A DNA stretch of 64,000 nt. It comes from a bacterium HR29. Lineage in GTDB: Bacteria > Chloroflexota > Dehalococcoidia > Tepidiformales > Tepidiformaceae. The notes under the pieces are model-generated. The model saw only the letters and a list, made by a program, of their open reading frames with translations, did not search any database and was not told the origin of the DNA. This document shows, one piece after another, positions 1 to 64,000 of this stretch; the stretch's first letter is position 1, and each line of letters begins with the position of its first letter. The stretch is from positions 62,001-126,000 of the forward strand of contig BEIF01000002.1 in assembly GCA_002898215.1 (NCBI GenBank). The letters are read 5' to 3'. Position numbers and translations under genes: made by a program.

Positions 1-1
1 G

Positions 2-538
2 CCGATAGATCCCAGGCTCTTCCGACAGGACTTTCGGCTTATGTCCATGGGATATCCGGAGTCGGCTTGCGGTGAAAGCGGATGTCAGATGGTGGGTCAG
101 GTTCAGCCGGCGTCGAGCGCGTGGTATCCGGATGAAGTATGGGGCGAGCCGCTGTTTGGGACCTCTATCGACGGCGAGCCAGGGCAAAGCGGTTCGGCGG
201 TGATTTTGGTAAAGCCAGAGGGCAGTCGGGCATACTGGCCGTACTCCTCGACCGCTGTTGTGATGGGGGTGCTAACTGGGCAAAGTCCGACTCGAAACTG
301 GGGAGTGATGTTCACGAGCGAGGTTGTGACCGCTCTTGTTTCCTATTGCCAATCCCGAGGGTGCTCCTTTGCTTACTCTCTGGCTTCGCCTGCTCCCACT
401 CCGACCCCAACAGCGACACCGACACCAACGCCCACGCCAACGCCGACTCGCAGCCCCACCCCGACTCCGACTCCCACACCGACGCCGCCGACGGCTGGGC
501 CGCATCGGGTCGTAGTGCCGGGCCTTACGCGGAACTGA
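2..538 (+). CDS. Secreted trypsin-like serine protease, C-terminal part (5' end outside window)
   Basis: The reading frame is open from the left edge, so the true start lies upstream; the first ATG inside the window (41) is not convincing. The segment DGEPGQSGSAVIL resembles the catalytic-serine loop of chymotrypsin-fold proteases (GxSGS/GDSGG). About 60 residues later the protein turns into a pure Pro/Thr tail, a linker type common in exported bacterial proteins. The His and Asp of the triad would lie upstream and cannot be seen. No anchor follows the tail; the last residues (HRVVVPGLTRN) are not a recognisable sorting signal. An S1-family assignment is moderately sure; the substrate is unknown. 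Confidence 0.55.
   Translation, partial: PIDPRLFRQDFRLMSMGYPESACGESGCQMVGQVQPASSAWYPDEVWGEPLFGTSIDGEPGQSGSAVILVKPEGSRAYWPYSSTAVVMGVLTGQSPTRNWGVMFTSEVVTALVSYCQSRGCSFAYSLASPAPTPTPTATPTPTPTPTPTRSPTPTPTPTPTPPTAGPHRVVVPGLTRN
391..492 (+). repeat. Pro/Thr-encoding low-complexity repeat
   Basis: Degenerate tandem hexamers of the type CCNACN encode alternating Pro and Thr residues at the C-terminus of the protease fragment. Such tracts are prone to replication slippage and vary in length between strains. Confidence 0.75.
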
Positions 539-614
539 GCGAGGACGCGGCCCCGTGAGCGCGTGAGCTCCACCACTGGCGGGCGGCGCGGCTGCGGCCG
601 AAGATCGAAGTGCC

Positions 615-1397
615 ATGGCCGAGCGCGACGAGCGACCCCAAGCGGTGCCGCCCTACGGCACCGTCCTCCCCAACGGACGCGAGGAGCGCCGCTTCCTCTC
701 CGGTCCGCAACCCCGCGGCTCGGAGCTCGCCCGCGCTCTCCGCATCTTCGCCGAATTCATGAAGGGCTTCCGCGCCCTCCACTTCGTCGGCCCCTGCGTC
801 ACCATCTTCGGCTCGGCCCGCTTCACCCCCGAGAACCCCTACTACCAGGCGGCGCGCGAAACCGGCCGCCTGCTCGCCGAAGCGGGGTTCACGGTCATGA
901 CCGGCGGCGGCCCCGGCATCATGGAAGCGGCCAACCGCGGCGCCAAGGAGGCAGGCGGCCTCTCCGTCGGCTGCCTCATCGACCTCCCGAACGAGTACCC
1001 GAACCCCTACCTCGATAAGCTGGTCACCTTCCGCTACTTCTTCGTCCGCAAGGTGATGCTGGTCAAGTACTCCTACGCCTTCATCGTCTTCCCCGGCGGG
1101 CTCGGGACGCTCGACGAGGTGTTCGAAACGGCGACGCTCATCCAAACGGGGAAAATCGAAAACTTCCCCGTGGTGCTGTTCGGCAGGGAGTTCTGGCGGC
1201 CGCTCATCGACTTCATGCGCGATACGCTGCTCCGTGAGGGCACCATCGACCCCGCCGACCTGGCCTCGCTGGCCATCACCGACTCGCCCCAGGAGGCGGT
1301 GGATTTGGTGCGGGACACGGCCATCCGGCGGTTCGGGTTGAGTTACGGCCCTCGCGCCCGCCCCCGCTGGTTCTTCGGCGAATGGATGCTCCGCTGA
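615..1397 (+). CDS. LOG-family Rossmann protein (TIGR00730-type nucleotide 5'-monophosphate phosphoribohydrolase)
   Basis: The 260-residue protein has the two family signatures: GGGPGIMEAANRGA in the first half and PGGLGTLDE (PGGxGTxxE) near the middle. These bind the nucleotide phosphate and supply the catalytic Glu in lysine-decarboxylase-like (LOG) enzymes, which cleave the base from nucleoside monophosphates such as cytokinin precursors or AMP. It is somewhat longer than a minimal LOG protein, with about 50 extra N-terminal residues. No clear ribosome-binding site precedes the ATG. The true substrate cannot be told from sequence; a YgdH-like purine nucleosidase role is possible. Confidence 0.85.
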   Translation: MAERDERPQAVPPYGTVLPNGREERRFLSGPQPRGSELARALRIFAEFMKGFRALHFVGPCVTIFGSARFTPENPYYQAARETGRLLAEAGFTVMTGGGPGIMEAANRGAKEAGGLSVGCLIDLPNEYPNPYLDKLVTFRYFFVRKVMLVKYSYAFIVFPGGLGTLDEVFETATLIQTGKIENFPVVLFGREFWRPLIDFMRDTLLREGTIDPADLASLAITDSPQEAVDLVRDTAIRRFGLSYGPRARPRWFFGEWMLR

Positions 1398-1464
1398 GGG
1401 GCGAACCACTTTCGACCGCGCACTCGGGCGTCGACTGTTCGAATGAGGACGGAATCCAGAAGGG

Positions 1465-3159
1465 TTGCCTGGGAGCGGGCCATTGTCTCCGGTGCGGGTG
1501 CTGTGGGGCCTCGTCCTGCGGGCCGCGGTTGGCGGATCGCTGGCGGGTTTCGTCGCGAGGGTCGTCGCTTTCGCCGCCTTCCTGCCCGTCGCTGCCGCTC
1601 TCGCCGCACCGCCAGCGGCGGCGGTGCCGGCAGCCGCCCTCTCCGCTGCCGCAGGGGCGACCACTGCCGGATTCGCGTGCTCCCTGGCCACACGCCGAGC
1701 CTTCCGGGAAGTGCGCAGACTGCTGGCGCTCGCGGAGCGAGGGGAACCGCTGCCCAGTGGCGGCCTGGCGCTGGCCGAGGTCCGGGATGCGGGCCGCGCT
1801 ATCCTGGCCCTGGCAGAGGCGTACCGGAGTTCGGCGGACGCGCTCGTACACCAGGCGTACCACGATCCGCTGACCGGACTCCCCAACCGCGCGCGGTTCC
1901 TCGCGGCGCTGAGACAGGCGCTCCGCGACGCCGGTCCCGATGAGCAGGTGGCGATCCTCCTCTTCGACCTGGACCGCTTCAAGCTCATCAACGACAGCCT
2001 CGGACACGGAACGGGCGACCGGCTGCTCGTGGTGCTCAGCCGGCGCCTCCAACGACTGATGGCGCCTCACCGTCTCCTCGCCCGACTCGCCGGGGACGAG
2101 TTCGTGCTGCTCATCCGCGGAGAGCGGGCCGAGGCCGAGGCGATCGAGTGTGCGCGTGCGGTCCTGGCGGCCTGCGAGCGCCCCTATTCGATCGACGGTC
2201 ACGACCTGGTCGCCACCGCGAGCGTTGGCGTCGCCGTCGGCGTGCCAGGCCGCGATACAGCCCAGGACCTGCTGCGCCACGCCGACATCGCGCTGTACCG
2301 GGCGAAAGAGGAGGGACGGGGGAGATTCGCACTCTTCGCGGCGGAATGGGAGGAGCCGGCGGAGGAGCGGCTGACCCTGGAGGCGGGGCTGCGACGAGCG
2401 GTGAAGCGCGGGCAGTTGCGGCTCCACTACCAGCCCATCTACCGGCTGGACGATGGCCTCGTAGCGGGATTCGAAGCGTTGCTGCGCTGGCATCATCCAC
2501 ACAGGGGCGTGCTGACGCCGGCGCAGTTCCTCGAGCTCGCCGAGGAATCGGGGGAGATCCTGAAAATCGGACGTTGGGTCATCGAGGAGGCCGCGCGGCA
2601 AGCGGTCGACCTGCGGAGCGCCGTCCCAGCGGCAGGGCCGGCGCCCGTCGTCTTTGTGAACCTCAGCGGCACGGAGTTCTCCCAGCCGGGCTTGGCCGGG
2701 ATCGTCCGGGCCGCACTGGCCCGCGCGGGGGCGGACCCGGCGGTGCTGGGGGTCGAAATCACCGAAACCGTGCTCATGCGGGACGTGTCCACCGCGGCCG
2801 AGAACCTCGCCGAGCTCCGCGCCTTAGGCGTCCGCGTCGTCATCGACGACTTCGGCACGGGGTACTCGTCGCTCTCCTACCTCGAGCTCCTACCCGTCGA
2901 CGGGCTGAAGGTGGACCCGTCCTTCGTGGCCTCCCTCGGCCGAAGCGAACGCGCGACCGCCATCGTGCAATCCGTGGTACAGCTTGCCGAGGGGCTCGGC
3001 CTGACCGTCACGGCGGAGGGGGTCGAAAGTCCGGAGCAGTCAGCCTTGGTGCGGGAAGTCGGGTGCACCTTCGCCCAGGGGCGCTACTTCGCGCCGGCGA
3101 TGGAGTCGGCACAGCTCCGGCGCTTCCTCGGCCGAAGGGCGCTGCGCCGGGCCGTCTAG
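1465..3159 (+). CDS. Membrane-anchored GGDEF/EAL cyclic-di-GMP enzyme
   Basis: The N-terminal 75 residues form two hydrophobic Ala/Val-rich membrane segments, followed by a short linker, a GGDEF domain (about residues 125-285) and an EAL domain (about 300-550). The signature GGDEF reads AGDEF near residue 209; the EAL motif (GFEALLRW, near residue 337) is intact, as are the downstream acidic motifs (EITETV, IDDFGTG). Net phosphodiesterase activity is therefore likely, with weak or GTP-sensing cyclase function. The frame opens with TTG at 1465; an in-frame TTG at 1483 has better GGGAGCGG spacing and may be the real start. The end overlaps a convergent gene by four bases. Confidence 0.9.
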   Translation: MPGSGPLSPVRVLWGLVLRAAVGGSLAGFVARVVAFAAFLPVAAALAAPPAAAVPAAALSAAAGATTAGFACSLATRRAFREVRRLLALAERGEPLPSGGLALAEVRDAGRAILALAEAYRSSADALVHQAYHDPLTGLPNRARFLAALRQALRDAGPDEQVAILLFDLDRFKLINDSLGHGTGDRLLVVLSRRLQRLMAPHRLLARLAGDEFVLLIRGERAEAEAIECARAVLAACERPYSIDGHDLVATASVGVAVGVPGRDTAQDLLRHADIALYRAKEEGRGRFALFAAEWEEPAEERLTLEAGLRRAVKRGQLRLHYQPIYRLDDGLVAGFEALLRWHHPHRGVLTPAQFLELAEESGEILKIGRWVIEEAARQAVDLRSAVPAAGPAPVVFVNLSGTEFSQPGLAGIVRAALARAGADPAVLGVEITETVLMRDVSTAAENLAELRALGVRVVIDDFGTGYSSLSYLELLPVDGLKVDPSFVASLGRSERATAIVQSVVQLAEGLGLTVTAEGVESPEQSALVREVGCTFAQGRYFAPAMESAQLRRFLGRRALRRAV

Positions 3160-3743
3160 CGGGCGAAGGTGCCGGTGAGCTCGCCCCAGGCGAGCACGTT
3201 GCCCTCCAGGCGGTCGAGCACGCGCCCGGGCGGTGCTCCGGGCGGCAGGTCGAGGGGCTCGCGGAGGGCGTACACGCGGAAGCGGTAGCGGTGAGCCTCG
3301 TCGCCCTTCGGGGGGCAAGGGCCTCCCCAGCCGTTCCGGCCGAAGTCGTTCCGACCCTCGCGCACAGCCGGGGGCAGGGTGCCGCTGCTGCTCGCTCCGG
3401 CCGGCAGGCCGGTGTCGGATGGGGGGAGGTTCCACACCGTCCAGTGGACGAAGATGCCGCCCGGCGCGTCGGGATCGTCGACAACGATCGCATAGGCTGC
3501 GGTGCCAGGCGGGCCGCTCTCCCAGGCAAGCGGCGGAGAGCGGTCGGCCCCCTCGCAGGTGAACTCCACGGGGATCGAGGAGCCGTCTTCGAAGGCAGCG
3601 CTGCTCACGGCGAGCGTCCGCTCCGGAAGGGGAAGGTCGCGCCCGCTGCCGCCCCCGCCGCATGCCACCACGACCACGGCCGCGGCCGCGGCGACGGCCA
3701 TGAGGCGGGCGGAGGTCGGGACACGTCCTGGGGGCCGGAACAT
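3156..3743 (-). CDS. PEBP-fold (YbhB/YbcL family) lipoprotein
   Basis: This 195-residue protein starts with a signal peptide ending in the lipobox VVAC (Cys 28), so the mature protein should be lipid-anchored outside the membrane. The rest matches the phosphatidylethanolamine-binding fold: SPPLAWE, the ligand-site motif VDDPDAP followed by FVHWTVWNLP, and the GRNDFGRNGWGGPCPP loop. Family ligands are phosphorylated head groups; the bacterial role is poorly defined. A minus-strand TAGACT box (3755-3760) ends 11 bases before the start, favouring this ATG over a later Met. A cytoplasmic paralogue lies at 43789-44268. Confidence 0.87.
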   Translation of the reverse strand: MFRPPGRVPTSARLMAVAAAAAVVVVACGGGGSGRDLPLPERTLAVSSAAFEDGSSIPVEFTCEGADRSPPLAWESGPPGTAAYAIVVDDPDAPGGIFVHWTVWNLPPSDTGLPAGASSSGTLPPAVREGRNDFGRNGWGGPCPPKGDEAHRYRFRVYALREPLDLPPGAPPGRVLDRLEGNVLAWGELTGTFAR

Positions 3744-3754
3744 CGTCGTCGAGG

Positions 3755-3760
3755 AGTCTA
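3755..3760 (-). promoter_or_regulatory. -10 box TAGACT for the PEBP lipoprotein gene
   Basis: On the minus strand TAGACT lies 11 bases before the ATG, leaving room for only a few bases of leader. Confidence 0.45.
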
Positions 3761-3777
3761 GCACGGCCCGGTACGCC

Positions 3778-4977
3778 TCAGCGCAGGAGCCAGGCGCCGG
3801 CGAGCAGACATGTGACGGCAGCGAGAGGCGCGCCGAATTTGAAATGATCCCAGAAACCGAGGCGTTCGCCCTCGCGGCGGGCGGCCTCGGCCACGATGAG
3901 GTTCGCGACCGAGCCCAAGAGGGTGAGGTTGCCGGCCAGCGTCGAAACGGCCGCCAGGAGGAGCCAGCGGGCCTCGTCTCCCGGAGGCACGAGCGGCGCC
4001 AAGAGGAGCACGGCGGGGACGTTGGAGATGACGTTCGAAAGCCCGGCGGTGAGGAGCGCGAAGGCGGGGGTGCTGCGGGCCATGTTGGCCGCGAGCTCGA
4101 GAACGCCGAGCTCGTCGACGCCGCGGGTGACGATGAACAGCCCTCCGAAGAGGAGGAGGAGCTGCCAATCGACCCGCTCCAGGAGGCGCTCGGAGCGGAC
4201 ACGACGTGAGACGAGGAGGATCGCGGCCGTGACGAGCGCCGCTTCGGCATAGGGAGCGCCGAGGACGAACGCCGCCAGCATCCCTGCGGCGGCGATGCCC
4301 CCTTTCCAGGCGAGCCAGCGGTGTATCCGATAGCGGAAGGGCCGGCCGTGGGCGACGGGCGCGCGCGAGCGGACCTCGGGGAAGAGGAACCAGAGCCAGG
4401 CCACCTCGAGGACGAGGCCGGCGGCTGCGACGGGCAGGAGCTCCGCGACGAACCGTCCATAGGAGATCCTGGAGAGCGAGCCCACGATGATGTTCTGCGG
4501 GTTACCGTTCACGGTCGCGACAGAGCCGATGTTCGTGGCTGCAGCGAGCGCGAGCAGATAGGGGAGCGGGCGAACGCGATACGCGCGAGAGGCGAGCACC
4601 ACCAACGGCGTGAGCATGATGGCCATCGTGTCGTTGAGGAAGACGGCGGAGAGCGCTCCGGCTCCGAAGACGAGCGCCACAAGGAAGGCGAAGGGGCTCG
4701 CGGCGAAACGCACCAGCCTGGCCATGACAGCGGCGAAGAACCCACTCTGGGCGAGCTGCGCGTTGAGGACCATGACACCGAAGAGGAACACGAGGGTGAC
4801 CGCATCGAGCGCCGCCCAGGCTTCCTCCAAGTCGAGCAGGCCGAGCGCCACCACCAATGCCGCGCCCGTGACCGCGATGCCTGCCCGGTTCATGCGTACG
4901 CCCGGGAGGAAGCCGAGGGCAAGCCCGGCATAGACGACCGCCAAAATGGCCCCCGCTGCCGCCTCGCTCACGCTCAT
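3778..4977 (-). CDS. Anion/arsenite permease-like membrane transporter (SLC13/ArsB/NhaD superfamily)
   Basis: A 399-residue, almost entirely hydrophobic protein with about ten to twelve membrane spans. The segment AATNIGSVATVNGNPQN carries the Asn/Gly-Asn-Pro motif typical of the ion-transporter superfamily that includes ArsB, NhaD and SLC13 dicarboxylate carriers, and a second related segment (LSNVISNVPAVLLLAPL) occurs in the C-terminal repeat. The substrate could be arsenite, dicarboxylate, sulfate or sodium/proton. No arsR, arsC or other arsenic gene is nearby, so an arsenic role is unsupported. Confidence 0.82.
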   Translation of the reverse strand: MSVSEAAAGAILAVVYAGLALGFLPGVRMNRAGIAVTGAALVVALGLLDLEEAWAALDAVTLVFLFGVMVLNAQLAQSGFFAAVMARLVRFAASPFAFLVALVFGAGALSAVFLNDTMAIMLTPLVVLASRAYRVRPLPYLLALAAATNIGSVATVNGNPQNIIVGSLSRISYGRFVAELLPVAAAGLVLEVAWLWFLFPEVRSRAPVAHGRPFRYRIHRWLAWKGGIAAAGMLAAFVLGAPYAEAALVTAAILLVSRRVRSERLLERVDWQLLLLFGGLFIVTRGVDELGVLELAANMARSTPAFALLTAGLSNVISNVPAVLLLAPLVPPGDEARWLLLAAVSTLAGNLTLLGSVANLIVAEAARREGERLGFWDHFKFGAPLAAVTCLLAGAWLLR

Positions 4978-4983
4978 GCGCGG

Positions 4984-5436
4984 CTATCGTGCCGGCTGCA
5001 TCGCGTTGGCGCAGCTCCCGGGTTCGCACCGCCTGCTCGGTCTCGCAGGCGGAAGCTCTCGGCGATCTCGGTCGAAAGCCGGCTCCTTGTCGCCGCGGCG
5101 CAGCCATTCCGCTTTGTACCACAGGGGATCGAGGCGCGAGGCTCCTCCGGTGCGGAAGACCCACAGGGTTTGCAGCAGGTGGAAGTGGATGGCGCGCGTG
5201 TGCGGCGAAGCGCGGATGGCCGGCACGCCCGCGACTGGGAGTTCCTCCACCCCAAGCACTTCCGCCTCCAACGCGGTCTCGAGGTTCTCGAGGTCGCCCG
5301 CCACCACCTCGCGGACGGGAGGAGTGGAGTCTGCCGGGAAATTGGAGACGTTCAGGTTCGTGATGAAGCCGACGCCGGCCTCGGCATCGGGCATGTCCAA
5401 GGCGATGAAGTCGAACGCGCTTACCTGGCGCTCCAC
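4984..5436 (-). pseudogene. Remnant of a conserved hypothetical, probably exported, protein
   Basis: The first 60 residues (core AFDFIALDMPDAEAGVGFIT) read like a genuine beta-rich domain of the secreted-lipoprotein kind. The frame opens with GTG directly after an in-frame TAG (5437-5439), and upstream in the same frame a plausible continuation (LLAAAEEELPGLARFAP) runs on before coding quality fades. The C-terminal third looks like out-of-frame sequence. There is no signal peptide at this start and no ribosome-binding site. I read it as an interrupted, decaying gene; a short intact gene cannot be excluded. Confidence 0.4.
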
Positions 5437-5757
5437 CTAGGCCGAGAGTCGTAACCGGGGTAGCTCTCGCGGAGCGAAGCGAGCAAGGCCGGGGAGTTCC
5501 TCTTCGGCGGCGGCCAGCAATTGTGCCGGCAGCACGACCCGTCTGTCCGGCGGACCTCCCATCCCTCGGGGAAGGAGGTCGTCCCTCCCGCCGCAGGCGG
5601 ACGCGAGCTGCAACCGGAGCCCCGCCGCGACCAGGAGGGCCGACGAACGGACGCGAGCGCTCCCGGGCCCGGGTGGGTCCTTTCACGGTGGATCGGCAGC
5701 TCAGACGGGCCAGGCCCCGGTCCGAGGTTCGTACGACGCCGGTCGCCTTCGCTGCAG
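5437..5757. other. Intergenic block, no gene seen
   Basis: No frame here shows recognisable protein sequence. The half nearest 5437 may contain the lost 5' end of the adjacent decayed gene. A palindromic GC run (CTCCCGGGCCCGGG) lies near 5668-5681, but no T-tract follows it. Confidence 0.4.
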
Positions 5758-6801
5758 CTAGCGAACGGCCCCCGTGGGCGAGGGGACGACCTCGCTCACG
5801 CGGACCAGGGTGAAGCCGCGGGCGAGCAGGCCGTCGACGATGGCGGGCAGCGCGGCGAGCGTCTCGTAGCCGCCGAGGTGCATGAGGATGATGGAGCCGC
5901 CCTGGGCTTGGCCGACGACCTTGGCGGCGATCTCCGCCGCCGTGGGGCCTCCCTCCGAGACCGGCCGCCAGTCGATGGTGTCGATGTCCCAGAGGACCGT
6001 CTGGCCGTACCCCACTGCGCCCACCGCGGCGAGCACGGCCTCGTCGACGCCTCCGTAGGGCGGGCGGAAGCGGGGACGCATGGCGAGCCCGGGGGCGGCC
6101 GCGGCTACCGCCGCCTCCGTGCGGAGGAGTTCGCGGCGGATGGCGTCGGCGTCCAGCTCCCGGAAGTCGGGATGGGAGTAGCTGTGGTTTCCCAATTCGA
6201 ACAGCTTGGGGTGTGCGGCGACGAGGGCCACGACCTCCCGTCCTGCGTCGGTGTTCGGGCTTTCGACCATCGCACCGGTGATGAAGATGGTGGCGGGCAC
6301 GCCCCGGGCGATGAGCCAGCGCATGATGTCGAGTGCGGGCTCGACGCGGCCGCCCATGTCGAGGGTGAGGGCCACCACCCTGCTGGCGCGGTCGCCGTGG
6401 CGGATGAGGGTGCTCGGGGTGGGAACGTCGGGAGAGGGCGTGGGCACCGTGGCCGAGGGGATGACGAGCACCATGCCGGTCTCGATGCGGTTCGGGTCGG
6501 CGATGCTGTTGCAGGCGGCGATGGCATCGGCGGTTGTGCCGAAGCGGCGTGCGATGGAGAAGAGGGTGTCGCCCGGCTGGACGGTGTAGGTTCGTTCCTC
6601 CGGGGCAACCGTCGTCGAGGAGCCTGGGGAGGGGGACGGTTTCGGGAGAGGTGTGGCCGTCGAGGCAGGGGCGGAGGGTGAGGCAGTGTCGCGGGGAACG
6701 GAGGGCGTCGACCCCCGGGTCGGGGTGGGCGCAGGTTCTCGGCCGCAGCCGGCGACGACCAGGAGGATTACGACCGCGGCGAAGGCCGCCGCGCGGGTCA
6801 T
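5758..6801 (-). CDS. LysM-polysaccharide deacetylase lipoprotein
   Basis: The 347-residue protein begins with a lipoprotein signal (VVAGC, Cys 19) and a Pro/Ser/Thr linker. One LysM domain (about 72-116, YTVQPGDTLFSIARRFGTT) would bind peptidoglycan or another GlcNAc polymer. A NodB deacetylase domain follows (about 137-335). Four of five NodB motifs are standard: HSYSH (metal ligands), RFRPPYG, DIDTIDW and LMH. Motif 1 reads TLDMG instead of TFDDG, so the usual second Asp is Met; some divergent family members tolerate change there. It probably trims acetyl groups from cell-wall glycan. The LysM resembles that of the protein at 57738-58304. Confidence 0.9.
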   Translation of the reverse strand: MTRAAAFAAVVILLVVAGCGREPAPTPTRGSTPSVPRDTASPSAPASTATPLPKPSPSPGSSTTVAPEERTYTVQPGDTLFSIARRFGTTADAIAACNSIADPNRIETGMVLVIPSATVPTPSPDVPTPSTLIRHGDRASRVVALTLDMGGRVEPALDIMRWLIARGVPATIFITGAMVESPNTDAGREVVALVAAHPKLFELGNHSYSHPDFRELDADAIRRELLRTEAAVAAAAPGLAMRPRFRPPYGGVDEAVLAAVGAVGYGQTVLWDIDTIDWRPVSEGGPTAAEIAAKVVGQAQGGSIILMHLGGYETLAALPAIVDGLLARGFTLVRVSEVVPSPTGAVR

Positions 6802-6807
6802 GGCGCC

Positions 6808-6813
6808 AGTGTA
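6808..6813 (-). promoter_or_regulatory. -10 box TACACT for the LysM-deacetylase gene
   Basis: The hexamer ends six bases before the ATG, so a transcript starting at normal spacing would be leaderless. Confidence 0.5.
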
Positions 6814-6841
6814 ACCTGGTGCCCTCGAAGATGGGGCGCGC

Positions 6842-8875
6842 TCAGAGCCCCGCAGCGCCGATGGTTCCGAGGACCGCTTTCAGGACGGCATCGCGACGCC
6901 CCGGAGGCAGGGCCACGGTGACGACGTCGCCCGCCTCCAGTCGGGTGTCGCCCGAGGGCACCGCCGTTTCGCCCTGGCGCGTGAAGACGAGGATCCGGAC
7001 ACCAGGAGGCAGATTCGCCTCCGCGAGCTTCTTCCCGGCGAGCGGGCTATCGGGCGGCAGGACGAGCTGGATAGCTTCGAGCCCCTCGCCGATCGGGGCA
7101 ACCGGTCTCGCTTGCATCCGCACCGCGCGGCGGTAGGCGCGGAGGAGTGTCCTCGTATCGATGGCTCCGACCACCGGTCCGCCCGGTCGTTGTACCACCG
7201 GCAGCCATCGTCGTTCGTGGTTCGCGAGCAGGTCGAGCGCTTCGTCCAGCGGCGTCTCGGCCGTGACCACCGCGGGAATTGGGCGCGCCAGCGAGCCGGC
7301 GGTGCGAGGCGACCCGGCAGCGGTCCGTGCGTCTTCGGCCGTGAGCTCCCCGACGATGCGTCCGTTCTCGACGACGATGCCGAAGGAAGCATGGGAGGCC
7401 CGAAGCGCTTCGAGCGCGGCGGCGGCAGGAACGGATGCCTCGAGCAGCGGGACGGGGTAGGCGGCTCGGCCGGCCGGCAACGTGGAGAGGAGCGGGAAGG
7501 CGTACCGCCCGCGGTGGGCGGGGGAATCGGCGCGCGTCGGTACCTGGGCCTCGTAGATGGTGACGTCGCCTACCAGCAGCGTGGCGACCGCGACCGCAAG
7601 CATCGCCGGAGCGAGCAAGGAGAGGTTCCCCGTCATTTCGCCGACCATCAGCAGCATCGCCAGCGGCGCGTGGGCCACCGCCCCGAAGGTGGCGATCATC
7701 GCCACGATCACGACGGGGCCGGGCTCGGCGGGGAATCCCGGCACGCCGTGGAGCAACCGCCACGCCCCGGCGCCCGTCAGACCGCCGATGACCATCCCCG
7801 GACCGAAAACGCCCCCCGAACCCCCGGAACCGACCGTGAGCGAGGTGGTGAGGATGCGTGCGAATGGCAGGAGGAGGAGAAGCCAGAGGTCGAACGAGAG
7901 TGCCCCTTCCCGGGTGAGCGCCTGCTGCACGAAGCCGTACCCGACGTGGATGGCCTCCGGTGCAGCGAAACCGATGGCGCCGGCGGCGAGGCCGCCCAGG
8001 GCGGGCTTCAGCATGGCCGGCATCCGCAGCCGCCGAAAGAGGGCACGGGTGCCGTAGAACGTTTTGACGTAGAGGATGCCGATGGCTCCGCACAGCACCC
8101 CGAGGATTGCGTACCAGATGAGCTCTTGGGGATGGCGGAAGGTGAAGCCCTGCGCCAAGCCGAACATCGGCTCGTAGTCGCTCCAGGCGCCGAAGATGGC
8201 GTAGGCGGTGATGGAGGCGATGAGCCCCAGGAGGATGACGTCCGCCTCGAGGTCGTGGCGGTAGAGGGCTTCGGCCGCCATCATCGCTCCCCCGAGTGGC
8301 GCGCGGAAGATCGCTCCGATGCCGGCACCCATCCCGGCGGCGAGGGCACGCCTGCGCTCGGCGGGTCCGAGACGGAGCAAATCGGCGATGAGCGACCCGA
8401 AGCCGGCACCCACCTGGGCCGTCGGCCCCTCCCTGCCTGCGGCTCCGCCCGAGCCGATGGTGATGGCCGAGGCGACGAGCTTCACGGGGATGACCCGCAG
8501 GTTGACCCTTCCGGCACGCCGGTGGAAGGCAGCGATGGCCGCATCGGTCCCGTGCCCCTCAGCCTCGGGGGCGAGCGAGAAGACGATGACGCCCGAGAGC
8601 AGGCCGCCCAGGCCGAGCACGAGCGGAAGCGCCCATGCCCGGGCCGGCCCCACACCCGCTCCCCCGCCTTCTCCCAGAGGCTGCGGAGGGCGGTACCCGG
8701 CGAGCCGACCGAGGAAGAAGTCGGTGCTGTGCTCGATGGCGAGGAAGAACCCGATGGCGCCGAAGCCGGCCACGGTGCCGATCAGTGCACCCAGCCAAAT
8801 GGCTCGGAGCACCTGCTGTGAGGAGAGGATTCCCCGGTGGTCGCGGGCGAACGCGAAGAGGCGAAGCTTGGGCAC
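6842..8875 (-). CDS. ClC-family chloride channel/antiporter with CBS pair and RCK-C (TrkA-C) domain
   Basis: The core (about residues 20-430) has the ClC pore signatures GSGGAAGREGP (gating Glu about residue 149) and GSGGSGGVFGPG. Two CBS-like segments (about 480-590) and a terminal RCK-C module (about 605-670) follow. CBS domains often bind adenine nucleotides and RCK-C modules bind small ligands, so transport is likely ligand-gated. I chose the GTG at 8875 (VPKLRLF) because the frame upstream is low-quality Arg/Pro sequence and overlaps the divergent neighbour; this gives 677 residues. Whether it is a channel or a proton-coupled exchanger is not decided by sequence, although the gating Glu is present. 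Confidence 0.92.
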   Translation of the reverse strand: MPKLRLFAFARDHRGILSSQQVLRAIWLGALIGTVAGFGAIGFFLAIEHSTDFFLGRLAGYRPPQPLGEGGGAGVGPARAWALPLVLGLGGLLSGVIVFSLAPEAEGHGTDAAIAAFHRRAGRVNLRVIPVKLVASAITIGSGGAAGREGPTAQVGAGFGSLIADLLRLGPAERRRALAAGMGAGIGAIFRAPLGGAMMAAEALYRHDLEADVILLGLIASITAYAIFGAWSDYEPMFGLAQGFTFRHPQELIWYAILGVLCGAIGILYVKTFYGTRALFRRLRMPAMLKPALGGLAAGAIGFAAPEAIHVGYGFVQQALTREGALSFDLWLLLLLPFARILTTSLTVGSGGSGGVFGPGMVIGGLTGAGAWRLLHGVPGFPAEPGPVVIVAMIATFGAVAHAPLAMLLMVGEMTGNLSLLAPAMLAVAVATLLVGDVTIYEAQVPTRADSPAHRGRYAFPLLSTLPAGRAAYPVPLLEASVPAAAALEALRASHASFGIVVENGRIVGELTAEDARTAAGSPRTAGSLARPIPAVVTAETPLDEALDLLANHERRWLPVVQRPGGPVVGAIDTRTLLRAYRRAVRMQARPVAPIGEGLEAIQLVLPPDSPLAGKKLAEANLPPGVRILVFTRQGETAVPSGDTRLEAGDVVTVALPPGRRDAVLKAVLGTIGAAGL

Positions 8876-8943
8876 CGGGACCGAGTCTACGTCGTGAACC
8901 GCGTTCGGAGGGCGCGACGCCTGCCGGAGGCTCGAGCCGGGGG

Positions 8944-8949
8944 TACCAT
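8944..8949 (+). promoter_or_regulatory. -10 box TACCAT for the cobalamin-binding-like gene
   Basis: The box ends six bases before the ATG at 8956; no ribosome-binding site intervenes. Confidence 0.4.
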
Positions 8950-8955
8950 GGAGCC

Positions 8956-9912
8956 ATGCCCGCCGCTCGCATCGCCTCCCTCCTCCCCTCCGCGACCGAG
9001 ATTGTGGCAGGCCTCGGGCTGGCCGACCGTCTGGTCGGGGTGACGCACGAGTGCGACACGCCGCCCGAGGTCCGGGCGCTTCCCAAGCTGACACGCAGCC
9101 TTCTGCCTCCATCCCTCCCGTCGCGGGAGATCGACCGCGCGGTGTCGGCCTCGTTGCGGGGCGACGCCCACACGGTGTACGAGCTCGATGCTGAGCTCCT
9201 CCGTCGGCTGGAGCCGGACGTGGTCCTCACTCAGGCGCTCTGCGATGTCTGCGCCGTTCCGTACGACGCAGTCGAAGGAGCGGTATGTACCATGCCCCGC
9301 TCGGCGGCGATCGTCTCCCTCGACCCGGAGGACCTGGAGGGGATCTTCACCTGCATCGAGCGGGCGGCCCAGGCGCTGGGCGTCCCCGAGCGGGGCGCAG
9401 CCCTCGCGGGCGGCCTTCGCGAGGAGCTGGCCGCGGTGCGGGCGCTCGTCGCCCCTCGGGCCGGGACACGGCCGTCGGTGTTCCTTTGCGAGTGGCTCGA
9501 CCCCCTCTTCTGCGGGGGCCACTGGGTGCCGGAGATGGTCGAGGCGGCAGGCGGCCGTGACGTGTTCGGGCGGCCGGGCGAGCCCTCTCGACGCATCGCC
9601 TGGGAGGAGCTGGCGACCGCAGACCCGGACGTCATCGTTCTCGCGCCCTGTGGCTTCGATGCCGAGGAAACGGTGCGGCGCTTCCCCGAGTTCACCAACG
9701 CGTACCCCGACTGGCAGGACCTGCGCGCCGTGAGGGAGGGTCGCCTTTTCGCGGTCGATGCCAACGGGTACTTCTCCCGCCCGGGTCCGCGGGTGGTTCA
9801 GGGGGTTAGGATCCTCGCCGCCGCCCTGTGGGGCGGACCGGTCGCCGGCGCGCTGCCGCCCGGGTCGCTCTACCGTCGCACACCCGCGGGCGAATGGAAG
9901 CGTCTGGCGTAG
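8956..9912 (+). CDS. BtuF-like periplasmic-binding-fold protein, cobalamin-binding family
   Basis: The 318-residue protein matches the helical-backbone metal-receptor family: IASLLPSATEIVAGLGLADRLVGVTHECD at the N-terminus is the cobalamin-binding subfamily signature, followed by LEPDVVLTQALCDVCAV. It lacks a signal peptide, which is usual for this soluble group and argues against a classical import-binding role. No BtuC/BtuD genes or cobalamin riboswitch are visible nearby. It probably binds a corrinoid or related cofactor inside the cell. Confidence 0.82.
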   Translation: MPAARIASLLPSATEIVAGLGLADRLVGVTHECDTPPEVRALPKLTRSLLPPSLPSREIDRAVSASLRGDAHTVYELDAELLRRLEPDVVLTQALCDVCAVPYDAVEGAVCTMPRSAAIVSLDPEDLEGIFTCIERAAQALGVPERGAALAGGLREELAAVRALVAPRAGTRPSVFLCEWLDPLFCGGHWVPEMVEAAGGRDVFGRPGEPSRRIAWEELATADPDVIVLAPCGFDAEETVRRFPEFTNAYPDWQDLRAVREGRLFAVDANGYFSRPGPRVVQGVRILAAALWGGPVAGALPPGSLYRRTPAGEWKRLA

Positions 9913-9919
9913 GGCGCCC

Positions 9920-10720
9920 TCACGCTTCGGCGAGGAAACCCTCGATGAGTGCTGCGACCTCGGTGGGGCGTGTAGCGAGGAGGCCGTGGCCTGCGCCGGC
10001 CAGGACCGCCAGGCGCGCATCCGGGAGTTCGGCCAGCAGACGGCGGGCGAAGCGCAGGGGCGTCATGAGGTCTTCGTCGCCGAAGATGAGGAGCGCGGGG
10101 GCACGGACCGCACCGAGACGTCCTTCGGAGCAGTAGGCGATGGCCGCCTCCACCTGGCGCTCGTACGCCTCGGGCTCTTGCCACAGGGGGTCGGCGGCAG
10201 CTCGCGCAATCGCCTCCTCGATGAACCCGGGGCGCCGGTACTCGCCGTGCGTGTAAACCCAGGGGAAGAGGATGCGGCAGTACTCGGCGGCCGGCAGCCG
10301 TCGGCGAAGCGCCGCCAGCCCGCGGAAGAGTTCGCTCCCTCGCGGGTCCCCGGAAGTGTAGGTGGCGATGAGCACCAGCCGGCGCACCCGCTCCGGGCGG
10401 GTAATGGCGAGCTCCTGGGCGATGGCGCCGCCCATGGAGAACCCCACGACGTCGAAGAGCTCCAGCCCGAGGGCGTCGGCGAGGCAGGCGATGTCGATCG
10501 CCATATCGGCGACGGTGTACGGCTTGGAGGCGCGCCCGCTCCGCCCGGCGTCGCGCGGGTCCACCAGGAGGCAGCGGAAGGGGCGGGCGAAGCGGTCCGT
10601 CACCGGGCGCCACCAGCGTCCGTCTCCCCCCAGCCCCGGAAGGAAGAGAACCGGTCGGCCGGTGGGGTCGCCGCGGTCGGCGTAGGCGATCTCCATCCCG
10701 TTCACGGTTACCGCCGGCAT
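9920..10720 (-). CDS. Alpha/beta-hydrolase fold protein
   Basis: The 266-residue protein shows the nucleophile elbow GFSMGG, an oxyanion-loop region (LFLPGLGGDGRWW), the strand motif VDPRDAGRSGRA and a final Ala/Gly-His segment (GAGHGLLATRP) that supplies the catalytic His. The Asp lies in the strand near LIFGDEDLMTP. The fold resembles haloperoxidases and 3-oxoadipate enol-lactonases. It lies seven bases from the convergent cobalamin-binding-like gene and downstream of biotin ligase on the same strand, 49 bases apart. Substrate unknown. Confidence 0.85.
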   Translation of the reverse strand: MPAVTVNGMEIAYADRGDPTGRPVLFLPGLGGDGRWWRPVTDRFARPFRCLLVDPRDAGRSGRASKPYTVADMAIDIACLADALGLELFDVVGFSMGGAIAQELAITRPERVRRLVLIATYTSGDPRGSELFRGLAALRRRLPAAEYCRILFPWVYTHGEYRRPGFIEEAIARAAADPLWQEPEAYERQVEAAIAYCSEGRLGAVRAPALLIFGDEDLMTPLRFARRLLAELPDARLAVLAGAGHGLLATRPTEVAALIEGFLAEA

Positions 10721-10769
10721 CGCCGTCCCGCCGGCTTCGAAGTGGGTACCGCTCGTAGTGAGGCCGCGC

Positions 10770-11762
10770 TCATGCTTCCCCCTCGGGGAGAACGATGCCC
10801 GAAGCGATGGCTACTTCCTCGCTGCCCCTCGCGACCCGGAGGGCTCCCGCATCGGAGACCCCGAGAACCACGCCGCGCACCTCGCCCTCCGGTGTTTGGA
10901 CGCGGACGCGCCGGCCTTCGAGCCCGGGGAAGGCGCGCCAGGCGCGCGCCACCGCCGGTGGCCCCTCGGACCGGTAGGCGTCGGCAAGGGACTCGAGCTC
11001 TTCGAACAGGACTGCCGCCGCTCGGGCGAGGGACACCTCTTCCCCGGAGAGCATCAGCAGGGAGACGGCGTGCTCCCGGATGCCGGGTGGGAAGTCCTCC
11101 GGACGGAGGTTGATGTTCAGCCCGATGCCGAGGATGGCCTCGCGGATGTCGTCCTGGTCGGCGGCCACCTCGGCGAGGACGCCTCCCGCCTTCCGGCCTC
11201 GGACGAGCACCTCCTTCGGCCACCAGAGGGAGACGTCCGGGGCGCCCAGTCGCGCCAGCGTTGCGGCGGCGGCAGCGGCGCCGAGCATGGCGAGCACGGG
11301 CGCCTCGGTGGCGGGCCGCTGCGGCCGAAGGACGATCGAGCACCAGAGCCCGCCCCGGGGAGCGATGAAGGACGCCCCCTTCCGGCCTCGACCCGCGGTC
11401 TGCTCCTCGGCGAGCACGACCGCGCCCTCGGGCGCGCCGTTCGCGGCCCAGGCCCGCGCGATCGCCTGGGTAGAATCGGCTCGGTCGACGAAACGGTAGG
11501 CGCGCCCGAAGGTGCGCGTTCGCAGCGCCTGCGCGACCTCCCAGGGAAAGGGACGGCTCGAGGGCGATACCAGCCGGTGACCGAGGCGGCGGCTCGACTC
11601 TACCTGGTAGCCGAGGCGCCGGAGCCGGAGGACGTGCTTCCAAACGGCGTTCCGGCTGAGCCCGAGCGACTGAGCGAGGCGTTCGCCCGAAACGTAGTTG
11701 CCGCGGGCAGCGCAGAGCTCTGCGGCGATGCGGGCCAGCGGTGCGTCCGAAGCGAGGAGCAT
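10770..11762 (-). CDS. birA: Bifunctional biotin-[acetyl-CoA-carboxylase] ligase / biotin operon repressor
   Basis: An N-terminal winged helix (about residues 5-65, SGERLAQSLGLSRNAVWKHV) precedes the ligase core. The ATP/biotin loop reads GRGRKGASF (consensus GRGRxGRxW) and the active-site Lys sits in RKAGGVLAE. A C-terminal beta domain completes the fold (330 residues, normal length). The usual KWPND motif is replaced by WWPKEV, a notable change. The enzyme activates biotin with ATP and transfers it to carboxylase carrier domains; the winged helix suggests repression of biotin genes, none of which is in the window. Confidence 0.93.
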   Translation of the reverse strand: MLLASDAPLARIAAELCAARGNYVSGERLAQSLGLSRNAVWKHVLRLRRLGYQVESSRRLGHRLVSPSSRPFPWEVAQALRTRTFGRAYRFVDRADSTQAIARAWAANGAPEGAVVLAEEQTAGRGRKGASFIAPRGGLWCSIVLRPQRPATEAPVLAMLGAAAAAATLARLGAPDVSLWWPKEVLVRGRKAGGVLAEVAADQDDIREAILGIGLNINLRPEDFPPGIREHAVSLLMLSGEEVSLARAAAVLFEELESLADAYRSEGPPAVARAWRAFPGLEGRRVRVQTPEGEVRGVVLGVSDAGALRVARGSEEVAIASGIVLPEGEA

Positions 11763-11769
11763 CGACCCG

Positions 11770-11775
11770 ACCGTA
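11770..11775 (-). promoter_or_regulatory. -10-like box TACGGT for birA
   Basis: The minus-strand hexamer ends seven bases before the birA start codon. Confidence 0.4.
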
Positions 11776-11843
11776 GCGTCGGGAGGAGGTGAATGTCAAC
11801 GTTAACAGCGCCGTTGGTGACAGACGAAGGGCTGCCGCGGGGC

Positions 11844-11849
11844 TATACT
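11844..11849 (+). promoter_or_regulatory. -10 box TATACT for the URO-D-like gene
   Basis: A near-consensus hexamer ends 11 bases before the GTG at 11861, which fixes that codon as the likely start. Confidence 0.55.
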
Positions 11850-11860
11850 GCCCCTCGACC

Positions 11861-12850
11861 GTGGCCAGCGAACGGTTCGAGCGTGTGATGGCGGCCTTGC
11901 GGGGCGAACCGGTCGACCGGGTGCCGGTTTCCGCCTGGTGGCACGATTTCGGCCGCGAGTGGTCGGCGGCCGAGCTGGCGGAGGCAGCGCTGGAGGCGTA
12001 CCGCCGCTACGGATGGGACTTCATCAAGCTGAACCCCAGGGCGACCTACTACGCCGAGGCCTGGGGAGCGCGCTTCCGGCCGCTCCCGGGTCGCCAGCCC
12101 GAGCTCCTCGAGCCGGCATGGCGTGAGCCTGCCGACCTGAGTCGCTTCGCGCCCATCGACCCGCGCACGTCGGCGCCGTTCGCCGAGCAGCTCGATGCCC
12201 TCGCCCGGGTCACCGGGGCTCTCGCTGGTGAGGCGCCGGTCGTTCAGACGCTCTTCTGTCCGCTGGCGGTGCTCAGCCGCGCAGCGGGCGGTGTCGAGCC
12301 GGTGCGTCGGGCGATGGCTGAGGCCCCCGAACTCCTGGAGGGCGCGCTGGGGGCGGTGGCCGAGACGCTGGCGGCCTACGTCGCGGCCTGCCTCGAACGG
12401 GGTGCCTCGGGGATCTTCTTCGCGACGGTGGAGTGGGGAACATCGGACACCATCGGAGCCGAGGAGCACCGACGATTCGCCCGGCCGTACGACCTCCGGG
12501 TTCTCGAGGCGGCGGCGGGGGCGCCGTTCACCATACTCCACGTCTGCCGCGAGCGGAACCTCCTCTTCGAGCTGCTCGACTATCCGGCGGCGGCCTTCCA
12601 CTGGGCCTCGCGCTCGGCTGGGAACCCTTCGTTGGCGGAGGTGCAGGCGCGGACTGGGGCGGCGGTGATGGGCGGCGTCGACCACCGCCGGACGATGCCT
12701 TCGGGGACTCCCGAGGAGGTGGCTGGGGAGGCGCACGATGCCATCGAGTCGACGAGCGGGTGGCGATTCCTCCTCGCGCCGGAATGCACCGTGCCTCCGG
12801 ACACCCCGCCGGCGAACCTTCGCGCCCTCCGCACCGCCGCGGAAGGGTAG
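11861..12850 (+). CDS. Uroporphyrinogen decarboxylase (URO-D) family protein
   Basis: The 329-residue protein begins ASERFERVMAALRGEPVDRVPVS, the family-typical opening, and ends with a GGVDHRRTMPSGTPEEV segment (the family GNxDP region) and an APECTVPPDTPPANLRAL tail. URO-D fold members include HemE and corrinoid-dependent methyltransferases. The conserved HemE substrate-binding Arg-rich motif is not obvious, and no other haem genes lie nearby, so it may be a paralogue with another role. The start was set by the TATACT box 11 bases upstream; the stretch before it reads poorly. Confidence 0.82.
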   Translation: MASERFERVMAALRGEPVDRVPVSAWWHDFGREWSAAELAEAALEAYRRYGWDFIKLNPRATYYAEAWGARFRPLPGRQPELLEPAWREPADLSRFAPIDPRTSAPFAEQLDALARVTGALAGEAPVVQTLFCPLAVLSRAAGGVEPVRRAMAEAPELLEGALGAVAETLAAYVAACLERGASGIFFATVEWGTSDTIGAEEHRRFARPYDLRVLEAAAGAPFTILHVCRERNLLFELLDYPAAAFHWASRSAGNPSLAEVQARTGAAVMGGVDHRRTMPSGTPEEVAGEAHDAIESTSGWRFLLAPECTVPPDTPPANLRALRTAAEG

Positions 12851-12879
12851 AGGATTCCTCCTGTACGGCCCGTATTTTC

Positions 12880-12897
12880 GGGGAATAGAATTCTCCC
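12880..12897 (+). terminator. Weak candidate terminator after the URO-D-like gene
   Basis: GGGGAAT and ATTCTCCC can pair (one bulged T) around a three-base loop, followed by AATTT. The T-run is short. Confidence 0.3.
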
Positions 12898-12923
12898 AAT
12901 TTCCGTGACCGCAGGGCGAGAGA

Positions 12924-14252
12924 ATGCCATTCTGGGGGTTCCGAAGAGAGCGGAATATCGTACGTGGCTCTCCGGAGGCGCTACCGGTCATTCGGGCCAA
13001 GCTCCCCGCTCCAGTCGTGGTCGTCGACCTCGAAACGACCGGGTTCTTTCCCCGCAGAGATCGGGTCGTCGAAGTTGCGCTCGTAACCCTCGACCCGACA
13101 GGGAAGGTGGAGGAACGATTCGACACGTTGGTGAATCCCAGGAGAGACCCGGGGCCCGTGCGACGACACGGGATACGCCCCAGAGACCTCGTCGACGCGC
13201 CGGAGTTCGGGGACATCGCCGGGCATGTCGCAGCGCGGCTCGAGGGCCGTTTGCTCGTCGCGCACAACGCGCGGTTCGACGCGGGATTCCTCGTGTCGGA
13301 ATTCCTGCGCATCGGGGCTCCGCTGCCGCCCCTGCGTGGCATTTGCACGCTGGAACTGGCACGGAGAGAGCTGGATGCGCCCAACTACCGTCTGGCGACC
13401 CTCTGCGAACTTTGCGGCCTGCCGCCGAGGTCCTGGCACGTGGCTGCCGACGATGCCGAGGCGACCGCTCGTCTCTTCCTACACCTTTTGCAGCGGGGTC
13501 CTCACCCCACCGTTCTGGAGGCCGCGACCATACGGCAGCCGAGCCCGGGGAGCGATTGGCCGCGAATCCCGGTCAGGGGTCGGCCGAAATCGCGCATCTC
13601 CTCCCCAGGGCTCGAACGCACGCCACTCGCTGGCATGTTCGACCGGGTCCCCACACCTCGCCATGAGAGTCCAGGAGCGCATGCGTACCTCGAGCTCCTC
13701 TCGCGGGCCCTGGAGGACCGCAGCCTGACGCCGGACGAGGAGCGAGCTCTTGCCGAGGTGGCGCTGTCGTGGGGCCTCACTTCCGAGACGCTCGCCGAGC
13801 TTCACCGGGAGTTTCTCCGCTCGGCAGTCGCTTACGCCTGGGAGGACGGCCGCATTTCGGACGAAGAGCGGGAGTATCTGTGGGACGTGTCGCGCCTGCT
13901 GGGCGTGCCGGACGAGGAGCTCGAGGCGTTGGTGCAGGACGCACGGCGGATGCCCCCCGCTCCGCCTGCCGCCGGGCTGCAGCTTACTCCCGGGATGAGC
14001 GTTTGTTTCACCGGGGAATCGATGTGCCGCTACAAGGGGGAGTACCTCTCCCGCGAAATGGCCGAGAGGCTCGCGCGCAGGGCGGGATTGGTCGTGAGAG
14101 ACTCGGTGACGAAGAAGCTCGACGTCCTTGTGTGCGCCGACCTTTACTCCCAATCGACCAAAGCCCGGATGGCCAGGAGATACGGGATTCCGATGATCGA
14201 AGAGGGGGAGTTCTGGGCGCTGCTGGGCGTCGATGGGATCGAGATTGGATAG
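12924..14252 (+). CDS. DEDDh exonuclease (DnaQ-like) fused to helical and BRCT domains
   Basis: Residues about 28-190 form a DnaQ-type 3'-5' exonuclease with all acidic/His motifs: VVDLETTG (Asp35, Glu37), HNARFDAGF (Asp119) and HVAADDAEAT (His172, Asp177). A middle segment (about 245-345) is an acidic helical region resembling TerB/DUF533-like folds. A BRCT domain (about 355-435, MSVCFTGES... LVCADLYSQSTKARMA) ends the 442-residue protein. DnaQ enzymes proofread or degrade DNA or RNA; BRCT domains bind phosphopeptides or DNA ends. This is more likely a repair nuclease than the replicative epsilon subunit. Confidence 0.88.
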   Translation: MPFWGFRRERNIVRGSPEALPVIRAKLPAPVVVVDLETTGFFPRRDRVVEVALVTLDPTGKVEERFDTLVNPRRDPGPVRRHGIRPRDLVDAPEFGDIAGHVAARLEGRLLVAHNARFDAGFLVSEFLRIGAPLPPLRGICTLELARRELDAPNYRLATLCELCGLPPRSWHVAADDAEATARLFLHLLQRGPHPTVLEAATIRQPSPGSDWPRIPVRGRPKSRISSPGLERTPLAGMFDRVPTPRHESPGAHAYLELLSRALEDRSLTPDEERALAEVALSWGLTSETLAELHREFLRSAVAYAWEDGRISDEEREYLWDVSRLLGVPDEELEALVQDARRMPPAPPAAGLQLTPGMSVCFTGESMCRYKGEYLSREMAERLARRAGLVVRDSVTKKLDVLVCADLYSQSTKARMARRYGIPMIEEGEFWALLGVDGIEIG

Positions 14253-14259
14253 CGGGGTC

Positions 14260-14934
14260 CTATTCGCGCTTGCCCGGAAGCTTGGGGACGAGCCACGACA
14301 GGAAGCTCGCCGGGCTGCGCGTCTGCAGGTAGAACCGCCCGGGCCCTGTGAGCTTGCACACCAGCCCCTCCCCGCCTAGGAGCGTCGACTTCCATCCCCC
14401 TGCACGACCGACCTCGTACTTCACCGATGCATCGAAGGCCACCATGTGGCCCGTGTCGACGATGTACCGCTCGCCCGGTTCGAGGTTCACCTCGTGGATG
14501 GCGCCGTAGCTCGAAAGCCACACCGTTCCCTGCCCGGTGCACTTCAGAAGGAAGAGGCCCTCGCTCGAGAAGAACGTCTTCGCGCCGCCCCACGAGGTGT
14601 CGACCTTCACCTCGGGCGTGGCGGCCAGGAACGAACCGGATTGCACGAAGAGGGGCTGGTCGCCGACCTCCAGGGCGATGATGTCCCCCGGCAGCGACGG
14701 CGCCACGGTCACGTGTGCTGGCCGCTCGGCGGTGAAGGTGTTGATGAAGAAACTTTCCCCGCCGAGAAGGGTGCGCTTCAGGCCGGCCATCAGCCCGCCG
14801 CGCACGCCGGTGTCCATGCGGATGCCGTCCGACATGCTGACCATAGCTCCGGCCTCCGCCTGGATCGCCTCACCCGCGTCGAGGGCGATGATGGCCAAGG
14901 CGTAGGAGGGGCTGTACCGGATTTCGTACCGCAT
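14260..14934 (-). CDS. AIM24/TIGR00266 family protein
   Basis: The 224-residue protein matches the AIM24 beta-rich family across its length: IQAEAGAMVSMSDGI near the N-terminus, then repeated Gly-rich strands (GGLMAGLKRTLLGGESFF and GGWKSTLLGGEGLVCKLTG) and the end FLSWLVPKLP. A ribosome-binding site (GGAGGT) lies six bases before the ATG. Family members are widespread and linked with mitochondrial or membrane organisation in eukaryotes; the bacterial function is not established. It is convergent with the exonuclease-BRCT gene. Confidence 0.88.
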   Translation of the reverse strand: MRYEIRYSPSYALAIIALDAGEAIQAEAGAMVSMSDGIRMDTGVRGGLMAGLKRTLLGGESFFINTFTAERPAHVTVAPSLPGDIIALEVGDQPLFVQSGSFLAATPEVKVDTSWGGAKTFFSSEGLFLLKCTGQGTVWLSSYGAIHEVNLEPGERYIVDTGHMVAFDASVKYEVGRAGGWKSTLLGGEGLVCKLTGPGRFYLQTRSPASFLSWLVPKLPGKRE

Positions 14935-15051
14935 AGCGACCTCCAGGGGCGTGTGCCGCGGGTTCGGCGGGCCGCGGCCTGAGGGGTATCCTATCCGCAA
15001 CCCCCGCGCCGGGGAACGGGCCTCCCCAGGCGGCCGGAAGGAGCCTACCCA

Positions 15052-15468
15052 ATGACCGAACGTCTCGACGCTTACCGCGACCGCCTGCGGGGCTTCCTCC
15101 CCGACCTCCTCGGCGTCCGCCTCCTCGAAGTCTCGCCCGAACGCGTCACGGCGGAGCTCGAGGTTCGCCGCGAGCTGTGCACGGTACCGGGCATCCTCCA
15201 TGGTGGGGCGATCATGGCCTTCGCCGACACGCTCGGTGCGGTGGCGACGGTCGCGACCATCCCGCCGGGTGCCGGGACCACCACCATCGAGTCGAAGAGC
15301 AACTTCTTCGCTCCAGGGCGCGAGGGAACGGTCGTGCGCGGCGAGACGACCCCGCTCCACAAGGGCCGCCGCACGATGACCTGGCAAACCCGGGTCACCG
15401 ACCCCGATGGGAGGCTCTTGGCCGTCGTCACCCAAACGCAGCTGATCTCGCCGCCGGAGGGCCCCTGA
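15052..15468 (+). CDS. PaaI-type hotdog-fold acyl-CoA thioesterase
   Basis: The 138-residue protein carries the hotdog active-site segment LCTVPGILHGGAIMAFADTLGA, with the His-Gly-Gly and downstream Asp used by PaaI/YbdB-type thioesterases, and the strand IESKSNFFAPGREG. Such enzymes hydrolyse aryl- or acyl-CoA esters that accumulate during degradation, releasing CoA. It runs in the same direction as the adjoining VOC gene 34 bases on. Confidence 0.88.
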   Translation: MTERLDAYRDRLRGFLPDLLGVRLLEVSPERVTAELEVRRELCTVPGILHGGAIMAFADTLGAVATVATIPPGAGTTTIESKSNFFAPGREGTVVRGETTPLHKGRRTMTWQTRVTDPDGRLLAVVTQTQLISPPEGP

Positions 15469-15502
15469 AGCTGGTATCTTCGCCTGGAAGGGGGTTGCAG
15501 TC

Positions 15503-15952
15503 ATGCGCGTCCGCGAACTGGGGCACGTCGTCCTCTACGTCCGCAACCTCGAGCGCTCGCGCCGGTTCTACCGCGACCTCTTGGGATGGGAGGAGATCGC
15601 CCTCTGGGGCGAACGGGCCGCGCTCTACTCCTCGGGGAGGACACACCACGAGCTTCTGCTCATCGAGGTTGGCGAAGGGGCTCATCCCGTCCCGCCGTCT
15701 CCGCGGGTCGGGCTCTACCACATCGGGCTGAAAATCGGTGACAGCGACGAGGAGCTGCGCGAAGCCGCGCGCCAGCTCCAGGAGGCGGGCGTGCCCGTTG
15801 TCGGCACTGCCGACCACACGGTGACGCACAGCCTCTACGTACTCGACCCCGACGGGAACGAGGTGGAGCTGTACGTGGACGTGCTCCCGGCCGATCGCTG
15901 GCGCGAGGAGCCTGACCTCATCCTCTCCCCGGTGCGGCCGCTGCGGCTCTAA
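15503..15952 (+). CDS. Vicinal oxygen chelate (glyoxalase/dioxygenase-like) protein
   Basis: The protein (149 residues) has two beta-alpha-beta-beta-beta units: an N-terminal LGHVVLYVRNLERSRRFYRDLLGW and a C-terminal LYVLDPDGNEVELYVD. Metal ligands expected for extradiol dioxygenases are plausible: His in GHVVLYV, His in LYHIGLKI and Glu in NEVELYVD. The pattern recalls catechol-2,3-dioxygenase-like members, so a ring-cleavage or isomerase activity is possible, but the substrate cannot be assigned. Confidence 0.85.
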   Translation: MRVRELGHVVLYVRNLERSRRFYRDLLGWEEIALWGERAALYSSGRTHHELLLIEVGEGAHPVPPSPRVGLYHIGLKIGDSDEELREAARQLQEAGVPVVGTADHTVTHSLYVLDPDGNEVELYVDVLPADRWREEPDLILSPVRPLRL

Positions 15953-15961
15953 GGACGCCGG

Positions 15962-16843
15962 CTAGCGGGACGCGTCGGCGGCGCGGGCGTGCTCCGCGAT
16001 GGCATCAAGGATCTGCGGCCAAAGCTGGCGGGGCAGGTCGTGCCCCATCCCCGGGAAGGTGACCAGCTTCGCACCCGGAATCGCCTCGGCGGTGGCGACG
16101 CCGCCACTCAGGGTCACGAGCGGGTCGTCCTCGCCGTGGATGACGAGCGCCGGGACGCGCACCGAACGGAGCGCCTCCGTCCGGTCGCCGGTGGCGAGGA
16201 TGGCGACGAGCTGGCGGGCCGTGCCGATGGGGTACCAGCACCGGTCGTAGGCTGCCGCTGCTTGCGCCCGCAGCTCGGCTTCGTCGCGCGGGTAGGCCGG
16301 CGAGCCGATGACCCGCCACGTCCGCACGGCCTGCTCGATGGCCTCCTCGCGCGTGGGCGGCGGCGGAGCGAGCAGGGCGGCCATGGCCTCGGGCTTCGGC
16401 TGGCCGACGTTCGGGTTGCCGACAGTCGACATAATGGACACCAGCGACCGGACCCGCTGCGGGTGGGCGATCGCCAGGCATTGGACGATCATGCCTCCCA
16501 TCGAGGCGCCGACGGCGTGGGCGTGCTCGATGCCCAGGGCGTCGAGCAGGCCGGCGGCGTCATCGGCCATGTCCCAGAGCGTGTAGGAAGCGGTCGAGTG
16601 GTCGCCCGCCAGCGCCTTCTGGATGTCGGGCTCGGGGCCGCCCTCGATCTTCGTGGAGAGGCCGACGTCGCGGTTGTCGTACCGGATGACGAAGAAGCCG
16701 CGGTCGGCCAGTCCCCGACAGAACTCCTCCTCCCAGAGGATGAGCTGGGCGCCGAGCCCCATCACCAGGAGGACCGGAGGGTCGCCAGGATTCCCGAAGG
16801 TTTCGTAGTAGAGATCGATTCCGTTGGCGTGGGCGTAGGGCAT
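15962..16843 (-). CDS. Alpha/beta-hydrolase fold protein
   Basis: The 293-residue protein shows LLVMGLGAQLILWEEEFCRGLADRG at the oxyanion region, the nucleophile elbow GASMGG, Asp in VIHGEDDPLVTLSGG and a terminal His in PGMGHDLPRQLW. The pattern is typical of the 3-oxoadipate enol-lactonase/aclacinomycin-esterase-like subgroup. It is convergent with the VOC gene, nine bases apart. Substrate unknown. Confidence 0.87.
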   Translation of the reverse strand: MPYAHANGIDLYYETFGNPGDPPVLLVMGLGAQLILWEEEFCRGLADRGFFVIRYDNRDVGLSTKIEGGPEPDIQKALAGDHSTASYTLWDMADDAAGLLDALGIEHAHAVGASMGGMIVQCLAIAHPQRVRSLVSIMSTVGNPNVGQPKPEAMAALLAPPPPTREEAIEQAVRTWRVIGSPAYPRDEAELRAQAAAAYDRCWYPIGTARQLVAILATGDRTEALRSVRVPALVIHGEDDPLVTLSGGVATAEAIPGAKLVTFPGMGHDLPRQLWPQILDAIAEHARAADASR

Positions 16844-16965
16844 CGCGAGGGAACGTTACGGCGTGGGGAGCTGCCTTGGCAAGGGAGCCGGTCGTCCCTC
16901 GCAAGGAGTGTCTCTCCGAGGCATAATCGGCCCTCGAAGCGAATCCGATTCACGAGGAGAATCGC

Positions 16966-17451
16966 ATGGGGGAAGAGGCTCGGTTGGCGCCCGACCAAAC
17001 CATCACCTCCGTAGTGTCGGGCCGCCAGGTTCGGCTCCGCCAGCCGGGGGCGGCGCTCGTTCTCATCTTCACCAACCAGACGACTGCCGACCGGGCGACG
17101 GCGCTCAGGACGGCGCTTCGGGAGCGTTTCCCGGACCCCTCCGCGGTCGTCATCGCCAGCGTGGTCGATGTCAGCGGCGTGCCGCGTCTGATGCGCAAGA
17201 TGGCGGAGGGAGCCCTGGCCAACCGGTACCGGGAGCTGGCGGCAGCGCTCGGGCCAGGGCGCGACCCCGCCCAGTACCTGGTGATGTGCCCCGATTGGGA
17301 CGGGAAGTTGCCCTCGGCGTTCGGGCTCTCCGGCCTGGAATCGAGGCTCGGCGTCGCGGTGGTCGATGCGTCGGGCGGCATCGTGGGAACCGCTGTGGGC
17401 GACGACCTGCTGCCCGCCGTGGAGGCTCTCGTGGCGCCGCTCCTCGCCTGA
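16966..17451 (+). CDS. Conserved hypothetical protein, thioredoxin-like fold without redox cysteines
   Basis: The 161-residue protein has alternating strands and helices (ALVLIFTNQTTADRATALRTAL, AVVIASVVDVSGVPRLM, GVAVVDASGGIVGTAVGDD) arranged like a redoxin, but its single Cys is not in a CxxC. It may be a degenerate thioredoxin-fold carrier or binding protein. It lies 84 bases before the acyl-CoA dehydrogenase on the same strand. No function assigned. Confidence 0.65.
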   Translation: MGEEARLAPDQTITSVVSGRQVRLRQPGAALVLIFTNQTTADRATALRTALRERFPDPSAVVIASVVDVSGVPRLMRKMAEGALANRYRELAAALGPGRDPAQYLVMCPDWDGKLPSAFGLSGLESRLGVAVVDASGGIVGTAVGDDLLPAVEALVAPLLA

Positions 17452-17497
17452 GCGGGAGGAAGCCGTTTTCGGCGAGAGCGTGGGAGGGGAAGGCGGG

Positions 17498-17503
17498 TAC
17501 ACT
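17498..17503 (+). promoter_or_regulatory. -10 box TACACT for the acyl-CoA dehydrogenase gene
   Basis: The box lies 31 bases before the ATG at 17535. Confidence 0.4.
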
Positions 17504-17534
17504 GGCGGAAAACGAACGCCAGGAGTCGCCCGCG

Positions 17535-18698
17535 ATGGAGTTCGAGCTGAGCGAAGAACACCGGCTCATCAAGGAAACCGCCCGGCGCATCGCCCGTGAA
17601 GTGATCGCCCCGCGAGCCAAGGAGGTCGACGAGACCTGCGAGTATCCGGAGGACTTCTTCCAGGCCTTCAAGCAGGCGGGGCTCTTGGGGATGGCCATCC
17701 CCGAGGAGATGGGCGGGACGGGGAACGGCATCCTCGCCCTCTGCCTCGCCATCGAGGAAGTGGCCAAGTACGAGTGCGGCGCCGGCCTCATGCTCGTCCT
17801 CTCCGGGCTGCCCACGCGCCCCATCGTCCTCGGGGGCACGAAGGAGCAGCAGCAGCGCTGGCTGCCTGCGGCTGCCCGGGGCGATATCCGCGGGGCCTTC
17901 TGTCTCACCGAACCGGACCACGGCTCCGACGCGGCGAACCTCGAGACCCGAGCCGTCCGCGACGGCGATGACTACATCCTGAACGGGAACAAGGTGTACA
18001 TCTCCGGCGGCACGGTCGCCGACTTCCTCATCGTCTTCGCGCGCACGGGCGGGCCGGGAGCGAAAGGCATCAGCGCCTTCGTCGTCGATGCCAAGTCGCC
18101 AGGGGTTCGCATCGATCGCACCGACGACAAGATGGGTGTGCGGAGCGTGCCCACGGCGCACTTCAGCTTCCAGGATGTGCGGGTGCCGGCCGAGAACCTG
18201 CTCGGAGGCGAAGAGGGCCGCGGCTTCAACACGGCGATGCTCACCCTGAACTGCATGCGGCCGACCGTGGGTGCCCGGGGCATCGGCCTGGCCGAGGGGG
18301 CGCTCTCCTACGCCCTCGAGTGGGCGCGGCAGCGGAAGGCATTCGGCCAATCGGTGATCGACTTCGAGGCGATCCAGTTCATGTTCGCCGACATGGCCAT
18401 CGAGATCGAGGCGGCGCGGATGCTCGTCTACCGGGCAGCCTGGCTGGTCGACCAGGGGAAGTACACACGGGAGTACGCGCACCATCTCTCCATCGCGAAA
18501 GCCTTCGCGACGGAGATGGCGAACCGGGTGGCGTTCAACGCCCTGCAGGTCCTCGGTGCCCAGGGGTACATGAAGGACCATCCGCTCGAGCGTCATTACC
18601 GCGACGCCCGCCAGCTCATGATCGTCGAGGGGACGAGCCAGATTCAGCGGGTCGTCATCAGCCGCGCGCTCATCGACCGGACGCTCGTCTACGGCTGA
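17535..18698 (+). CDS. Acyl-CoA dehydrogenase
   Basis: At 387 residues it has the normal family length. It shows the FAD/substrate signatures AFCLTEPDHGSDAANL (the first ACAD signature), the middle NKVYISGG, and the C-terminal QVLGAQGYMKDHPLERHYRDAR followed by IVEGTSQIQ, where Glu is the usual catalytic base of short/medium-chain members. It oxidises an acyl-CoA at the alpha-beta bond and passes electrons to ETF. Chain specificity is unknown. A second, more distant family member lies at 29600-30814. Confidence 0.93.
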   Translation: MEFELSEEHRLIKETARRIAREVIAPRAKEVDETCEYPEDFFQAFKQAGLLGMAIPEEMGGTGNGILALCLAIEEVAKYECGAGLMLVLSGLPTRPIVLGGTKEQQQRWLPAAARGDIRGAFCLTEPDHGSDAANLETRAVRDGDDYILNGNKVYISGGTVADFLIVFARTGGPGAKGISAFVVDAKSPGVRIDRTDDKMGVRSVPTAHFSFQDVRVPAENLLGGEEGRGFNTAMLTLNCMRPTVGARGIGLAEGALSYALEWARQRKAFGQSVIDFEAIQFMFADMAIEIEAARMLVYRAAWLVDQGKYTREYAHHLSIAKAFATEMANRVAFNALQVLGAQGYMKDHPLERHYRDARQLMIVEGTSQIQRVVISRALIDRTLVYG

Positions 18699-18714
18699 GG
18701 TCCCCGGGATTCCG

Positions 18715-19350
18715 ATGCCGGAAGGGCTCGCGGTCGCAGCCACCGCCTTCGGGATCTTCGCGCTACGCGTGGTCGGCGTGGCGCTCGGGACGGTGCGGGT
18801 GCTGCTCACGAACCGGGGCATGGAGCTCTGGTCGGCCGCCCTCGGGTTCGCCGAGGTGCTCGTGTACGTGGTGGCCATCGGCGCGGTGGTGCGCGACCTG
18901 ACGGACTGGCCGGCGCTGCTGGCGTACTGCAGCGGCTTCTCCGTGGGGACGATCGTGGGCATCCGGATCGAGCGGCGGCTGGCTGTGGGGTACGTGAACG
19001 TACGTGCGGTCTCCCCGCGGCGGGCGCGGGAAGTGGCGGAAGCGTTACGGACGGAAGGGTTCGGCGCCACCCTGAGCTGGGGCGAAGGCCGCGACGGGCG
19101 GGTGGGCATCGTGCACACCCTGGCGCCGCGCAAACTCGCCCCGCGCGTCACGGCGCTCGTGCAGGAGGTGGACCCCGACGCGTTCCTCGTGGTGGACGAA
19201 GCGAGGGCGGTGGCTCGGGGCTGGCTCCCGGGAGCGACCGCCGAAGGGCCGCCGGCACCTCAGAGCGCCGGCCCCGCGTCCAGTCCCTCCACCAGCCGGC
19301 GTAGCAGCTCCGAGAGCGCCGCGACCTCGGGAGCCGAGAGAACGGAGTAG
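18715..19350 (+). CDS. DUF5698/DUF2179 (UPF0316-like) membrane protein
   Basis: Three N-terminal membrane helices (about residues 5-95, with the family-typical ALRVVGVALGTVRVLLTNRG and GFSVGTIVGIRIERRLAVGY) precede a soluble DUF2179 domain (about 95-165). The last 30 residues are low-complexity Ser/Pro/Ala and lie over the 3' end of convergent marR by 91 bases, so the protein may end earlier in related strains. Function is unknown; DUF2179 occurs in membrane proteins suspected of nucleotide sensing. Confidence 0.83.
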   Translation: MPEGLAVAATAFGIFALRVVGVALGTVRVLLTNRGMELWSAALGFAEVLVYVVAIGAVVRDLTDWPALLAYCSGFSVGTIVGIRIERRLAVGYVNVRAVSPRRAREVAEALRTEGFGATLSWGEGRDGRVGIVHTLAPRKLAPRVTALVQEVDPDAFLVVDEARAVARGWLPGATAEGPPAPQSAGPASSPSTSRRSSSESAATSGAERTE

Positions 19351-19721
19351 AGCGTCTCCCGCAGGCTCCGCTGGTACACCGGCAGCGCCCGCTGGAACAC
19401 GCCCTCCCCCGACGTGGTGAGGGTGGCGCGGATGGCGCGGCGGTCGTCGTCGGCGGGGCTCCGCGCGACCCACCCCTGGGCCTCGAGCCGGTCGACCAGG
19501 CGGGTGAGGCCGCTCTTGCTCATGTGCAGGGTTTGGGCCAGGCCGTTCATGCGATAGCCGCCGGGTGCTGATGCGAGCGCGGCCAGGGCACGGAACTGAG
19601 GCATCGAAAGGCCGCACTCCTCCGCGAGGTCGCGCTCGATGTGAGCGACGAGGCGCGCATGCGCCTCGTCGAGGAGGCGCCACGCCTCGTCGCCGGTCCC
19701 GATGGCGGATTGGGCAGCCAT
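19260..19721 (-). CDS. MarR-family transcriptional regulator
   Basis: The 153-residue protein has the MarR winged helix: NGLAQTLHMSKSGLTRLVDRLEAQGWVARSPADDDRRAI includes the recognition helix and the DxRxx wing. Flanking helices should form the dimer interface and ligand pocket. I start it at the ATG at 19721, because a TACGAT box ends eight bases upstream and the extra 12 upstream residues are unlike the family. MarR proteins repress nearby genes and release DNA on binding small phenolic or oxidising ligands. Two inverted repeats upstream (19747-19798 and 19801-19827) are candidate operators. Confidence 0.9.
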   Translation of the reverse strand: MAAQSAIGTGDEAWRLLDEAHARLVAHIERDLAEECGLSMPQFRALAALASAPGGYRMNGLAQTLHMSKSGLTRLVDRLEAQGWVARSPADDDRRAIRATLTTSGEGVFQRALPVYQRSLRETLYSVLSAPEVAALSELLRRLVEGLDAGPAL

Positions 19722-19729
19722 TGTCCCGC

Positions 19730-19735
19730 ATCGTA
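19730..19735 (-). promoter_or_regulatory. -10 box TACGAT for marR
   Basis: The minus-strand hexamer ends eight bases before the start; the gene is probably transcribed without a leader. Confidence 0.45.
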
Positions 19736-19746
19736 TCGGGGAATTT

Positions 19747-19798
19747 GGCGGTAACAAGTAGGGGATTCCCGTAAAGGATCGGCATCCCTTGTGCCGCC
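19747..19798. promoter_or_regulatory. Long imperfect inverted repeat upstream of marR (candidate operator)
   Basis: The arm GGCGGTAACAAGTAGGG (19747-19763) is mirrored by CCCTTGTGCCGCC (19786-19798), matching as GGCGG/ACAAG/GGG with small offsets. The centre is 22 bases. It lies just upstream of the marR -10 box. Confidence 0.5.
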
Positions 19799-19800
19799 AG

Positions 19801-19827
19801 TTATCACTGCAGGCGGAGGAGTGCTAA
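19801..19827. promoter_or_regulatory. CIRCE-like inverted repeat
   Basis: TTATCACTG (19801-19809), a nine-base spacer and GAGTGCTAA (19819-19827) match the HrcA operator TTAGCACTC-N9-GAGTGCTAA at 16 of 18 positions with exact spacing. No chaperone gene is adjacent; the nearest downstream gene is marR on the minus strand. Confidence 0.5.
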
Positions 19828-19887
19828 ATAGCGTCGCGAATTCCGGCCATGTGATGATATTTGCGTCGCCGATCGTTGCGGCAACAA

Positions 19888-20760
19888 CTATTCGTGCACG
19901 GCACATCTCGCCGCGAGCCGCCGGATCTCTTCCGCCACCAGGCCGGGCGCCTCCATCGGGATGAAGTGCGTGTGCTCCGGCAGCTCCGTGTCCTCACCCA
20001 GTGCGAACCGGCGAGCGAGGTCGGGGGCCGTGGGAGAAGCCGACATGTCGGTGCCGACCGCGTCGGCGCCGCGGGGTCGAGCCCGCAGCACCTTCACGGG
20101 GATGCGGACCCGCGCGATCTCCGGGTAGATGTTCCTCCCCCAGCTCCCGGCGTAGATGGAAGCCTCCACTGCCGGCGGGCAGGCGAGCACGTACCCATGT
20201 CCGGAAGGGCTGGGGAGTAGCCCGTATCGGCAGTAGTCCCAGAGCACAGCGCGGTCCCAGCGCGAGAAGGGCTCGCGGCTGGCGAAGCGCTCGAACATCT
20301 CCTCTGGCGACGCCCATTCGTTCCGGCGCCGGGCGGCGAAGTGCTCGCCCGCGAACCGCTCCCGCCCGTACGCCGCCTCGGGCAGGATGACCGGGTCGAT
20401 GAGGAGGAGGGCGGCGAAGGCGTCCGGCCGGTGGGCCGCCGCGTACGTGATGGCGTGGCCGCCCTTCGAGTGCCCCGCAGCGATGCACTGTTGCAGTCCG
20501 AGCGCGTCGACGATCGCGATGACGTCCTCGCCGAACCAGCGCCAGTCGTAGGGGGGTGCGGGCTTGCTGCTGCGGCCGTGGCCCCGGAAATCGAAGGCGA
20601 TGGCCCGCATTCCGGGCAGGCGTCGCACCACCTGGTCCCAGACGCGGCCGTGGAAGCCGGTGGCGTGGGCGAGCAGCACGGTCGGCTCGGTGCCGCTCCA
20701 CTCGTAGACGGCGAGTTCGCCGTCGGCCGTGGGGACGCGAAACATCCTCGGTTCGCTCAT
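19888..20760 (-). CDS. Alpha/beta-hydrolase fold protein
   Basis: The 290-residue protein has FDFRGHGRSSKP, the nucleophile elbow AAGHSKGG (GHSKGG), and a terminal His in PEHTHFIPMEAPG. It resembles epoxide-hydrolase or haloperoxidase-type members. The ATG at 20760 is favoured because a minus-strand TAGGAT box (20768-20773) ends seven bases upstream and overlaps the alternative ATG. It lies upstream of marR on the same strand, 127 bases away across the CIRCE-like element, so it might be part of the MarR-linked locus. Confidence 0.86.
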   Translation of the reverse strand: MSEPRMFRVPTADGELAVYEWSGTEPTVLLAHATGFHGRVWDQVVRRLPGMRAIAFDFRGHGRSSKPAPPYDWRWFGEDVIAIVDALGLQQCIAAGHSKGGHAITYAAAHRPDAFAALLLIDPVILPEAAYGRERFAGEHFAARRRNEWASPEEMFERFASREPFSRWDRAVLWDYCRYGLLPSPSGHGYVLACPPAVEASIYAGSWGRNIYPEIARVRIPVKVLRARPRGADAVGTDMSASPTAPDLARRFALGEDTELPEHTHFIPMEAPGLVAEEIRRLAARCAVHE

Positions 20761-20767
20761 ACGCCTC

Positions 20768-20773
20768 ATCCTA
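20768..20773 (-). promoter_or_regulatory. -10 box TAGGAT for the alpha/beta-hydrolase gene
   Basis: It ends seven bases before the chosen ATG. The divergent DinB-fold gene has its own box at 20817-20822. Confidence 0.4.
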
Positions 20774-20816
20774 GGGATTCGCTTCAAGCGAAGGAACAAC
20801 GGCGCCCCAGCCGTGC

Positions 20817-20822
20817 TACCCT
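20817..20822 (+). promoter_or_regulatory. -10 box TACCCT for the DinB-fold gene
   Basis: The hexamer ends seven bases before the GTG at 20830. Confidence 0.4.
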
Positions 20823-20829
20823 GCGCAGC

Positions 20830-21342
20830 GTGGAGACGGAGGCGCTCCTCGAACGGCTCGCGGTAACGCCTCGGCGGCTCGCCCAGCTGGTGGCCGATGC
20901 CTCGGACGTCGCCCTGGACGCTGCGCCCGCGGGCGCCTGGTCCGCCCGGGAGGTGCTGGCCCACCTCCGCGACCTGGAGCTGCTCGTGTGGCGGACCGGC
21001 TTCGCGCGCATCCTCGTCGAGGAGGAGCCGGAGCTTCCCGCCTTCGACCAGGCGGCGTGGGCCCTTCGCCGCTGGCGCGGCCGTGACCGGAAGGAGCAGC
21101 TCTTGGGGGACTTCGCGCTGCAACGGCAAGCGCTCCTCAATGCCGCTGCCCAGCTCGATGCGGAGCACTGGGAGCGGCGCGGCAGGATCACCGGAGGCCG
21201 GGAGGTCTCCCTCCGGGGTTGGCTCGAGGCAGTGGCGGCCCATGACGACGAGCATTTCGCCCAGCTGGAGAGGCTGCTCGGCTACACCCATGCCGAGGCC
21301 ATGGAGCGGCGCCGGCGATGGGCCGAAGAGTGGCGACCCTGA
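20830..21342 (+). CDS. DinB-superfamily (DinB_2/DUF664-like) four-helix protein
   Basis: The 170-residue protein has the DinB pattern: SAREVLAHLRDLELLV carries the first His, and VAAHDDEHFAQLERLL the C-terminal HxxxH pair, giving a three-His metal site in a four-helix bundle. Bacterial members include bacillithiol- or mycothiol-dependent S-transferases and uncharacterised metalloproteins; DinB itself is damage-induced. The GTG start is set by the TACCCT box just upstream. Function not assigned further. Confidence 0.8.
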   Translation: METEALLERLAVTPRRLAQLVADASDVALDAAPAGAWSAREVLAHLRDLELLVWRTGFARILVEEEPELPAFDQAAWALRRWRGRDRKEQLLGDFALQRQALLNAAAQLDAEHWERRGRITGGREVSLRGWLEAVAAHDDEHFAQLERLLGYTHAEAMERRRRWAEEWRP

Positions 21343-21467
21343 CCAACCCTGATCACACTGGCGCCGCACCGATCGTTTACGAGGTTCGAATTAGCCGTTC
21401 CGCCGCGCCTCAGCGTGTGCCACAATCCCTCCGCCATTCGGATCCCTGTCAACAAGGAGGTGAGGCT

Positions 21468-22040
21468 GTGCTCCGCGCCTGGTCGCTCGCCGTCCTCGTC
21501 CTGCTCGGAGCGGTGGTCATCGCTGCCGGGTGCGGCGGAGGAGGTGGTCAGGAGGAGGAAGACTTCAGCACCCTCCCTACCCTGACCCCAACGCCGGTGC
21601 GCACACCGAAACCCCGCCCCAGCCCCGTAGAAGGCCCCTTCGGCGGCAGTGGCACCCCGGTGCAGACCCAGGCGCGAGTGGCGACGGTCAGTGGCGCGGA
21701 GCGCATCACCTTCGCATTCGAGGGAGACCTCCCCGGCTACCGCGTCGAGTACGTCGACGAGGTGAAGCGCTGCGGCTCCGGAGAAACCGTGTCCCTGCGC
21801 GGCGGCGCCTCCATGCTCGTGACCTTCGAGCCGGCCGCTGCTCACGACGACGCTGGCAAGGTGACCGTGCCGGCCACGAAAATCCGCGGCTTCGGGAGCG
21901 TGGTGCTCGAAATGGAGCTGGTCTGCGACTTCGAGGGGCGGGTTCAGTGGGCGGTGGGAGTCATCGACAACCAGCCCTTCACCGTGACGACGGCCGCGAA
22001 CCCGTCCGCTCTCGTCATCGACGTTTCATCGCGGCGCTGA
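21468..22040 (+). CDS. Lipoprotein with AMIN-like domain
   Basis: The 190-residue protein begins with a signal peptide whose lipobox is IAAGC (about residues 18-22), followed by a Pro/Thr linker (about 40-60) and one beta-rich AMIN-like domain (about 65-190). A strong ribosome-binding site, AAGGAGGTGA, precedes the GTG at 21468 by about four bases, which rules out the longer upstream frame. AMIN-like domains are found in envelope proteins and are thought to bind cell-wall or surface polymers. Confidence 0.8.
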   Translation: MLRAWSLAVLVLLGAVVIAAGCGGGGGQEEEDFSTLPTLTPTPVRTPKPRPSPVEGPFGGSGTPVQTQARVATVSGAERITFAFEGDLPGYRVEYVDEVKRCGSGETVSLRGGASMLVTFEPAAAHDDAGKVTVPATKIRGFGSVVLEMELVCDFEGRVQWAVGVIDNQPFTVTTAANPSALVIDVSSRR

Positions 22041-22124
22041 CGACGCTGGAGGTGGCAGCGGCAGCTTGGTAGACTGCCGCCGCCGGCCTCGCCGAGCCCC
22101 GGTCGCGTTTTCGGAGGTGGCCCG

Positions 22125-23336
22125 ATGGAAACCTCGCCGCGCCTCGCCGGCTTCTCCGCCGCACGCTTGGAGCGCATCACGGAGCACCTGGAGCGCCACT
22201 ACATCGAGCCGCAGAAGATCGCCGGCTGCCAGGTGCTGGTGGCCCGCCGCGGGGTCCCAGCCTACTTCCGCTCCTTCGGCTTCATGGATTTGGAGCGACG
22301 CCGTCCGATGCGGGACGACACCATCTTCCGCATCTATTCGATGACGAAGCCCATCACCTCCGTTGCCCTCATGCAGCTCTTCGAGCGGGGGCTCTTCCAA
22401 CTGAACGACGCCGTGTACCGGGTGCTCCCCGAATGGCGGCAGCAGCAGGTGTACGTCTCCGGTGAGGGCGAGACGATGGTGACGCGCCCGCCGGCGGGGC
22501 CGATGACCTTCCGCCACCTCCTCACCCATACGGCGGGACTCTCCTACGGCTGGAGCGACCATCCCGTGGACAAGCTGTACCGCCAGCGCGGGATCGTCCG
22601 CCAGCGCGGGGCGACGCTTCGGAGCTTCGTCGAAGAGCTGGCAACGGTGCCCCTCTTCTACGACCCCGGCACTCGATGGATGTACTCCTACGCCACCGAC
22701 GTCTGCGGCTACCTGGTGGAGGCGCTCTCCGGCCGGCCGTTCGACCAGTACCTGGAGGAGGAGATCTTCGAACCCTTGGGGATGCGCGACACGGCATTCT
22801 GGGTGCCGCCGGAGAAGCGGGAGCGCTTCGCCGCCAACTACGAACGCACGGCGGCGAAGACGTTGCGCCTGGCCGACGACCCCGAATCGAGCCCGTACTT
22901 GGAGCGGCCGACGTTCCCCTCGGGAGGTGGTGGGCTGGTCGGAACGACCGCCGACTACTTCCGCTTCTGCGAGATGCTGCGCCGACGGGGAGAGCTCGAC
23001 GGTGTCCGCATCCTGGGCGCGCGCACGCTGGAACTGATGACGGAGAATCACCTCCCCGGCGGCGGGGATCTGGCGAGCGTGGCCCTCGGCGCCTTCTCCG
23101 AGACGCCGTACGCCGGTGTCGGCTTCGGGCTCGGCTTCGCCATGACCATCGACCCGGTGGCCGCAGGCTCGCCGGCCCGGGGCGATTTCTACTGGGGCGG
23201 GGCTGCCTCGACCATCTTCTGGGTGGACTGGCGCGAGGACCTCGTCGTGATCTTCATGACGCAGCTCATGCCCTCGGCCACCTTCAACTTCCGCGGACAA
23301 CTGAAGAACCTCGTCTACGCCGCCATCGAGGAGTAG
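22125..23336 (+). CDS. Beta-lactamase-fold serine hydrolase (class C / EstB-like)
   Basis: The 403-residue protein carries the SxxK nucleophile motif in IYSMTKPITSVAL, a Tyr motif in MYSYATDVCGYL (the YxN equivalent) and a C-terminal GGAAST segment in place of KTG. There is no signal peptide, so it is probably a cytoplasmic esterase or peptidase-like enzyme rather than a resistance beta-lactamase. A TAGACT box at 22070-22075 lies upstream. It is well separated from the following P450 gene. Confidence 0.88.
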   Translation: METSPRLAGFSAARLERITEHLERHYIEPQKIAGCQVLVARRGVPAYFRSFGFMDLERRRPMRDDTIFRIYSMTKPITSVALMQLFERGLFQLNDAVYRVLPEWRQQQVYVSGEGETMVTRPPAGPMTFRHLLTHTAGLSYGWSDHPVDKLYRQRGIVRQRGATLRSFVEELATVPLFYDPGTRWMYSYATDVCGYLVEALSGRPFDQYLEEEIFEPLGMRDTAFWVPPEKRERFAANYERTAAKTLRLADDPESSPYLERPTFPSGGGGLVGTTADYFRFCEMLRRRGELDGVRILGARTLELMTENHLPGGGDLASVALGAFSETPYAGVGFGLGFAMTIDPVAAGSPARGDFYWGGAASTIFWVDWREDLVVIFMTQLMPSATFNFRGQLKNLVYAAIEE

Positions 23337-23735
23337 CCGGGCTCCCGCGGTGGGGGCTCGGCTGCGGGGCCCTCCCCAGGAACGGAGGGCAGGATCGCCT
23401 CGGATGGCGGTGCGTATGGTGCGACGGCGCGAGCTCCTTCCCCCTTTTCGCCGCTGGGCTAGGCCTCGCCTGGCCGTCGGTTCGGGGAGCCCTCGTGCGG
23501 CAATCGCACCCGTTGGGCGGCACAGGGCATTCAGCGGAACAGGGACCCGGGCGGGCTAGCCGCGGGGCGCGTCGGAAGCTTGGAGGCGAAAGGCGGCCTA
23601 CGCGTTCCGGGGGTCTTACGAGCGATACGCCGGAGGCCGGCCTTCGCCACGGCGGAGCGCACGACCCTGGTGGGCGCGCCCCTTACCGATCGGTATACTC
23701 CCTCCGAACGGGGATCGTCGCGAAGGGGGAATGCC
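23337..23735. other. Intergenic block, no gene seen
   Basis: Frames read as low-complexity Arg/Gly/Pro without family resemblance. A TATACT box (23694-23699) near the right end fits a promoter for the P450 gene, 36 bases before its ATG. Confidence 0.45.
23694..23699 (+). promoter_or_regulatory. -10 box TATACT for the P450 gene
   Basis: Near-consensus hexamer; a purine-rich ribosome site (GAAGGGGGA) follows before the start. Confidence 0.5.
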
Positions 23736-25046
23736 ATGCGTCTGCCGAACTGGCTCGAGCGAACGATCGAGCGCACGGCCTACCGGGGCTTGTTGCTCTG
23801 GGAGCGCCTCGAATCGGGGGTGGCCTTCGACCTGCTGGACCGGCAGTACCGGACCAACCCGTACCCGTTGTACCGTCGCCTGCGCGAGCGAGACCCCATT
23901 CACCGGTCGCGGGTGGCCGATGCGTGGGTCTTCTCCCGCTACGCGGACGTATCGACCATCCTCCGCGACCCGAGCCACTCGGCCGATGACCGGAACCGCC
24001 GCCGCTACGAGCAGGAGCGTCGGCGTTTGGAGCGACGGGGGCTCGTCGACCCGGATCAGCGGCCGTCCTTCCTGCGCCTCGACCCGCCCGACCATACCCG
24101 TCTCCGGGGACTGGTCGCCAAAGCCTTCACGCCCCGTCGTGTCCAGGAGCTGCGGCCCCGCATCGAGGCGATCGTGGATGGTCTCCTGACCGAGCTCGAG
24201 GCGAAGGGAAGCGTCGACCTCATCCACGACTTCGCGGTTCCCCTTCCCGTCACGGTCATCGCCGAACTGCTCGGCATTCCGCCCGAGGACCGCGCGCGGT
24301 TCCGCAAGTGGTCCGATGACCTGGCGGGCTCCCTCGACGCGAATCGGCCCGAGATCCTCATCCGGGCGCGGCAATCGCGCCAGGAGCTCCGCGCCTACCT
24401 CGAGCCCATCGTCGAGGACCGCCGGAGGGCGCCCCGAGACGACCTCATCAGCGCGCTCGTCCAGGCGGAGGAGGCGGGGGACCGGCTCACCCGCGACGAG
24501 GTGTTTTCGACGATCATCCTCCTGCTCGTGGCCGGGAACGAAACGACCACGAACCTCATCGGGAACGGTCTCCTCGCCCTCCTGCGCAATCCCGACCAGC
24601 TCGAACGCTTCCGCCGCGAGCCGGAGCTCACCGAGAACGCGGTCGAAGAGCTCCTCCGGTACGACAGCCCCGTCCAGGCGACCTCCCGTATCGCGCTCCG
24701 CGACTTCGAGTTTCAAGGGCGCCTCATCCGCAAGGGGCAGGGGATGGTGCTCCTGCTGGGCGCGGCGAACCGCGACCCCGCAGTGTTCCCCGACCCGGAC
24801 CGGCTCGACATCGGCCGGTCGGAGATTCGGCACTTCTCCTTCGGCCAGGGGATCCACTACTGCCTCGGGGCTCCGCTGGCCCGGCTCGAGGGGCAGATCG
24901 CCCTGCGGAGGCTCGCCGACACCTTCGACCGCATCGAACTCGCGGGCGAGCCGGAGTGGGGGGAGAACTTCATCCTCCATGGACTGAAGCGGCTCCCGCT
25001 CCGCGTTGGCCGGACATCGCGCGTTGCGGTGGGGGCGCGGGGGTAG
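23736..25046 (+). CDS. Cytochrome P450
   Basis: The 436-residue enzyme has all class-I bacterial P450 hallmarks: the I-helix LLVAGNETTTNL, the ExxR of the K-helix in EELLRYDSP, and the haem loop FSFGQGIHYCLGAPLAR with its thiolate Cys. The N-terminus (YRTNPYPLYRRLRERDPIHRS) is family-typical. A purine-rich ribosome site precedes the ATG. No ferredoxin or reductase gene is adjacent. It inserts oxygen into a hydrophobic substrate such as a fatty acid or terpenoid; the substrate is not predictable. Confidence 0.95.
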   Translation: MRLPNWLERTIERTAYRGLLLWERLESGVAFDLLDRQYRTNPYPLYRRLRERDPIHRSRVADAWVFSRYADVSTILRDPSHSADDRNRRRYEQERRRLERRGLVDPDQRPSFLRLDPPDHTRLRGLVAKAFTPRRVQELRPRIEAIVDGLLTELEAKGSVDLIHDFAVPLPVTVIAELLGIPPEDRARFRKWSDDLAGSLDANRPEILIRARQSRQELRAYLEPIVEDRRRAPRDDLISALVQAEEAGDRLTRDEVFSTIILLLVAGNETTTNLIGNGLLALLRNPDQLERFRREPELTENAVEELLRYDSPVQATSRIALRDFEFQGRLIRKGQGMVLLLGAANRDPAVFPDPDRLDIGRSEIRHFSFGQGIHYCLGAPLARLEGQIALRRLADTFDRIELAGEPEWGENFILHGLKRLPLRVGRTSRVAVGARG

Positions 25047-25602
25047 GTCGACGAAGGGTGCCGACGCGGCATCGGTCGGCGTGCGCAGGGCCGCGTGGAA
25101 TCCCCAGAGCTTCGCGGCGGGACGAAGTCGCTCCGTGTCCGCCCCTGCCATCCGCGCTGCCGCCGCCGACGAGCGGTGGGGCGAGCGGCGCATCCTCCTG
25201 ACTGCCGATGCCCCGACGTCGGTGCAGCTTCACGGGCCTGGGATGGGTGGCGACACACGAGGCCACGCGCCGTGCGCTGCCGATGGTCGGCAACGCTCGT
25301 GGGCGGACGGGGCGCCACGGGAGCGGACGCCCGGGCTTCGGCCCGCTCCTTCTGGGACGGTCGCGCACCTGGCCGCCCACGAAGCGAAGGTCGTCGCCCG
25401 TAACGGGCGGAGAAAGGCCCGGTCGCCCGTCGTGCGCGAGGCTCCCGACAGCCGAAGCTCCCGCTTCCCGGTGCGGGCGGCCTCGCCGCGGGAGCGCTCC
25501 CGAGCGGGCGGGGGATGGCGCCGACGGCCGCAGCCGTTGGCCTTCTCGGGCGAGCTCGAGGTCTTCCCGTCAGCGGTGGGCTTGGGCTCTGGGCGCGGCC
25601 GC
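25047..25602. other. Convergent intergenic block, no gene seen
   Basis: Between the P450 stop and the end of the GGDEF gene lie 556 bases without credible coding sequence. Several short GC hairpins can form, for example around CGGGAGCGCTCCCG near 25490-25503, but no T-run marks a clear terminator. Confidence 0.45.
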
Positions 25603-27621
25603 TCAGGCTGCGGCAGCGCGGCCTTGCGCCACGACGAGCCGGTTCCTCCCTGCCCGCTTCGCGCGGTAAAGGGCCTTGTCGGCCGCCTCGTACGTGCGGG
25701 CGAGCGATGCCTCGCGGGAGCCGGCGGCAGCCCGCCAGGCCGAGAGTCCGGCGCTCACGGACACAGGAATGGCGGTCCGGCGGTCGACCCGGACCGGCTC
25801 GGCCGCCACGTGCGCCACGGCCGCTTCTGCGCGACGCTCGGCCTCGGCGGGGTCGCACTGGAAGAGGGCGCCGAACTCCTCGCCGCCGAGCCGGCCGAGA
25901 ACGGTGTCGCTCCCCAGGGCCTGCTCGAGTCGCCGACATACCTCCACGATGACGGCGTCGCCCGCGGGATGGCCGTAGGTGTCGTTGATGCGCTTGAAGT
26001 GGTCGATGTCGAAGAGGGCGAGCGCCTTGGGCCGGATTTCGGCCGCGGCGTCGAACCAGGCGCGGCGGCTCCACACGCCGGTGAGGGCGTCGTGGGTGGC
26101 CGCGTACTCCGCCTGGCCGCGAAGCTCGTCGAGTGCGCGGGCCTGCTCCTCCAAGTCGCGCATGCGCGCCTCGAGGGCGGCGAGGAGCTCCTCCTGGCGC
26201 TCATGCGCTTCGACCAGCTCCGTCACGTCGCGGACGACGGCGTAGGCGTACACCCGGGTTGGGGCGACGTTCCAGGAGAGCCAGCGGTATCCGCCGTCCT
26301 TCGTCCGATAGCGGGCGCGCACGTCGCGGAGCTCCTCGCCGTTGCGCACCCGGACGACGGCATCGGCGGAGCCCCGGGCATCCTCAGGGTGGACGAAGTC
26401 GAAGATGCTGCGGCCGAGAAGCTCCTCTTCGGTCCAGCCGAGGACGCGTGTCCAGGCGGGGTTCACTCGCACGAACTGGGCGTCGACATCGAGGATGGCC
26501 AGGAGGTCGATGGAGTAGCGGAAGTAGCGGTCCCGCTCCTCCTCCGCCCGGCGCCGGTCGGTGATGTCTCGGTAGTACCAGACCCGGCCGATCCACTCTC
26601 CGTCCGGGGTGATGGCCGGCGCTGTGTACAGCTCGAAGACGCGGCCGTCGTTCAGGACGATGTCCATCCGCCCGGTGAGATTCGGGTCGGCGTAGGCAGC
26701 CTCGACGAAGCGACGGAAGCGGTGGGGCTCCCGCATCTGCGATTCGAGGAGGGCCATGCGGTCTTCGTACCGGGCTAGGTTCCGCGTGCCGCCGAGCTGC
26801 CAGAGCTCGATGACGCGCTCGTTGAAGTACAGCACCTCGCGCTTCTTCCCCACCACGAAGATGGCGTCGAGGGAGGCGCGCTGGATGACGTCGAGGAGCG
26901 TGTGCGCCTCACGCAGGCGCTGTTCGGCCTCCCGCTGTTGGGTGATGTCTTCGAGGACGCCCACGTGGCCAAGGGTGCGCCCGCCGTCGCGCACGAGCCC
27001 GGTGGTGATGCGCACCCAGGCGGTGGTACCGTCCGGGCGCGTCATCCGCACGACACCGTGGTACGGCTTCCCTTCGAGGGTGGCAGCGGTCCAGGCATCG
27101 AAGAGGGCGTCCCGGTCTTCGGGATGGAAGGCCTTGGCCCACCCCGTGCCTTCGGCCTCTTCGGCCGAGAGGCCGGTGATGCGCCGGTAGGCCGGGTTGG
27201 TGAACTCGCAGGCGCCTTGCGGGTTGGTCGCGAACACGCCGAGGGGAAGCGCCTCGACCAGGGCGCGGAACGGCCGGCCAGCCCCCTGGAAGATACGGCG
27301 CCTCGTCGCGGCCTGGAGGCGCGCGGCGAACTCGTCTCGGCGGAGCCGGCCCAGCACCACGGCGTCGCAGCGGGCCATCTCCGCCGGGGTCACGGTGGAG
27401 CGGTCCACGTTCACCGCGACGACCGGCGGCCGCGTGCGGAACTTCGGCAGCCACCGTTCCACCTGGTCGAGGAGCGGACCGATATCGGGGCCGCAGACGA
27501 CGACGACGTCGGGAGGGTCGCCTGCGGCGTTGGGGCTGACGGGCTCCAACCCCCACGCCTCGAAACGGGCACGCAGACGCCGCTCGGCCCGGGTATTCGG
27601 CGCGAAGATAACGACTTTCAC
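25603..27621 (-). CDS. Multi-PAS diguanylate cyclase with an N-terminal receiver-like domain
   Basis: The 672-residue protein opens with a Rossmann-like, receiver-resembling segment (about 1-105), then three PAS/PAC units (about 125-505), a short coiled coil and a GGDEF domain (about 535-672). The signature is intact (GGEEF near residue 579) and the metal/GTP motif FDIDHFKRINDTYGHPAGD is present, so it should synthesise c-di-GMP. The usual RxxD inhibitory site is absent five residues upstream. The GTG at 27621 is chosen for its GAGGAGAG ribosome site; upstream residues look non-coding. The sensed ligand is unknown. Confidence 0.9.
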   Translation of the reverse strand: MKVVIFAPNTRAERRLRARFEAWGLEPVSPNAAGDPPDVVVVCGPDIGPLLDQVERWLPKFRTRPPVVAVNVDRSTVTPAEMARCDAVVLGRLRRDEFAARLQAATRRRIFQGAGRPFRALVEALPLGVFATNPQGACEFTNPAYRRITGLSAEEAEGTGWAKAFHPEDRDALFDAWTAATLEGKPYHGVVRMTRPDGTTAWVRITTGLVRDGGRTLGHVGVLEDITQQREAEQRLREAHTLLDVIQRASLDAIFVVGKKREVLYFNERVIELWQLGGTRNLARYEDRMALLESQMREPHRFRRFVEAAYADPNLTGRMDIVLNDGRVFELYTAPAITPDGEWIGRVWYYRDITDRRRAEEERDRYFRYSIDLLAILDVDAQFVRVNPAWTRVLGWTEEELLGRSIFDFVHPEDARGSADAVVRVRNGEELRDVRARYRTKDGGYRWLSWNVAPTRVYAYAVVRDVTELVEAHERQEELLAALEARMRDLEEQARALDELRGQAEYAATHDALTGVWSRRAWFDAAAEIRPKALALFDIDHFKRINDTYGHPAGDAVIVEVCRRLEQALGSDTVLGRLGGEEFGALFQCDPAEAERRAEAAVAHVAAEPVRVDRRTAIPVSVSAGLSAWRAAAGSREASLARTYEAADKALYRAKRAGRNRLVVAQGRAAAA

Positions 27622-27741
27622 CGGACGGCCTCTCCTCGCGTAAATGATCGGCTGGGGCGTCCGAGCGCTGCAGCGGGATTCTCGGCATGGTTCAGGTGAA
27701 ACGAATCGATAGGTCGGGGGGACAGGAAGGAGGCTGGGGCG

Positions 27742-27747
27742 TACACT
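27742..27747 (+). promoter_or_regulatory. -10 box TACACT for the small membrane protein/moaC pair
   Basis: The box ends seven bases before the ATG at 27755. Confidence 0.5.
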
Positions 27748-27754
27748 CGGGCCG

Positions 27755-27982
27755 ATGACCGCGAAGCACCCCCTGCGGCAGCGGTTCGAAGAGGAACGGC
27801 GCCGCGCAGCCTTCCTCGCCTTCCTCCCTGCGATGGGCATCGGCATCATCGCTGCCGATACCTGGGTTTCGCCGTGGCTCGGCATCCCGGGCGGCGTTGT
27901 GGCAGGCGCACTCGGGTACGCGGCGGTCTACTGGTACGAATCCCTGATGTGGCGGCGGCACCATGGCCCCTGGCGAGGATGA
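27755..27982 (+). CDS. Small hydrophobic protein of unknown function
   Basis: The 75-residue protein has a charged N-terminus ([14 protein letters not shown]), one or two short hydrophobic spans (about 20-60) and a His/Arg-rich C-terminus. It overlaps the start of moaC by 20 bases and shares a promoter with it, so translation of the two may be coupled. No family recognised. Confidence 0.55.
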
Positions 27983-28475
27983 ACCCCGCCTGACACACCT
28001 GGACGATGCCGGCCGGGCACGAATGGTCGACGTCACGGAGAAGCCCGAGACGGAGCGCTGGGCACGGGCGGAAGGGTTCATCGCCGCTTCGGCCGCCACC
28101 CTCGACCTCATCGAGCAGGGGGGAGTGCCGAAGGGCGACGTGCTGGCAGCAGCCCGCATCGCGGGCATCATGGCGGCGAAGCGGACGGCGGAGCTCATCC
28201 CGCTCTGTCACCCCCTCGCCATCACGGCGGCCGAGGTGCGGTTCGAACGGGCCGGGCCGGACCGCCTCCGCATCGAGGCGTCGGTGCGCACGGCCGCTCC
28301 CACCGGCGTCGAGATGGAGGCCCTCACGGCGGTCGCCGTCGCCGCCCTCACCGTCTACGACATGTGCAAGGCCGTCGAGCGCGGGATGCGCATCGAGGGC
28401 ATTCGGCTGCTCGAGAAGGCGGGCGGCCGGTCGGGACACTGGAGAGCTCCGCAGGGAGCGTCGGACACCGGCTGA
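27963..28475 (+). CDS. moaC: Cyclic pyranopterin monophosphate synthase
   Basis: The protein converts the 8-cyclo-dihydro-GTP product of MoaA to cyclic pyranopterin monophosphate in molybdenum-cofactor synthesis. Strong signatures are present: [47 protein letters not shown] and the C-terminal EKAGGRSGH. Its 170-residue length is normal. It starts inside the preceding small gene. moaA and later moa/moe genes are not in the window. Confidence 0.97.
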
Positions 28476-28569
28476 TTCTTCACGGAACGCTATTGCGCCC
28501 TATCTCGTTCTGTGAGACACTTCTCGGCAGGGCGAGACGGCTCGCCCGGAGAGAGTAGGACCCCCTTCC

Positions 28570-28980
28570 ATGGACCTCGTACAGTTCCGCTTCCGGCGCG
28601 CGATCGCGCCCCAACTCCTCCTCCGCGACCCCGAGAGCGGGGTCGCGTTCTATCGCCAGGCTTTTGCTGCCGAGCGGCGGTATCGGCTCGACGACTCCGA
28701 GGGGAGACTGGTTCGGGCCGAGCTCGAGTTCGGCGACGACCTCCTCCTTGTCGAGGCGCTCGACGCAGCCGGCGCCCGGCCCGTCGGCGGTACGGCACTG
28801 GCGGCCATCCGCATTCGGCTCATGGTGCCGAGCGCTGACGAGACGCTGGGCGAGGCGGTCAGCCTCGGCGCCGAGCTCCTCGCGCCGCCGACGAACGGGC
28901 TCGGCCTTCGGAGCGGCGTGGTGCGCGACCCGTTCGGGGTGGAATGGGTCGTCGCGAGTCCCCTCTCCCTGAAGCCCTAG
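28570..28980 (+). CDS. Glyoxalase/VOC-like protein
   Basis: The 136-residue protein has the VOC outline: APQLLLRDPESGVAFYRQAF, a middle strand region and the C-terminal GLRSGVVRDPFGVEWVVASP. The ligand His/Glu set of metal-dependent glyoxalases is incomplete, and the pattern resembles PhnB- or bleomycin-resistance-like members. It meets the convergent peroxiredoxin gene with a four-base overlap. Confidence 0.82.
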   Translation: MDLVQFRFRRAIAPQLLLRDPESGVAFYRQAFAAERRYRLDDSEGRLVRAELEFGDDLLLVEALDAAGARPVGGTALAAIRIRLMVPSADETLGEAVSLGAELLAPPTNGLGLRSGVVRDPFGVEWVVASPLSLKP

Positions 28981-29441
28981 CGCGCCGCGGCCTCGAGCCG
29001 TTCGAGCGCCTCCAAGACCTCGGGCACGTGGGCGCCCACGCGCAGGTCGTGGCGGAGGGCCGCTCGGATGATCCCCTCCTTGTCGATGACGTACGTCACG
29101 CGGGGCGGCAGGAACGGCAACCAGCCCTTCACGTCATACAGGTCGCGCAGCCTCCCGTCCGTGTCGGCGATGAGCGGAAAGGGGAGTTCGTGCCGCTCAC
29201 GGAACCGGACGTGCGAATCGGCGTCGTCAGCGCTCACACCGATGACCACCGCCCCCTTCGCTCGGATGGCGTCGTAGTTGTCCCGGAAGGAGCACGCCTG
29301 CGCCGTGCAGCCGGGGGTGAAGTCCTTCGGGTAGAAGTAGAGGACGACGTGGCGCTTCCCGCGCTCGTCCGAGAGCCGGAAGGGGGTTCCGTCGTCGAGC
29401 GTGGCGGTGAAGTCGGGCGCGGGTGTGCCGGGCTTCAACAC
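28977..29441 (-). CDS. bcp: Peroxiredoxin, BCP/PrxQ type
   Basis: The 154-residue protein contains the peroxidatic-Cys motif FTPGCTAQACSF, with a second Cys five residues later, the CxxxxC arrangement of atypical two-Cys BCP/PrxQ enzymes. It reduces hydroperoxides using thioredoxin. I start it at the GTG at 29441, which has an AGGAG site about eight bases upstream; the 32 residues before it are Arg/Pro-rich and not family-like. Confidence 0.93.
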   Translation of the reverse strand: MLKPGTPAPDFTATLDDGTPFRLSDERGKRHVVLYFYPKDFTPGCTAQACSFRDNYDAIRAKGAVVIGVSADDADSHVRFRERHELPFPLIADTDGRLRDLYDVKGWLPFLPPRVTYVIDKEGIIRAALRHDLRVGAHVPEVLEALERLEAAAR

Positions 29442-29599
29442 GGGCGAGCTCCTGGGCAGGGGTGTCGCTGACGAGGATATCGCGAAGCATCGGCCTCCGA
29501 CCCCGCGCCGAGGAAGCACGGGGGCAGCGCGGCACACGGCCCGTGCGCCGAGGGGAGGTCAGTCCTCCGTTGGCGGGAGAAGGAGGTTCGAGTGAGCGG

Positions 29600-30814
29600 C
29601 TACCCTCGAGGGAGGTTGAGGCCGCGCATGGCGATGATGTTCCGCTGGATCTCGCTCGTGCCCCCGCCGATGGTGCTCGTCGTGGCGTGCATGTAGAAGC
29701 GGGCGATGCGGCCGCTCATGTTCCGCGGGTCGTCCCGGTCGGTGAGCTGCCCGTACAGCCCGGCGAGGTGCATCGCCGTCACCGAGAGGCGGACGTCGAG
29801 CTCGGAGGAGAAGAGCTTCGCGATCGAGGCCTCGCGGTTGGGGACGATACCCCGGTCCTGCAGGGAGATGATCACGTAGGAGAGGAGGGACTCCACCTGC
29901 GCTTCGATGGCCCGTTCGGCGAGCTCGACGCGCACGGTGGGATTGGCGGCGAGCGTGGACTGGCCCTTCGGCGCCTCCTTCGCGTACCGCACCAGGTCGC
30001 GCACGATGAGCTGGTGGCTCACGCTGGTGGCGATGCCGCTTCGCTCGATGTCGAGGGTGGCTGCGGCCACGTACCAGCCCCGGTTCTCCTCGCCGAGGAG
30101 GTTCTCTTTCGGGATGCGAACGTCCTCGAAGAAGACCTCGTTGAATTCGTGGCTACCGAGCATGTTCACCAGGGGGCGCACCGTGATGCCCGGCGACTTC
30201 ATATCGACGAGGAAGTAGGAGATGCCGCGGTGCTTCGGCGCCTCGGGGTCGGTGCGCGCGAGGAGGATGCCCCAATGGGCGGTGTGGGCGCCCGAAGTCC
30301 AGATCTTCTGGCCGTTCACGATGTATTCGTCGCCATCGCGCACGGCCCGGGTCTGGAGCGAGGCGAGGTCGGACCCGGCACCAGGCTCGCTGAAGAGCTG
30401 GCACCACTGCTCATCGCCGGAGAGGATCTTCGGCAGGAAGCGGCGCTTCTGCTCCTCGGTGCCGTACAGCATGATCGTGGGCCCGGCCCAGCCGATGCCG
30501 ATGCCGCCAGGGCGTGGCGCGCGCCGCCAGGTGAACTCCTCCGCAAGGATGAACTGCTCCTTCACGCTGAGCCCGGCGCCGCCGTACTCCTTCGGCCAGG
30601 CGGGGGCAGCCCAGCCGCGCTCGAAGAGCTTCCGCTGCCACTGCCGGTTCAGCTCCGCGAGGCGGGGGTCACGCCGGTAGGCGGCGTTGAAGAGGCCCCA
30701 CTCGACGTTCTCGGCCACGAGCCGGGCGTGCTCGTCGGAGAACTCTCGGTCGAGAAACTCGCGGACTTCGGCGCGGAACGCGGCTTCACGGGGAGAGTCC
30801 CGAAAGTCGACCAC
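29600..30814 (-). CDS. Acyl-CoA dehydrogenase, FadE-like
   Basis: The 404-residue protein shows the ACAD signatures WCQLFSEPGAGSDLASL and GQKIWTSGA, and a C-terminal TSTIGGGTSEIQRNIIAMRGL (FAD-binding and dimer region). Such members act on long-chain, branched or steroid-derived acyl-CoA; a substrate cannot be inferred here. It ends a run of same-strand genes that includes the MaoC hydratase, metallo-hydrolase and LLM oxidoreductase. Confidence 0.92.
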   Translation of the reverse strand: MVDFRDSPREAAFRAEVREFLDREFSDEHARLVAENVEWGLFNAAYRRDPRLAELNRQWQRKLFERGWAAPAWPKEYGGAGLSVKEQFILAEEFTWRRAPRPGGIGIGWAGPTIMLYGTEEQKRRFLPKILSGDEQWCQLFSEPGAGSDLASLQTRAVRDGDEYIVNGQKIWTSGAHTAHWGILLARTDPEAPKHRGISYFLVDMKSPGITVRPLVNMLGSHEFNEVFFEDVRIPKENLLGEENRGWYVAAATLDIERSGIATSVSHQLIVRDLVRYAKEAPKGQSTLAANPTVRVELAERAIEAQVESLLSYVIISLQDRGIVPNREASIAKLFSSELDVRLSVTAMHLAGLYGQLTDRDDPRNMSGRIARFYMHATTSTIGGGTSEIQRNIIAMRGLNLPRG

Positions 30815-30925
30815 GGGGCAGCACCTCCGAGCGAACGGCTGGGCCCAGCGTACGGAGCGGCCGGCGTCCCGGTCGAGACCCGCACGGCCGCCCCCTGCTT
30901 CCGCTGGGCTTTGGCAGCGACGGGG

Positions 30926-31777
30926 CTACTTCAGCCAGATGGCGGCGTTGGAGATGACGGGCGAGTTCCGCTCCTTCGTCTTCGCCTCGACGATGATCTG
31001 GTTCCCCTCGCGCCACATCGAGGTGACGATCGTCTCCCCGGGGAAGACGACGCCCGAGAAGCGGGCCTGGTAGCGGGCCACCTTGCCCGTGTCGCCGCCG
31101 AGGGCTCGGTCGACCACCGCCTTGCAGACGATGCCGTACGAGCAGAGTCCGTGGAGGATTGGCCGGTCGAAGCCGCCCAGCTTCGCGAAATCCGGGTCGG
31201 CGTGGAGCGGGTTCTTATCGCCCGAAAGCCGGTAGAGCAACGCCTGCTGGGGGAGCGTCGGCGACTCGACGACCAGGTCGGGGTCGCGCTGGGGCGGCAG
31301 GTTTCCGGCCTCGGGGCCGCGCTCTCCGCCGAAGCCGCCCTCCCCCCGGAGGAAGAGGGAGAAGCGGTTCGTGAACATGAGGTTCCCGTTGCCGTCCTTC
31401 GTCTGCACCTCGAGCACGACGAGGGCGGCGCGCCCCTTGTCGTAGATGGCGGCGATGCGCCCCTGGGATTCGACCGTCGCTTCCGTCGGGATGGGAGCGT
31501 GGACTTCCAGGTCCTGTTCACCGTGGAGGAGGAGTGCCGGGTTGAACTGAAGCCCGGGCACCTGCCCCAGCCCTCCCAGGGAGCCGAATGCCGGGATGAC
31601 TCCCCAGGTCGGTAGCACCTTCAGGTTCTTCTCGTACGTGTAGGCGAGCTCGTTCGGGTCGGTGGGCGGGTTCCCCGCGCCGAGGCCGAGGTGGTAGAGG
31701 ATGATGCGGTCCTGGTCCCAGCTGAAGGGGCGGCCGGCGAGCGTCGCGCCGAGCGCCTTCGACGGATCGATGGGCAT
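30926..31777 (-). CDS. MaoC-like enoyl-CoA hydratase (hydratase 2)
   Basis: The 283-residue protein has the two-hotdog layout of eukaryotic-type hydratase 2: an N-terminal hotdog (about 1-150) and a catalytic C-terminal one. The active motif reads YRLSGDKNPLHADPDFA, with the Asp/His dyad, followed by GFDRPILHGLCSYG. It would hydrate trans-2-enoyl-CoA to (R)-3-hydroxyacyl-CoA, the step after the neighbouring acyl-CoA dehydrogenase. Confidence 0.92.
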   Translation of the reverse strand: MPIDPSKALGATLAGRPFSWDQDRIILYHLGLGAGNPPTDPNELAYTYEKNLKVLPTWGVIPAFGSLGGLGQVPGLQFNPALLLHGEQDLEVHAPIPTEATVESQGRIAAIYDKGRAALVVLEVQTKDGNGNLMFTNRFSLFLRGEGGFGGERGPEAGNLPPQRDPDLVVESPTLPQQALLYRLSGDKNPLHADPDFAKLGGFDRPILHGLCSYGIVCKAVVDRALGGDTGKVARYQARFSGVVFPGETIVTSMWREGNQIIVEAKTKERNSPVISNAAIWLK

Positions 31778-31832
31778 GGGATCCTCCTTCGCGCGTGTTG
31801 CGCTGCCATCCTACCCGCTCGGGCCGTTTCCT

Positions 31833-32762
31833 TCAGGCGAAGCAATGGGGCGGCTGGCCGCCGTTGTAGGCCACCATCTCGGCGAAGACACGGCGGATGT
31901 CCAGGGGTGCGGCCGGCGGATCCCCCCGCAGCTCGGAGTACGCCCGGTGCAGGTTCGCGACGATGCGCTCCCGGTCGCTCAGCTCGGCGAAGGGGCCTAA
32001 ATCGAGCTCCCGGGCGAGTTCGAGCGGCTCGAGGCCGGCCTCGAAACCGCGCCGCGCCGACTCCTGGACGAAGCGGAGGTACCGCTCGACCGCGTCGATG
32101 GCCTCCGGCCCGCAGACGGGCCCGTGTCCGGGCACGATGCTCTCGGCACCGAACGAGCGCAGCCTCCCGAGCGCCTCGAGCCACCCCGCGATGGTGCCGC
32201 CGATGGCGAGCGGCGTGCCGCCGTTGAAGATGAGGTCGCCCGCGAAGAGCAGCTTCCGCTCCGGAATCCAGGCGACGATGTCGCCCGTGGTATGGGCCGG
32301 GCCCAGGTAGTGCAGCTCGATGCGCAGGTCGCCCGCGTATAGCGTCAGACGCTCGTCGAAGGTGACGAACGGCGGCGTAACCCGTATCTCGCCCCAGTCG
32401 ACGTCGGGGAAGAGCGCGGCTGCCGAGGTGCCGCTGCCGATGGCCTCCTCGCGGCAGCGCTCGTGGGCGACGATGGCCGTGTTCGGGGCGAAGACGAAGT
32501 TCCCCCACGTGTGGTCACCGTGGGAGTGCGTGTTCACGAGCACCTGGACGGGCTTCTCCGTCTGACGACGGAGGGCTGCGAACAGCGCGCGGGCGCGCCG
32601 CGCGGTGCTCGTCGAATCGATGGCAATGACACCCTCCGGGCCGACGATGAAGCCGGCGTTGTTGAGGAACCAGGTGCCGTCGGGCTGGATGTAGGCGAAG
32701 ATGCCCGCGCTCACCTCCTCCACCTGAGGCGGCGCCGGGGTGAGGATTTCGTTCTCGGTCAT
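31833..32762 (-). CDS. Metallo-beta-lactamase-fold hydrolase
   Basis: The 309-residue enzyme contains the zinc motif HSHGDHTWG (HxHxDH), the third-His region LGPAHTTGDIVAW, the Asp of LLFAGDLIF and the last His in VPGHGPV. This matches the SoxH/quinoprotein-relay-like or glyoxalase II-like MBL group. It overlaps the LLM gene by four bases (ATGA), a sign of translational coupling, so it may process a product of that oxidoreductase. Confidence 0.9.
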   Translation of the reverse strand: MTENEILTPAPPQVEEVSAGIFAYIQPDGTWFLNNAGFIVGPEGVIAIDSTSTARRARALFAALRRQTEKPVQVLVNTHSHGDHTWGNFVFAPNTAIVAHERCREEAIGSGTSAAALFPDVDWGEIRVTPPFVTFDERLTLYAGDLRIELHYLGPAHTTGDIVAWIPERKLLFAGDLIFNGGTPLAIGGTIAGWLEALGRLRSFGAESIVPGHGPVCGPEAIDAVERYLRFVQESARRGFEAGLEPLELARELDLGPFAELSDRERIVANLHRAYSELRGDPPAAPLDIRRVFAEMVAYNGGQPPHCFA

Positions 32763-34045
32763 TCGCGCTCCTCCTTCCTTCTGGCGCGTGCGGGCTGACG
32801 AAGGACCTCGCTGGGTTCAGGCAGCGGCTGCGGGCGGGCGCGGCGCTCCCTCGGCAGCGGCTTCGGGTACCAGTGGTCCTCGTACTCCTTGAACTTGTCC
32901 CGCAAGAGCGGCATCACCTTTTCGGCGAAGAGGGCGGTGTTGTAGTACGCCTTCTCCCGCGGCATGTCACCCATCTGCATGAGGAGCATCAGATGGCCGA
33001 CGTGCAGCGTCTCGGCGAGCTCGTCGAGCTGCTCGGCCACGCGCGATGGGCTGCCTGCGATCACGTATCCCTGCTCCACGAGACCCTCCCAGGACTGGCG
33101 GGCGCGGGCGTTCTGGGCCGCTTGCTCGAACTGGGAGCGGAGGCCAGCCTTCACCGTTCGGAGGGTGCGGTAGCCGGGCGCATCGGCGAAGCCGGGGTAG
33201 ACGTGGAGGCAGCGGTTGTAGAAGTAGTCGATGTGAGGCCAGTACAGCTCCTTCGCCTCCCGCTCCGTTTCCGCCACGCACACCACTTGGGCGAATCCGG
33301 CGTGGTACGGGTTCGTCTCCTTCCCCATCCGCTCCATGCGTTCCCAGAAGCCTTGCATCACCTTCTGGGCCCGCTTGTACCCGCTGTAGGAGAGGTAGGA
33401 GTAGAGGTAGCCCCTATCGGCGCACCACTCCCAGGTCTCGATCGAGCCCCCACCCGGGATCCAGATCGGAGGGTGCGGCTGCTGGAGCGGCCGCGGCCAT
33501 GGGTTCACATAACGCACCTGGGTGTACTTCCCGTTGAAGTGGAAGGTGTCCTTCCGTGTCCAGCACTGGAGGATGAGGTCGTGAGCCTCGTAGTACCGCT
33601 CACGGAGCTGGGCAGGGTTCGCGCCGTAGGCGAAGTTGGTGTCCATGCTCGTGCCGACGGGGAACCCGGCGACGAGCCGCCCGCCCGAAAGCACGTCGAG
33701 CATGGCGAACTCCTCCGCCACCCGTAAGGGCGGGTTATAGAGCGCGATGGAGTTCCCCATGACGACGATCGCCGCCCGCTCGGTCCGCCGGGCGAGGGCC
33801 GCGGCCATCAGGTTCGGGCTCGGCATCAGCCCGTACGCGTTGGAGTGGTGCTCGTTCACGCAGATCCCGTCGAAGCCGCACTTCTCGGCGAACTCCAGCT
33901 CGTCCAGGTACTCGTGGTAGACGGCGTTCCCCCGCTCCGGGTCGTACAAGCGGTAATCGACGTCGACCCAGACGCTGCGGTGCTTCTGCTGGAAGTCGTC
34001 CGGCAAGTGCGGCCAGGGCATGAGGTGGAACCAGTGGAACTTCAC
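32759..34045 (-). CDS. LLM-class flavin-dependent oxidoreductase (bacterial luciferase-like)
   Basis: The 428-residue protein matches the luciferase-like monooxygenase barrel: EKCGFDGICVNEHHSN, AAIVVMGNSIALYNPPLRVAEEFAMLDVLSGGRLVAGF and YVIAGSPSRVAEQLDEL. Members use reduced flavin (FMNH2 or F420) to oxidise substrates. It is longer than many relatives. A minus-strand TATACT box at 34092-34097 lies 46 bases upstream. Confidence 0.92.
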   Translation of the reverse strand: MKFHWFHLMPWPHLPDDFQQKHRSVWVDVDYRLYDPERGNAVYHEYLDELEFAEKCGFDGICVNEHHSNAYGLMPSPNLMAAALARRTERAAIVVMGNSIALYNPPLRVAEEFAMLDVLSGGRLVAGFPVGTSMDTNFAYGANPAQLRERYYEAHDLILQCWTRKDTFHFNGKYTQVRYVNPWPRPLQQPHPPIWIPGGGSIETWEWCADRGYLYSYLSYSGYKRAQKVMQGFWERMERMGKETNPYHAGFAQVVCVAETEREAKELYWPHIDYFYNRCLHVYPGFADAPGYRTLRTVKAGLRSQFEQAAQNARARQSWEGLVEQGYVIAGSPSRVAEQLDELAETLHVGHLMLLMQMGDMPREKAYYNTALFAEKVMPLLRDKFKEYEDHWYPKPLPRERRARPQPLPEPSEVLRQPARARRKEERE

Positions 34046-34091
34046 GCGCGCCCCCTTTCCCGTGTTCGGACCGATTCTTCGGCAGGGCGAA

Positions 34092-34097
34092 AGTATA
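34092..34097 (-). promoter_or_regulatory. -10 box TATACT for the LLM oxidoreductase/MBL operon
   Basis: A near-consensus hexamer lies 46 bases before the LLM start codon. It probably drives the coupled pair and possibly the downstream hydratase and dehydrogenase. Confidence 0.45.
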
Positions 34098-34145
34098 CCC
34101 GCTGCTCACGCGGGTGTGGCGAAAGGGAGGTGTGTTCCCGTCCTT

Positions 34146-34151
34146 TACGAT
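34146..34151 (+). promoter_or_regulatory. -10 box TACGAT for the antiporter gene
   Basis: It ends eight bases before the ATG at 34160. Confidence 0.45.
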
Positions 34152-34159
34152 GGGCGGTG

Positions 34160-36022
34160 ATGTCGGAAACCGCCGAACTCCTCTTCTTCCTCGTGGTAGC
34201 GGCTGCGGGCGGGGCCATCGCCGCCAGCCTGGTGCGCGTCCCCAAGGTGGCGGGCTACCTGCTGGCGGGGGCGCTCGTGGGCCCGGCGGGGCTCCGTCTC
34301 GTCGACAACCCGGACCAGACGCAGTTCGTGGCCGAGTTCGGCCTGGCCCTTTTGCTCTTCGCCGTCGGGGTCGAACTCTCCTTGCGCGAGCTCTGGTCGT
34401 CGCTGCGGTCCGGCCTCGTCATCGGAGCGGGTGAGCTGCTGGTCGTCGGGGCGGTGACCTTCCCCCTCGCCCATGCGCTCGGGCTTTCGCCCCAAGGGAG
34501 CTTGCTCCTGGCCGGGGCGGCGGGCATGTCCTCCACCGCTGCGCTGTTGGCGCTGCTCGGCAGCCTCGGCGAGCGGGGCCAACGGATCGCCCCGACGGTC
34601 GTGGCGGTCGCGGTCCTGCAGGACATCGTGGCGGTGGTGCTCATCGGGGCGGGGCCGCGCCTCACGGCCGAGGCCGACACGGCGGTCTTCGCGGCCACCC
34701 TCGCCCGCATCCTCGCGGCGATCGTCGCGCTCGGCGTCGCCCTGCCGCTCCTGGCCCTGCTGGTGCACTGGGGGCTGCGGTTCGTGGTCCAGCAGGTGGA
34801 CCGCGAGCTCTTCCTCATCACGGTGGTGGCGGGCATCGGGCTGATCGCCGCGGCCTCGCTCGAACTCGGGTTGTCGGTTGCCCTCGGTGCCTTCCTGGCG
34901 GGTCTGGTCATGAGCGAGTCAGGGTATGCGGAGCAGGCCCTCGCCGAAACGCGGGCCTTGAAGAGCGTGTTCGCGGCGGCCTTCTTCGTCTCCGCCGGGC
35001 TTCTGGTCGACCCGGCGGTGGTAGCCGAGGAGGCGCGGCTGTTTGGCCTCCTGCTCGGCACGGCCGTGTTGGTCAAGTGCGTGGCCATCTCGGTGCTCGC
35101 GCGCCTCTCGGGGTGGAGCTGGAGCGGAGGTCTCCTCATCGGTGTGCTGTTGGCGAACGCCGGGGAGTTCTCCTTCGCCGTGGCGGAAGCAGCTCCCGCG
35201 GAGGTCATCCCGGCCGGTCCCCGCGCTGCCCTGGTGACCACGGTGATGGTCTCCCTGCTCGTCACCAGCGGTGTGGCTGCGGTGCTGGCCCGGGGGGCGC
35301 TGCCGGCTGCCCGCCCGAGCCCGGCCGACGTCATCCTCATCGGCTACGGCCGACTGGGACGTCAGGTGGCTCGTCTCCTACGCGAACGCGGTGTCGGGGT
35401 GTTCGTGGTGGAGCGGGACGCCGACCTCGCCCGGCTGGCGGCAGCGGACGGCTTCCCCGCCTTCTGGGGCGATGCCAGCCAGCGCGCCTTGTTGCGCAGG
35501 CTCGGGCGGGGGCGCGTCTACCTGGTGACGCCCACGGGCCAGGCGGGCGCCGACCTCGTCGATACGCTGGCGGAACTGGCCCCCGGCGCGCGGGTGGTCA
35601 CCGCCTCGGCCCCGGAGGGGCACCTTTCGCGACTCGGCCTCGACCTCACGATCGTCGACGTCGATACCCCGGCGGCCCAGCAGGTGGCCGCGGCGGTCGA
35701 GCGCGCGCTCACCACCGCCGCCCAGCCGTACACGGTGCGCTCAGCGGCCGGCACCTTCCGCTTCGCCATCGGCAGGCCCGAACGGCCGCCCCGGTGGTGG
35801 CGGCGACTCGCCGCCGACTGGTTCCGTCCGCCCGCAGCCCGTGCCGCGGAGAGGTGCCAGGCCTGCCAGGGTCGCGGCCGACGCCTGGCCGAAGGGCGCT
35901 TCGTCACCTGTTCGGTGTGTGGCGGCGACGGCCGACGCTCCCCCTTCCCCGGCTCGCTCACGGCCGCCGGCACCTTCGAAGAGGCCCCGCAGCGCTCCGG
36001 CCGTGGGACGTACGAGCCCTAG
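34160..36022 (+). CDS. KefB/CPA2-type cation:proton antiporter with TrkA-N domain and C-terminal DnaJ-like zinc finger
   Basis: About residues 1-385 form a Na_H_exchanger-type membrane domain with 12 or so spans ([15 protein letters not shown] and [11 protein letters not shown] are CPA2-typical). A TrkA-N Rossmann domain follows ([17 protein letters not shown]). The C-terminal 60 residues add two CxxC-GxG knuckles, CQACQGRG (Cys 566, 569) and CSVCGGDG (Cys 584, 587), matching DnaJ-type zinc-finger repeats. TrkA-N domains bind NAD(H) and gate K+ or Na+ flux. The zinc finger is not a normal part of this family. Its end overlaps convergent rplL by four bases. Confidence 0.9.
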
Positions 36023-36417
36023 ACGATCTCGACGGTGGCGCCCGCCTCCTGGAGCTTCTTGGCGATGTTCTGGGCCTCCTCCTTCGAGACGCCTTCCTTC
36101 ACCTTGGCCGGCGCCGATTCGACGAGGTCCTTCGCCTCCTTCAGACCAAGGCCCGGGACGACCTCGCGCACGGCCTTGATGACGTTGATCTTGTTGTCGC
36201 CGAAGCTCTTCAGGACGACATCGAACTCCGTCTTCTCCTCGGCAGCCTCGGCGGGAGCGCCCGCGGCCGCGCCCGGGACGGCGGCGCCAGCCGCGACCAT
36301 GACCGGCGCGGCGGCCGTGATGCCGAACTCCTCTTCAATGGCCTTGTTCAGGTCGCGGAGTTCGAGCAGGGTCATCCCCTTGATCAGTTCGAGAACCTGT
36401 TCGACCTTGCTGGACAT
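36019..36417 (-). CDS. rplL: Ribosomal protein L7/L12
   Basis: The 132-residue protein has the N-terminal dimerisation region ([16 protein letters not shown]), a hinge rich in Ala/Gly/Pro and the conserved C-terminal domain ending with [20 protein letters not shown]. It forms the ribosomal stalk with L10 and recruits translation factors. It follows rplJ 39 bases downstream, the standard rplJL order. Confidence 0.99.
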
Positions 36418-36456
36418 CGGTTTCGTCTCCTCTCCGTGGTTCTCTGGCGGGCGCGG

Positions 36457-36993
36457 CTAGGCGGCAGCGCCCTGCTCTTCGAGCTGGCGGATACGCGCAT
36501 CCACCAGGCCCGCGAAGGTCCGCATCGAAGCCTGGAGCAGCCCGGCGAACGTGTAGAGCGGGGATTGCAGCTTCCCGACGACGTTCGCCAGGAGCTGCTC
36601 GCGGGAAGGCAGCGTAGCGAGGCTCTCCACCTCCTTCGCGTCGAGGACACGTCCGTCGAGCCAGCCGCCGATAATGGGCACCTGGAGGCGCTCGGCCCGG
36701 AGCACGTCGAGGAGCGCCTTCACCGGGGCGACCGGGTCACCGAATCCGAAGGCGATGGCCGTCGGACCTTGCAGGAGCTGCTTGAACTCGGGCCGCCCCG
36801 CCTGGTCGGCAGCGATGGAGGCGAGGGTGTTCTTCATCACGTGGAGCTCGGCACCCGCCGGCCGGAGGGCCCGCCGCAGCTTCGTGAGCTGGGCGACGTT
36901 CAGCCCCCGATAGTCGGCGGCAATGGCCACCTGGGCGCGGGACATCTGGTCGCGGATTTCGGCGACCATCTCGATCTTGCGCGGCGTCGGCAT
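36457..36993 (-). CDS. rplJ: Ribosomal protein L10
   Basis: The 178-residue protein shows the L10 signatures MVAEIRDQMSRAQVAIAADYRGL, ELHVMKNTL and GPTAIAFGFGDPVAPVKAL. It anchors the L7/L12 stalk to the ribosome and in bacteria represses its own operon by binding the leader mRNA, which is present just upstream. The ATG at 36993 is chosen by homology; the upstream frame is leader RNA. L1 and L11 genes are not adjacent. Confidence 0.98.
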   Translation of the reverse strand: MPTPRKIEMVAEIRDQMSRAQVAIAADYRGLNVAQLTKLRRALRPAGAELHVMKNTLASIAADQAGRPEFKQLLQGPTAIAFGFGDPVAPVKALLDVLRAERLQVPIIGGWLDGRVLDAKEVESLATLPSREQLLANVVGKLQSPLYTFAGLLQASMRTFAGLVDARIRQLEEQGAAA

Positions 36994-37019
36994 CGCAGCC
37001 ACTCCTCGGCGGCCGCCGC

Positions 37020-37174
37020 GAGGAGGAACGAGAAACGCCCCGCTGCCGGGGCGCAATACCCACAGCCGACGCCCTTCAGGCCGGCTGTTGGAACGTGCCT
37101 CGGCAGGCGCCGCATTGCGGCGTTCGCTCCGCTCCCCGCGGAGACCTGCGGTCTTCGGCTCTCCAGTTGTTCGA
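37020..37174 (-). ncRNA. L10 (rplJ-rplL) leader, ribosomal-protein autoregulatory RNA
   Basis: On the minus strand the core matches the L10-leader pattern: CCGAAGACCGCAGGT, then a GC hairpin ending in CCGCAATGCGG, then CCTGCCGAGGC (about 37092-37165). In other bacteria L10 or L10-L12 binds this element and blocks expression. A GC hairpin follows that may act as the attenuator. Confidence 0.88.
37026..37053 (-). terminator. Attenuator hairpin in the rplJ leader
   Basis: CGCCCC and GGGGCG pair around a six-base loop; on the minus strand TTTCTCGTT follows. Its position between the L10 leader and rplJ is typical of an attenuator. Confidence 0.6.
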
Positions 37175-37180
37175 GGAACT

Positions 37181-37209
37181 ACCGTAGGCGATCGGTGGCC
37201 TTGAGGCAA
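37181..37209 (-). promoter_or_regulatory. rplJL promoter (sigma70-like)
   Basis: Minus-strand TTGCCT and TACGGT are 17 bases apart, placing the transcript start near 37174, immediately upstream of the L10 leader. Confidence 0.65.
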
Positions 37210-37247
37210 ATGGAGGCGCTCGCCGAGCCCGTGGGGGTCATCCGCCC

Positions 37248-37253
37248 TATAAT
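37248..37253 (+). promoter_or_regulatory. -10 box TATAAT for the CitE-like gene
   Basis: A consensus TATAAT lies 67 bases before the ATG at 37321 and nine before an upstream in-frame GTG at 37263. It is back to back with the rplJ promoter. No good -35 is visible. Confidence 0.6.
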
Positions 37254-37320
37254 GGCCTCCGCGTGCCCCTAGCCTGGGGCGTTCCCGCTGCTCCAACTCC
37301 CCGACTGCGAGAGGATCCGA

Positions 37321-38327
37321 TGCCCCGACACCCGAACGAGGCCCTGTTCGAAGGCGAGAAGCCCTTCCCCATCATCCCTGCCTGCGAGCACTTCGCGGGG
37401 ACCGAAGAGCGGATCGCGAAGGCATTCCAGCTTCAGGAGCAGATGGGGCCCATCTTCGATATCACCATGGACCTCGAGGACGGCGCCCCTACCGGCCGCG
37501 AGCGCGAGCATGCGGAGATGGTGGTGCGGATGCAGAACAGCGACCTGAACAAGTTCAACATGGCCGGCGTCCGCATCCACGACTACACCAATCCGTACTG
37601 GAAGCAGGACGTCGATATCGTCGTCCCCGGGGCGGGAGAGCGCATCGCCTACATCACCATCCCCAAGACGACGAAGGCGGTGCACCTGGCGGAGATGATC
37701 GACTACATCCGCAACACGGCCGCCCGGGCGGGCATCAAGCGGGAGATCCCCATCCACGCCCTGATCGAAACCCACGGCGCCCTGCGCGAGGTGTGGGAGA
37801 TCGCCCAGCTCCCCAACGTCCAGGTGCTCGACTTCGGGCTGATGGACTTCGTGAGCGCCCACCACGGCGCCCTGAGTTCGGAATGCATGCGGTCGCCGCT
37901 CCAGTTCGAGCACGCGCTCATCCGGCGGGCGAAGGCCGAGGTGGTGGCCGCCGCGCTGGCGAACGGCGTCGTCCCTGCCCACAACGTGACCCTGGAGCTG
38001 CGCGACCAGAACGTGATCTACGCCGACGCCAAACGAGCCCGGGAGGAGTTCGGCTTCCTGCGGATGTGGTCTATCTATCCGGCCCAAATCGAGCCCATCG
38101 TGCGGGCCATGCAGCCGAAGACGCCGGAGATCGACGAGGCGTGCGCCATCCTGCTGAAGGCGTACCAGGCCGACTGGGGGCCCATCCAGCACGAAGGGAA
38201 CCTCCACGACCGTGCGACCTACCGCTACTACTGGGAGCAGCTCCAGCGGGCGCGGGTGATGGGCATGCCCCTCCCGCAACAGGTGGTGGACCTCTTCTTC
38301 TCCCAGCCCGCGAAGGCCGGCTCTTGA
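37321..38327 (+). CDS. HpcH/HpaI aldolase / CitE-like lyase beta subunit family protein
   Basis: The 335-residue protein shows CitE-fold motifs: FDITMDLEDGAP (metal-binding Asp/Glu), YITIPKTTKA and the ALIETHGALREVWEIAQLPN strand with the conserved Glu. CitE-like enzymes act on acyl-CoA such as citramalyl- or malyl-CoA. I prefer the ATG at 37321, which follows GAGAGGA, over the GTG at 37263. No citrate lyase alpha/gamma subunits accompany it, so it is a CitE-like enzyme rather than a citrate lyase subunit. Confidence 0.85.
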
Positions 38328-38331
38328 GGCT

Positions 38332-38928
38332 GTGGCGCTCTACCTCGTGCGCCATGGCCTGGCTGCCGCCGGCGTCGAGGACCCCGACCCGGGCCTGTCC
38401 GAGGTTGGTCGCCGCCAAGCCGAGCTGACGGCCGAGGCCCTCGCGGGGAACTCCTTCGTCCGGCTCGTGGTCTCTCCCCTGCGCCGGACGCGGGAGACGG
38501 CCGAACCGGCAGCCCGGCGGCTCGGCCTCGCGCCGGAGGTCCGCCGTGAGGTCGCCGAGGTGTTCGACCCCGCCATGCCGCCGGAGCAGCGTCGGGCGAT
38601 GATCGCCCCCTTCATGGCCAGCCGGTGGGGCCTCCAGCCGCCGGGGCTCCAGGCGTGGCGCGAACGCGTGCTGGCCGCGTTGCGCGAATTCGCCGAACAG
38701 GCGGCCGGCCGGGACGTGCTCGTGGTTTCGCACTACATCGCCATCGCTGCCGCGATCGGCGAAGCGATCGGCGACGATCGGGTCGTGCCCCTGCCGGTGC
38801 CGAACTGCTCGGTCACCATCGTCGAGGTGATAGCGGACGGGCGGCTGGGCCTACGCCAGCCGCCCTCCGTGGCTCACCTCCCGGAACCGCTCGTCACGGG
38901 GCTGCGGACCGCCCTCCCCGGAGGCTAG
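38332..38928 (+). CDS. Histidine phosphatase (SixA/phosphoglycerate mutase-like)
   Basis: The 198-residue protein carries the active-site LVRHGLAAAG motif near residue 5, the second Arg in SPLRRTRETAEPAA, and the second His in VVSHYIAIAAAIGEA. The four-base gap after the preceding stop suggests one operon. It removes phosphate from a small molecule or protein; the substrate is unknown. The GTG start is set by closeness to the neighbour. Confidence 0.9.
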   Translation: MALYLVRHGLAAAGVEDPDPGLSEVGRRQAELTAEALAGNSFVRLVVSPLRRTRETAEPAARRLGLAPEVRREVAEVFDPAMPPEQRRAMIAPFMASRWGLQPPGLQAWRERVLAALREFAEQAAGRDVLVVSHYIAIAAAIGEAIGDDRVVPLPVPNCSVTIVEVIADGRLGLRQPPSVAHLPEPLVTGLRTALPGG

Positions 38929-39221
38929 CGTCCCCCCAGTCGCCGCCGGATCTCCTCCGGATACTCGGGGAAGTACCGCTCGATGGCGCTGAGGGCGAAG
39001 CGGGGGAGGATGGCGGCGGCCGGCTCCCGCTCCAGGAGGAAGCGGAACGATTCCTCTACCAGGTGGCGAAGGTCCGTGGCCGGGCCGTAGCGCGCCTGCT
39101 CTTCGGCCGAAACGGTGACGAAGTGCGACGTGCGCGATGCTCCGTCATCGACGCGGACACGGAAGCCGTCGCCCTCGGCCTCGACCTCGATGCGCGACCT
39201 CGCCGCGCGTTCAGACCCCAT
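38925..39221 (-). CDS. Conserved hypothetical small protein
   Basis: The 98-residue protein has a beta-rich first half (IEVEAEGDGFRVRVDD... SHFVTVS) and an amphipathic helical second half (VEESFRFLLEREPAAAILPRFALSAI). Its coding quality is good. It overlaps the CoA-transferase gene upstream by 11 bases, so the two are co-transcribed and maybe coupled, and it meets the phosphatase gene in a four-base convergent overlap. No family recognised. Confidence 0.7.
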   Translation of the reverse strand: MGSERAARSRIEVEAEGDGFRVRVDDGASRTSHFVTVSAEEQARYGPATDLRHLVEESFRFLLEREPAAAILPRFALSAIERYFPEYPEEIRRRLGGR

Positions 39222-40533
39222 AGATGCGCTGGGCCTCCTTCCGAAGCTCGGCGCGGAAGTCCGGATGGGCGACGCTGACCAGCTCTTCGATGCGCTGACG
39301 AACCGTCTTGCCGCGGAGGGTTGCGATTCCCTGCTCCGTCACCACGTAATCGACGAAGCCCCGCGTCACGGTGACCACGGTGCCAGGCGGTAGCTGGGGG
39401 AGGATGCGGGAACGGCGCTCCCCGTTCACCACGGAGCTGGAGGGCAGGGCGATGATGGAGCGGCCACCTTCGCAGTACGAGGCGGCGACGGCGAACACCG
39501 TTTGCCCGCCAGGCCCGGAGAAGATCTTCCCGTCCAGCGTCTCGGCCGTCACCTGGCCGGTGAGGTCCACTTGAAGGCCGTTGTTGATGGCGACGAAGTT
39601 CCGCTGCTGCACCAGGAGGCGGAGATCATCGGTGTGGCAGAAGTCCCACAGCTCGATGCGCGGGTTCAGGTGCGCCTTGCGGGCCTCCTCCGGAGGGACG
39701 GCGGCGAACGCCGACCCGATCACTTTGCCGGGCGCGAGCTGCTTGTACCGCCCGGTGACCACGCCCTTCTCCATCAGGTCGATGACGCCGCCGGGAATCA
39801 GCTCCGTCTGGATTCCCAGGTCGTGCTTCTCCTCCAGGTAGAGGGCCAACGAGGCGGTCACGTCACCGATCCCGATCTGCAGGGTGTCGCCGTCGCGGAT
39901 GAGCTCCGTCGCGATGAGGGTGCAGATCACTTCGGTGGCGGCCTCCGTTTCGGGACTGCGCGGGGGGATGGGCGGCGGGCGGTCGTCGGCTGGGTCGTGC
40001 TCCACGAGCGCCGTGACCTCGGAGATGTGCACCCAGTTCTCGCCGTAGGTACGGATGAGCCGCTCGTCCACCTCGCAGATGATCTGGCGGGAGATGTCCA
40101 TGACGGTGCGGTTCGCCCAGAGGGCGGTGCCGAGGCTCATGAAGCCGTTCTCGTCCGGGGGCGAGGTCTTCACGATGCAGACGTCCATCCCCCGCTCGCC
40201 CCCGACGGCCTCCTGAAACCACGACTGGCGGAAGTTGCCGAGGGGGAGGTATTCGACGAGACCGGCGTTGGCTTGTTGGCGGTCGGCAGGGGTGGTGAAG
40301 CCGGAGACGACGCGGAAGGCCTCGCGGGTTTCCGGCGTGGCCCACACGAACGGCGCGACGTAGTGGTGGATCTCCACGCCGCGGAGCTCCGGATGCCGGG
40401 CGTAGAGCGCTTTGCACATCGTCTCGGGCGTGCTGCCGAACATCCCGACCCACACCCGGTCGCCGTTCTGCACGATGCGCGCGGCTTCCTCCGGGCTGCG
40501 CAGCTTCTCACCGTACCGTGCCTTCCAGTCCAT
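39211..40533 (-). CDS. Acetyl-CoA hydrolase / 4-hydroxybutyrate CoA-transferase family protein
   Basis: At 440 residues the protein has the family length. It shows the N-terminal AARIVQNGDRVWVGMFGSTPE, the SPPDENGFMSLGTA Gly motif, the presumed catalytic Glu in TELIPGGVIDLMEKGVVTGRYK-type sequence, and the C-terminal GTVVTVTRGFVDYVVTEQGIATLRGKT. It exchanges or hydrolyses CoA between short carboxylates. A minus-strand TACACT box (40588-40593) lies upstream. Confidence 0.93.
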   Translation of the reverse strand: MDWKARYGEKLRSPEEAARIVQNGDRVWVGMFGSTPETMCKALYARHPELRGVEIHHYVAPFVWATPETREAFRVVSGFTTPADRQQANAGLVEYLPLGNFRQSWFQEAVGGERGMDVCIVKTSPPDENGFMSLGTALWANRTVMDISRQIICEVDERLIRTYGENWVHISEVTALVEHDPADDRPPPIPPRSPETEAATEVICTLIATELIRDGDTLQIGIGDVTASLALYLEEKHDLGIQTELIPGGVIDLMEKGVVTGRYKQLAPGKVIGSAFAAVPPEEARKAHLNPRIELWDFCHTDDLRLLVQQRNFVAINNGLQVDLTGQVTAETLDGKIFSGPGGQTVFAVAASYCEGGRSIIALPSSSVVNGERRSRILPQLPPGTVVTVTRGFVDYVVTEQGIATLRGKTVRQRIEELVSVAHPDFRAELRKEAQRIYGV

Positions 40534-40587
40534 CGTTCCCCCGCAAGGTGTGGTGGTGCATTCCGCCGCAGGCGCGACGGAGGAGGT

Positions 40588-40593
40588 AGTGTA
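40588..40593 (-). promoter_or_regulatory. -10 box TACACT for the CoA-transferase gene
   Basis: It lies 54 bases before the start codon. Confidence 0.4.
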
Positions 40594-40695
40594 GCACGGC
40601 GCGCGCGGGAGCGAGGACGCTCGGCTCCCTTCCGGGCGCGATCTTGCCAATATGTTTATCAGAAAAACTAGGTCTCGCTCAGGAGGTGAGCTGCA

Positions 40696-41199
40696 ATGGC
40701 AACGGCACTCGTCCGCTGGGAGCCCCCGCGCAGCTTGCTCGCCGATTTCGAGCGCGTCGTCGATGACCTCTTCGCTCCCCTCCTCGACTGGGAGGAACCC
40801 TGGTTCAGCGACGTGCCCTCGTTCGCCAGCGGCCTGGAGGTGAGCGACGAAGGGGATGCCTTCGTCGTCCGGGCGCCGCTCCCTGGAGTGCGGGAAGACC
40901 AGGTCCGCATCGAACTGAACGGGCGGCGTCTCTCCCTCGTTGCCGAGGCAGAGGAACGCCGGAACGGGCGGAGGAGCGCCCGCCGTTGGGAGGCTGAGGT
41001 GTGGGTGCCCGAGGACGCCGACCCCGACCGGGCGGAAGCTCACCTCGAGCGGGGCATCCTCGAAGTGCGGCTGCCGCGGAAGAGCGGCGTTCGCCGCACG
41101 GTGCTCCGCATCACGCCGGAGGGCGTCGTGCGGGAAGAGGGGAAGCCCCGCCGGTGGCGGATTCCCTTCGCCCGCACCCTCTTCCGCCGGGTGCGGTAG
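40696..41199 (+). CDS. Hsp20/alpha-crystallin small heat-shock protein
   Basis: The 167-residue protein has the alpha-crystallin domain (about 45-135): FVVRAPLPGVREDQVRIELNGRRLSLVAEAEE and the beta-8/9 segment AHLERGILEVRLPRK. The N-terminal arm is rich in Trp/Phe. A strong ribosome site, AGGAGGTGAG, precedes the ATG. An A-rich patch (40660-40670) upstream stands out in the GC-rich sequence, but no clear CIRCE or other heat-shock operator is seen. The C-terminus is basic. Confidence 0.93.
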   Translation: MATALVRWEPPRSLLADFERVVDDLFAPLLDWEEPWFSDVPSFASGLEVSDEGDAFVVRAPLPGVREDQVRIELNGRRLSLVAEAEERRNGRRSARRWEAEVWVPEDADPDRAEAHLERGILEVRLPRKSGVRRTVLRITPEGVVREEGKPRRWRIPFARTLFRRVR

Positions 41200-41205
41200 G
41201 AGCCG

Positions 41206-42009
41206 CTAGCTCGGGCGCCGCGGGTTCGCCAGCAGCGTCTGCATCAGCGACCCGACCCGGCCTCGCTCGTCGTAGAGATGCCCAGTGATGGCGCCGATGC
41301 CGTGCGGCTCGGCGCCGCTTATCACGTCGAAGCCGACCCATCCGGGCTCTGGAGCGCGATGCACCACCAGCGTGATGTCGGCGTTGATGAACCCCACCTC
41401 CGGCGCGGCGCTGATGTGCGCTAACCCGTTGGCGAAGTCCGAGACGGCGGCGAGGTGAACGAGCGGCGAAACAGGCTCGCCGGCTACGAACGCGCAGGGA
41501 AGCCGCACCCAGGCAGCAGCCCGGCCTCCACCGCCCGGCTCGCCGAGCAGAACGCGGCGCACCTCGAGCGTCGTATGGAAGCCCTCCCTCCCGGGCATGC
41601 GGATGCGCGCCCCCACGGGTGACGACGGGAGGCGTTCGGGCCCAGGAAACGGCAGGCCGCCGAAGCGGGCCGTCGGCGGCACTTCGACCTTCGACGGCCG
41701 GATGAGAAGCGCCGAAGCCCGGCCGACGACGACGCCGTCGGCGACCAACCGGGCCTCGACGACGGCGATGCGGCGCCCCTCGCGCACCGGAACCGCTTCC
41801 GTGCGCAGCGGCGCTCGTGGCACCGGTCGGAAGAGGTCGAACGTAAAGCGGGCGGGCAGGAAGCCGGACCCCTGGGACCACTCCTCCACCGCCCGGGCGA
41901 GCAGACCAGCGGCGGGACCCCCGTGGAGGAGAGTTGGACTCCAAGGGCTGAGCGCACGCTCCGTCGGCACGAAGGCCTCCCCGTCGCGAAGGAAGACGGC
42001 GTCGCTCAC
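41206..42009 (-). CDS. Acyl-CoA thioesterase family protein, double hotdog (TesB/4HBT_3-like)
   Basis: The protein (267 residues from the GTG at 42009) shows the TesB-like N-hotdog motif LLHGGPAAGLLARAVEEW, a middle linker and the C-hotdog LVHLAAVSDFANGLAHI and GFINADITLVVHRAPEPGWVGFDV. It would hydrolyse medium or long acyl-CoA. The GTG at 42009 is preceded by a GGGAG site; a GTG at 42066 is possible. Overlapping palindromes lie upstream (42073-42098). Confidence 0.87.
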   Translation of the reverse strand: MSDAVFLRDGEAFVPTERALSPWSPTLLHGGPAAGLLARAVEEWSQGSGFLPARFTFDLFRPVPRAPLRTEAVPVREGRRIAVVEARLVADGVVVGRASALLIRPSKVEVPPTARFGGLPFPGPERLPSSPVGARIRMPGREGFHTTLEVRRVLLGEPGGGGRAAAWVRLPCAFVAGEPVSPLVHLAAVSDFANGLAHISAAPEVGFINADITLVVHRAPEPGWVGFDVISGAEPHGIGAITGHLYDERGRVGSLMQTLLANPRRPS

Positions 42010-42072
42010 GGCTGCTCCCCGTCGGTACTGGAGGCCATCGTAGTCGGCGAGTCCCCGCCGCTCCACTCGGAA

Positions 42073-42098
42073 CTGATATGAGAATCATATCGTATCAG
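42073..42098. promoter_or_regulatory. Overlapping AT-rich palindromes, candidate operator
   Basis: GATATG-N5-CATATC (42075-42091) and CTGATA-N14-TATCAG (42073-42098) share this patch, an unusual AT-rich element in GC-rich DNA. The core ATGAGAATCAT recalls a Fur-type site but is two bases short of the standard box. It lies 64-89 bases upstream of the thioesterase GTG and 220 bases before HxlR. Confidence 0.5.
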
Positions 42099-42305
42099 AA
42101 ACGGCCCAACGGCCATGGCCATCCGTTCCTTCCCGTCACTATGGTTTCCGCGTTACCGGCCACCTCCTCCTGGGTGGGGTAGGCACGCTCCTTGTGGGGT
42201 GGGAGCGTGAACCTCCGGGGTGTCGAAGGGGGCTGCCGCCCGGCCCCCTTCGATCGTTTTCTCTGGCCCGCCACGCTGCCCCTTCCGTCTGCACCATCGA
42301 CCCGA

Positions 42306-42311
42306 TACCCT
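42306..42311 (+). promoter_or_regulatory. -10 box TACCCT for the HxlR gene
   Basis: It ends six bases before the ATG at 42318. Confidence 0.4.
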
Positions 42312-42317
42312 TGCGCC

Positions 42318-42779
42318 ATGGCGCGAAGCCGCTTCGAGTCGATGGACTGCTCGGTGGCGCGGACGCTGGCCGTCATCGGGGATGCCTGGACCCTCCTCAT
42401 CATCCGTGACGCCTTCCGAGGAGTGACGCGATTCGACGACTTCCAGGCGAACCTCGGGATCGCCAGGAATGTCCTCAGTCACCGGCTCCGATTGCTCGTC
42501 CGCGAGGGCATCCTGGAGCGCCGTCCGTACTCCCAGCACCCGCCCCGCTTCGAATACCGCCTCACCGCCAAGGGGTGGGACCTCTACCCCATCATCCTTT
42601 CGCTCCTTCGCTGGGGCGACCGCTGGGCCGCCGGACCCGAGGGGCCCCCGTTGGTCCTCACCCACCTGGTTTGCGGCCAGCCGGTCCAGGGCGTGCTCGC
42701 TTGCGAGCACTGCGGCGCGCCGCTCGACCCGCGCGAGGTGAGGCCGTCGACCGCGCGCCGGCCCGTCCCCGCCTCCTGA
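42318..42779 (+). CDS. HxlR-family transcriptional regulator with C-terminal CxxC
   Basis: The 153-residue protein has the HxlR winged-helix core: DCSVARTLAVIGDAWTLLIIRDAF, the recognition helix GIARNVLSHRLRLLVREGILERRPY and the wing RFEYRLTAKG. The conserved N-terminal Cys (MDCSVARTL) is the redox-sensitive residue in several relatives. The C-terminal extension ends with a CEHCGAPLD zinc-ribbon-like pair. The divergent thioesterase gene and the palindrome at 42073-42098 may be its targets. Confidence 0.9.
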   Translation: MARSRFESMDCSVARTLAVIGDAWTLLIIRDAFRGVTRFDDFQANLGIARNVLSHRLRLLVREGILERRPYSQHPPRFEYRLTAKGWDLYPIILSLLRWGDRWAAGPEGPPLVLTHLVCGQPVQGVLACEHCGAPLDPREVRPSTARRPVPAS

Positions 42780-42821
42780 GCAGCCGTCCCGAAGGGCCCT
42801 TCACGCGCACGTCGCAAGGCG

Positions 42822-42827
42822 TACAAT
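42822..42827 (+). promoter_or_regulatory. -10 box TACAAT for the SDR gene
   Basis: The hexamer lies 34 bases before the GTG start. Confidence 0.45.
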
Positions 42828-42839
42828 CGTCGCACCTTT

Positions 42840-42849
42840 ACGTGCACGT
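42840..42849. promoter_or_regulatory. Perfect palindrome ACGTGCACGT between the SDR -10 box and its ribosome site
   Basis: A ten-base perfect palindrome falls in the predicted 5' leader and could be an operator. It is short enough that chance is possible. Confidence 0.3.
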
Positions 42850-42861
42850 GAGGAGGGCACC

Positions 42862-43707
42862 GTGGGTAAGCTCGACGGAAAGGTGTGCATCGTCACCGGG
42901 GCGAGCCGCGGCATCGGGAAGGCGATCGCTCAGCTCTTCGCGGCCGAAGGGGGGAAGGTGGTCTGCGCGGCGCGGACGCTCCGCGAGGGGGACCATCCCC
43001 TTCCGGGTTCGCTCGAGCACACCGTCGCCGAGATCCGGGCGGCGGGCGGCGAGGCAGCGGCGGTCGCGGTGGACATCTCCGAGTACGAGCAGTGCGTGAG
43101 GCTCGTGGAGGAGACGCATCGGATCTACGGGCCGGTCGACGTGCTGGTGAACAACGCCGCACTGACCTACTTCATCCCCATCAAGGATTTCCCAATCAAC
43201 AAGTGGCATCGCTCCGTCGCGGTGAACTTCCACGCTCCCTTCTATCTGAGCCAGCTGGTGTTGAAGGACATGATCCCTCGGCGTTCCGGCGCGATCGTCA
43301 ACATCTCGTCCGGCGCGGCGATCGGCCCGGGTCGCGGGCCGTACCCGGCGGAAACGCCGCGGGGCGGCACGCTCTACGGCGCCGAGAAAGCGGCCCTGGA
43401 GCGCTTCACCCAGGGTTTGGCGGCGGAAGTCTACGCTGACGGCATCAGCGTCACCTGCGTCTCGCCTTCGCAGGTGGTCCCCACGCCAGGGACGATCTAC
43501 CACCGGCTCGTTTCCGGCCCGGATGACCCCCGCGGGGAGCCGCCGGAGATGATGGCCAAGGCGGTCCTCCTGCTCGCGACCGAGCCGGTCGACCGCGTCA
43601 CCGGGCGCGTTTGCTACGACCAGCAGATCCTGAAGGAGTTCGGCTGGATTTCCGAAGGGCGCGGGCTCGGCATCGACCGGCCTGGTTCCGGCTACAGCCA
43701 GATCTGA
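42862..43707 (+). CDS. Short-chain dehydrogenase/reductase
   Basis: The 281-residue enzyme has the classical SDR motifs: the NAD(P) loop TGASRGIG, the stabilising NNAA, a Ser in VNISSGAAI, and YGAEK (catalytic Tyr-x-x-x-Lys). The first Arg after the glycine loop region favours NADP(H), but this is not certain. It starts with GTG after an AGGAGGG site. Its substrate is an alcohol or ketone of unknown identity. Confidence 0.92.
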   Translation: MGKLDGKVCIVTGASRGIGKAIAQLFAAEGGKVVCAARTLREGDHPLPGSLEHTVAEIRAAGGEAAAVAVDISEYEQCVRLVEETHRIYGPVDVLVNNAALTYFIPIKDFPINKWHRSVAVNFHAPFYLSQLVLKDMIPRRSGAIVNISSGAAIGPGRGPYPAETPRGGTLYGAEKAALERFTQGLAAEVYADGISVTCVSPSQVVPTPGTIYHRLVSGPDDPRGEPPEMMAKAVLLLATEPVDRVTGRVCYDQQILKEFGWISEGRGLGIDRPGSGYSQI

Positions 43708-43788
43708 GGTCCGTCGGACCCGAGACCGGAGGCCCGCAGGCGTTAGACTTGGCAGCGGCTGGAAATCTGCACCGAGAGGAGGCTCGCA

Positions 43789-44268
43789 ATGGGTTTCGCG
43801 CTCTCGTCGATGCGCGTCACCAGCTCGGCGTTCGAACACCTGGGCCCGATGCCGGCGAAGTACACCGGCGAGGGCGAGGACGTCTCTCCGCCCCTCGCCT
43901 GGTCGGGCGCGCCCGACGCCACCCGGGGGTTCGCGGTCATCTGCCACGACCCCGACGCGCCCCTGGTGGCGAAGAACGGCACCTACGGGTTCGTGCACTG
44001 GGTCCTCTACAACATCCCGGGCACCGTCAGCGAGCTCCCGGAGGCGGTGAAAGAGTACACCGCGGGGAAGAACGACTTCGGCACCGCCGGCTATCGCGGG
44101 CCCATGCCACCGAACGGCCACGGGCGGCACCACTACTACTTCTGGGTGCTGGCGTTGAACGAGCCCACCGACCTTCCCGCCGGGCTCACGCTCTGGGAGC
44201 TCCTCGAGCGCATCGAGCCGAAGGTCATCGCCATGAATCGGCTGGTGGGCACGTACGAACGGCGCTGA
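43789..44268 (+). CDS. PEBP-fold (YbhB/YbcL) cytoplasmic protein
   Basis: The 159-residue protein contains the ligand-site motif CHDPDAPL, FVHWVLYNIPG, and the GKNDFGTAGYRGPMPPNGHGRHHYYF loop. It lacks the signal peptide of its paralogue at 3156-3743. PEBP-fold proteins bind phosphorylated ligands and in bacteria include possible kinase modulators; the true partner is unknown. A TAGACT box at 43744-43749 lies 39 bases upstream. Confidence 0.9.
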   Translation: MGFALSSMRVTSSAFEHLGPMPAKYTGEGEDVSPPLAWSGAPDATRGFAVICHDPDAPLVAKNGTYGFVHWVLYNIPGTVSELPEAVKEYTAGKNDFGTAGYRGPMPPNGHGRHHYYFWVLALNEPTDLPAGLTLWELLERIEPKVIAMNRLVGTYERR

Positions 44269-44331
44269 ACGGAAACGGCCGAACGTTCCTCCACGTCTTC
44301 GAGGCCTCTTCGAAAGCCGACGCGAGCGGCG

Positions 44332-44337
44332 TATACT
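44332..44337 (+). promoter_or_regulatory. -10 box TATACT for the ADP-ribosylglycohydrolase gene
   Basis: It lies 42 bases before the ATG at 44380. Confidence 0.45.
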
Positions 44338-44379
44338 CTCGCGTCGGCCGAAAGCGAAACGGGCCGCGCGAGCGTTGTC

Positions 44380-45327
44380 ATGCCTCCTTCGCCGACTCTC
44401 GAATCGCGCATCCGCGGGGGCCTGTACGGGGTGGCCGTCGGCGACGCCCTCGGCGCCACGCTCGAATTCGAGACCGCGGAGAGCATCCGCGCCAGGTGGG
44501 GGGAGCTGCGAGAGATCGTTGGCGGCGGCTGGCTCGACCTTCCACCCGGTGCCTGGACCGACGACACGGAGATGACGCTGGCCCTGGCGGAGGGCATCCT
44601 CGACGACCCCGCAGACCCGCTTCCGCACGTGGGACGGCGCTTCCTCGCTTGGATGGAGAGCGGCCCGCCCGACATCGGGAACACCGTGCGCGCGGTCCTT
44701 CGCCTGATGGCACAGGGGGAGTTCTCGCCGCGGGAATGGCACCGCGCCGCAAAGCGGGTCCACCGCGAGCTCCACGGTATGAGCGCGGGCAACGGCGCAC
44801 TCATGCGGACGCTGCCCGTCGGCCTCGCCTACCGGGACCCCGAGGAGGTCATGGCGAAGGCGGAACTGCTCGCCCGCATGACCCACTGGGACCCGAGAGC
44901 GGCTCACTCCTGCATGCTCGCGTCGCTGGTGGCCTTTGCCATGGCTTGGCGCGACGCGCCGCCCGGGGAAGCGCTCGCCTGGGCGGCCGACGTGCTCTCC
45001 TCGCGGGTTGGCGAAGTGGCCGTCGAAGAGCTCGCCGGTCTGGCGCTGCGCCGCTCCTGGGGCGAGCTCACTCCGAGCGGATTCACGGTGGAGAGCCTCG
45101 AATGCGCCCTGTGGGGCCTTCTCGAGGCGCCGGACTTCGAAGAGGCCGTGGTGCGGGTGGCGAACCTCGGCGGCGACGCCGACACGATCGCGGCCATCAC
45201 CGGGGGGCTTGCCGGGGTACGTTGGGGCTTCGAGGCCATCCCGAAGCGTTGGGTGCACGCCCTCTCGCCAGGTCAGCGGGGCCGGCTGGACCGGGTCGCC
45301 GAGGGGCTTCTGAGGCTCGTCGGGTGA
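44380..45327 (+). CDS. ADP-ribosylglycohydrolase family protein (DraG/ARH-like)
   Basis: The 315-residue protein has both binuclear-Mg signatures: WTDDTEMTLALAEG near residue 60 and GGDADTIAAITGGLAGVRWG near the end, with the GVAVGDALGATLEF opening. Such enzymes remove ADP-ribose from proteins, or act on ADP-ribosylated nucleic acids or small molecules. No ADP-ribosyltransferase is visible in the window, so the target is not known. Confidence 0.92.
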   Translation: MPPSPTLESRIRGGLYGVAVGDALGATLEFETAESIRARWGELREIVGGGWLDLPPGAWTDDTEMTLALAEGILDDPADPLPHVGRRFLAWMESGPPDIGNTVRAVLRLMAQGEFSPREWHRAAKRVHRELHGMSAGNGALMRTLPVGLAYRDPEEVMAKAELLARMTHWDPRAAHSCMLASLVAFAMAWRDAPPGEALAWAADVLSSRVGEVAVEELAGLALRRSWGELTPSGFTVESLECALWGLLEAPDFEEAVVRVANLGGDADTIAAITGGLAGVRWGFEAIPKRWVHALSPGQRGRLDRVAEGLLRLVG

Positions 45328-45390
45328 GGTTCCCATCGGCCCTGGGCTCCTTCGCCCTCCCTTCGGGGGACCGTGGCGTGCTCATCCAGA

Positions 45391-45423
45391 CCGATTGGCC
45401 GGGAGGACCTCCCGGCCAATCGG
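45391..45423. other. Perfect 33-base palindrome (16-base arms, one-base centre)
   Basis: Arm CCGATTGGCCGGGAGG, centre A, then its exact reverse complement. GGTTT follows on the plus strand, too short a T-run for a confident terminator. It lies between the glycohydrolase and methyltransferase genes. Confidence 0.7.
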
Positions 45424-45599
45424 GGTTTCAGCGGCTGGCCCGCTCCTGCGCCGAGAGGGAGGGGACATGGGGCGAGGATGCGGAGAGAGGAACGGCCGGG
45501 GGCGGGAGGGTGGTAGGTTGCCCGCGAGAGGAGGAGGCCGGATGATGCCCGGGGAGGGGGCAGCCGCGGTGGCCCCCTGCGACGGTGAGGGGGTGAGCC

Positions 45600-46406
45600 A
45601 TGGCCGACGTACGCCCGGAATCGAGTGTTCGCACGCACTACCGCGTCTCCGGCGTTGCGGCGCGAGCGCTTGCCGCGCTGGCGGCGCAAGGGATCGAAGA
45701 GCCCGCCCCGTCCGACCTCGCTCCTGTCGACCAGCTCCACACCGGCGGAATCCGAGCCACCCGCGAGCTGGCCTCGCTGCTGGAGCTCCGGCCGGGGGAC
45801 CGTGTGCTCGATCTCGGGTGCGGGTTGGGCGGACCCGCGCGCTGTATAGCCTTCGAATTCGGGTGCACGGTCGTGGCCGTCGACCTCGTGCGCGACCTCT
45901 TACGCGAGGGAAGGGTGTTGACGAGCGCTTGCGGCTTGCTCGACAGGATTCAATTCGTCGCCGGCACCGCCCTGCGCTTACCGTTCCGGGACGAGTCGTT
46001 CGACGCCGTCTGCACCCAGCACGTGGTGATGAACATCGCTGACCGGCTGAATTTCTGGCGCGAGGCGGCGCGGGTTCTCCGTCGGGGAGGGCGGTTCGGG
46101 TCGTTCGACATCGTGCGTGGCCCCAACCCAGCGCCGCTCACCTTCCCGCTCCCCTGGGCCAGCCGGGCCGAAATCAGCTTCGTGCTCACCCCGGAGGAAA
46201 CCCGGGTCGGCATGGAGGAGGCGGGTTTCGAGATCGAAAGGTGGGAGCAGCCGGAGCCTCCGCCCGTTACGGTCCCGGCTGCTCGCGGGCTGGACCAGCG
46301 CATGGCGCTCGGCGAGGAGATCGGCGAGCGTATCGCCAACGTCGGCGCCGCGTATGCCGACGGCCGGCTGGCGCTCCTCCGGGTTCTCGCTCGCCGGCAG
46401 CGGTAG
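45600..46406 (+). CDS. SAM-dependent methyltransferase (class I)
   Basis: The 268-residue protein shows the SAM loop VLDLGCGLGGPARCIAFEFG, an acidic strand-2 end (VVAVDLV) and DESFDAVCTQHVVMNI, as in the ubiquinone/sterol/tocopherol-type group. An N-terminal extension of about 60 residues precedes the core. A GC hairpin (GGGGGC/GCCCCC, about 45557-45580) lies close to the ribosome site GAGGGGGTGA. Substrate unknown. Confidence 0.87.
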   Translation: MADVRPESSVRTHYRVSGVAARALAALAAQGIEEPAPSDLAPVDQLHTGGIRATRELASLLELRPGDRVLDLGCGLGGPARCIAFEFGCTVVAVDLVRDLLREGRVLTSACGLLDRIQFVAGTALRLPFRDESFDAVCTQHVVMNIADRLNFWREAARVLRRGGRFGSFDIVRGPNPAPLTFPLPWASRAEISFVLTPEETRVGMEEAGFEIERWEQPEPPPVTVPAARGLDQRMALGEEIGERIANVGAAYADGRLALLRVLARRQR

Positions 46407-46542
46407 CGGGAGTCGGCACGCCGTCCACGCTCGAGGAACGTGGCAGAAGCAGGCTCGTACCGGCGGCGAGGTGACAGGGCGCCGGCCCACGGGGCCCGAC
46501 GAATCCCCGACCAAGGCGGACGGCGGAGCTCGAGGCGAGCGG

Positions 46543-47316
46543 CTACTCGCCCGCGTCGAGGTAGACGAGCTCCCGGTTCCCGATGATGATCACGTCCGCG
46601 TCCTGGAGGGGAACCGGATTCTGCACCCGCCGCCGTGTTCCTTCGCGGCGGAGGAACGTTCCGTTCTGGCTGCCGAGGTCGTACAGCACGAAGCTGCCGT
46701 TTTCGTACCGGATCTTGGCGTGGCTCCGGCTCACCTCCGGGTCGTCGATGACGATGGTCGCCTCTCGTGCCCGTCCGATGGTCACTTCCTCCAGCAATCG
46801 GAAGGGCCGGCCGTCGCTCCCCCGGTCCACCAGGAACGCGAGGCGTCCGGCCGGACGTCCGGTCGTTCCGGCCACGACAGTTCGGTCGCCCTGCGCCGAC
46901 CCGCCGGCTGGCGCGGCTGCGACCCGCGTCTCCACACCCGCCGGTTCGACGCGTGTGGGGGCGGCGCCGGCTGCAGCGCCGGCGAAGGCGGGCCCGCCGA
47001 CCGGCGCGCCGACTGCGGGGGCAACCGCTTCGCGCGTGCCGTAGGCGTAGACCGTTGCGGCCATCCCGATGGCCCCGAGCCAGGCGAGCACTGCCAGGGC
47101 GACGAAGCCGCCCGAATTCGTCTCGGGGAAGTCGAGCGGTGCGGCGATCGCCGCGGGGAGCGCCAGCAGCGCGCACACCGCCGCCCCAAGCTGATACGCG
47201 CGTGCCCGGGGCCCGGCCGCGTTCACGAGGAGCCAGCCGGCGGCGACGGCGACCGCGGCGAACTGCACGACGAAAAGGACGCTCCGGATCTCTGCCGAAA
47301 GTCCGCCGAAGCCCAT
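46543..47316 (-). CDS. Transmembrane protein with C-terminal FHA domain
   Basis: The 257-residue protein has about three N-terminal membrane spans (about 8-100), a Pro/Ala/Gly linker and a C-terminal FHA domain (about 170-255): TIGRAREATIVIDDPEVSRSHAKIRYENG and DLGSQNGTFL carry the conserved Gly-Arg, Ser-x-x-His and Asn-Gly-Thr residues. FHA domains bind phosphothreonine peptides. It is the last gene of the kinase cassette, 10 bases after the next FHA gene. The ATG at 47316 follows GGGGCAGAG. Confidence 0.9.
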   Translation of the reverse strand: MGFGGLSAEIRSVLFVVQFAAVAVAAGWLLVNAAGPRARAYQLGAAVCALLALPAAIAAPLDFPETNSGGFVALAVLAWLGAIGMAATVYAYGTREAVAPAVGAPVGGPAFAGAAAGAAPTRVEPAGVETRVAAAPAGGSAQGDRTVVAGTTGRPAGRLAFLVDRGSDGRPFRLLEEVTIGRAREATIVIDDPEVSRSHAKIRYENGSFVLYDLGSQNGTFLRREGTRRRVQNPVPLQDADVIIIGNRELVYLDAGE

Positions 47317-47326
47317 GCTCTGCCCC

Positions 47327-47656
47327 CTATGCCTTCTTGAAGAGGAGGATCGTGTCGCCGATCTGTACGCGATCGTTGTGGCGTAGCACGTGCTGGTGCA
47401 TCTGCCGGCCGTTGACGCGGGTCCCGTTCGTCGACCCGAGGTCGATGAGGGTGAACTCCCCGCTCTCGTGTCGGATGCGGAGATGCTCGCCCGACACGTT
47501 CGGGTCATCGATGCGGATGTCGTTCGTGCCGCTCCGGCCCACGGTCGTCGTGTCCGGTTTCAGTTGGAAGATGCTCCCCGCTTGCGCCCCTTTGGTGACG
47601 ATGAGGTAGGCGAAGGTCGGGGGGCTCGTGCGCATCTGGACCGTTTCCGAACTCAC
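47327..47656 (-). CDS. Stand-alone FHA-domain protein
   Basis: The 109-residue protein is essentially one FHA domain: VGRSGTNDIRIDDPNVSGEHLRIRHESG and DLGSTNGTRVNG include the phosphothreonine-binding Arg, Ser and Asn. It lies three bases downstream of the PP2C gene and ten upstream of the membrane FHA gene, in a single transcript with the kinase. The role is probably as a readout or inhibitor of kinase signalling, like GarA/OdhI, although it has no N-terminal Thr-rich phosphorylation motif like theirs. Confidence 0.92.
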   Translation of the reverse strand: MSSETVQMRTSPPTFAYLIVTKGAQAGSIFQLKPDTTTVGRSGTNDIRIDDPNVSGEHLRIRHESGEFTLIDLGSTNGTRVNGRQMHQHVLRHNDRVQIGDTILLFKKA

Positions 47657-47659
47657 CTC

Positions 47660-48592
47660 TCACCCTCCGAAGGGAAGCTGCTCGAAAGGAAGCCACCCCG
47701 CGGCTGCAGCCCCGCCCGCGGCGCCTCCCAGTGCGACGAGCGCCAGCAGCATCACCCAGGCGACGAGCCGCCAGCGGGAGCGACGCCTCCCCGGCTCGCC
47801 GATGGCCAGCCGCTTCGTGTCGTGCTGGGTCTCCAGCGGGTTCGGTACCCGATAGATGACCACCGACACGTTGTCGGGCGCTCCTCGCTCGCACGCCATC
47901 GAAATGAGCTCCCGGGCGGCCGAGTCGGCGGCGTAGAGGGCCGCTACCGAGGCGAACTCCTCGTCGCGGACGACGCGGTAAAGCCCGTCGGAGCAGAGGA
48001 GGACGACGTCGCCCGGCGCGAGGGCGATGGGGCCGCCGGAATCGGCGGCCACCTGCGGCTCGAAGCCGATGCTGCGCGTGATGACGTTCCCGAAGGGCGC
48101 GTCGGCCGCTTCTTCGGTGGAGATGACCCCGGCCCGCACTTGCTCGGCCACCAGCGAATGATCGGAGGAGAGCTGCCGAGCGGAATTCGGGCCGATGAGG
48201 TAAACCCGCGAGTCGCCGACGTTTGCCCACCAGAGCGACTCGCCGATGATGAGCGCGGCCGCGAGGGTGGTCGCGGGGTGCGCGCCCGGGTGGAGGCTCT
48301 CGGCCTCCTGGAAGAGCGTCTCGTTCACCCGTTCGAACGCGGCTGCCAGCCCTGAGCGAGGGTCCGAACCGGCGGCGAGGGCCGCCGCGACGTATTCCCG
48401 AAGGAGCTCGACACACCGCTGGCTGGCCCAATCGCCGTGGCCCTGGCCCCCTACGCCGTCGGCCACGGCGAGGAGGATGCCGAGTTCGCGCCCCACCGGA
48501 AGCACATCGGCGAGCACCGCGTCTTCGTTCCGGGGGCGGACCGCCCCTCGGTCGGTGCGCGCGCTCAGGATGTGCGACTTGGGGCGCGACAT
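47660..48592 (-). CDS. PP2C-type protein phosphatase with C-terminal membrane anchor
   Basis: The 310-residue protein has PPM motifs in order: RPRNED near residue 20, AVADGVGGQGHG near 43, ANVGDSRVYL near 123, LLCSDGLYRVV near 200 and GAPDNVSVVIYR near 240, the metal-binding Asp residues of the binuclear site. One membrane span lies at about 275-297. It should reverse Ser/Thr phosphorylation made by the neighbouring kinase. Confidence 0.94.
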   Translation of the reverse strand: MSRPKSHILSARTDRGAVRPRNEDAVLADVLPVGRELGILLAVADGVGGQGHGDWASQRCVELLREYVAAALAAGSDPRSGLAAAFERVNETLFQEAESLHPGAHPATTLAAALIIGESLWWANVGDSRVYLIGPNSARQLSSDHSLVAEQVRAGVISTEEAADAPFGNVITRSIGFEPQVAADSGGPIALAPGDVVLLCSDGLYRVVRDEEFASVAALYAADSAARELISMACERGAPDNVSVVIYRVPNPLETQHDTKRLAIGEPGRRRSRWRLVAWVMLLALVALGGAAGGAAAAGWLPFEQLPFGG

Positions 48593-48602
48593 CGGCTCCT
48601 CC

Positions 48603-49691
48603 TTAGCGCAGCGGCAGCCACTGCCGCGCTCGAGCCTCGGCGATCGTTTGGGAGATGGAGCCGTACAGGCCGGCGGCCGGCTGCTGGGTGCTTGGGTTCA
48701 GGATACCGATGGTGTTGACACCCACGACCCGTCCGCACTGGTCGACGAGCGGGCCGCCGGAATTTCCGGGGTTGATCTCGGCGTTGTGCTGCAGGAACTC
48801 CGCTCCTTCGAAGATGCGGACGGTGCTGAAGTTGCCAAAGGTGAAGGTCGGGCTGCCTTGGACAATTGGGTTGGCGAGGGCGAGGGGGTATCCCGCAGCG
48901 ATAACCCGGTCACCCGGCTGGAGCTTGCTCGCTCTCCCCCAGGTGATGGGCTTCAGGTTGGGGATGCCCTCGGCCTTCAAGAGGGCCAAATCGACGATGG
49001 GGTCGACGTTCACCACTTTGGCCGGAAGCTGACGCTCGCTGTCGGGAAACACCACGGCGAAGTCAGGCATGAGTTCGCCGCGTTCGTCATCGAAGACGAC
49101 GTGCCGGTTCGTCATGATATAGCCGTCGCGCGTCAGCACGAATCCAGTACCGTTGCCTACCGGATTCCCCTGCTCGTCGAGGATCACGATGAGCGCCACC
49201 GAGGGCCTGATCCGTTCCACGGCTGCCCGGTCGCTGCAGGATTCGCCCTTGCCGGCGGTGAGCCCGATGCCGAAGAGGAGAACGGCCATCACGACGCCGC
49301 CCAGCGAGGCGATGAAGGGGACACGGAGCGCTCCCGTCCAGAATCCGCCAGCGGGCCGGCGCCCGACCGCAGCCGCGAGCGGGGCGACGCCCGATACGAC
49401 GATGCGCGTGTTGCCGAGGTCGATCTGGTCGCCCTCCCGAAGCACGTGCTCCCCGCTGATGCGCTGGCGGTCGCGACCTCGCACGAGCCAGGTTCCATTC
49501 GCCGAGCCCAGGTCGCGGATGACCCACACACCATCGGGCCGCTGCGTGATGGTCGCGTGCTGGCGCGAGACCGATTCGTCGCCCGTCAGCACCACCTGAC
49601 AGACCGCGGGGTCGCGGCCGAGCGTCGTCGCGCCGCGAAGCTCGACGACGTTCCCCGCATTCGGACCGCTGGCGATCGTGATGCGCGGCAT
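48603..49691 (-). CDS. FHA - transmembrane - trypsin-like (HtrA-type) serine protease fusion
   Basis: Residues 1-100 are an FHA domain (LGRDPAV, SVSRQHATI, DLGSANGTWL), followed by a membrane span (about 123-146) and a chymotrypsin-fold protease with the triad His197 (TNRHVV), Asp234 (PIVDLALL) and Ser311 (NPGNSGGPL). There is no PDZ domain. In this topology the FHA faces the cytoplasm and the protease the outside, so phosphothreonine binding inside could control proteolysis outside. It lies 10 bases before the PP2C gene and 27 after the kinase. Confidence 0.92.
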   Translation of the reverse strand: MPRITIASGPNAGNVVELRGATTLGRDPAVCQVVLTGDESVSRQHATITQRPDGVWVIRDLGSANGTWLVRGRDRQRISGEHVLREGDQIDLGNTRIVVSGVAPLAAAVGRRPAGGFWTGALRVPFIASLGGVVMAVLLFGIGLTAGKGESCSDRAAVERIRPSVALIVILDEQGNPVGNGTGFVLTRDGYIMTNRHVVFDDERGELMPDFAVVFPDSERQLPAKVVNVDPIVDLALLKAEGIPNLKPITWGRASKLQPGDRVIAAGYPLALANPIVQGSPTFTFGNFSTVRIFEGAEFLQHNAEINPGNSGGPLVDQCGRVVGVNTIGILNPSTQQPAAGLYGSISQTIAEARARQWLPLR

Positions 49692-49718
49692 GCAGGCTCC
49701 TCCTGACCGTTCACTCCC

Positions 49719-51428
49719 TCACTCGCGTTCCCAGCCGGGGACGAAGCCCGGCGGACGGGGCTCTTCCAGGTCGACGACGCACCCCTGTTCGGCGTATGTC
49801 TCCGTCCACGATGCCCAGAGGCGGCTGTCGTCCACGTATTCGAGCCAGAGGAAGGCCTCGCCCTTACCGAAGTTGTTCTGAACGTCCCAAAGGAAGGTGA
49901 TGGTGGGCCACGTCACGTACCCCGACGCGACGTGGCCGGTGTCGTCGAAGAGGTCCACCGGTTCCCCGTCCTCGAGGAGGCCGTTCCCGTTCGCGCCCTC
50001 TCCTTCCTGGAGGCTGATTCGGACCTGGAACGGGGTGCCCTCTCCAGCGATCCCGCAGGTGTCGAGGGTGACGCGGAGGTCGAGTGTGCGCGTCCCCGCT
50101 TCGATCCGCCCAGGTGGAGCCGAGCCCGACCCGGGCTGCGGGCGGGAGCCTCCTCCCGGCACCGGCGTTCCGGTGGGCGTGGGCCCAGCCGTCGGTGAGC
50201 GGGCAGGCGTCTTCGCCGGCTGGGGGCTCTCCTCGTCCGGCTCTTCGGTCGGCGATCCCTTCGTTCCCCCGGGGTTGGCTCCGCCTTGCCCCGGCCCCGT
50301 CGCGGGACCCATGGCCGCCGGCACTGCGTCATTGCCGTCGCCACCCGAGAGGAGCAGGAGGGCGAGGACGACGCCGGCGACGAGCGCGGCGACGGCTCCG
50401 AAGAGCGCCAGGAGCCGATAGCGCGGTGGAATGGCCTCCCACGGCCTCGGTCCCGCGGGGGCTGCAGCGAGCGTTCCCGAGGCGACCATCGTTGCTCCCG
50501 GCCCGCCGGCGGCGCTGGCTCCGCTCGCCGTCAGTAGCGGCAGGACCCGGGTTTCGGCCAAGGTCCGCGTCGCGGTCGCGGTCCAGGCGTCTCCGGAGGC
50601 CGCGCTCCCGAGCGAGGCGCGAGCGGACTCGATGGCGGCGAGGAGTTCCCCCGGCGTTTGGAAGCGCTCGTTCGGGTCCTTCGCCATGAGCCGCTCGACG
50701 ATGGCGCGCACCGCCTCCGGGACGTGTTCCAACGCCTCCATGGGGGGTGGCGCCTCGAGGTGGAGGCGCATCATCGTGTTGAGGTCGTCAGATTCGAAGG
50801 GCGGGCGGCCCGCCAGCATGTGGAAGAGCGTGCACCCGAGGGAGTAGAGGTCGGAACGGGGGTCGACCGTGCCCCGGAACTGCTCGGGTGCGGCGTAGGT
50901 GAGCGTACCGACGAACATGCCCGGCGCCGTGACCGCGCCGCCGTAGGTGAGGCGGGCGATGCCGAAGTCCATCACCTTCACGGCGTTGTCGCGGGTGACC
51001 ATGATGTTGTCGGGCTTGATGTCGCGGTGAACGATGCCGCGAGCCGCGGCCTCGTCGAGCGCCAGCGCCACCTGGGAGCAGATGGCGAGCGCCTCGGCGG
51101 GCGAGAGAGCCCCCTGTTGGAGGATCTCCGAGAGCTTCACGCCCTCGACGAACTCGCTCGCGATGTAGTAGCGGCCGTTGGCGGAGCCGAACTCGTAGAT
51201 GCGCACGATGTAGGGAGAAAGGAGGAGCGAGGCGACGTGCGCCTCGCGTCGGAAACGCTCGATCATCCCCGGGTCGTGCTGGAGGTGCTCGTGGATGACC
51301 TTGACCGCAACCGTGGCGCCTGTGCGCTCGTCGATAGCTCGGTAGACGGTGCCCATGCCGCCCGCCCCGATGCGCTCCACGAGGCGGTAATGCCCCAGGT
51401 GTTCACCGGTACGAGCTGGCCGGAACAT
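49719..51428 (-). CDS. Transmembrane Ser/Thr protein kinase (PknB-like), no PASTA domains
   Basis: The 569-residue protein has a Hanks-type kinase domain (about 13-280): GAGGMG nucleotide loop, VAVKVI Lys, HRDIKPDN catalytic loop, DFG and the APE motif (AAPEQF). A Thr-rich juxtamembrane segment (about 285-335) is followed by one span (about 341-363), a Pro/Ser/Thr linker and an external beta-rich domain (about 430-569) that lacks PASTA repeats. It phosphorylates proteins on Ser/Thr, probably in response to an external signal. A minus-strand TATATC box (51468-51473) lies upstream. Confidence 0.95.
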   Translation of the reverse strand: MFRPARTGEHLGHYRLVERIGAGGMGTVYRAIDERTGATVAVKVIHEHLQHDPGMIERFRREAHVASLLLSPYIVRIYEFGSANGRYYIASEFVEGVKLSEILQQGALSPAEALAICSQVALALDEAAARGIVHRDIKPDNIMVTRDNAVKVMDFGIARLTYGGAVTAPGMFVGTLTYAAPEQFRGTVDPRSDLYSLGCTLFHMLAGRPPFESDDLNTMMRLHLEAPPPMEALEHVPEAVRAIVERLMAKDPNERFQTPGELLAAIESARASLGSAASGDAWTATATRTLAETRVLPLLTASGASAAGGPGATMVASGTLAAAPAGPRPWEAIPPRYRLLALFGAVAALVAGVVLALLLLSGGDGNDAVPAAMGPATGPGQGGANPGGTKGSPTEEPDEESPQPAKTPARSPTAGPTPTGTPVPGGGSRPQPGSGSAPPGRIEAGTRTLDLRVTLDTCGIAGEGTPFQVRISLQEGEGANGNGLLEDGEPVDLFDDTGHVASGYVTWPTITFLWDVQNNFGKGEAFLWLEYVDDSRLWASWTETYAEQGCVVDLEEPRPPGFVPGWERE

Positions 51429-51467
51429 CCCCCCTGTGCCCTCAGCCGCAGACTCGCTCGCGTGGAT

Positions 51468-51473
51468 GATATA
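51468..51473 (-). promoter_or_regulatory. -10 box TATATC for the kinase cassette
   Basis: It lies 39 bases before the kinase start and probably drives all five minus-strand genes down to 46543, since gaps between them are 3-27 bases. Confidence 0.5.
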
Positions 51474-51509
51474 CGAGGGGCGCCTATTGAAGAAAAGAGG
51501 GTTGCGGCC

Positions 51510-52466
51510 TCATCCCGTGCGCAGGCGCGGGTCGAGGAGGTCCCTGAGGGCGTCGCCGAGCATGTTGAAGCCGAAGACAGCGGCGGAGAGGGCGACACCT
51601 GGGAAAACGGCGAGCCACCAACCCACCGTCATGTGGATGCGGGCTTCTCGGCTGAGCATGCCGCCCCAGCTCGGAACGTCAGGGGGTACGCCCAAGCCCA
51701 AAAAGCTCAAGGTCGCTTCGGCGAGGATGGCGTTGCCCAGTCCCAAGGTGGCCAGGGTGATGATCGGTGCCATCACGTTCGGGAGGATGTGGCGAAGGAT
51801 CATGCGCGTGTGCCCGACGCCGATCGCACGCGCCGCCTCCACGTAGGTGGCCTGGGATACGGAGAGCACCGCGCCGCGGATGATGCGCGACTGGCCAACG
51901 CCGAACAGGATCCCGAGCGAGATGATGATGATGAATACCGGCGTGCTGAACACGCCTTCGCGCTGGAGGAAGGGCGCCTGCCAATCGCGGAACACCGCCA
52001 CCACGCCCAGGAGGAAGACGAGCGCTGGGAAGGCGATGAAGGCGTCGACCAGGCGCTGAACGAGGATGTCGAACCAGCCCCCGAAGTACCCGCTGAGGAG
52101 CCCGAGCGCCACCGAGATGAACGTCGCCACGACGACGGCCGCGAAGCCGACGAACATGGCGATGCGCGCTCCCCACACGATGCGGCTGAAGACGTCGCGG
52201 CCGAGGTTATCGGTGCCGAAGAAGTGAGCGGTGCTCGGTGCCTCGAGTCGTCCCCCGGCGCCGAGTTGGTTCGGTTCGAAGGGCGCGGTCCAGGAGGCGG
52301 TGACGGCCAGGATGGCGATGAGAAGGACGAGCGCTCCCCCGAACAGGCCCAGCGGCTTCTCGCGAACCAGACGCCGGAGGACGTCCACGTAGAACGGAAG
52401 CTGCCGGCGGAGCTCGAACTGCGGTGCTTGCGCTTCGGCGATGGTTGCGCGTTCTTGCTGAGCCAC
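51510..52466 (-). CDS. Peptide/nickel-type ABC transporter permease, DppC-like
   Basis: The 318-residue protein has a cytoplasmic N-terminus, six membrane spans and the EAA-loop ATPase-contact motif (about EAARAIGVGHTRMILRHILPN), with the DppC family ending FGFNMLGDALRDLLDPRL. It pairs with the DppB-like permease upstream, nine bases apart. No ATP-binding subunit follows: the next gene downstream is the kinase cassette. Confidence 0.93.
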   Translation of the reverse strand: MAQQERATIAEAQAPQFELRRQLPFYVDVLRRLVREKPLGLFGGALVLLIAILAVTASWTAPFEPNQLGAGGRLEAPSTAHFFGTDNLGRDVFSRIVWGARIAMFVGFAAVVVATFISVALGLLSGYFGGWFDILVQRLVDAFIAFPALVFLLGVVAVFRDWQAPFLQREGVFSTPVFIIIISLGILFGVGQSRIIRGAVLSVSQATYVEAARAIGVGHTRMILRHILPNVMAPIITLATLGLGNAILAEATLSFLGLGVPPDVPSWGGMLSREARIHMTVGWWLAVFPGVALSAAVFGFNMLGDALRDLLDPRLRTG

Positions 52467-52475
52467 GGTCCCTTC

Positions 52476-53426
52476 CTACCCGTAACGAATCCGCGGGTCG
52501 AGCCACCCGTAGGTGAGGTCGACCACGATGTTGACGAGCACGACGATCACGGCGAGAACGAGGACGACGCCCTGCACCGACGGGTAGTCGCGCTGGAAGA
52601 TGGCGCCGATGAAGTATCGGCCCACGCCGGGGATGTTGAAGATGCTCTCGAGGATGATCGTCCCTCCCAGCGCGGTCCCCACCTGCAGGCCGACGATGGT
52701 GACGACGGGGATGAGGGCGTTCTTCAGGGCATGTCGGGTGATGATGGCCCGTTCACGAAGGCCCTTCGCCCACGCGGTGCGGATGTAATCCTGGCGAAGC
52801 ACTTCGAGCATCATCGTGCGGGTCATCCGCATCACGGAGCCCGCGAGCCCGACGCCGAGGAGGAGGGCCGGCCAGAAGTAGTAGTAGAGATGGTCGATCG
52901 GGCCGGCCGACCACGGCTTGTAGGTGAGAGGGGGCGACCACCCCCACCAAGTCGAGGGGAAGACGATGAGCAGCAAAGCCGTGAAGAAGTACGGCACCGA
53001 GAGGGCCAGGATGGCGAAGCTGCGGGCGGCGTAGTCGGCCAGCGTGTCTTGCCGGACGGCGGAGAGGATGCCGACCGGCAGAGCGATGATGAGCCCGATG
53101 AGGATGGCCATGAACCCGAACTCCACCGTCACCGGCAAGCGGTCCTGGAGTTCGGACGCCACCGACCTCCCGGTCCAGGGGGAATGGCCGAAGTCGCCGC
53201 GGAGGACCTTCCCCAGGTAGACGGCGAACTGCTGGGGGATGGGCTTGTCGAGGCCGAGCTCCCGCTCGATGCGGGCGCGGTCCTCCTCGGTGGCGTAGGG
53301 GTTCTCCGCCATCATCAGCTCCACCAAGTCGCCCGGGACGAGGCGCAGGAGCATGAAGGTGGCGAACATCACGAGGAGGACGGTGGGGATAGCGAGGAGA
53401 AGGCGGCGGATGACGTATTCGGTCAT
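52476..53426 (-). CDS. Peptide/nickel-type ABC transporter permease, DppB-like
   Basis: The 316-residue protein matches DppB: the N-terminal span ending TFMLLRLVPGD, the VEFGFMAILIGLIIALPVGI region and the EAA loop (DYIRTAWAKGLRERAIITRHALKNAL), ending VVDLTYGWLDPRIRYG. It forms half of the membrane channel. It is downstream of the substrate-binding gene, separated by a strong hairpin (53442-53478). Confidence 0.94.
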   Translation of the reverse strand: MTEYVIRRLLLAIPTVLLVMFATFMLLRLVPGDLVELMMAENPYATEEDRARIERELGLDKPIPQQFAVYLGKVLRGDFGHSPWTGRSVASELQDRLPVTVEFGFMAILIGLIIALPVGILSAVRQDTLADYAARSFAILALSVPYFFTALLLIVFPSTWWGWSPPLTYKPWSAGPIDHLYYYFWPALLLGVGLAGSVMRMTRTMMLEVLRQDYIRTAWAKGLRERAIITRHALKNALIPVVTIVGLQVGTALGGTIILESIFNIPGVGRYFIGAIFQRDYPSVQGVVLVLAVIVVLVNIVVDLTYGWLDPRIRYG

Positions 53427-53441
53427 AGGCGCGGCGTGCCA

Positions 53442-53478
53442 CCGTCGAGGGGCGGGAGAAGGGCCCGCCCCTCGACGG
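53442..53478 (-). terminator. Intra-operon hairpin between substrate-binding protein and permeases
   Basis: Perfect 15-base arms, CCGTCGAGGGGCGGG and its complement, flank a seven-base loop. No T-run follows on the minus strand, so it probably stabilises the upstream mRNA end or allows partial read-through, giving excess binding protein, as is common for importers. Confidence 0.6.
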
Positions 53479-53487
53479 AAGGTTCCC

Positions 53488-55167
53488 TTACAGGTCGAGC
53501 CAGAGCGTTTCGATCCGGCCGTCGTAGAGGTCGGTGTGGTAGAACCACCCCTTCACGGCGGGATCGGTGAACTCGTGCAGGTTGGTGGTGAACATGAACT
53601 TCATGGGGAAGTCGAGCACGATCTTCCGCTGCGCTTCGAGGACGAGCGCGCGCCGCCGCTCCCGGTCAAGCTCCTGGGACTGCTGGTCGATGAGGTCGAA
53701 GATCTCCTCGTTGTAATGCTTGTAGTACGTGGAATTCCTGCCGAAATACGAGGAAAGATTTTCGTCCGGGTCGGGGTTGTTGAGGGGGACGTGGTGCGAG
53801 AACGTGTACTTGTACGAGTAGGTCTGGTTGTAGTAGGCGGCGAGCTCCATCGGTTGCAGCTCCACTTCCACGCCGATCTGCGCCAGCTGCTGCTTCAGGA
53901 TCTCGCCGATCTGGTCGGCTTGGGGGTTCGTTGCCCAGATCATCGGCCCGCGGAAGCTCGTGACGCCCGCGGCTTGCATCAGCTTCTTGGCGTTGGCCAG
54001 GTCGAACTTGTGCTCGGGGAGTTCCTCGGGGAGCGCCCAGTACTCGTAGATCGGGAGGATGGGCCCGAAGGCGCGCACCCCGTCGCCCGCATAGACGAGG
54101 TCGAGCACCTGCTCGGGATTGACCGCCTGCACGACCGCCTGGCGGAAGCGGGGGTCGCTGAACGGAGGCTGGTACGGCTGGTCCTTCGTGGTTGGCGGCA
54201 TGCGCATCTGCCGCCAGAACTGCGAGGGAACCGCCTTGTAGTTCGCGTCCTTCCGCGCGCTGCGCACGCGATCGAGCTGGGGCTGGCTCACGATGACCGC
54301 GTGCACCTGCTTCTGGATGAACATGGTGGCGGCGGTATCGGGGTCGGTGGCGAAGAGCCAGGTGACGCGGTCGACGTAGGGGAGCCCCTGCTTCCAGTAG
54401 TCCGGGTTCCGCTCCGCCTTCATGTGGACGTCTTTCTGCCATTCCTTGAAGATGAACGGCCCCGTCCCGACCGCGTGCTGGGTGAGGTCACCGTACTTCT
54501 CCACCGTCTCCCGGTTGATGATGAGCGTCCAGGGGCTTGCCAGGTAGCTCATCATCGGCGCGTACGGCCGTTTCGTGCGGAATACGACCGTGTACTTGTC
54601 GGGCGTGTCGATGCCATCGAGCTTGCCGAGGAAGAAGTAGGCGTGCTGGAACTTCCCCGGCTCGTTCGTGCTCTGCCGCTCGATCGAGTACTTGACGTCT
54701 TCGGCGGTCAGCTCCCGGCCGTTGGCCGGGTCCACGTTGTGGAACTTCACCCCCTGGTGGATCTTCACCACCCACGTGAGCTGGTCGGGGTTTTCGGGCA
54801 GTGCCGTGGCGAGGTCGGTCACGATCTCCGCGAGGTCCGGTGTGAAGCGGTAGAGACCGTTGTAGACGTTGTTCGTGAGGGCCGTGTTGTAGGGGAACGT
54901 GTCGAAGTGCGGGTCGAGGCTGCGCGGGGAGCCGCCGAGGTGGAAGATGACCTCACCGCCCCGCTTCGGCTGCTCTGTGGGGGCGGCGGTCGGCGACGCG
55001 CCCGGCGTCTGCCCCGCCGGAGGCTGCGTGCCGCCCGGGGCCTCCTCGTCGTCGCCGCAGCCCGCAAGGGCCAACCCGGCGAGACCTGCCCCGGCAACAC
55101 CGCTCCCGTAGAGCAGCCGCCGCCGGCTGATGCGGCGGACAGCGTACCGCTCCCAGTAGTTGGACAT
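53488..55167 (-). CDS. Tat-exported lipoprotein, peptide-type ABC substrate-binding protein (SBP_bac_5)
   Basis: The 559-residue protein begins with SRRRLLYGSG, a twin-arginine signal, ending in LAGC, so it should be exported folded and then lipid-anchored. A Pro/Thr linker and a full SBP_bac_5 domain follow (YNGLYRFTPDLAEIVTDLATALPE; WVVKIHQGVKFHNVDPANGRELTAEDVKYSIER). It delivers peptides, nickel or another solute to the permeases. The ATG at 55167 has a GGGAGGGAGC ribosome site; the longer upstream frame is not needed. Confidence 0.94.
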   Translation of the reverse strand: MSNYWERYAVRRISRRRLLYGSGVAGAGLAGLALAGCGDDEEAPGGTQPPAGQTPGASPTAAPTEQPKRGGEVIFHLGGSPRSLDPHFDTFPYNTALTNNVYNGLYRFTPDLAEIVTDLATALPENPDQLTWVVKIHQGVKFHNVDPANGRELTAEDVKYSIERQSTNEPGKFQHAYFFLGKLDGIDTPDKYTVVFRTKRPYAPMMSYLASPWTLIINRETVEKYGDLTQHAVGTGPFIFKEWQKDVHMKAERNPDYWKQGLPYVDRVTWLFATDPDTAATMFIQKQVHAVIVSQPQLDRVRSARKDANYKAVPSQFWRQMRMPPTTKDQPYQPPFSDPRFRQAVVQAVNPEQVLDLVYAGDGVRAFGPILPIYEYWALPEELPEHKFDLANAKKLMQAAGVTSFRGPMIWATNPQADQIGEILKQQLAQIGVEVELQPMELAAYYNQTYSYKYTFSHHVPLNNPDPDENLSSYFGRNSTYYKHYNEEIFDLIDQQSQELDRERRRALVLEAQRKIVLDFPMKFMFTTNLHEFTDPAVKGWFYHTDLYDGRIETLWLDL

Positions 55168-55363
55168 CCGTGCTCCCTCCCTGAACAGTGTTCGCGCCGG
55201 CCCGGCCGCTGCCGGCGCTGGACGGCAGCCCATTCCTACGGCCCTGCCGAAGGGTTGTCAAGGGGTCGAGCGAACGTTCGATCAAGCATCGCAACCGACG
55301 CCCGATCGTGAATCGTCACACAATCTTCATTTCCCGCGCGGAAGCGCCCCAGCCCCGGCGCCG

Positions 55364-55369
55364 TATACT
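55364..55369 (+). promoter_or_regulatory. -10 box TATACT for the OmpR-like regulator
   Basis: The box ends 18 bases before the ATG at 55388, with a short purine-rich leader between. Confidence 0.45.
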
Positions 55370-55387
55370 CCCGCCAGGAAGGCCCGC

Positions 55388-56068
55388 ATGCGGACGGTCA
55401 CCCTCGTCTCCCGCCACGAGGACGTCCTCGCCCTCGTCCCGGCCCTCGAACGGCAGGGTTTCTCGATCGCCGCTTCCTCGCCGACCGAGTTCGCAGACCG
55501 CGCCGGTATCGACCGGCCCGCGGCCCTCCTCCTCGACCTGCGCGACCTGCCCCAGGCCGCCTTCGAGCTCATCCGGACCACCTACCGCGACACTTCGGTC
55601 CTCATCGTTCTCGTGGGACGCGAACAGCTCGAGCGGGTCCCGCCCCGCCTCGATGTCGACGACTTCGTCGTCATGCCGGCCGATGCCGCCGAGGTGCACC
55701 GGCGGCTCGAGCGGGCGCTCTGGCGCCGCTTCGGCGTCGACGAGCAGGACGTCGTCCGCTGCGGGGCGCTGGCCATCGACCTCGCCAACTACCGCGTCAC
55801 CGTCGCCGGGGAGCCCGTCGTCCTCACGTTCAAGGAGTACGAGCTCCTCCGCTTCCTGGCGGTGAACGCTGGACGCGTGTTCACCCGCGAACAGCTCCTC
55901 AACCGCGTCTGGGGGTACGACTACTTCGGGGGCGCACGGACCGTCGACGTTCACATCCGGCGCATCCGCGCGAAGGTCGAGGTGAAGGGGTACCGCTTCA
56001 TCGAGACGGTGCGGAACGTCGGCTACCGGCTGGTGCCGTCTGCCCAGCGCGAGCCCGTCGCGGAGTGA
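55388..56068 (+). CDS. Atypical OmpR/PhoB-like response regulator
   Basis: The 226-residue protein has a receiver-like N-domain (about 1-115) and a winged-helix effector (about 125-220) with the PhoB recognition pattern TFKEYELLRFLAVNAGRVFTREQLLNRVWGYDYFGGARTVDVHIRRIRAKVE. The receiver is atypical: the double acid of strand 1 reads RHED and the conserved Lys is replaced (VVMPAD), so phosphorylation may not control it. No partner histidine kinase is adjacent. Confidence 0.9.
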   Translation: MRTVTLVSRHEDVLALVPALERQGFSIAASSPTEFADRAGIDRPAALLLDLRDLPQAAFELIRTTYRDTSVLIVLVGREQLERVPPRLDVDDFVVMPADAAEVHRRLERALWRRFGVDEQDVVRCGALAIDLANYRVTVAGEPVVLTFKEYELLRFLAVNAGRVFTREQLLNRVWGYDYFGGARTVDVHIRRIRAKVEVKGYRFIETVRNVGYRLVPSAQREPVAE

Positions 56069-56106
56069 CGCTCGCCCGCGGGGGCTCCGGCTCGTACCCT
56101 GAGGGC

Positions 56107-56514
56107 GTGAACGAGGAGCAGTCCCGCCGCATGGCCGCCGCTGCCGAGGCACTCCTCGAGGCGTTGGAGGCGGCCGCGGAGGCTCGCGAGGCCATCGCTT
56201 CGGCCCGCTTCGAATCCGCCCTCGAACGGGAGCGCGTGCAAGCGGCCCGCCGTGCCGCCGCCGCGGTCGAGCAGACCGCCCGCAAGGTGGAAGTGGCGGC
56301 CGGGCGTCTGGGCGCCGCTGTCGCCGCCCTCCGCCTGGCCGGCGCCTTCGAAGCTGTCCGCGAAGGGCTGGATGCCGCGCGGCGCGGCAAGGCTGCGGCC
56401 CGGGCGATCCCCGAAGGGGACGGGACCGCTGCCCGACGGGCCGCAGCCGAGGCTGCCCTCGAGGACCTCGAGCGAGCCCTGGACCGGCTCACCCGAATCG
56501 CCTTTCCCTCTTAA
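56107..56514 (+). CDS. Predicted coiled-coil protein of unknown function
   Basis: The 135-residue protein is almost entirely Ala/Glu/Arg helix (NEEQSRRMAAAAEALLEALEAAAEAREAIASARFESAL and later Ala/Val-rich heptads). The GTG at 56107 is preceded six bases away by a TACCCT box (56095-56100), which favours it over a GTG at 56065 that overlaps the previous stop. It ends six bases before the convergent pyrophosphatase gene. No family recognised; the composition is compatible with a structural protein, but compositional bias means the ORF may be less certain. Confidence 0.55.
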   Translation: MNEEQSRRMAAAAEALLEALEAAAEAREAIASARFESALERERVQAARRAAAAVEQTARKVEVAAGRLGAAVAALRLAGAFEAVREGLDAARRGKAAARAIPEGDGTAARRAAAEAALEDLERALDRLTRIAFPS

Positions 56515-56520
56515 AGCGGG

Positions 56521-57063
56521 CTAGCGGGCGCCGAACGCCTCCTCGTACGCCGCAAGGGCTGCGCGAATCGCGGCCAACGCCTCCTCCCTCCCCTGGAAAG
56601 GGTCGATGACGACGACCTCTTTCTCCTCCAGCACCTTGTAGTCGATGAAGAAGCGGGAGATCTCGGCCATCCGGTGCGGCGAGACCTGCTCCAACGTTCG
56701 CACGTGGGCGAACTCCGGGTCGTCGCGGCTCACGGCCAGGATCTTCAGGTCGGGCTTGCCCGCGTCGATCATCCGCAGCACGCCGAGCGGCCGCACGAAG
56801 ACGATCGTGAGGGGGTCGATCGGCTCCTGTCCGAGGACGAGCACGTCCAAGGGGTCGCCGTCTTCGGCGTAGGAGCGGGGGATGAAGCCGTAATTCGCCG
56901 GGTAGTGGACCGCGCTGTGGAGCACGCGGTCGAGCCGCAGGAGCCCGGTCTCCTTATCCAGCTCGTACTTGTTCTTGCTGCCGGCGGGAATCTCGATGAT
57001 CACCGGCAGCGCCGTCTCGATCTCGTTCGGGTCGACGGGGACATCGTGCCAAGGGTGGACCAC
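56521..57063 (-). CDS. ppa: Inorganic pyrophosphatase (family I)
   Basis: The 180-residue protein has the family-I residues: IEIPAGSKNKYELDKETG, HYPANYGFIPRSYAEDGDPLDVLVLG (the DxDPxD metal site) and the later KPDLKILAV. It splits PPi, driving biosynthetic reactions. The GTG start is chosen because the next upstream bases are a TAG (57068-57070 region) and the family starts here. Confidence 0.96.
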   Translation of the reverse strand: MVHPWHDVPVDPNEIETALPVIIEIPAGSKNKYELDKETGLLRLDRVLHSAVHYPANYGFIPRSYAEDGDPLDVLVLGQEPIDPLTIVFVRPLGVLRMIDAGKPDLKILAVSRDDPEFAHVRTLEQVSPHRMAEISRFFIDYKVLEEKEVVVIDPFQGREEALAAIRAALAAYEEAFGAR

Positions 57064-57737
57064 GCTCTAGGACCTCCGAGGCCTTCGCTCGCGAGGGTCC
57101 CGCGGAGACGGCCTCCGTGCAAGTGACACCTTTCCCTCGGAGCACCGGGGCGGGATGGGCGACCGGACGGCTCGAGCACCGTCCCCGACGCCGCTTGCCT
57201 CTCCCCGTCGAGATCCATGGCCCGGACACGATTCCTCTGACGAGGTGGAGCGGTCGAACGCTCGCTTCGAGCGGCTGCTCCACCGCCCGAGCGTCGGTAT
57301 CCCTGCCGGTCGGCTCCCCGTCGTGCTGACCGCTCCTCGAGGAGCCTGGAGCTCGGGCTCGCGGGCCCCGCGGGCTCCTTGCGGGGGTGAGCTTGGCCTC
57401 GTGGCAAAGGAGGCGGAGCTTCGCGTGATTCGAGCCCCGAGGCAACGTTCCGCCACCGTGCGGAGAAGGACGTGTCGGAGGGACCCGACGCTGCGCTGGC
57501 CAGCACGGCCGCCCGTACCCTGAGCGAGTGCGTCGGACGCGTCCCCGACTGTCGCGTCGATGTCCCGGCATCCGCGGCGATGGAGCACGCGGGGAGCGCT
57601 CGGAGCCTGGCCGGGACCCTGCCCATCGTGGCGCGGCGGTAGGCGGGACGGGGTCCGGGCTGGGCGCCCGCGGGAGGCGCGGCCGCTGCCGGAGCGTTCC
57701 GCCTCGGCGCCCGAACGGGTACCCTCCGGGGTGAACG
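57064..57737. other. Divergent intergenic block with stable hairpins, no gene seen
   Basis: Neither strand gives plausible protein. The block is rich in self-complementary sequence: GGTGGAGC (57244-57251) pairs with GCTCCACC (57277-57284), enclosing CGCTCG-CTT-CGAGCG (57259-57273), and GCTCCTCGAGGAGC (near 57332-57345) is a perfect palindrome. A structured RNA or regulatory spacer is possible. I searched for T-box and RNase P motifs and did not find them. Confidence 0.45.
57720..57725 (+). promoter_or_regulatory. -10 box TACCCT for the zinc-finger/LysM gene
   Basis: It ends 12 bases before the ATG at 57738. Confidence 0.4.
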
Positions 57738-58304
57738 ATGTCCGACCCCCGCTGCCACTACTGCGAACGTCCCGCCGAAGCTGAGTGCCCCACCTGCGGG
57801 CGGCTGTACTGCGCCGACCACGGCGAGGACGTATGCCTGCGTTGTCTCGCTCCCGACTCGGTGCTCCCCTCGGCGGCGGTGTATCGGGGTTCCCTCCTCG
57901 CTCTCGTCATCGGGACGCTCGTCACTATCTACCTCCTGCTGCGACCGCCCGGCGCTGCCACGGAGCGTGACACCGTCCTCCCCATCGTCACGAACACGCC
58001 TGCCGTGACGGCCACGGCCACCCCCACGCCGACCGCCGCGCCTTCGGGCGCTGGGCAGCCGACGGCACCCGTCGGCACGACGGCGCCCGCGCCAGCCGGG
58101 ACGCTGGCCTCGGGAGAGACCCCGGTGCCGATTGCCACGCCGACCCCTGCTGAGCGGACGTATACGGTTCAGCCCGGGGACACCCTCTCCAGCATCGCCG
58201 CGCGGTTCGGAACGACGGTCGAAGCGATCCTCGAGCTGAATCCTGGCGTCGTTCCGGAGGCGCTCCAGCCGGGGACCCAGTTGCGTTTGCCGCCAGCGCC
58301 ATGA
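57738..58304 (+). CDS. B-box-like zinc-finger, transmembrane, LysM protein
   Basis: The first 40 residues hold a Cys/His array, CHYCERPAEAECPTCGRLYC followed by DHG and CLRC, resembling a B-box or ZnF-AN1-like double site. One span follows (about 52-70), then a long Thr/Pro/Ala linker and a C-terminal LysM (about 142-188, YTVQPGDTLSSIAARFGTT). The finger should face the cytoplasm and the LysM the outside, as a link between a cytoplasmic partner and the cell wall. It overlaps the next gene by four bases. Confidence 0.85.
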   Translation: MSDPRCHYCERPAEAECPTCGRLYCADHGEDVCLRCLAPDSVLPSAAVYRGSLLALVIGTLVTIYLLLRPPGAATERDTVLPIVTNTPAVTATATPTPTAAPSGAGQPTAPVGTTAPAPAGTLASGETPVPIATPTPAERTYTVQPGDTLSSIAARFGTTVEAILELNPGVVPEALQPGTQLRLPPAP

Positions 58305-58786
58305 ACGCCGAAGATCCTGTCCTCGCTTCCATCCAGCGCGAAGCCCGCGCCCGGAGCACCGTCCTGCGCCAGGCAGTGGTGTGGACCCCGCTCTTCCTCG
58401 CCGCTGCCGGCGCTTTCCTTTTCTTTCTTATCGACGAAGCTCGCGGGGGCGACCGGGGGAGCTGGTTCACCGTCGGGCTGCTCGGGGTGTTCACGGTGCT
58501 CTTCGGGTACATGAGCGTCCAGGCTCTCCGTGACCTGACGGGGGAGCCGGCGGAGCACGAAGGGCTCATCACCCGACGTTGGGCACGGACAGATGCCTTC
58601 CTCTTTCGGTCCCACTACGTGCGCGTAGAACCCGGCATCATCCTGCGCATCGACCCGCGCCACCACGACGTGACCGAGGGCGAGTACGTCTGGGTCCGGT
58701 ACTACCGGGGGACGTCCGTCGCCATTTCGTTCGAGCGGCGCGAGCCCCCGGAGGGCGTCCGCGAGAAGCTGCGACGGCGGCGGTGA
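58301..58786 (+). CDS. Conserved membrane protein of unknown function
   Basis: The 161-residue protein has two spans (about 28-46 and 58-74) and a soluble C-terminal domain with a possible beta barrel (HYVRVEPGIILRIDPRHHDVTEGEYVWVRYYRG). It is translationally coupled to the zinc-finger/LysM protein through an ATGA overlap, so the two probably work together. No family recognised with confidence. Confidence 0.75.
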   Translation: MNAEDPVLASIQREARARSTVLRQAVVWTPLFLAAAGAFLFFLIDEARGGDRGSWFTVGLLGVFTVLFGYMSVQALRDLTGEPAEHEGLITRRWARTDAFLFRSHYVRVEPGIILRIDPRHHDVTEGEYVWVRYYRGTSVAISFERREPPEGVREKLRRRR

Positions 58787-58838
58787 CGCTCCGAAAAGGG
58801 TTGCCGCGGCGGCCGGTACTGGCCAGAATCACGGCCGA

Positions 58839-59549
58839 ATGCCAGAGCCCGCGACCAGACCCTCCTACCGCACCATCCGTGAGCTGTCCGAGGACGAGCG
58901 ACCGCGGGAGCGACTCCTCCGCCACGGGCCGGAGGTGCTGAGGGATGCGGAACTCGTGGCGATCGTCCTCGGCTCCGGCCTGGCGGGTGAAAACGTGGTC
59001 GACCTCGCCAGGCGGATCCTCGAGCAGCACGGCGGGCTGCCCGGGCTCGTGAGGGCCGACGCCCGGACCCTCCAGCGCCTGCGAGGGGTGGGCGCGGCGA
59101 AAGCCGCCCAGCTCGCCGCCGCGGTCGAGCTCGGCCGGCGGGTGCAGCGGCTCGTGCCCGAGGACCGGCCTCACCTCGGCTCGCCCGAGGCCGTGTACGC
59201 CTACGTCGCCGGACGTTTCGTGGGCCGGACGAAGGAGCAGCTCCTCGTGCTCGCGCTCGACACGCGCGGGCGGCTGCTCGGAACGCCTGCCGTCCTCGGC
59301 GGGACGGTGCTCAGTGTCGCTGTCCGGCCGGCCGAAGTCTTCCGCGAGGCCGTCGTGCTCGAGGCGACGGGCGTCATCCTTGTCCACAACCATCCCTCGG
59401 GAGACCCCACCCCCAGTGCCGACGACATCCGCGTGACGAAGCAGCTCGCCGAGGCCGGTGCGCTGTTGGGCATCGACCTCGTGGACCACGTCATCGTGGG
59501 GCTCAACCGGTACGTGAGCATGCGGCGTGAGGGCATCGCGCTGCGCTGA
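58839..59549 (+). CDS. radC: RadC-family JAB-domain protein
   Basis: The 236-residue protein has the N-terminal RadC helical region (RERLLRHGPEVLRDAELVAIVLGSGLAGENVVDLARRIL), a helix-hairpin-helix-like segment (LQRLRGVGAAKAAQLAA) and the JAB metallo-site VHNHPSGDPTPSADD. RadC is common, but its role in DNA repair or recombination is unproven. It runs with its neighbours but has 52 bases of spacing upstream. Confidence 0.95.
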   Translation: MPEPATRPSYRTIRELSEDERPRERLLRHGPEVLRDAELVAIVLGSGLAGENVVDLARRILEQHGGLPGLVRADARTLQRLRGVGAAKAAQLAAAVELGRRVQRLVPEDRPHLGSPEAVYAYVAGRFVGRTKEQLLVLALDTRGRLLGTPAVLGGTVLSVAVRPAEVFREAVVLEATGVILVHNHPSGDPTPSADDIRVTKQLAEAGALLGIDLVDHVIVGLNRYVSMRREGIALR

Positions 59550-59632
59550 GGCAAAATCTTCACACTCCGATAGTGGACATAGCGTGACATCCGTGTACGC
59601 TATGGATGGATACGCGCCCGGGGAGGTCGGCC

Positions 59633-59827
59633 GTGGAAGTCGCAGTCATCGAATTCGAGCTGACCTGCCCCGAGCACGGCGCACACCGCACCATCGTCCC
59701 GGCGAAGCTTCCCTGGCCCCGCGCCTGTGTGCACTGCTTCCGGCCGGCCCAGCGCCGCGAGGTGCGCCGCTTCACCGTGGAGTGGCCCCCCGACTCCCCC
59801 GTCGGCGGGGAAGCGTACATCGGCTGA
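59633..59827 (+). CDS. Small zinc-ribbon-like protein
   Basis: The 64-residue protein contains LTCPEHGAHRTIVPAKLPWPRACVHCFRP, with CPxxG and CVHC pairs that could hold one zinc. The GTG start is preceded by a GGGAGG site. A TACGCT box lies at 59596-59601; the alternative ATG at 59606 would be only four bases from it. Role unknown. Confidence 0.6.
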   Translation: MEVAVIEFELTCPEHGAHRTIVPAKLPWPRACVHCFRPAQRREVRRFTVEWPPDSPVGGEAYIG

Positions 59828-59872
59828 GGACACTCCCTGTGCGGTCGCCGCGCGACCGCCGAATGTGATGGT

Positions 59873-60124
59873 GTGGCAGCCTTCTGGCTTTGGGTGGTTC
59901 GTCCCTTCGCGCTCCTCGTCGTCGCGGCGGCTGCAGCGGCAGGAGGGACCGAGGTCGCGAGCTGGGACCTCTGCCTGGCCGCCGGCAGTGCGGCCGGCAT
60001 CGTAGCGTTGGCCGCGAGCCGGGCTGGGGCATCGGCCGCTAGGCGGGCGCGAAACCGCGCTGGCGCCGAGGTCGTTCGCCACCCCACGGCTCACGCTGAG
60101 GCCGAGCGACGGCGCGCGGCCTGA
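59873..60124 (+). CDS. Possible small membrane protein
   Basis: The 83-residue frame has two hydrophobic stretches (WVVRPFALLVVAAAAAAGG and LCLAAGSAAGIVALAASRAG) and a basic tail. It begins with GTG and has no ribosome-binding site or known family; the Ala-rich composition could be by chance. Confidence 0.35.
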   Translation: MAAFWLWVVRPFALLVVAAAAAAGGTEVASWDLCLAAGSAAGIVALAASRAGASAARRARNRAGAEVVRHPTAHAEAERRRAA

Positions 60125-60600
60125 TTCCGCCCGGTTACGAGGGCGGGTCCGGAGCCGGACGGTTCCGCTCGCGGCTCTCCGTTCCTGAGCGCAGCGCGGG
60201 CGCGCGATTCGGCGTCGCCGCGGGCGGTGAATCGGAACCCTTCGTCAGAAAGAACGGAGGGCGGACGGTCGCCCCATCGACCACGGCGAGACCGGGGGCG
60301 GTGTCGGGCGCGCAAGGGAGTGCCCAGTCTCCGGCGCACGTTTGTCGGGATGCTGGCGCGGGAGCGCGTGGCAGCTCGGCCCCGCGCGGCCCCTTCCGTT
60401 CGGTCTCCGGCGAATCCGCCACCCCCGCTCGTGCTTGGGTGAACGCGTACTCGGGTTCACCCGGAGGCCGGGCGAGGGTCCCCCCGCTGTCGACGCGCCG
60501 ACCGGGGAGAGGTCGGCCAGGACGACAGGTAGGTGGACGTGTTGCGTTCGCGGCCGGGCTCCGCTGCCGCAGGCGTGGGCCGGTTACGGTCATGCTCCTC

Positions 60601-60628
60601 TTGACAAACTCGAACGCCCTCCTAATGT
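60601..60628 (+). promoter_or_regulatory. sigma70-like promoter TTGACA-N16-TAATGT
   Basis: A consensus -35 and a good -10, 16 bases apart, in a short AT-rich stretch. It is the best full promoter in the window besides that of rplJ. Confidence 0.65.
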
Positions 60629-60653
60629 CTCCTCTGTCGGTCAACAAACTCGA
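60604..60653 (+). repeat. Direct repeats ACAAACTCGA, 40 bases apart
   Basis: Copies at 60604-60613 and 60644-60653, the first covering the -35 box; flanking bases also match (ACAAACTCGAAC/ACAAACTCGACC). The 40-base spacing is close to four DNA turns, suggesting a pair of binding sites for one regulator. Confidence 0.5.
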
Positions 60654-60996
60654 CCATCGAGACGTCGGGCGATGGCGGGTTCGCGCGGAGGGGTTGGTCG
60701 GGGTGCGTTGCGCCTGATTAGTCGCGCTGCGCGCCTGCTCCGTGCACCCCGAAGCCGGCCATCGAAGGTAGGGAGTACGGCCCCCGCTTCGGTCGGGCTC
60801 GGCCCCGCGGCCGGTCCTGGCGACCGAGCGAGGAGCAGCTCCCGCCCAGAGGCCCATCCGGGTGAGGCCGCTGGCGGGAGGGCTCCGCCCGAGAGGGTCC
60901 GAGGCTCCTTGGCGCGAACCACGGTTGCAGTTCCCGCTGCCATCGAGGCCGAGCCGCTTCGGTGGGAACCAGCAATCTCACGGGAAGGAGAACGCG

Positions 60997-61482
60997 ATGC
61001 TGGCCGACCGCTTTACCCAAATCTTCCGCGAGGAGCACCGGCAAGTCCGCGACCTTCTGCTCGACCTGATTCAGGCCTTCCAGGACCGCGACCTGTCCCG
61101 GGCACGGGAGCGCCTCGGGCGGGTAGCCGCCCTGACCGGCCCTCACTTCCGCCACGAGGAGGAGGCGCTCTACCCCGCGCTGACCAGCCTGTTCGGCGAT
61201 GGCTACGTCGAGGAGCTCTTCCGGGCTCACGACCGGGCCATTGCCGGCGCCCGCCGTCTGGTGGAGCTGGCAGAGAAGGCCGAGCTCTCCGAAGAGGAGG
61301 TGGCCGAAGCCGTGGGGATTGCGAGGGGGATCCTGCCTCACGTGAGCGACTGCGACGGCCTCTCCATCATGGTCGAGCGGCTGCCGGAGGAAAGGGTGCA
61401 GGCGATCCTCGACCGGCGAGAGGAGTCGCTGGCCGCCGGCCTCGACCTGCTTCGCTGGGCGGAGACCGTCCGGGGGCGCTGA
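60997..61482 (+). CDS. Hemerythrin-domain protein
   Basis: The 161-residue four-helix protein has likely iron ligands in EEHRQVRD, PHFRHEEEALYP, AHDRAIAGAR and ILPHVSDCDGL, resembling hemerythrin HHE-cation-binding proteins. It may sense or store O2, NO or reactive species. A ribosome site GGGAAGGAGA lies before the ATG. It follows the long structured leader at 60629-60996, which suggests post-transcriptional control. Confidence 0.85.
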   Translation: MLADRFTQIFREEHRQVRDLLLDLIQAFQDRDLSRARERLGRVAALTGPHFRHEEEALYPALTSLFGDGYVEELFRAHDRAIAGARRLVELAEKAELSEEEVAEAVGIARGILPHVSDCDGLSIMVERLPEERVQAILDRREESLAAGLDLLRWAETVRGR

Positions 61483-61677
61483 CCAGGTCGCGGGTTCCGC
61501 ATCTGGCGTGAAGTCGCAGGGTCGCCGCGGTGAAGGCCGAAACGCCCTGCTCCGGTCGGCTTGGCTCGGGCGCGATGGGTGAGGTGGCCGAGGGAGTGCT
61601 GCGTCACGCGTCGGCTGAGAGCCTCCGAGTTCGACCAGGCCCGACCCCTGGCCTTCCGCCGCGTCGGCTCTCTCCGC

Positions 61678-61683
61678 TACGAT
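61678..61683 (+). promoter_or_regulatory. -10 box TACGAT for clpS
   Basis: It ends eight bases before the ATG at 61692. Confidence 0.45.
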
Positions 61684-61691
61684 CCCAGGCG

Positions 61692-62021
61692 ATGGCGACC
61701 GAAACGGTCATCCGGCCCGAAATCGAACAGCAGGAGAGCACGGGCGAATCGCGCGAGCCGCTGTTCCACCTCATCCTGCTGGACGACGACGAGCATACCT
61801 ACCAGTACGTGGTAGTGATGCTGAACCGCATCTTCGGGTATTCACCGGAGAAAGGCTTCGCCATCGCCTGCATGGTGGATAGCCAGGGCCAGGCGATCGT
61901 GATGACAGGTCCCAAGGAGCAGGTGCTGGAGAAGCAGCGCGCCATCCATAGCTTCGGGGCCGACCCCTGGATGCCCACCTCCAAGGGGAGCATGACGGCC
62001 ATCATCGAGCCAGCAGGTTGA
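61692..62021 (+). CDS. clpS: ClpS-like ATP-dependent Clp protease adaptor
   Basis: The 109-residue protein has the ClpS core: FHLILLDDDEHTYQYVVVMLNRIFGYSPEKGFAIACMVDSQGQAIV and the ending QRAIHSFGADP. ClpS binds the N-degron side chain and delivers proteins to ClpA/C. The N-terminal arm is longer and acidic. clpA/clpC is not adjacent. The ATG is set by the TACGAT box eight bases upstream. Confidence 0.9.
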   Translation: MATETVIRPEIEQQESTGESREPLFHLILLDDDEHTYQYVVVMLNRIFGYSPEKGFAIACMVDSQGQAIVMTGPKEQVLEKQRAIHSFGADPWMPTSKGSMTAIIEPAG

Positions 62022-62024
62022 GGG

Positions 62025-63167
62025 TTAGCGGAGCGTCCGCAGAAGGCGGCGTAGCCGGACGAGCGACTCGAGGGAGTTCGCCGGCAGGAAGTGGTCGACC
62101 CAGGGCAACGCCGCTGCCATGCCGGCAGCGGTAGGCTCGTAGCCCGGGTGGCCTTTGAGTGGATTGAGCCAGAGGATGCGGAAGGACCGCCGCCGAAGTT
62201 CGGCCATCTGCGTCGAGAGCCGGGCTGGGTCGCCGCGCTCCCACCCGTCGCTCAGGATGAGCACCACCGTTCGAGACCCCAGCAGTCGCCGCCCGTGACG
62301 GAGGAGGAACTCTTCCAGGCAGGCGGCGATCGCTGTCCCTCCGCTCCATGCTGCGGTGGCCCGGCTGAGGGCCGCGGCCGCGGCCTCGAACCGCCGCCGG
62401 CGCAACAGGGGGGTCAGCTCGAAGAGGCGGGTGCTGAAGGCGAAGGTATGGACGTCGCCTCGCTCGCGCTGCAGCGCGTGCAGGAACTGCAGCAGGAACC
62501 CGGCGTACCGGTCCATCGAGCCGGAGACGTCGCAGAGGGCCACGAGGCGCAGCCGTTCCCGTCGCCGCCGCATCCGCTGGAGGTCGAGGAGCTCCCCGCC
62601 CGTCCGCTGCGCCCGCCGCATCGAACGGCGGACGTCGACCAGCGGCCCCGATGCCGAACGCTCGAAGCGCCGGCTGGGGGCCGTTGCCAGAACAGGAGCG
62701 AGCTTCGCCACTTCGCGCCGCACCCGCGCTGCCTCCGCAGGGGAGAGGTCGAGGAAGTCCTTCCGCACCAGGAGGTCGGTGTCGCCGGCGGTCGCCTCGA
62801 AGCCGGGCAGAATCGACGCGCCTTCCTCCCGGTCGAACCTCTCAAGCGGCAGGGTCACGGGGACGTAGGCGGCGGCGGGCGGCCGCGGCTGCTCCTGCAG
62901 CGTCGGCCTGAGCCGCTCCCCCGCTTCCTCCTCGGCGGACTGTCCGAAGAACCGCTCGAAAACGGCATCGAAGATGGGAAGTTCTTCCGGGGCAGTTACC
63001 GAGAGCGCCCGCAGGGCCGCGCGGAACGCCTCCCGGTCGGTGGGGTCGATGACGCCGAGCGCACGCACGGCCTCGACCGCCCGCGCCGGCGTGACCGCCA
63101 GCCCCTCGCGGCGGAGAGCGCGGCAGAAGGAGAGGACGCGGGCGGAGAGGCTGCCGCGGGGGTCCAT
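62025..63167 (-). CDS. VWA-containing CoxE-like protein
   Basis: The 380-residue protein has a helical N-terminal region (about 1-180) and a VWA domain (about 200-370) with the MIDAS motif CDVSGSMDRY (DxSxS) and later GGTAI and LILSDGWERGD. CoxE-like proteins usually act with a MoxR-type ATPase in maturation of molybdenum hydroxylases (CO-dehydrogenase-like); no MoxR gene or Mo-enzyme is in the window. It lies 13 bases after the CaiB gene on the same strand. Confidence 0.88.
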   Translation of the reverse strand: MDPRGSLSARVLSFCRALRREGLAVTPARAVEAVRALGVIDPTDREAFRAALRALSVTAPEELPIFDAVFERFFGQSAEEEAGERLRPTLQEQPRPPAAAYVPVTLPLERFDREEGASILPGFEATAGDTDLLVRKDFLDLSPAEAARVRREVAKLAPVLATAPSRRFERSASGPLVDVRRSMRRAQRTGGELLDLQRMRRRRERLRLVALCDVSGSMDRYAGFLLQFLHALQRERGDVHTFAFSTRLFELTPLLRRRRFEAAAAALSRATAAWSGGTAIAACLEEFLLRHGRRLLGSRTVVLILSDGWERGDPARLSTQMAELRRRSFRILWLNPLKGHPGYEPTAAGMAAALPWVDHFLPANSLESLVRLRRLLRTLR

Positions 63168-63180
63168 CGCTCCGATGCTC

Positions 63181-64000
63181 CTATGATGCGGCCGCCGCTC
63201 CGCGCTCGGCGAGTTCGGCTAGCACCTCCTCGGTGTGCTCGCCGAGGAGGGGCGGCCGCCGCGTGAACCCCGCCGGCGTTCGTGACCACTCGGCGTAGCT
63301 CCTCACGAGGGTGAGCGGCCCGAATTGGGGGTGCTCGCACTCCCAGAAGAGGCCGTTCTCGCGGTGCCACGGGCTGGCGAAGATCTCCTCGATGCGGAGG
63401 GCGGGGGCGCAGGGGACGCCGCGGGCCAGGAGCCGCTCGAGGGCGTCGTCCCGTTCCATCTCCGCGAACACCTCCGCTAGGAGGGAGGCCAGCGGGCCGT
63501 CGTTGGACTGCTGGAGGGCATCACGAGCGAGGAACCGTCCTGCCCATTCGGGATGCCCGAGGGCGGCGCACAGTTGGTGAAATTCCTCCTCCCGCCGACA
63601 GACGATCGCCAGCCAGCCGTCGCGGCACCGGTAGAGGCGGTCGAGGGCGCGGATGCCGGGGAAGTCGCGCCCGCCCTTCGCCGGCGCCGGCCGCCCCGCA
63701 TACCAGGTGAGTTCGCCCGATTGGAAGAGGATGCTCTGGGCCGCGAGGGAGGTTTCCACCCGCTGCCCGCGCCCCGTGCGCTCGCGAGCGAAGAGGGCGG
63801 CGAGGATGCCGAAGGCCGCCACCATGGATGTGGCCGTGTCGTTCACCGGGATCTGGTGGAAGACGGGCTCGTCGTCGCCCCCTTGGGCGGCCATCAGCCC
63901 GCTCTGCGCCTGGAGCAGCGGGTCGAACCCCGGCAGGGACGCCATCGGACCGGTGCTGCCGTAGCCTGTCACCGAGGCCTGAACGATGCGCGGGTTCCGG
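63181..64000 (-). CDS. CaiB/BaiF-type (family III) CoA transferase, N-terminal part outside window
   Basis: The frame is open to the right edge (NPRIVQASVTGYG just inside), so the N-terminus with the catalytic Asp is missing or only partly visible. The visible part has SVTGYGSTGPMASLPGFDPLLQAQSGLMAAQG, RTGRGQRVETSLAAQSILFQ and the C-terminal GVPCAPALRIEEIFASPWHRENG and PPLLGEHTEEVLAEL, typical of CaiB enzymes that move CoA between carboxylates. Upstream context is unseen. Confidence 0.92.
   Translation of the reverse strand, partial: RNPRIVQASVTGYGSTGPMASLPGFDPLLQAQSGLMAAQGGDDEPVFHQIPVNDTATSMVAAFGILAALFARERTGRGQRVETSLAAQSILFQSGELTWYAGRPAPAKGGRDFPGIRALDRLYRCRDGWLAIVCRREEEFHQLCAALGHPEWAGRFLARDALQQSNDGPLASLLAEVFAEMERDDALERLLARGVPCAPALRIEEIFASPWHRENGLFWECEHPQFGPLTLVRSYAEWSRTPAGFTRRPPLLGEHTEEVLAELAERGAAAAS

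Follow-up and report, generated by a model that had tools for sequence, protein, structure and literature searches.

Can phosphorylation of threonines in the cytoplasm of a bacterium be coupled to proteolysis outside its membrane? The question is raised by five minus-strand genes at positions 46543–51428 of a 64,000-nucleotide stretch of bacterium HR29 DNA, referred to below as the window, in which a transmembrane Ser/Thr kinase gene is followed, in order, by genes for an FHA-TM-HtrA-like protease, a PP2C phosphatase and two more FHA proteins, the first of 109 aa and the second with three membrane spans. A first-pass annotation, made from the DNA letters alone, had proposed this gene content and order, and the open reading frames and Pfam domains bear it out; all domain matches in a Pfam scan of the five proteins were well above the curated cut-offs. 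The features are as follows.

49719–51428, minus strand: transmembrane Ser/Thr protein kinase, 569 aa (Pfam Pkinase, 8.6e-51)
49764–50066, minus strand: putative sensor ectodomain of the kinase (33% identity to a kinase ectodomain, G259:C93)
48603–49691, minus strand: FHA-TM-HtrA-like serine protease, 362 aa (Pfam FHA and Trypsin_2; AlphaFold; Foldseek)
49413–49628, minus strand: FHA domain of the protease, residues 22–93, predicted cytoplasmic (Pfam FHA, 5.9e-18)
49254–49316, minus strand: single TM span of the protease, about residues 126–146 (hydropathy)
48717–49151, minus strand: Trypsin_2 domain of the protease, residues 181–325, with H197, D234 and S311 (Pfam, 6.3e-31)
47660–48592, minus strand: PP2C-type phosphatase, anchored by a C-terminal TM span, 310 aa (Pfam PP2C_2, 1.3e-14)
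47327–47656, minus strand: stand-alone FHA protein, GarA/OdhI-like, 109 aa (Pfam FHA, 2.6e-21)
46543–47316, minus strand: membrane protein with three spans and, at its C-terminus, a cytoplasmic FHA domain, 257 aa (Pfam FHA, 4.6e-20)

The intergenic gaps, for which 3–27 bases on one strand had been claimed, measured 27, 10, 3 and 10 bases in the list of open reading frames, and Shine-Dalgarno-like G-rich stretches precede the starts. For the last gene, 47316 is most likely the start; the longest reading frame, from 47508, would share bases with the FHA gene before it. A sigma-70 scan found no promoter, and the sole minus-strand terminator-like site falls within the last gene, so that the assignment of these genes to one operon rests on the gaps and the common strand.

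Three transport genes (51510–55233), matched by Pfam as a family 5 solute-binding protein (SBP_bac_5) and two BPD_transp_1 permeases, lie upstream on the same strand and end 81 bases before the kinase gene. From this proximity one might suppose that the cassette serves peptide-type transport, the outside protease making peptides, the transporter importing them and the kinase tuning the process; the NCBIfam scores by which a substrate could be assigned to the transporter, however, fall below the cut-offs, and we consider such a role very improbable. Downstream of the cassette is a methyltransferase gene (Pfam) on the opposite strand, and an ADP-ribosylglycohydrolase gene is found nearby at 44380–45327 on the plus strand (Pfam, 1.5e-72). 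A defence function was considered and set aside, the PADLOC matches being to generic kinase and protease domains. Neither the MoxR ATPase nor the vWA protein of ternary conflict systems (PMC7159879) is among the genes annotated at 44380–55233.

The kinase consists of a kinase domain at residues 14–257, one TM span predicted by hydropathy near residue 342 and a C-terminal extracytoplasmic domain at about residues 440–569. As the first-pass annotation had stated, it is a transmembrane kinase without PASTA domains: Pfam gave no PASTA match in the protein, which scores 294.8 bits versus a cut-off of 450 for the PASTA-kinase family (PknB/Stk1). The model of its ectodomain is all-beta, of low confidence (pLDDT 54) and too weak for a fold search, and the one clear relative of the ectodomain is carried by another kinase. 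The host genome (2.34 Mb, 97% complete) contains 5 FHA domains, 3 of them in the cassette and 2 at another locus, on contig C1, whose genes encode a kinase, a penicillin-binding protein and two FHA proteins, one of them of the FhaA_N-FHA type. This latter locus resembles the usual cell-wall kinase set, so that the genome has two distinct kinase loci, of which the window cassette is the second.

Operons that combine kinase, PP2C and FHA genes are classic (PMC2784874; PMC1262709), among them the actinobacterial operon PknA/PknB-FHA-FHA-Ppp-FtsW-FtsI (PMC2784874). The window cassette is like the latter in bringing together a membrane Ser/Thr kinase, a PP2C phosphatase and two FHA proteins, but differs from it in having no PASTA domains; a search of the cassette for penicillin-binding protein or FtsW/RodA genes found none, and it thus does not qualify as a cell-wall kinase operon.

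The protease sets this locus apart. Its residues H197, D234 and S311 are at the positions at which a complete catalytic triad had been reported, and they are invariant across 19 aligned proteases. In the AlphaFold model (mean pLDDT 85) the FHA region is predicted with high confidence (pLDDT 91–97 over residues 1–100), and the linker and span, at about residues 105–150, with low confidence; the linker from the FHA domain to the span is probably flexible. The best Foldseek matches of the protease domain were HtrA1 and DegS. The protein has the trypsin-like fold and His-Asp-Ser triad of the HtrA/DegS type (S1C) but not its C-terminal PDZ domain, for which Pfam gave no match; between Trypsin_2 and the C-terminus there are 37 residues. 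Because no signal peptide precedes the FHA domain, the natural topology would place that domain in the cytoplasm and, beyond the one span predicted to begin near residue 126, the protease domain outside, which is also the arrangement that had been noted earlier.

DegS and MarP are membrane-anchored with their protease domains outside. With these proteases and HtrA1 the window protein shares the chymotrypsin fold and the H-D-S triad; it differs from them in lacking a PDZ domain and in carrying a cytoplasmic FHA domain ahead of the span, and its MarP score is 79 versus a cut-off of 250.

The phosphatase has the PP2C domain and motifs, with a Pfam PP2C_2 score above the cut-off and one predicted span near residue 276 (hydropathy), although it falls below the narrower NCBIfam Stp1 equivalog (191.4 bits versus a cut-off of 230). 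The three-span protein has spans predicted by hydropathy near residues 13, 43 and 71. The sequence motifs associated with phosphothreonine binding by FHA domains (GR, SxxH, NG) are present in all 3 FHA proteins of the cassette.

We compared the cassette with loci from 38 genomes of the same family, among which the genus was represented by this genome alone; widening the FHA search to the order led to the same 38 genomes and added nothing. The kinase, a 110-aa FHA protein and the three-span FHA protein recur in the same order in 2 other genera. In one of these genomes (G107, locus L105) the order is kinase, PP2C, kinase, 110-aa FHA protein, three-span FHA protein (a full-length relative of the window protein), another FHA protein and a vWA protein, and in the other (G299, L120) it is kinase, 110-aa FHA protein and the start of the three-span protein at the contig end. 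The protease fusion is absent from the first cluster and from the available part of the second. The conserved core is thus the kinase, the 110-aa FHA protein and the three-span FHA protein, without the protease.

This conservation bears on whether the main output of the cassette might instead be cytoplasmic, with the small FHA protein controlling a metabolic enzyme in the manner of the GarA/OdhI phosphoswitch, the protease gene having entered the operon late. The 109-aa protein, like GarA and OdhI, is a small cytoplasmic FHA protein, and these are its closest solved structures (best PDB matches, 2.4e-18 and 2.9e-17, respectively). Its relatives, 39–41% identical in the 2 other genera, have been kept beside a kinase, so that this pairing occurs in three genera, as the protease has not, and all of them share an N-terminal threonine in the sequence ETV. 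Yet the window protein scores 80.4 bits, far under the cut-off of 200 for the GarA/OdhI family, and its N-terminal tail, which has this one threonine, is about 12 residues long versus 42 in OdhI (PMC2784874), a length that is probably insufficient for the known intramolecular switch. By analogy, the ETV threonine may be said to recall the GarA/OdhI switch (PMC2784874) without matching it. We regard a cytoplasmic switch as the main output as unlikely. In the 110-aa proteins of G107 and G299 glutamine replaces the histidine of SxxH (VSLEQ and VSEEQ), which makes phosphothreonine binding by them doubtful and counts against the main reading given below; judged from these residues, the small FHA member may not bind phosphothreonine everywhere.

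Does the protease, then, belong with the kinase elsewhere? Four further FHA-TM-HtrA fusions were found in the class and phylum genomes sampled: one with a zinc ribbon and FHA domain (G056, L118), one with two FHA domains (G259, L125) and one each in G394 (L154) and G584 (L155). No kinase or PP2C gene was found beside any of the four in the stretches examined, which in G394 and G584 measured only about 6 kb in all. Searches of 294 class and 400 phylum genomes with a protein query, and of 350 with a profile, found no conserved kinase-protease linkage among the best five or six candidates scored per genome, a depth at which such a linkage could have been missed. When the family was searched separately for FHA and for Trypsin_2, the positions of the matches listed coincided in two places, the window and G259. 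Among the genomes sampled, therefore, the fusion was found inside a kinase operon only in this one, and the expectation that it would be conserved with the kinase in related genomes failed. A tree of protease domains scatters the five fusions; we do not argue from it for several independent origins, as a topology that unites the five passes the AU test (p 0.079). Matches from Rhodococcus and Nocardia plasmids that appeared to reach into the FHA region were also discarded: they are annotated as 338-aa proteases, start after most of that region and adjoin heat-shock genes. In one tree, proteases from Planctomycetes that are anchored in the membrane but have a different N-terminal portion where the FHA domain would be (L031, 7428–8906; L032, 6963–8837) group with the window protease domain (support 98/94), a placement made unsure by long branches.

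More generally, the FHA-bearing partner varies at kinase/PP2C loci of the family. Of 19 family regions fetched around relatives of the PP2C gene, 7 also contain a kinase gene and 12 do not; FHA genes were present in 6 of the 7 versus none of the 12 (one-sided exact p about 3e-4, for genomes that are not independent). The partners at kinase/PP2C loci include FHA-cyclases (G288, G259, G107 and G301) and, in G092, an MMPL transporter that ends in two FHA domains and is encoded directly after kinase and PP2C genes (gaps of 57 and 39 bases). Further FHA effectors are a second MMPL-FHA protein and an FHA-GAF-AAA-HEAT protein in G301 and an FHA protein with an alpha/beta hydrolase in G092. In the class genomes searched, the window's 109-aa protein was matched best (44%) by the G092 transporter, in the latter's final FHA domain. 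Since the FHA partners differ between loci, the window cassette seems to belong to a series of loci that join a kinase/PP2C pair to the FHA effector in use in each lineage, here a protease.

Our main reading, to which we give a probability of about 0.5, is that the cassette is a phosphothreonine signalling unit with an exchangeable FHA-fused effector, in this case an extracytoplasmic protease that is recruited or clustered by phosphothreonine. The kinase ectodomain would sense a cue outside the cell, the kinase would phosphorylate cytoplasmic threonines on itself and on the FHA proteins, and the anchored PP2C would erase these marks. The three FHA proteins would bind marked sites at the membrane and so gather membrane proteins; the FHA domain of the protease, by binding phosphorylated partners, would bring the enzyme into such assemblies, and clustering could raise the proteolysis of putative envelope substrates. 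HtrA proteases generally work as oligomers, which favours recruitment or clustering over a conformational change passed on through one span; direct gating by that route appears mechanically weak, because the linker between FHA domain and span is of low confidence and probably flexible.

The same features could be read to mean that the FHA domain merely positions the protease at membrane kinase sites, the enzyme being constitutive in envelope quality control and not switched. The HtrA-type catalytic domain, whose triad is complete, the flexible linker and the four fusions that have neither kinase nor PP2C adjacent are all consistent with this; but the protease gene lies between the kinase and phosphatase genes, at gaps of 27 and 10 bases, which suggests co-regulation, and we think constitutive activity rather unlikely. 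A more far-reaching reading, which we put forward tentatively and with some doubt, is that cytoplasmic phosphothreonine made by the operon kinase switches the outside protease through the FHA domain and across the single span, and that this is one case of a family-wide plug-in design in which proteases, transporters, cyclases and hydrolases are each coupled by FHA domains to a kinase/PP2C pair. Control of the protease through its FHA domain, if it exists, would let Ser/Thr phosphorylation in the cytoplasm act directly on proteolysis beyond the membrane, in a direction opposite to DegS-type sensing. The range of effectors fused to FHA domains in related genomes, many of which are membrane proteins, suggests that FHA is a general adaptor for kinase control.

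As a possible phosphoacceptor we considered the motif [DE]xT[VIL][VILFM], which occurred near FHA domains 18 times versus 5 expected in the set where it was first noticed. The enrichment was not reproduced in 25 fresh FHA proteins (12 versus 9 expected), and the motif was dropped; for this reason we propose no substrate site beyond the N-terminal threonine that the 110-aa FHA proteins carry in ETV.

The claim that the cassette is not a described module stands in part. We found this precise set of five genes at no other locus, and in the open-licence literature we found no publication on a kinase operon with an FHA-protease fusion; the architecture itself, and kinase, PP2C and FHA clusters, are not new. 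An FHA-FHA-trypsin protein of Bacteroides thetaiotaomicron, NP_811686.1, was listed in 2008 without functional work (PMC2605481), beyond which the same literature yielded nothing on FHA-protease signalling. By listed architecture, the basis of our comparison, it resembles the window protein in having FHA N-terminal to a trypsin-like protease and differs in having two FHA domains versus one. Rv1747 of M. tuberculosis, an FHA-ABC exporter phosphorylated by PknF (cited in PMC6213207), is similar in being a membrane effector whose FHA domains bring it under the action of a kinase, but that effector is a transporter and the one in the window a protease. ABC proteins with 3 FHA domains, similar to Rv1747, occur in the present family. 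Because relatives combine other effectors with the same kind of switchboard, the cassette is a new combination of known parts, not a new kind of system.

Several other FHA loci were noted in the course of this work. A tight cluster of kinase, PP2C and MMPL-two-FHA genes (L098, 7018–12738) possibly encodes a phospho-controlled transporter. FHA-nucleotide cyclases encoded beside PP2C and kinase genes in four genomes (L097, 5849–6838; L099, 9164–10093; L106, 9167–10618; L103, 12014–13210) may link Ser/Thr phosphorylation with cyclic nucleotides. Finally, relatives within the family encode very large proteins, often as tandem pairs, with an N-terminal FHA domain, a span near residue 345 and then 600–3100 residues (L158, 3816–13025 and 359–3706; L160, 2627–9496; L161, 3934–14352; L167, L172 and L173); a C39-like peptidase was present in both of the 2 that were scanned, and Ig-like repeats in 1.
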